From Kingella oralis (GTDB lineage Bacteria; Pseudomonadota; Gammaproteobacteria; Burkholderiales; Neisseriaceae): DNA of 6,646 nt. Positions 1 through 6,646 of this stretch are shown here, piece after piece. Each line of letters opens with the position of its first letter. The stretch's first letter is position 1. The stretch is taken from positions 1 to 6,646 of the forward strand of contig CAJPSG010000062.1 of assembly GCA_905373195.1 (NCBI GenBank), in the 5' to 3' direction. The translations under genes were made by a program, and so were the position numbers. The notes beneath the pieces are model-generated. The model was not told the origin of the DNA. It was given only the letters and a program-made list of their open reading frames with translations, and searched no databases.

Positions 1-1
1 A

Positions 2-451
2 AACCAGCCTCAACCATCCCAACCCACAGCCGCCGATAACGCGGCTGTTGCTGTTTCTGAACCAACAGAAACACAAACCGTTGGGCAGTTTGAAACATCT
101 CAGCCCCATTATTCCGAACAAATCCTGACCCAACTTGCTCATCAATACGACTGGACAATCACCGACACTCAATCCGCCAGCAAAACCTATGCAAACGCCA
201 ATCCTATGGGTAGTGCGCTTAATCCTGATGGCAATTTAACCCTCCATGCCCGTTTTGACGGAAGCCATCGCTATCTTGCCCTAGAAAGTGGTTGGAATAC
301 CGTGTTTGATGTAGATGCCCGTGATGTTCCCCCGCCCGTAGCCGCTCGCGTATTCAACCGATTTGCTGAACAAGCTGCATTCAATATGCCGTTTGAGCAC
401 AGCGATGTGGAAAAACCACCATCAGGCAGGAAACAAGCAAATATCATTTAA
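2..451 (+). pseudogene. 3' part of a large element-encoded protein gene, segment 1 (enters from left, interrupted at 451)
   Basis: The frame is open from base 2 to a TAA at 449-451, with no start needed because the gene continues leftward out of the window. The first ~40 residues are Pro/Gln/Thr-rich linker. They are followed by a folded-looking stretch with alternating hydrophobic residues (LTLHARFDG, RYLALESGWNTVFDV) and a helix (VAARVFNRFAEQ). The protein-like character does not stop at 451: frame 1 takes over immediately after and reads as a natural continuation. I therefore infer one gene broken by an apparent one-base deletion between 397 and 448, most simply at the A5 run 411-415. I do not recognise the family of this segment. 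It probably belongs to the same polypeptide as the LPD7-like protein that ends at 2212. Alternatives are a genuine gene end at 451, or a -1 ribosomal slip at the GAA-AAA codons. Confidence 0.55.
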
Positions 452-795
452 GCCAAGGCTTACAACAGCAAGGGTATGAGCCCTCTGCCGATGGCACGAT
501 GTGGGCGAAAAGCATCGGTGATGACACCATCCGCATTACCCTATCGCCCAACGAAGCTACTGTTTCACACGCTTCTCCCCATGTTGAACTGCATCTGCAA
601 AAATTTCCCATTCAAGATGTGGATGGCATGATGGAGCGCGTGCAACAGTATGAGCAACAGGCGCAAAGCCATTTCAGGCAGCCTGAAAACGAGCATGGCG
701 AGTTTCGGCGAAGCCAAAACGCACAAAGCGAGCCATTGCAAAGTCCAAACCAACAGGAAAGCAATATGAACCCATCTGAACCCCCAAGCCGTTGA
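397..795 (+). pseudogene. Segment 2 of the same interrupted gene (frame 1)
   Basis: Frame 1 is open from just after a TGA at 394-396 to the TGA at 793-795. The only early ATG is at 499, inside a domain-like stretch and without a Shine-Dalgarno sequence, which argues against an independent gene. The visible protein has a beta-rich core (MWAKSIGDDTIRITL, then VELHLQKFPI) and a Gln-rich helix. Next comes the hexapeptide FRQPEN, encoded by a DNA uptake sequence at 676-687, and a low-complexity Gln/Ser/Pro tail. Just before the stop lies a C5 run (781-785). Removing one C would carry the reading into the next segment (…SEPQAVENSIEFDGMTQ…). Function is unknown. I read this as the middle of one gene carrying two compensating indels; an assembly or sequencing error would look the same. 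Confidence 0.5.
676..687 (+). repeat. DNA uptake sequence (AGGCAGCCTGAA) inside coding sequence
   Basis: Exact 12-mer, flanked by TTTC and AA as in the other copies. It lies in frame in the segment ending at 795 and encodes FRQPEN. Neisseriaceae take up DNA bearing such sequences during natural transformation; this dialect differs from the ATGCCGTCTGAA of Neisseria meningitidis and N. gonorrhoeae. Confidence 0.8.
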
Positions 796-817
796 AAACA
801 GCATTGAATTTGACGGT

Positions 818-2212
818 ATGACGCAAGAACAGTCGCCAAGTCCAACTCAACCCACCGAAGCTCAACCGCAGCTTGAAACCATTTCAGCTGCCGAAGTGCA
901 AGAGAACCTGCGTCGTGCCAAGGAGAAAGAGCGGATTGAGGCGGCGCAGCAATTTACCCAAGAAGCCGCCGTTGGTGCAGCAATAGGCATGGCTGCTGAT
1001 GTTGCGTTAGATGTTGCTATACCAAGCAGCAGTATGGCAAAAACCGCTGCCAGTGTTGCCACAGATTTAGCAAGTAATGCGGCTGCCGAACGCATTGTGC
1101 AGTCCAATTCTGCTCAACAAGCCGAACGAGATGCCCCTGAAAGCACAGAGCCACACAACACGCCCGAGGCATCCCCCTATCAAAAGCCTAAACCTATTTT
1201 GGATTTGGATTACGAAACACCCAAAGGACTAGCCGACCGCTATATCCGCATGGAGGGTAAATATCTTGACTTCAAAAACCATCAAACCGTGATGTTTGAA
1301 GACAAGGGCAAAAAGCTCAATACCGCGCAGACCAACCCGCAAATCATCAACGATATGCTGGATACCGCCCAAGCCAAAAATTGGGACAGCATCAAGATTT
1401 CGGGCAGTTTGGCATTTAAGCAACAAGTATGGCTAGAAGCCGAATTGCGGGGCATTAAAACCACAGGCTATAAGCCCACCAAAGAGGATATTGCCAAACG
1501 GGATTATTTGCTGGAAAGCCGCTATCGCAACAGCATTGAAGCGCAGCATCAGCCTGAAATAAATAAGGCGGCGCAGCAAGATAAAGCACAGCCCGAGCCA
1601 TCTCAACAGTTGGACAGCAAAATACCCAAGCATGAACCACAACCTGCGCCAACCACCACAATAGATGAGCAAAACGCAGGCAGTCTGTTTGATGATGCCC
1701 CCAAAGCCAGCTTGCCGCCTATGCCTGATGTTTCTGCTGCGCTGCATTCTGCTGCTGATAAAGCGCAAGCCTTGGCAGATACGCCCCAAGAGCGTGTTGC
1801 TGCTAGCCAAATGCACCATCAAGCTGCCCATGCAAGTATTCAACAAAGCAGCCTGAAAGGACAAGCCATCGCCGAACAAAGCAAGCCCGCTCAATCCTTT
1901 AATCCTGAGCTGGATTCTGCTCGCAGCGTGTATTTGCAAAAAGTAGAAACGCTGCACAAAGACGAGAGATTGCGCTTGCAAGATATAGAAAAACGGCTTG
2001 CGCGCGTGATTAACCGTTATCCACTCGCCGAGCAAGATGAGTTTTGGCGACGGCATTATGAAGAGACGGCAAATGACATCAAAGGAGGAAAATTGCACAA
2101 TGCAGAACACCCAAAGCAGGAAACTAAGCCTAGTCCAAGCCATACGGTTAGCCCAAGTCGCTCTAATCAGCAACACGAGCAAGGCGATGATGGCGTGGAG
2201 ATAGGTGATTAA
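818..2212 (+). CDS. LPD7-like domain protein, C-terminal part of a large mobile-element protein
   Basis: As an independent gene this encodes 464 residues from the ATG at 818, but the frame is open back to 770 and the ATG has only a weak upstream GACGG. It may therefore be the end of the interrupted gene to its left rather than a separate gene. Residues ~22-50 are a charged helix. Residues ~50-92 are Ala/Gly-rich and weakly hydrophobic (VGAAIGMAADVALDVAI), possibly membrane-interacting. Residues ~138-232 (LADRYIRMEGKYLDFK, MFEDKGKKLNT, KNWDSIKISGS, WLEAELRGIKTTGY) resemble LPD7, a domain found in large polyvalent proteins and at the C-termini of TraI-type relaxases. Residues ~235-360 are Gln/Pro/Ala low complexity, and ~365-421 form a charged, probably coiled-coil segment. 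LPD7 has no established catalytic role that I can name. Its position just upstream of mobC and the relaxase fits a DNA-transfer accessory role (inference). Confidence 0.7.
   Translation: MTQEQSPSPTQPTEAQPQLETISAAEVQENLRRAKEKERIEAAQQFTQEAAVGAAIGMAADVALDVAIPSSSMAKTAASVATDLASNAAAERIVQSNSAQQAERDAPESTEPHNTPEASPYQKPKPILDLDYETPKGLADRYIRMEGKYLDFKNHQTVMFEDKGKKLNTAQTNPQIINDMLDTAQAKNWDSIKISGSLAFKQQVWLEAELRGIKTTGYKPTKEDIAKRDYLLESRYRNSIEAQHQPEINKAAQQDKAQPEPSQQLDSKIPKHEPQPAPTTTIDEQNAGSLFDDAPKASLPPMPDVSAALHSAADKAQALADTPQERVAASQMHHQAAHASIQQSSLKGQAIAEQSKPAQSFNPELDSARSVYLQKVETLHKDERLRLQDIEKRLARVINRYPLAEQDEFWRRHYEETANDIKGGKLHNAEHPKQETKPSPSHTVSPSRSNQQHEQGDDGVEIGD
1846..1857 (+). repeat. DUS variant (AAGCAGCCTGAA) inside coding sequence
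   Basis: One mismatch at the second base compared with AGGCAGCCTGAA. It reads in a different frame from the FRQPEN copies, giving SSLK. The same variant occurs in both arms of the hairpin at 5085-5130. Confidence 0.5.
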
Positions 2213-2219
2213 CCAGCCA

Positions 2220-2250
2220 AGGCAGCCTGAAAATCGCTTTCAGGCTGCCT
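2220..2250. terminator. DUS inverted-repeat hairpin between the LPD7-like gene and mobC
   Basis: Perfect 13-bp stem (2220-2232 with 2238-2250) and a 5-base loop. Each arm carries an exact DUS. Paired DUS commonly act as transcription terminators in Neisseriaceae. There is no T-run after the stem (CTAACC), so termination may be inefficient and some transcription may continue into mobC, whose start is only 20 bases further on. Confidence 0.7.
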
Positions 2251-2269
2251 CTAACCCGAGGATATTCAG

Positions 2270-2788
2270 ATGACCGCAAAAATAGATATTTATGGCTTAA
2301 CAACAGAGCAAATTAAACAACTCAAACAAATTGCGTTTCAAAAAACAGGCAAAGCCAGCCTATCTGCCTTTGCACGGCAACTGTTGCTTGCTCAATTAGA
2401 CAATACGCCCCAGCCAACCGCTGAATCCACTCCTAAACAACAAAATACCCGCCTAGAACTCAAACTCTCCCCCAAAATCGCCACCTACCTTACCGAACAC
2501 GCCAAGCGCGGCAAAATGACCGCCAACCGCTATGCCCTAGCCATTATTGCCAGCCACATAGACCGCTACCCCCTGCTCACCGACAACGAAGCCACCGCGC
2601 TCTACCAATCCAACAGTCAACTTGCCATGATAGGCAGCAATCTTAACCAAATTGCCCGCCATCTCAACGCAGGCGAAAGCGTTTCGCTCACCGCACAAAA
2701 CATCACCGCACTACAAAACCTGATTCACCAACACATGAACACAGTCGGAACCGTATTACTCACCCACCGCAAACGCAAACAGCAATAA
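2270..2788 (+). CDS. mobC: MobC-like plasmid mobilization relaxosome protein
   Basis: The product is 172 residues, in the usual size range for MobC-type accessory proteins. These bind oriT and help the relaxase reach a melted nic region. Residues ~1-43 and ~60-98 each look like short DNA-binding modules with a beta strand followed by helices (KIDIYGLTTEQIKQLKQIA; LELKLSPKIATYLTEHAKRG), reminiscent of ribbon-helix-helix folds. Residues 121-133 carry IGSNLNQIARHLN, the signature typical of MobC C-terminal regions. The tail is basic (HRKRKQQ). The start at 2270 is supported by GAGGA at 2258-2262, 7 bases upstream. It lies directly upstream of the relaxase gene, separated only by a DUS hairpin, as expected for a mob cluster. 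The symbol is by family resemblance, not demonstrated orthology. Confidence 0.85.
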   Translation: MTAKIDIYGLTTEQIKQLKQIAFQKTGKASLSAFARQLLLAQLDNTPQPTAESTPKQQNTRLELKLSPKIATYLTEHAKRGKMTANRYALAIIASHIDRYPLLTDNEATALYQSNSQLAMIGSNLNQIARHLNAGESVSLTAQNITALQNLIHQHMNTVGTVLLTHRKRKQQ

Positions 2789-2804
2789 CCCAACCCATTA
2801 TTTC

Positions 2805-2851
2805 AGGCAGCCTGAAAACGTCTTCCCCACGTTTCAGGCTGCCTTTCTTTT
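2805..2851 (+). terminator. DUS inverted-repeat intrinsic terminator after mobC
   Basis: Stem 2805-2821 with 2829-2844: 16 bp with one bulged A, loop CTTCCCC. An exact DUS lies on each arm and a T-rich tract follows (TTCTTTT to 2851). This is the most terminator-like of the three DUS hairpins. It lies between two genes that should work together, so it may act as an attenuator that lowers relaxase expression relative to MobC (inference). Confidence 0.75.
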
Positions 2852-2871
2852 GTACTCAAAAAGGACACCCC

Positions 2872-3879
2872 ATGAGCCTACACCGCAACATAGACGACTG
2901 GTTTCTTGGCTATAAAACCCGCGCTGTTCACCCAAAAGAAAACCCTATTTACCTCAAATCAGGCAGCCACAAAGGCTTAAAAACAGGTTTCGGATTACGC
3001 AATCTCACCGCTGCTGCCAAACGCCACCCCGAAGTGATGGTTAAAATCCCCAAACGATTTAGCCAAAACTCCAAAGGTTTGCACGGCATCCGCAATCATT
3101 TGGATTACATTTCACGCAATGGCGAAGTACCCATAGAAACCAACACAGGTGAAAAGCTGACCAACAAACAGCAAATCAAAGCACATCTAACCAAACTCAA
3201 AAATCTTGGTATTACCGAAGAATCGCCCCACCGCGAAGCCATCAATATTGTTCTATCCATGCCCGCAGGCACCAACCCCGACAAAGTATTAAACGCTGCC
3301 CGCGCCTTTGCTGCCGAGCGTTTTGCACACCACCAATACGCCCTAGCCCTACACCACGAATCCGAGCGCGAGGGTGAACCACCGCATCCGCACGTTCATC
3401 TCAGTGTGTTGGTGCGCGACAACATGGGCAACCGCATCAATCCACGCAAAAACGATTTATTTGAATGGCGTGTTCATTTTGCCGAACGACTGCGCGATGA
3501 GGGGGTGCAATGCGCCGCCACCCAACGCAAACATCGCGGCAAAACCCAAAAAGCCGAAAGCGGCGTCGTTCGCGCCATCAAACAGCGCGACGTAGAACCC
3601 GAAATCGTCAAAAGCTGGCAACAGGAATTGACCGCCGCCATTCAAGAAAACCGCAGCCCAAACGCGCCCTTTGCCTACAAACAAGCCCAACCCGAACACT
3701 ACCGCCACGAGTTAGACGCATGGGAACACGAAGTACGCCAAGCACAACAAACAGGACGCGCACCCATTCATCCTTTTCAACAAAAAGCCAACAACACACG
3801 GCAAAAAATCAGCCAAGAATACGCCCAAATTGCCCGTGCGCTGTATACCAACAAGGCTACAAAACCGAAGCCCGCTTGA
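2872..3879 (+). CDS. mobA: MOBP-type relaxase (conjugative DNA nickase)
   Basis: The 335-residue relaxase would nick one strand at oriT, stay covalently bound to the 5' end through a tyrosine, and pilot the strand into the recipient. Motif I is visible at residues 75-84 (NHLDYISRNG), with Tyr79 as the predicted nucleophile. The metal-binding motif III is at 161-178 (HHE…HPHVHLSV), with His172, His174 and His176 as the likely triad. The HLDYISRNG form is characteristic of the MOBP/VirD2-like group, whose members usually cleave at YATCCTG|Y; a matching site lies at 5771-5778. Residues ~240-330 are a charged helical tail. The protein lacks the long C-terminal extension of IncP TraI, and an LPD7-like module is instead encoded upstream. 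AAGGA at 2861-2865 lies 6 bases before the ATG. The stop overlaps the next start (TGATG). Confidence 0.92.
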   Translation: MSLHRNIDDWFLGYKTRAVHPKENPIYLKSGSHKGLKTGFGLRNLTAAAKRHPEVMVKIPKRFSQNSKGLHGIRNHLDYISRNGEVPIETNTGEKLTNKQQIKAHLTKLKNLGITEESPHREAINIVLSMPAGTNPDKVLNAARAFAAERFAHHQYALALHHESEREGEPPHPHVHLSVLVRDNMGNRINPRKNDLFEWRVHFAERLRDEGVQCAATQRKHRGKTQKAESGVVRAIKQRDVEPEIVKSWQQELTAAIQENRSPNAPFAYKQAQPEHYRHELDAWEHEVRQAQQTGRAPIHPFQQKANNTRQKISQEYAQIARALYTNKATKPKPA

Positions 3880-4145
3880 TGAGCAAACTCAAACAGCAAT
3901 TAGACGCGCAAAGTTTGGAAACCCAAGCCGAACAAGACTACCGCAGCCTGAAAACCCAAATGGATAAATCCGTCCAAAAAACCGAGCCACCCGCAACACC
4001 CAAACCCACTTTCAGGCAGCCTGAAAATGAGCAAAGCGAACCCAGCACGCAAACTGGTCAAGCTCCAAATGGACGCATTCCATCCCCTTACCGCCCCAAC
4101 AAACTACAAACCGAAAATGAACAAGATACCGATATGGAATATTAA
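3879..4145 (+). CDS. Small disordered mob-operon protein, overlapping the relaxase stop
   Basis: This 88-residue gene starts with the ATG that shares one base with the relaxase TGA (TGATG, 3877-3881), an arrangement typical of termination-reinitiation. The frame is open further upstream, to an ATG at 3510, but that part lies inside the relaxase gene out of frame and gives an implausible Arg/Thr-rich peptide, so I place the start at 3879. Residues 1-35 form a charged, probably coiled-coil helix (SKLKQQLDAQSLETQAEQDY). The remainder is Pro/Gln/Glu-rich and probably disordered, and contains FRQPEN (45-50) encoded by a DUS. I recognise no family. It could be a relaxase partner, or a detached C-terminal tail of the relaxase. 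rdgC begins 2 bases after its stop. Confidence 0.7.
   Translation: MSKLKQQLDAQSLETQAEQDYRSLKTQMDKSVQKTEPPATPKPTFRQPENEQSEPSTQTGQAPNGRIPSPYRPNKLQTENEQDTDMEY
4014..4025 (+). repeat. DNA uptake sequence (AGGCAGCCTGAA) inside coding sequence
   Basis: Exact 12-mer within the 88-residue gene, preceded by TTTC and followed by AA. It is read in the frame that gives FRQPEN, the same peptide as the copy at 676-687. A partial copy, CCGCAGCCTGAA, lies nearby at about 3941-3952. Confidence 0.8.
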
Positions 4146-4147
4146 CC

Positions 4148-5053
4148 ATGCTATTCAAACACCTTACGTTTTACCGCATCACCCAAGAACTACCCCAACC
4201 CCACACGCTTGCCCAACAGCTCACACGACTGCCCTTTTCTCCTTGTTTGAGCCTAGACTGGTTTAGCGAGGGCTTTGCCCCACCCAACGAACATCACCCC
4301 GATTTTGTTTCACTGGCAGGCGATAGCGTTGCCATTCGGCTCAACCGTGAAGACAAAGTATTACCGCCCAGCGTCATTGTCTCTCAACTTAACCCACGCA
4401 TTGCCAACATAGAAGCCAGCGAAAAACGCCATGTAGGCAGACGCGAAAAACAAGAACTGCGCGACACGCTAATTGACCAACTGCTCCCCCAAGCCTTTAC
4501 CAAAAGCAGCCATACCTACGCCCTGCTTGATTACGTCCATTCACTGATTTTGATTGATGCCAGCCCCAAAATCGCCGAAAACCTGTTAGCCAAACTGCGC
4601 GAGGCAATTGGCGGACTAGATGCGATTTATCCCAAAACACAACAGCCGCTTACTCAACTGATGACCGATTGGTTACAACGCGGCGAAGCAGATGGCAATT
4701 TTGCCCTAGACAGCGACAGTACGCTTAAAGACAGCCCCAACAATCAGGACGGAGCGACCATTAAAGCCAGCAAACAAAATCTATCCGCCAATGAAATTAC
4801 CCAACTGGTGCAACATGGCAAAACCGCAACCCAGCTTGGCTTAACATGGCAAAACCAAATTGATTTCATCCTCAACCAAGATTTTACCCTGCGTCGCTTG
4901 CGTTATACCGCAGACCTTGTTTCCTGCACCAAACCACAAGGCGATGATTTCAACCGCCACCACTTTCTCCAACTACTGATGGCAATTCATCTGCCCAAGC
5001 TGATTAACGAATTGGTTACGTCGGCGGGTGGTTGGACGAATAGCAACGGATAA
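4148..5053 (+). CDS. rdgC: Recombination-associated protein RdgC
   Basis: The product has 301 residues, matching the ~300 usual for RdgC, a ring-forming DNA-binding protein that coats duplex DNA and limits RecA access. In Neisseria it is linked to pilin antigenic variation. Family features are visible along the whole length. The N-terminus is MLFKHLTFYRITQ, followed by PFSPC (29-33) and EDKVLPPSVI (68-77). Then come GRREKQELRD (97-106), LLPQAF (112-117) and a LLDYVHSLILIDAS strand region. The sequence continues with ATIKASKQNLSANEITQLVQHGKTATQLGLTW, close to the E. coli VIRAKKQDLTSEEI region (described as a pattern, in two adjoining blocks). The start is 2 bases after the preceding stop, with only a weak TGGA upstream, suggesting translational coupling. 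Placement in a mob cluster is unusual compared with the normal chromosomal location, and may help protect or channel incoming DNA (inference). Confidence 0.93.
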   Translation: MLFKHLTFYRITQELPQPHTLAQQLTRLPFSPCLSLDWFSEGFAPPNEHHPDFVSLAGDSVAIRLNREDKVLPPSVIVSQLNPRIANIEASEKRHVGRREKQELRDTLIDQLLPQAFTKSSHTYALLDYVHSLILIDASPKIAENLLAKLREAIGGLDAIYPKTQQPLTQLMTDWLQRGEADGNFALDSDSTLKDSPNNQDGATIKASKQNLSANEITQLVQHGKTATQLGLTWQNQIDFILNQDFTLRRLRYTADLVSCTKPQGDDFNRHHFLQLLMAIHLPKLINELVTSAGGWTNSNG

Positions 5054-5084
5054 AACAAAACCCAACTTCTTTCACAACGCCATG

Positions 5085-5130
5085 TAAAAGCAGCCTGAAA
5101 CCCTAGATTTGGGGTTTCAGGCTGCTTTTA
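5085..5130. terminator. DUS-variant inverted repeat after rdgC
   Basis: Perfect 19-bp stem: 5085-5103 (TAAAAGCAGCCTGAAACCC) with 5112-5130, and an 8-base loop. Each arm holds AAGCAGCCTGAA, one base different from the other hairpins. The A4 and T4 at the outer ends of the stem make it resemble a bidirectional terminator. It ends 10 bases before the next possible start at 5141. Confidence 0.75.
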
Positions 5131-5140
5131 GGCTAGCAAA

Positions 5141-5542
5141 ATGCTTAATTTAACAAAGACAATTGGTATGCAACACAATTCAAACCACCCCATCTATCTT
5201 TTTACCAATAACCTAAATTGCCAACCCACCGCATACGGACAAAAAAAGCTCACAGAACTATTTGCGTATCTTGATAAGCATTTAGGCACAATCACAGCCA
5301 TAAACTGCCACAGTTATCGCCGTTTGGATGGGTGTTTTTTTACAATGGACTTTGTTGGCAACAAAGGCACATTGGCACTTACCTTAATCCCTGATACACA
5401 GTATTCTTGGTCGGACTATTTAACAGAAAATGCCCCCTTGGTATCGGACGCTGATATTTATCTAACAGATGCAACAGACGCATTTAAGCTGATGCAGTAT
5501 GTATCACAGCATTATGGTCATGCAGCTTCTGTATTTGGCTGA
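5141..5542 (+). CDS. Orphan small protein, unknown function
   Basis: The reading frame gives 133 residues from the ATG at 5141. A second ATG at 5168 (giving 124 residues, MQHNSNHPIYLF) is a plausible alternative, because 5141 lies only 10 bases after a 19-bp hairpin. Neither start has a strong Shine-Dalgarno sequence. The predicted protein looks globular and soluble. It has an amphipathic helix (GQKKLTELFAYLDKHLG), then alternating strands (TAINCHSYRRLDGCFFTMDFVG, then GTLALTLIP) described as two blocks, and a C-terminal helix (DAFKLMQYVSQHYG). There is no signal peptide or membrane segment. Its base composition is more AT-rich than rdgC and the relaxase gene, which suggests a separate cargo acquisition. 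It is followed by a strong terminator. I do not recognise the family. Confidence 0.6.
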   Translation: MLNLTKTIGMQHNSNHPIYLFTNNLNCQPTAYGQKKLTELFAYLDKHLGTITAINCHSYRRLDGCFFTMDFVGNKGTLALTLIPDTQYSWSDYLTENAPLVSDADIYLTDATDAFKLMQYVSQHYGHAASVFG

Positions 5543-5602
5543 AAAATAATTTGCTGGCAAAGTTTTCATTTCAACAAGACCTTTTACGCATCAAGCAAAA
5601 AT

Positions 5603-5648
5603 AAGCCCGTAGCCGCTCTCAAATATTGGGAGTGGCTACGGGCTTTTT
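5603..5648 (+). terminator. Strong intrinsic terminator
   Basis: Stem 5603-5620 with 5628-5645: 18 bp including two G-T wobbles, core AAGCCCGTAGCC/GGCTACGGGCTT, loop AAATATT. T5 follows at 5644-5648. An A-run on the left side (5597-5601) would give a T-run on the opposite strand, so it may work in both directions. It closes the gene ending at 5542 and insulates the oriT region. Confidence 0.88.
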
Positions 5649-5671
5649 GCCATTACACATTCGCCACCAAA

Positions 5672-5698
5672 TGCCATCACTTTGACAAAGAGATGGCA
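5672..5698. repeat. Inverted repeat between terminator and oriT
   Basis: TGCCATCACTTTG (5672-5684) and its reverse complement (5686-5698) match at 12 of 13 positions around one central base. There is no T-run on either side, so it is not an obvious terminator. It could be a relaxosome-protein binding site at the outer edge of oriT, or an extragenic palindrome. Confidence 0.6.
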
Positions 5699-5720
5699 AA
5701 CTTACAGCCCAGCGCAGCGT

Positions 5721-5785
5721 TTCCGCCTTTGGGCGGAATGACAAAACACGGTGTTTTGTCGGCGAAAGCCTATCCTGCGTCTAGT
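5721..5785 (+). other. oriT: Candidate oriT with IncP/MOBP-type nic site (nick between 5777 and 5778)
   Basis: TATCCTG|C at 5771-5778 matches the IncP-type nic consensus YATCCTG|Y, used by MOBP relaxases such as the one encoded at 2872-3879. Upstream, on the side where such oriTs carry their relaxase-binding inverted repeat, are two perfect palindromes. One is TTCCGCC/GGCGGAA (5721-5727, 5732-5738). The other is GACAAAACAC/GTGTTTTGTC around one G (5740-5760). The latter can be extended imperfectly by CTTT..CG with CGAAAG, bringing the right arm to about 5768, roughly 9 bases from the nick, similar to the 8 bp in RP4. Polarity: the strand would leave toward higher coordinates. The assignment is inferred from pattern plus relaxase class. 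Confidence 0.72.
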
Positions 5786-5982
5786 ATAAAAATACGTTTT
5801 ACTCGGGAGAGATTGGGAATTTTGAAAGGGAAGGAACACGGAAAGCGGAAAGTTTGGGTTATTTTATGAAATATGTCGTTAAATATGACAAATGATAGTC
5901 TTTATTAGGTTTAAATAGTCTTTTGATTTGTCCTTAAATATGTCCTCTATTTTCTAAATTAGGTTGATTTATTCAAAAATAG

Positions 5983-6002
5983 GCATAAATTAACGCTTAT
6001 GC
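5983..6002. promoter_or_regulatory. Dyad GCATAA-N8-TTATGC
   Basis: Six-base arms GCATAA (5983-5988) and TTATGC (5997-6002). The same half-site forms the ungapped palindrome at 6100-6111, which suggests two binding sites for one dimeric regulator. Confidence 0.45.
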
Positions 6003-6077
6003 TCTTTATTTAGTTACTCATATAGGCTACATTAGTCTAGTTATCTGTCTATCAAATCAGCTATTTTAGTCTTTATC

Positions 6078-6106
6078 TTGCTTATTATGTCTGGTATTGG
6101 CATAAT
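6078..6106 (+). promoter_or_regulatory. Putative sigma-70 promoter for the gene at 6137
   Basis: TTGCTT (6078-6083) as -35 and CATAAT (6101-6106, five of six bases of consensus) as -10, spaced 17 bases. The -10 lies inside the palindrome 6100-6111, so a bound repressor would block it. Confidence 0.5.
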
Positions 6107-6111
6107 TATGC
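6100..6111. promoter_or_regulatory. Perfect 12-bp palindrome GCATAATTATGC over the -10, putative operator
   Basis: Exact self-complementary 12-mer, 25 bases upstream of the start codon at 6137 and overlapping the -10. It shares half-sites with 5983-6002. Autoregulation by the downstream helix-turn-helix protein is the simplest inference. Confidence 0.5.
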
Positions 6112-6136
6112 GGATTGTATTTTGGAGTAAGAAAAT

Positions 6137-6478
6137 ATGACGAATAGCACAAATACCCTTTTACAAGAATTTATTGCTGAAAACACAGCGAGCCGAAAAA
6201 CAAGAAAGTTGGATAGGTTTGCGAGCGATATTGATGAGTTAAAGAGTTTAGGTTTTACCGATAACGATGTTCTGCGTTATCTTTCTGAAAAGCATGGGTT
6301 TATTGTCAGCAAGAGAACATTAAGCCGCTTTATTAACCGCGACAAAAAGGCAAAATCCACACTATCCGAAACCGCTCAACCTGCTCACCAGCCACAACAA
6401 CCTAAAAGTGGAGTAATTCAATCTCAAATGGGTAAATTTGATGCGCGTGAGAAAATCAATGTTGATGAGTGGAAGTAA
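6137..6478 (+). CDS. TraK/StbA-like small helix-turn-helix protein, putative oriT-binding
   Basis: The product has 113 residues. GGAG at 6124-6127, 9 bases before the ATG, supports the start. Residues ~20-68 follow the layout of TraK-type relaxosome proteins: a basic cluster (RKTRKLDRF), a helix ending in a Gly turn (DIDELKSLGF), a second helix (DNDVLRYLSEKHG) and a recognition-like helix (SKRTLSRFINR). StbA-type plasmid proteins have a similar arrangement. Residues ~70-95 are a Pro/Gln linker, and the tail ~96-113 is short and acidic-basic mixed. TraK of RP4 binds and bends DNA next to oriT and is encoded just beside it, which matches this gene lying 360 bases from the predicted nick behind a repeat-bearing AT-rich region. 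Family membership is by pattern only. A simple autorepressor or a stability protein is possible. Confidence 0.65.
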   Translation: MTNSTNTLLQEFIAENTASRKTRKLDRFASDIDELKSLGFTDNDVLRYLSEKHGFIVSKRTLSRFINRDKKAKSTLSETAQPAHQPQQPKSGVIQSQMGKFDAREKINVDEWK

Positions 6479-6503
6479 ATCACACAGCAATAAGCAAAAT
6501 CGC

Positions 6504-6522
6504 CCACAAAATTTGTGGATAA
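6504..6522 (-). other. DnaA box within a palindrome, possible edge of a replication origin
   Basis: TGTGGATAA at 6514-6522 is the exact complement of the DnaA box TTATCCACA. It overlaps a perfect palindrome, CCACAAA-A-TTTGTGG (6504-6518). No gene is seen from 6479 to the window end, and the sequence there is AT-rich. One DnaA box alone is weak evidence; the window ends before any replication initiator could be seen. Confidence 0.4.
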
Positions 6523-6595
6523 ATTTTGACGTGCCCTGCTAACCCCCTATTTCCATTTCAAAAAAATAGCTGCACAAATTTTAAGCAATCATAAC

Positions 6596-6618
6596 GTTAC
6601 AAAACCCTGTTACGAAAC
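6596..6618 (+). repeat. Short direct repeat GTTACAAAAC / GTTACGAAAC
   Basis: Two ten-base units at 6596-6605 and 6609-6618 match at nine positions with a 13-base period, 74 bases right of the DnaA box. This could be the first pair of an iteron array continuing beyond the window, or chance. Confidence 0.35.
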
Positions 6619-6646
6619 TCCAATAAATTGTTTTACAACAACTTTT

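Follow-up and report, generated by a model that had tools for sequence, protein, structure and literature searches.

A likely MOBP-class origin of transfer in Kingella oralis and its relatives among the Neisseriaceae

The PromA and IncU plasmids pair a TraS/TraR-type MOBP relaxase with a MobC partner, a combination also found in the stretch of Kingella oralis DNA described here. For the IncU plasmid RA3, two-base substitutions at the nick site are reported to render a test plasmid untransferable (PMC4175270). A VirD2-like MOBP relaxase nicks, in vitro, the octamer that marks the predicted nick site of the present locus (PMC3772185). The repeats of the stb region of R388 are bound by StbA (PMC3098194), and in the gonococcal conjugative plasmids a putative IncP-type nic lies between traJ and traK (PMC2848598). 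The Neisseriaceae also harbour ICEs. In ICEriNK most variation falls between the relaxase and the integrase, and rdgC is disrupted in some copies; a K. kingae ICE inserted in rdgC is cited in the same paper (PMC7371117). The main text of that paper contains no occurrence of ‘oriT’ or ‘origin of transfer’, and among the literature matches listed no oriT is described for this Neisseriaceae ICE group.

The DNA analysed here, termed the window, is 6,646 nucleotides long. The block at 5707-5784 is very probably the oriT of a Kingella-type ICE, with a predicted top-strand cut between 5777 and 5778 by the relaxase that the window itself encodes. This reading, which comes from sequence comparison, draws on stacked hairpins flush with TATCCTG|C, on the recurrence of the site together with the relaxase, on base pairing that is kept among relatives, on a near-constant orientation and on a nick-proximal module like that of the PromA plasmids.

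Organisation of the window

The features referred to below are, in window coordinates:

2270-2788, + strand: MobC/NikA-like relaxosome protein (Pfam MobC, E=8.6e-5)
2872-3879, + strand: TraS-type MOBP relaxase, read as far as a change of frame (Pfam Relaxase); its C-terminal part continues in another frame to 4145
5600-5648, no strand assigned: terminator-like inverted repeat bounding the oriT region, 87% complementary
5707-5720, + strand: SL1 position, GCCGC/GCGGC in most relatives, degenerate in the window (alignment A2)
5721-5738, + strand: hairpin SL2, TTCCGCC-TTTG-GGCGGAA, arms 5721-5727 with 5732-5738, read directly
5740-5760, + strand: hairpin SL3, perfect 10-bp arms GACAAAACAC/GTGTTTTGTC, 5740-5749 with 5751-5760, 1 base between them
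5761-5770, + strand: mini-hairpin SL4, GGC-GAAA-GCC, abutting the nick heptamer and common to PromA oriTs
5771-5778, + strand: nic core TATCCTG|C (TATCCTGC), predicted nick between 5777 and 5778
5778-5784, + strand: first bases 3' of nic, CGTCTAG; in relatives CGTTTAG, CGTTCTA and others
5873-6092, + strand: degenerate array whose nine GTC words are best phased at about 10.7 bp
6137-6478, + strand: StbA/TraK-like small HTH protein, 113 aa (position, weak profile similarity, helical HTH-like model)

The MOBP relaxase reported in an initial annotation of the window is confirmed by its match to Pfam Relaxase and by a match to NCBIfam MobP1 (E=7.3e-30), which falls below the curated cut-off of that model. 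Residues Y79, S81, H161, H172, H174 and H176 are invariant in all 35 aligned relaxase sequences, and the catalytic part of the window's protein is an open frame in which each of them is present. A 432-aa relaxase, P0005, found on other contigs, is 97% identical to that of the window. Frame changes are seen in the LPD7 (primase-like) region at 2-2212 and in the relaxase C-terminus at 3840-4145, reflecting either decay or sequencing error.

The gene order in the window is LPD7, MobC, relaxase, RdgC, oriT and HTH gene. In the related genome G050 the order begins with VirB8, a coupling protein, a PriCT-2/Toprim/LPD7 primase, ArdC, MobC and the relaxase, continues with DNA methylases and other cargo, a zeta toxin, the oriT and the HTH gene, and ends with an HTH_3 repressor, a ParA-like protein, an integrase and tRNA-Leu. 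The window follows the same order with less cargo, and ArdC was not found in it. On the G050 context, with its integrase beside tRNA-Leu, the element is most likely a piece of an ICE and not a plasmid. A megablast search of the whole window against plasmids returned no match. Six AGGCAGCCTGAA and three AGGCTGCCTGAA words also occur in the window, which we take to be Kingella/Simonsiella-type uptake sequences.

Folded as single-stranded DNA, the segment 5705-5786 reaches -21.5 kcal/mol, compared with -11.3 (sd 2.42) in shuffles (z -4.21; none of 200 as good), and the length of the 10-pair stem within the 32 bases before TATCCTG was equalled in none of 2000 dinucleotide shuffles. The perfect inverted repeat noted initially upstream of the nic-like octamer can be read directly in the 10-bp arms of SL3. 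Two tandem hairpins had been counted before nic; both are present, but SL4 brings the number to three in the window, and most aligned relatives have four, the extra one being the upstream hairpin SL1. Three of the five SL1 pairs are broken in the window's row of alignment A2, in which 95.8% of SL1 cells are paired (n=29 sequences).

The octamer of the IncP nic consensus is indeed present at 5771-5778, but taken alone it is no more than would be expected by chance: YATCCTGY matches once in the window, against 0.51 expected, and at least once in 77 of 200 shuffles. The case therefore rests on the architecture and on the relatives. The block carries an ATCCTG core, inverted repeats immediately 5' of it (SL3 and SL4) and a MOBP relaxase encoded alongside, three features of oriTs of the MOBP/IncP nick class. 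At gathering thresholds Rfam gave no match to the window. Ahead of the oriT block, at 5672-5698, there is a further near-perfect inverted repeat, TGCCATCACTTTG/CAAAGAGATGGCA, which does not belong to the block aligned across the family. The terminator that had been placed upstream of the region corresponds to the terminator-like repeat at 5600-5648.

Recurrence and conservation of the site

Of 83 Neisseriaceae genomes, 31 carry the relaxase family (E<=1e-10) and 52 do not. A relaxase-blind scan with the 17-mer around nic, allowing at most one mismatch, hit 13 of the 31 relaxase genomes and 2 of the 52 others (p=2.4e-5). The CGTTCTA variants came to light by looking near relaxase or HTH genes, and for this reason 13/31 against 2/52 is the unbiased figure. 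At two mismatches or fewer the same scan gave 38 hits in 30 of the 83 genomes, and a reversed-pattern control gave 10 hits. Motif hits in G018, G021, G025, G030, G036 and G037, and in G046, G069, G070, G071, G072 and G076, lacked the architecture in the one flank examined per genome, and the model, too, matched none of these genomes at E<=1e-4; the hits were discarded as chance or coding matches, in a triage that leaves out two further hits in G011.

In genome_contigs, which holds one genome for each of 84,980 species, the exact 17-mer is found in five stretches, three of them Neisseria with the same hairpins. The matches in an archaeal MAG and a Saprospiraceae MAG show no hairpins in the flanks examined and were rejected as chance, as were 16-mer matches in four viral contigs, whose examined flanks also lack hairpins. 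Exact-word scans of genome_contigs and viral_contigs with a single relaxase protein recovered no relative, though relatives exist, which marks a limit of that method.

A covariance model (R1), built from the 29 aligned sites of A2, recognised 27 genomes at E<=1e-4, with 38 matches in all; these genomes comprise 25 of the 31 with the relaxase and two of the 52 without (G033 and G005). The strong matches are mostly the model's own training rows; sites outside the training set occur in G079, G077 and G038, all with the relaxase, and in G005, without it. The scan took 52 first-look candidates per genome through strict filters, and misses are possible. In six of the 31 relaxase genomes (G037, G057, G071, G072, G073 and G081) there was no model match at E<=1e-4. 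The contig extends 1.3 kb downstream of the relaxase in G057 and 8.3 kb in G037, the relaxases of G071 and G072 contain internal stops, and that of G081 is cut by the contig start, with about 18 kb downstream. The misses in G037, G073 and G081 stay unaccounted for.

When one further match in G077 (E 2.4e-4) is included, 39 matches are available for an analysis of geometry. A relaxase lies within 30 kb of 29 of them and is upstream on the same strand in 28 of these 29, about 1.2-20.4 kb away, the sole linked site with the relaxase on the opposite strand being that of G003. In the window the relaxase start precedes the oriT by 2.9 kb, on the same strand. The counts of 38 matches and of 28/29 include a nic-less half site in G042 (L119 8251-8334), where an extra copy of SL1 and SL2 without the nic core lies 1.4 kb before the full oriT. 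In G038 a single oriT is split inside SL3 by about 0.8 kb (G038:C53:35805-36711, L155), and both G038 matches are its halves; the insert has ends resembling inverted repeats, which would fit an insertion element.

The remaining ten of the 39 matches have no nearby relaxase, with none on the contig in eight cases and a very distant one in two, as might be seen for a dispersed Neisseriaceae repeat that lies near mobility genes by accident. The distribution largely refutes this idea, which can for practical purposes be discounted: matches at E<=1e-4 number four at most in any one genome, only two of the 52 relaxase-less genomes are matched, the strand relation to the relaxase is nearly fixed, and the exact 17-mer is accompanied by hairpins in its Neisseria occurrences and not in the examined flanks of the other two. 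The initial annotation had proposed a likely oriT at 5721-5785 and had named scattered copies in genomes without mob genes as the mark of a dispersed repeat. Relaxase-linked recurrence, strand geometry and covarying hairpins all speak for the oriT.

Across the relatives, 96.2% of SL1 and SL2 cells pair, compared with 89.8% in shuffles and at most 58.2% when slid. In these two stems 15 cells are changed on both sides, against 3.4 in shuffles that ignore relatedness (0/500 reach this number), and three of the seven SL2 pairs have both-side changes across the 29 sequences. SL3 stems vary by element (ACACCG/CGGTGT, AAAACGC/GCGTTTT, AGGGTGGT/ACCACCCT and the window's GACAAAACAC/GTGTTTTGTC). Over the same 29 sequences the mean best SL3 stem has 6.8 Watson-Crick pairs, compared with 4.7 in shuffles, and stems that directly adjoin the nick heptamer average 3.9, compared with 2.7; neither value was reached by any of 100 shuffle sets. 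In some elements (L097, L100 and L101) SL3 merges with SL4 into a single long hairpin that abuts the nick. As the sequences change whilst the pairing is kept, the hairpin structure is, on this comparative evidence, under selection.

All 29 aligned sites have the same nic core, the rows having been picked with motifs that contain it, and amongst sites found by the model alone TATCCTGC is kept in G077, G005 and G038. The site at L094 6494-6577 (G079:C23) has the full hairpins with TATCCCGC in place of TATCCTGC, and its adjoining relaxase is about 53% identical to that of the window; a drifted nick core or a changed specificity is possible there. A second conserved box, roughly CAGGGGTGAGGTACGCGCGGA, lies about +40 to +67 after nic in many aligned Neisseria elements, and in the window, near 5829-5846, it is at best weakly recognisable.

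Hairpins of this kind might instead be transcription terminators between gene blocks, with TATCCTGC a chance octamer. An SL3 stem followed by a T-run in several relatives (e.g. AAAACGC...GCGTTTTTT) fits this proposal, as does the chance-level frequency of the octamer alone. It is nevertheless highly improbable. In the hairpin-bearing sites of the relaxase-blind scan mismatches fall only 3' of GCCTATCCTGC, while the stems vary, and the site tracks the relaxase in both distribution and orientation. PromA oriTs contain this nick-proximal module as well. A simple terminator scan of 5500-6200 called none, although the same scan missed the inverted repeat at 5600-5648.

The oriT-like site is also carried by plasmids without an annotated relaxase. 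N. lactamica pNL14 (L106 4372-4462) and pNL871104 (L107 4376-4466), of 5.8 kb each, have it at 80.5 bits (E 1.6e-21); the pNL14 site is a training row and that of pNL871104 has the same sequence. K. oralis pDSM18271 (L001 10389-10484) has two head-to-head sites about 66 bp apart, scoring 42.2 and 27.2 bits, from which transfer could start in either direction. On the + side of pDSM18271 there is a phased GACAA array (p 0.002), which resembles the reverse complement of the window's TTGTC-like word. All three plasmids are typed as non-mobilizable and have no relaxase in their (incomplete) gene table, and tblastn of five relaxases of this MOBP family against them found nothing (best E 0.30). No HTH gene of the family was found downstream of the oriT in pNL14 or pNL871104, and a test for phased repeats gave no array in pNL14. 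From the sites that they carry, mobilisation in trans by resident ICEs is predicted for at least these three plasmids. If they move in this way, mobility typing by relaxase only would undercount transfer in the Neisseriaceae. The 25.7-kb C. steedae plasmid pDSM2580_1 (L161 / L096), which has an annotated MobV relaxase, contains two partial copies of the site 12.7 kb apart with similar flanks, and is possibly a cointegrate.

The phased array and the adjacent HTH gene

Of 33 nic sites, 28 have an HTH ORF on the leading side, a call made by eye where the site falls outside A3, and at L120, one of the five sites without it, the examined stretch ends there. For 22 of the 39 model matches an HTH relative starts 184-430 nt downstream on the same strand. 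The TraK-like gene of the initial annotation is borne out as a small HTH gene at 6137-6478, its StbA/TraK likeness narrowing to position and weak profile similarity. NCBIfam StbA_2 is matched at E=0.017 by the window's protein and at E=0.0014 by its relative P0002, neither of them coming near the curated cut-off of that model, and StbA is not among the structure matches listed for the HTH protein.

When 24 regions are pooled, the DNA separating nic from the HTH gene shows repeated identical 5-mers at spacings of 10-11, 20-22 and 31-33 bp, with 156 and 139 pairs at 10 and 11 bp, compared with about 22 in shuffles. Considered singly, 19 of 27 elements have an array phased at ~10.5 bp (p<0.01), and the window and seven others fail. 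The window's GTC words, at 5875, 5898, 5918, 5930, 5942, 6035, 6047, 6069 and 6089, have a phasing equalled by 5 of 1000 random placements, the word having been chosen after looking, and the exact-5-mer test gives p=0.073, which is not significant. The array words differ between elements, with TAGAT, TAGAA, TTCGA and TTGTA amongst them.

This weak array, the degenerate SL1, the shift of the relaxase C-terminus into another frame and the splitting of the primase-like region over several frames would be consistent with a genuine oriT belonging to a dead or non-autonomous element, a copy movable in trans only or not at all. Such a fate is possible but doubtful. The relaxase frame is uninterrupted over its catalytic part and keeps every invariant residue, the nearly identical P0005 exists elsewhere, and in a short contig the frame changes may stem from sequencing errors.

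The two sites of G032 share an identical 102-nt core, while their arrays have a similarity of 0.37 and their HTH proteins an identity of 0.52. Each resembles a different G003 site, one with array 0.91 and HTH 0.96, the other with array 0.64 and HTH 0.85. In the other same-genome pairs (G003, G019 and G027) core identity is 0.50-0.67. Across elements, array similarity follows HTH similarity with r=0.65, or 0.62 when partial on the core (0/5000 permutations). After dereplication the correlation is 0.50 at <90% identity, 0.29 at <80% and 0.08 at <70%. At <80% the HTH value was reached in 13 of 5000 permutations, whereas the C-terminus of the same proteins gives r=0.06 (1560/5000); among HTH domains <70% identical, 1324 of 5000 permutations were as high. 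We read these sequence relationships as pointing to an array and HTH gene that form a cassette moving as a unit. By analogy with R388 StbA and RP4 TraK (PMC3098194), 5873-6092 is likely to be the binding region of the protein encoded at 6137-6478.

Intrinsic DNA curvature, through IHF or plain bending, could also give rise to AT-rich sequence phased at ~10.5 bp, and would sit comfortably with the failure of eight of 27 elements, the window included, at p<0.01 and with the loss of the correlation between word and HTH domain below 70% identity. Yet the words are specific and differ between the two same-core sites of G032, the correlation at <80% identity belongs to the HTH domain and not to the C-terminus, and the StbA-bound stb repeats of R388 (PMC3098194) pass a similar array test. 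Curvature in place of a set of HTH-protein sites is accordingly considered unlikely.

If the array is a set of HTH-protein sites, a two-module oriT can tentatively be proposed, although we lean slightly away from it: a shared hairpin/TATCCTG^C module would be combined with a swapped array/HTH cassette that marks out each co-resident element, like an incompatibility tag within the oriT. Were this true, one relaxase could move different Neisseriaceae elements and relaxase-less plasmids. With the swapped cassettes it can be tested directly how related conjugative elements sharing a cell might be distinguished from one another.

Proposed mechanism and comparison with known systems

In the proposed mechanism MobC and the relaxase (Tyr79) would assemble at the oriT block, and after the cut the relaxase would stay on the 5' end (CGTCTAG...). 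The HTH gene would lead the departing strand, and the relaxase and secretion genes would bring up the rear. Being 5' of nic, the hairpins would be found at the 3' end of the transferred strand, which trails, and the flush mini-hairpin SL4 may let the relaxase recognise ssDNA for the second cut and rejoining. The StbA/TraK-like HTH gene begins 0.36 kb downstream, and its product is predicted to coat the phased array that separates the gene from nic. Any co-resident element or relaxase-less plasmid with the core would, on account of this common sequence, be mobilised in trans. The widespread MOBP elements of Neisseria, Kingella and relatives would thereby gain a concrete, searchable origin of transfer.

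The initial annotation had assigned the site to the MOBP/IncP group. The nick class holds, but the closest relative is a PromA/IncU-type oriT, with a TraS-like relaxase, and not RP4/IncP itself. The relaxases of four PromA plasmids are 33-39% identical to that of the window. In all four, pIPO2, pTer331, pSB102 and pMRAD02, GGC-loop-GCC-TATCCTG^CAAT lies inside the published oriT interval, the corresponding hairpin in the window being GGC-GAAA-GCC; the intervals are those of the Figure 7 legend of PMC4175270, with the same numbering assumed between duplicate records. The PromA oriT is directly upstream of mobC and the relaxase gene, whereas that of the window is downstream, beyond other genes (about 1.2-20.4 kb in relatives). 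Given this difference in position, the site would work like a PromA oriT and is not filed as one. Neither a stacked set like SL1-SL3 nor the CGTCTAG flank occurs in the sequence examined around the four PromA sites, and the phased-array test is passed by none of these plasmids.

RP4 and other IncP plasmids share with the window the TATCCTG|C core and an inverted repeat 5' of it, and in IncP plasmids a TraK gene likewise lies on the other side of nic. RP4 differs in having one 16-bp inverted repeat (PMC3772185) and a different relaxase, TraI. The stbDR-StbA arrangement of R388 is similar in that an HTH gene lies beside oriT, with short direct repeats every 11 bp around its promoter (PMC3098194). 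The R388 relaxase is of the MOBF class, unlike the MOBP enzyme of the window, and the homology of its StbA to the HTH protein of the window type is weak (hhalign E 1.1e-4, probability 57).

Within the Neisseriaceae, the nic of the gonococcal conjugative plasmids belongs to a different system from the oriT described here. The likeness is to ICEriNK and ICENmu, which by their published description (PMC7371117) combine a MOBP relaxase with MPF-T secretion and a terminal integrase, and share a variable region between relaxase and integrase, a link to Kingella and an association with rdgC.
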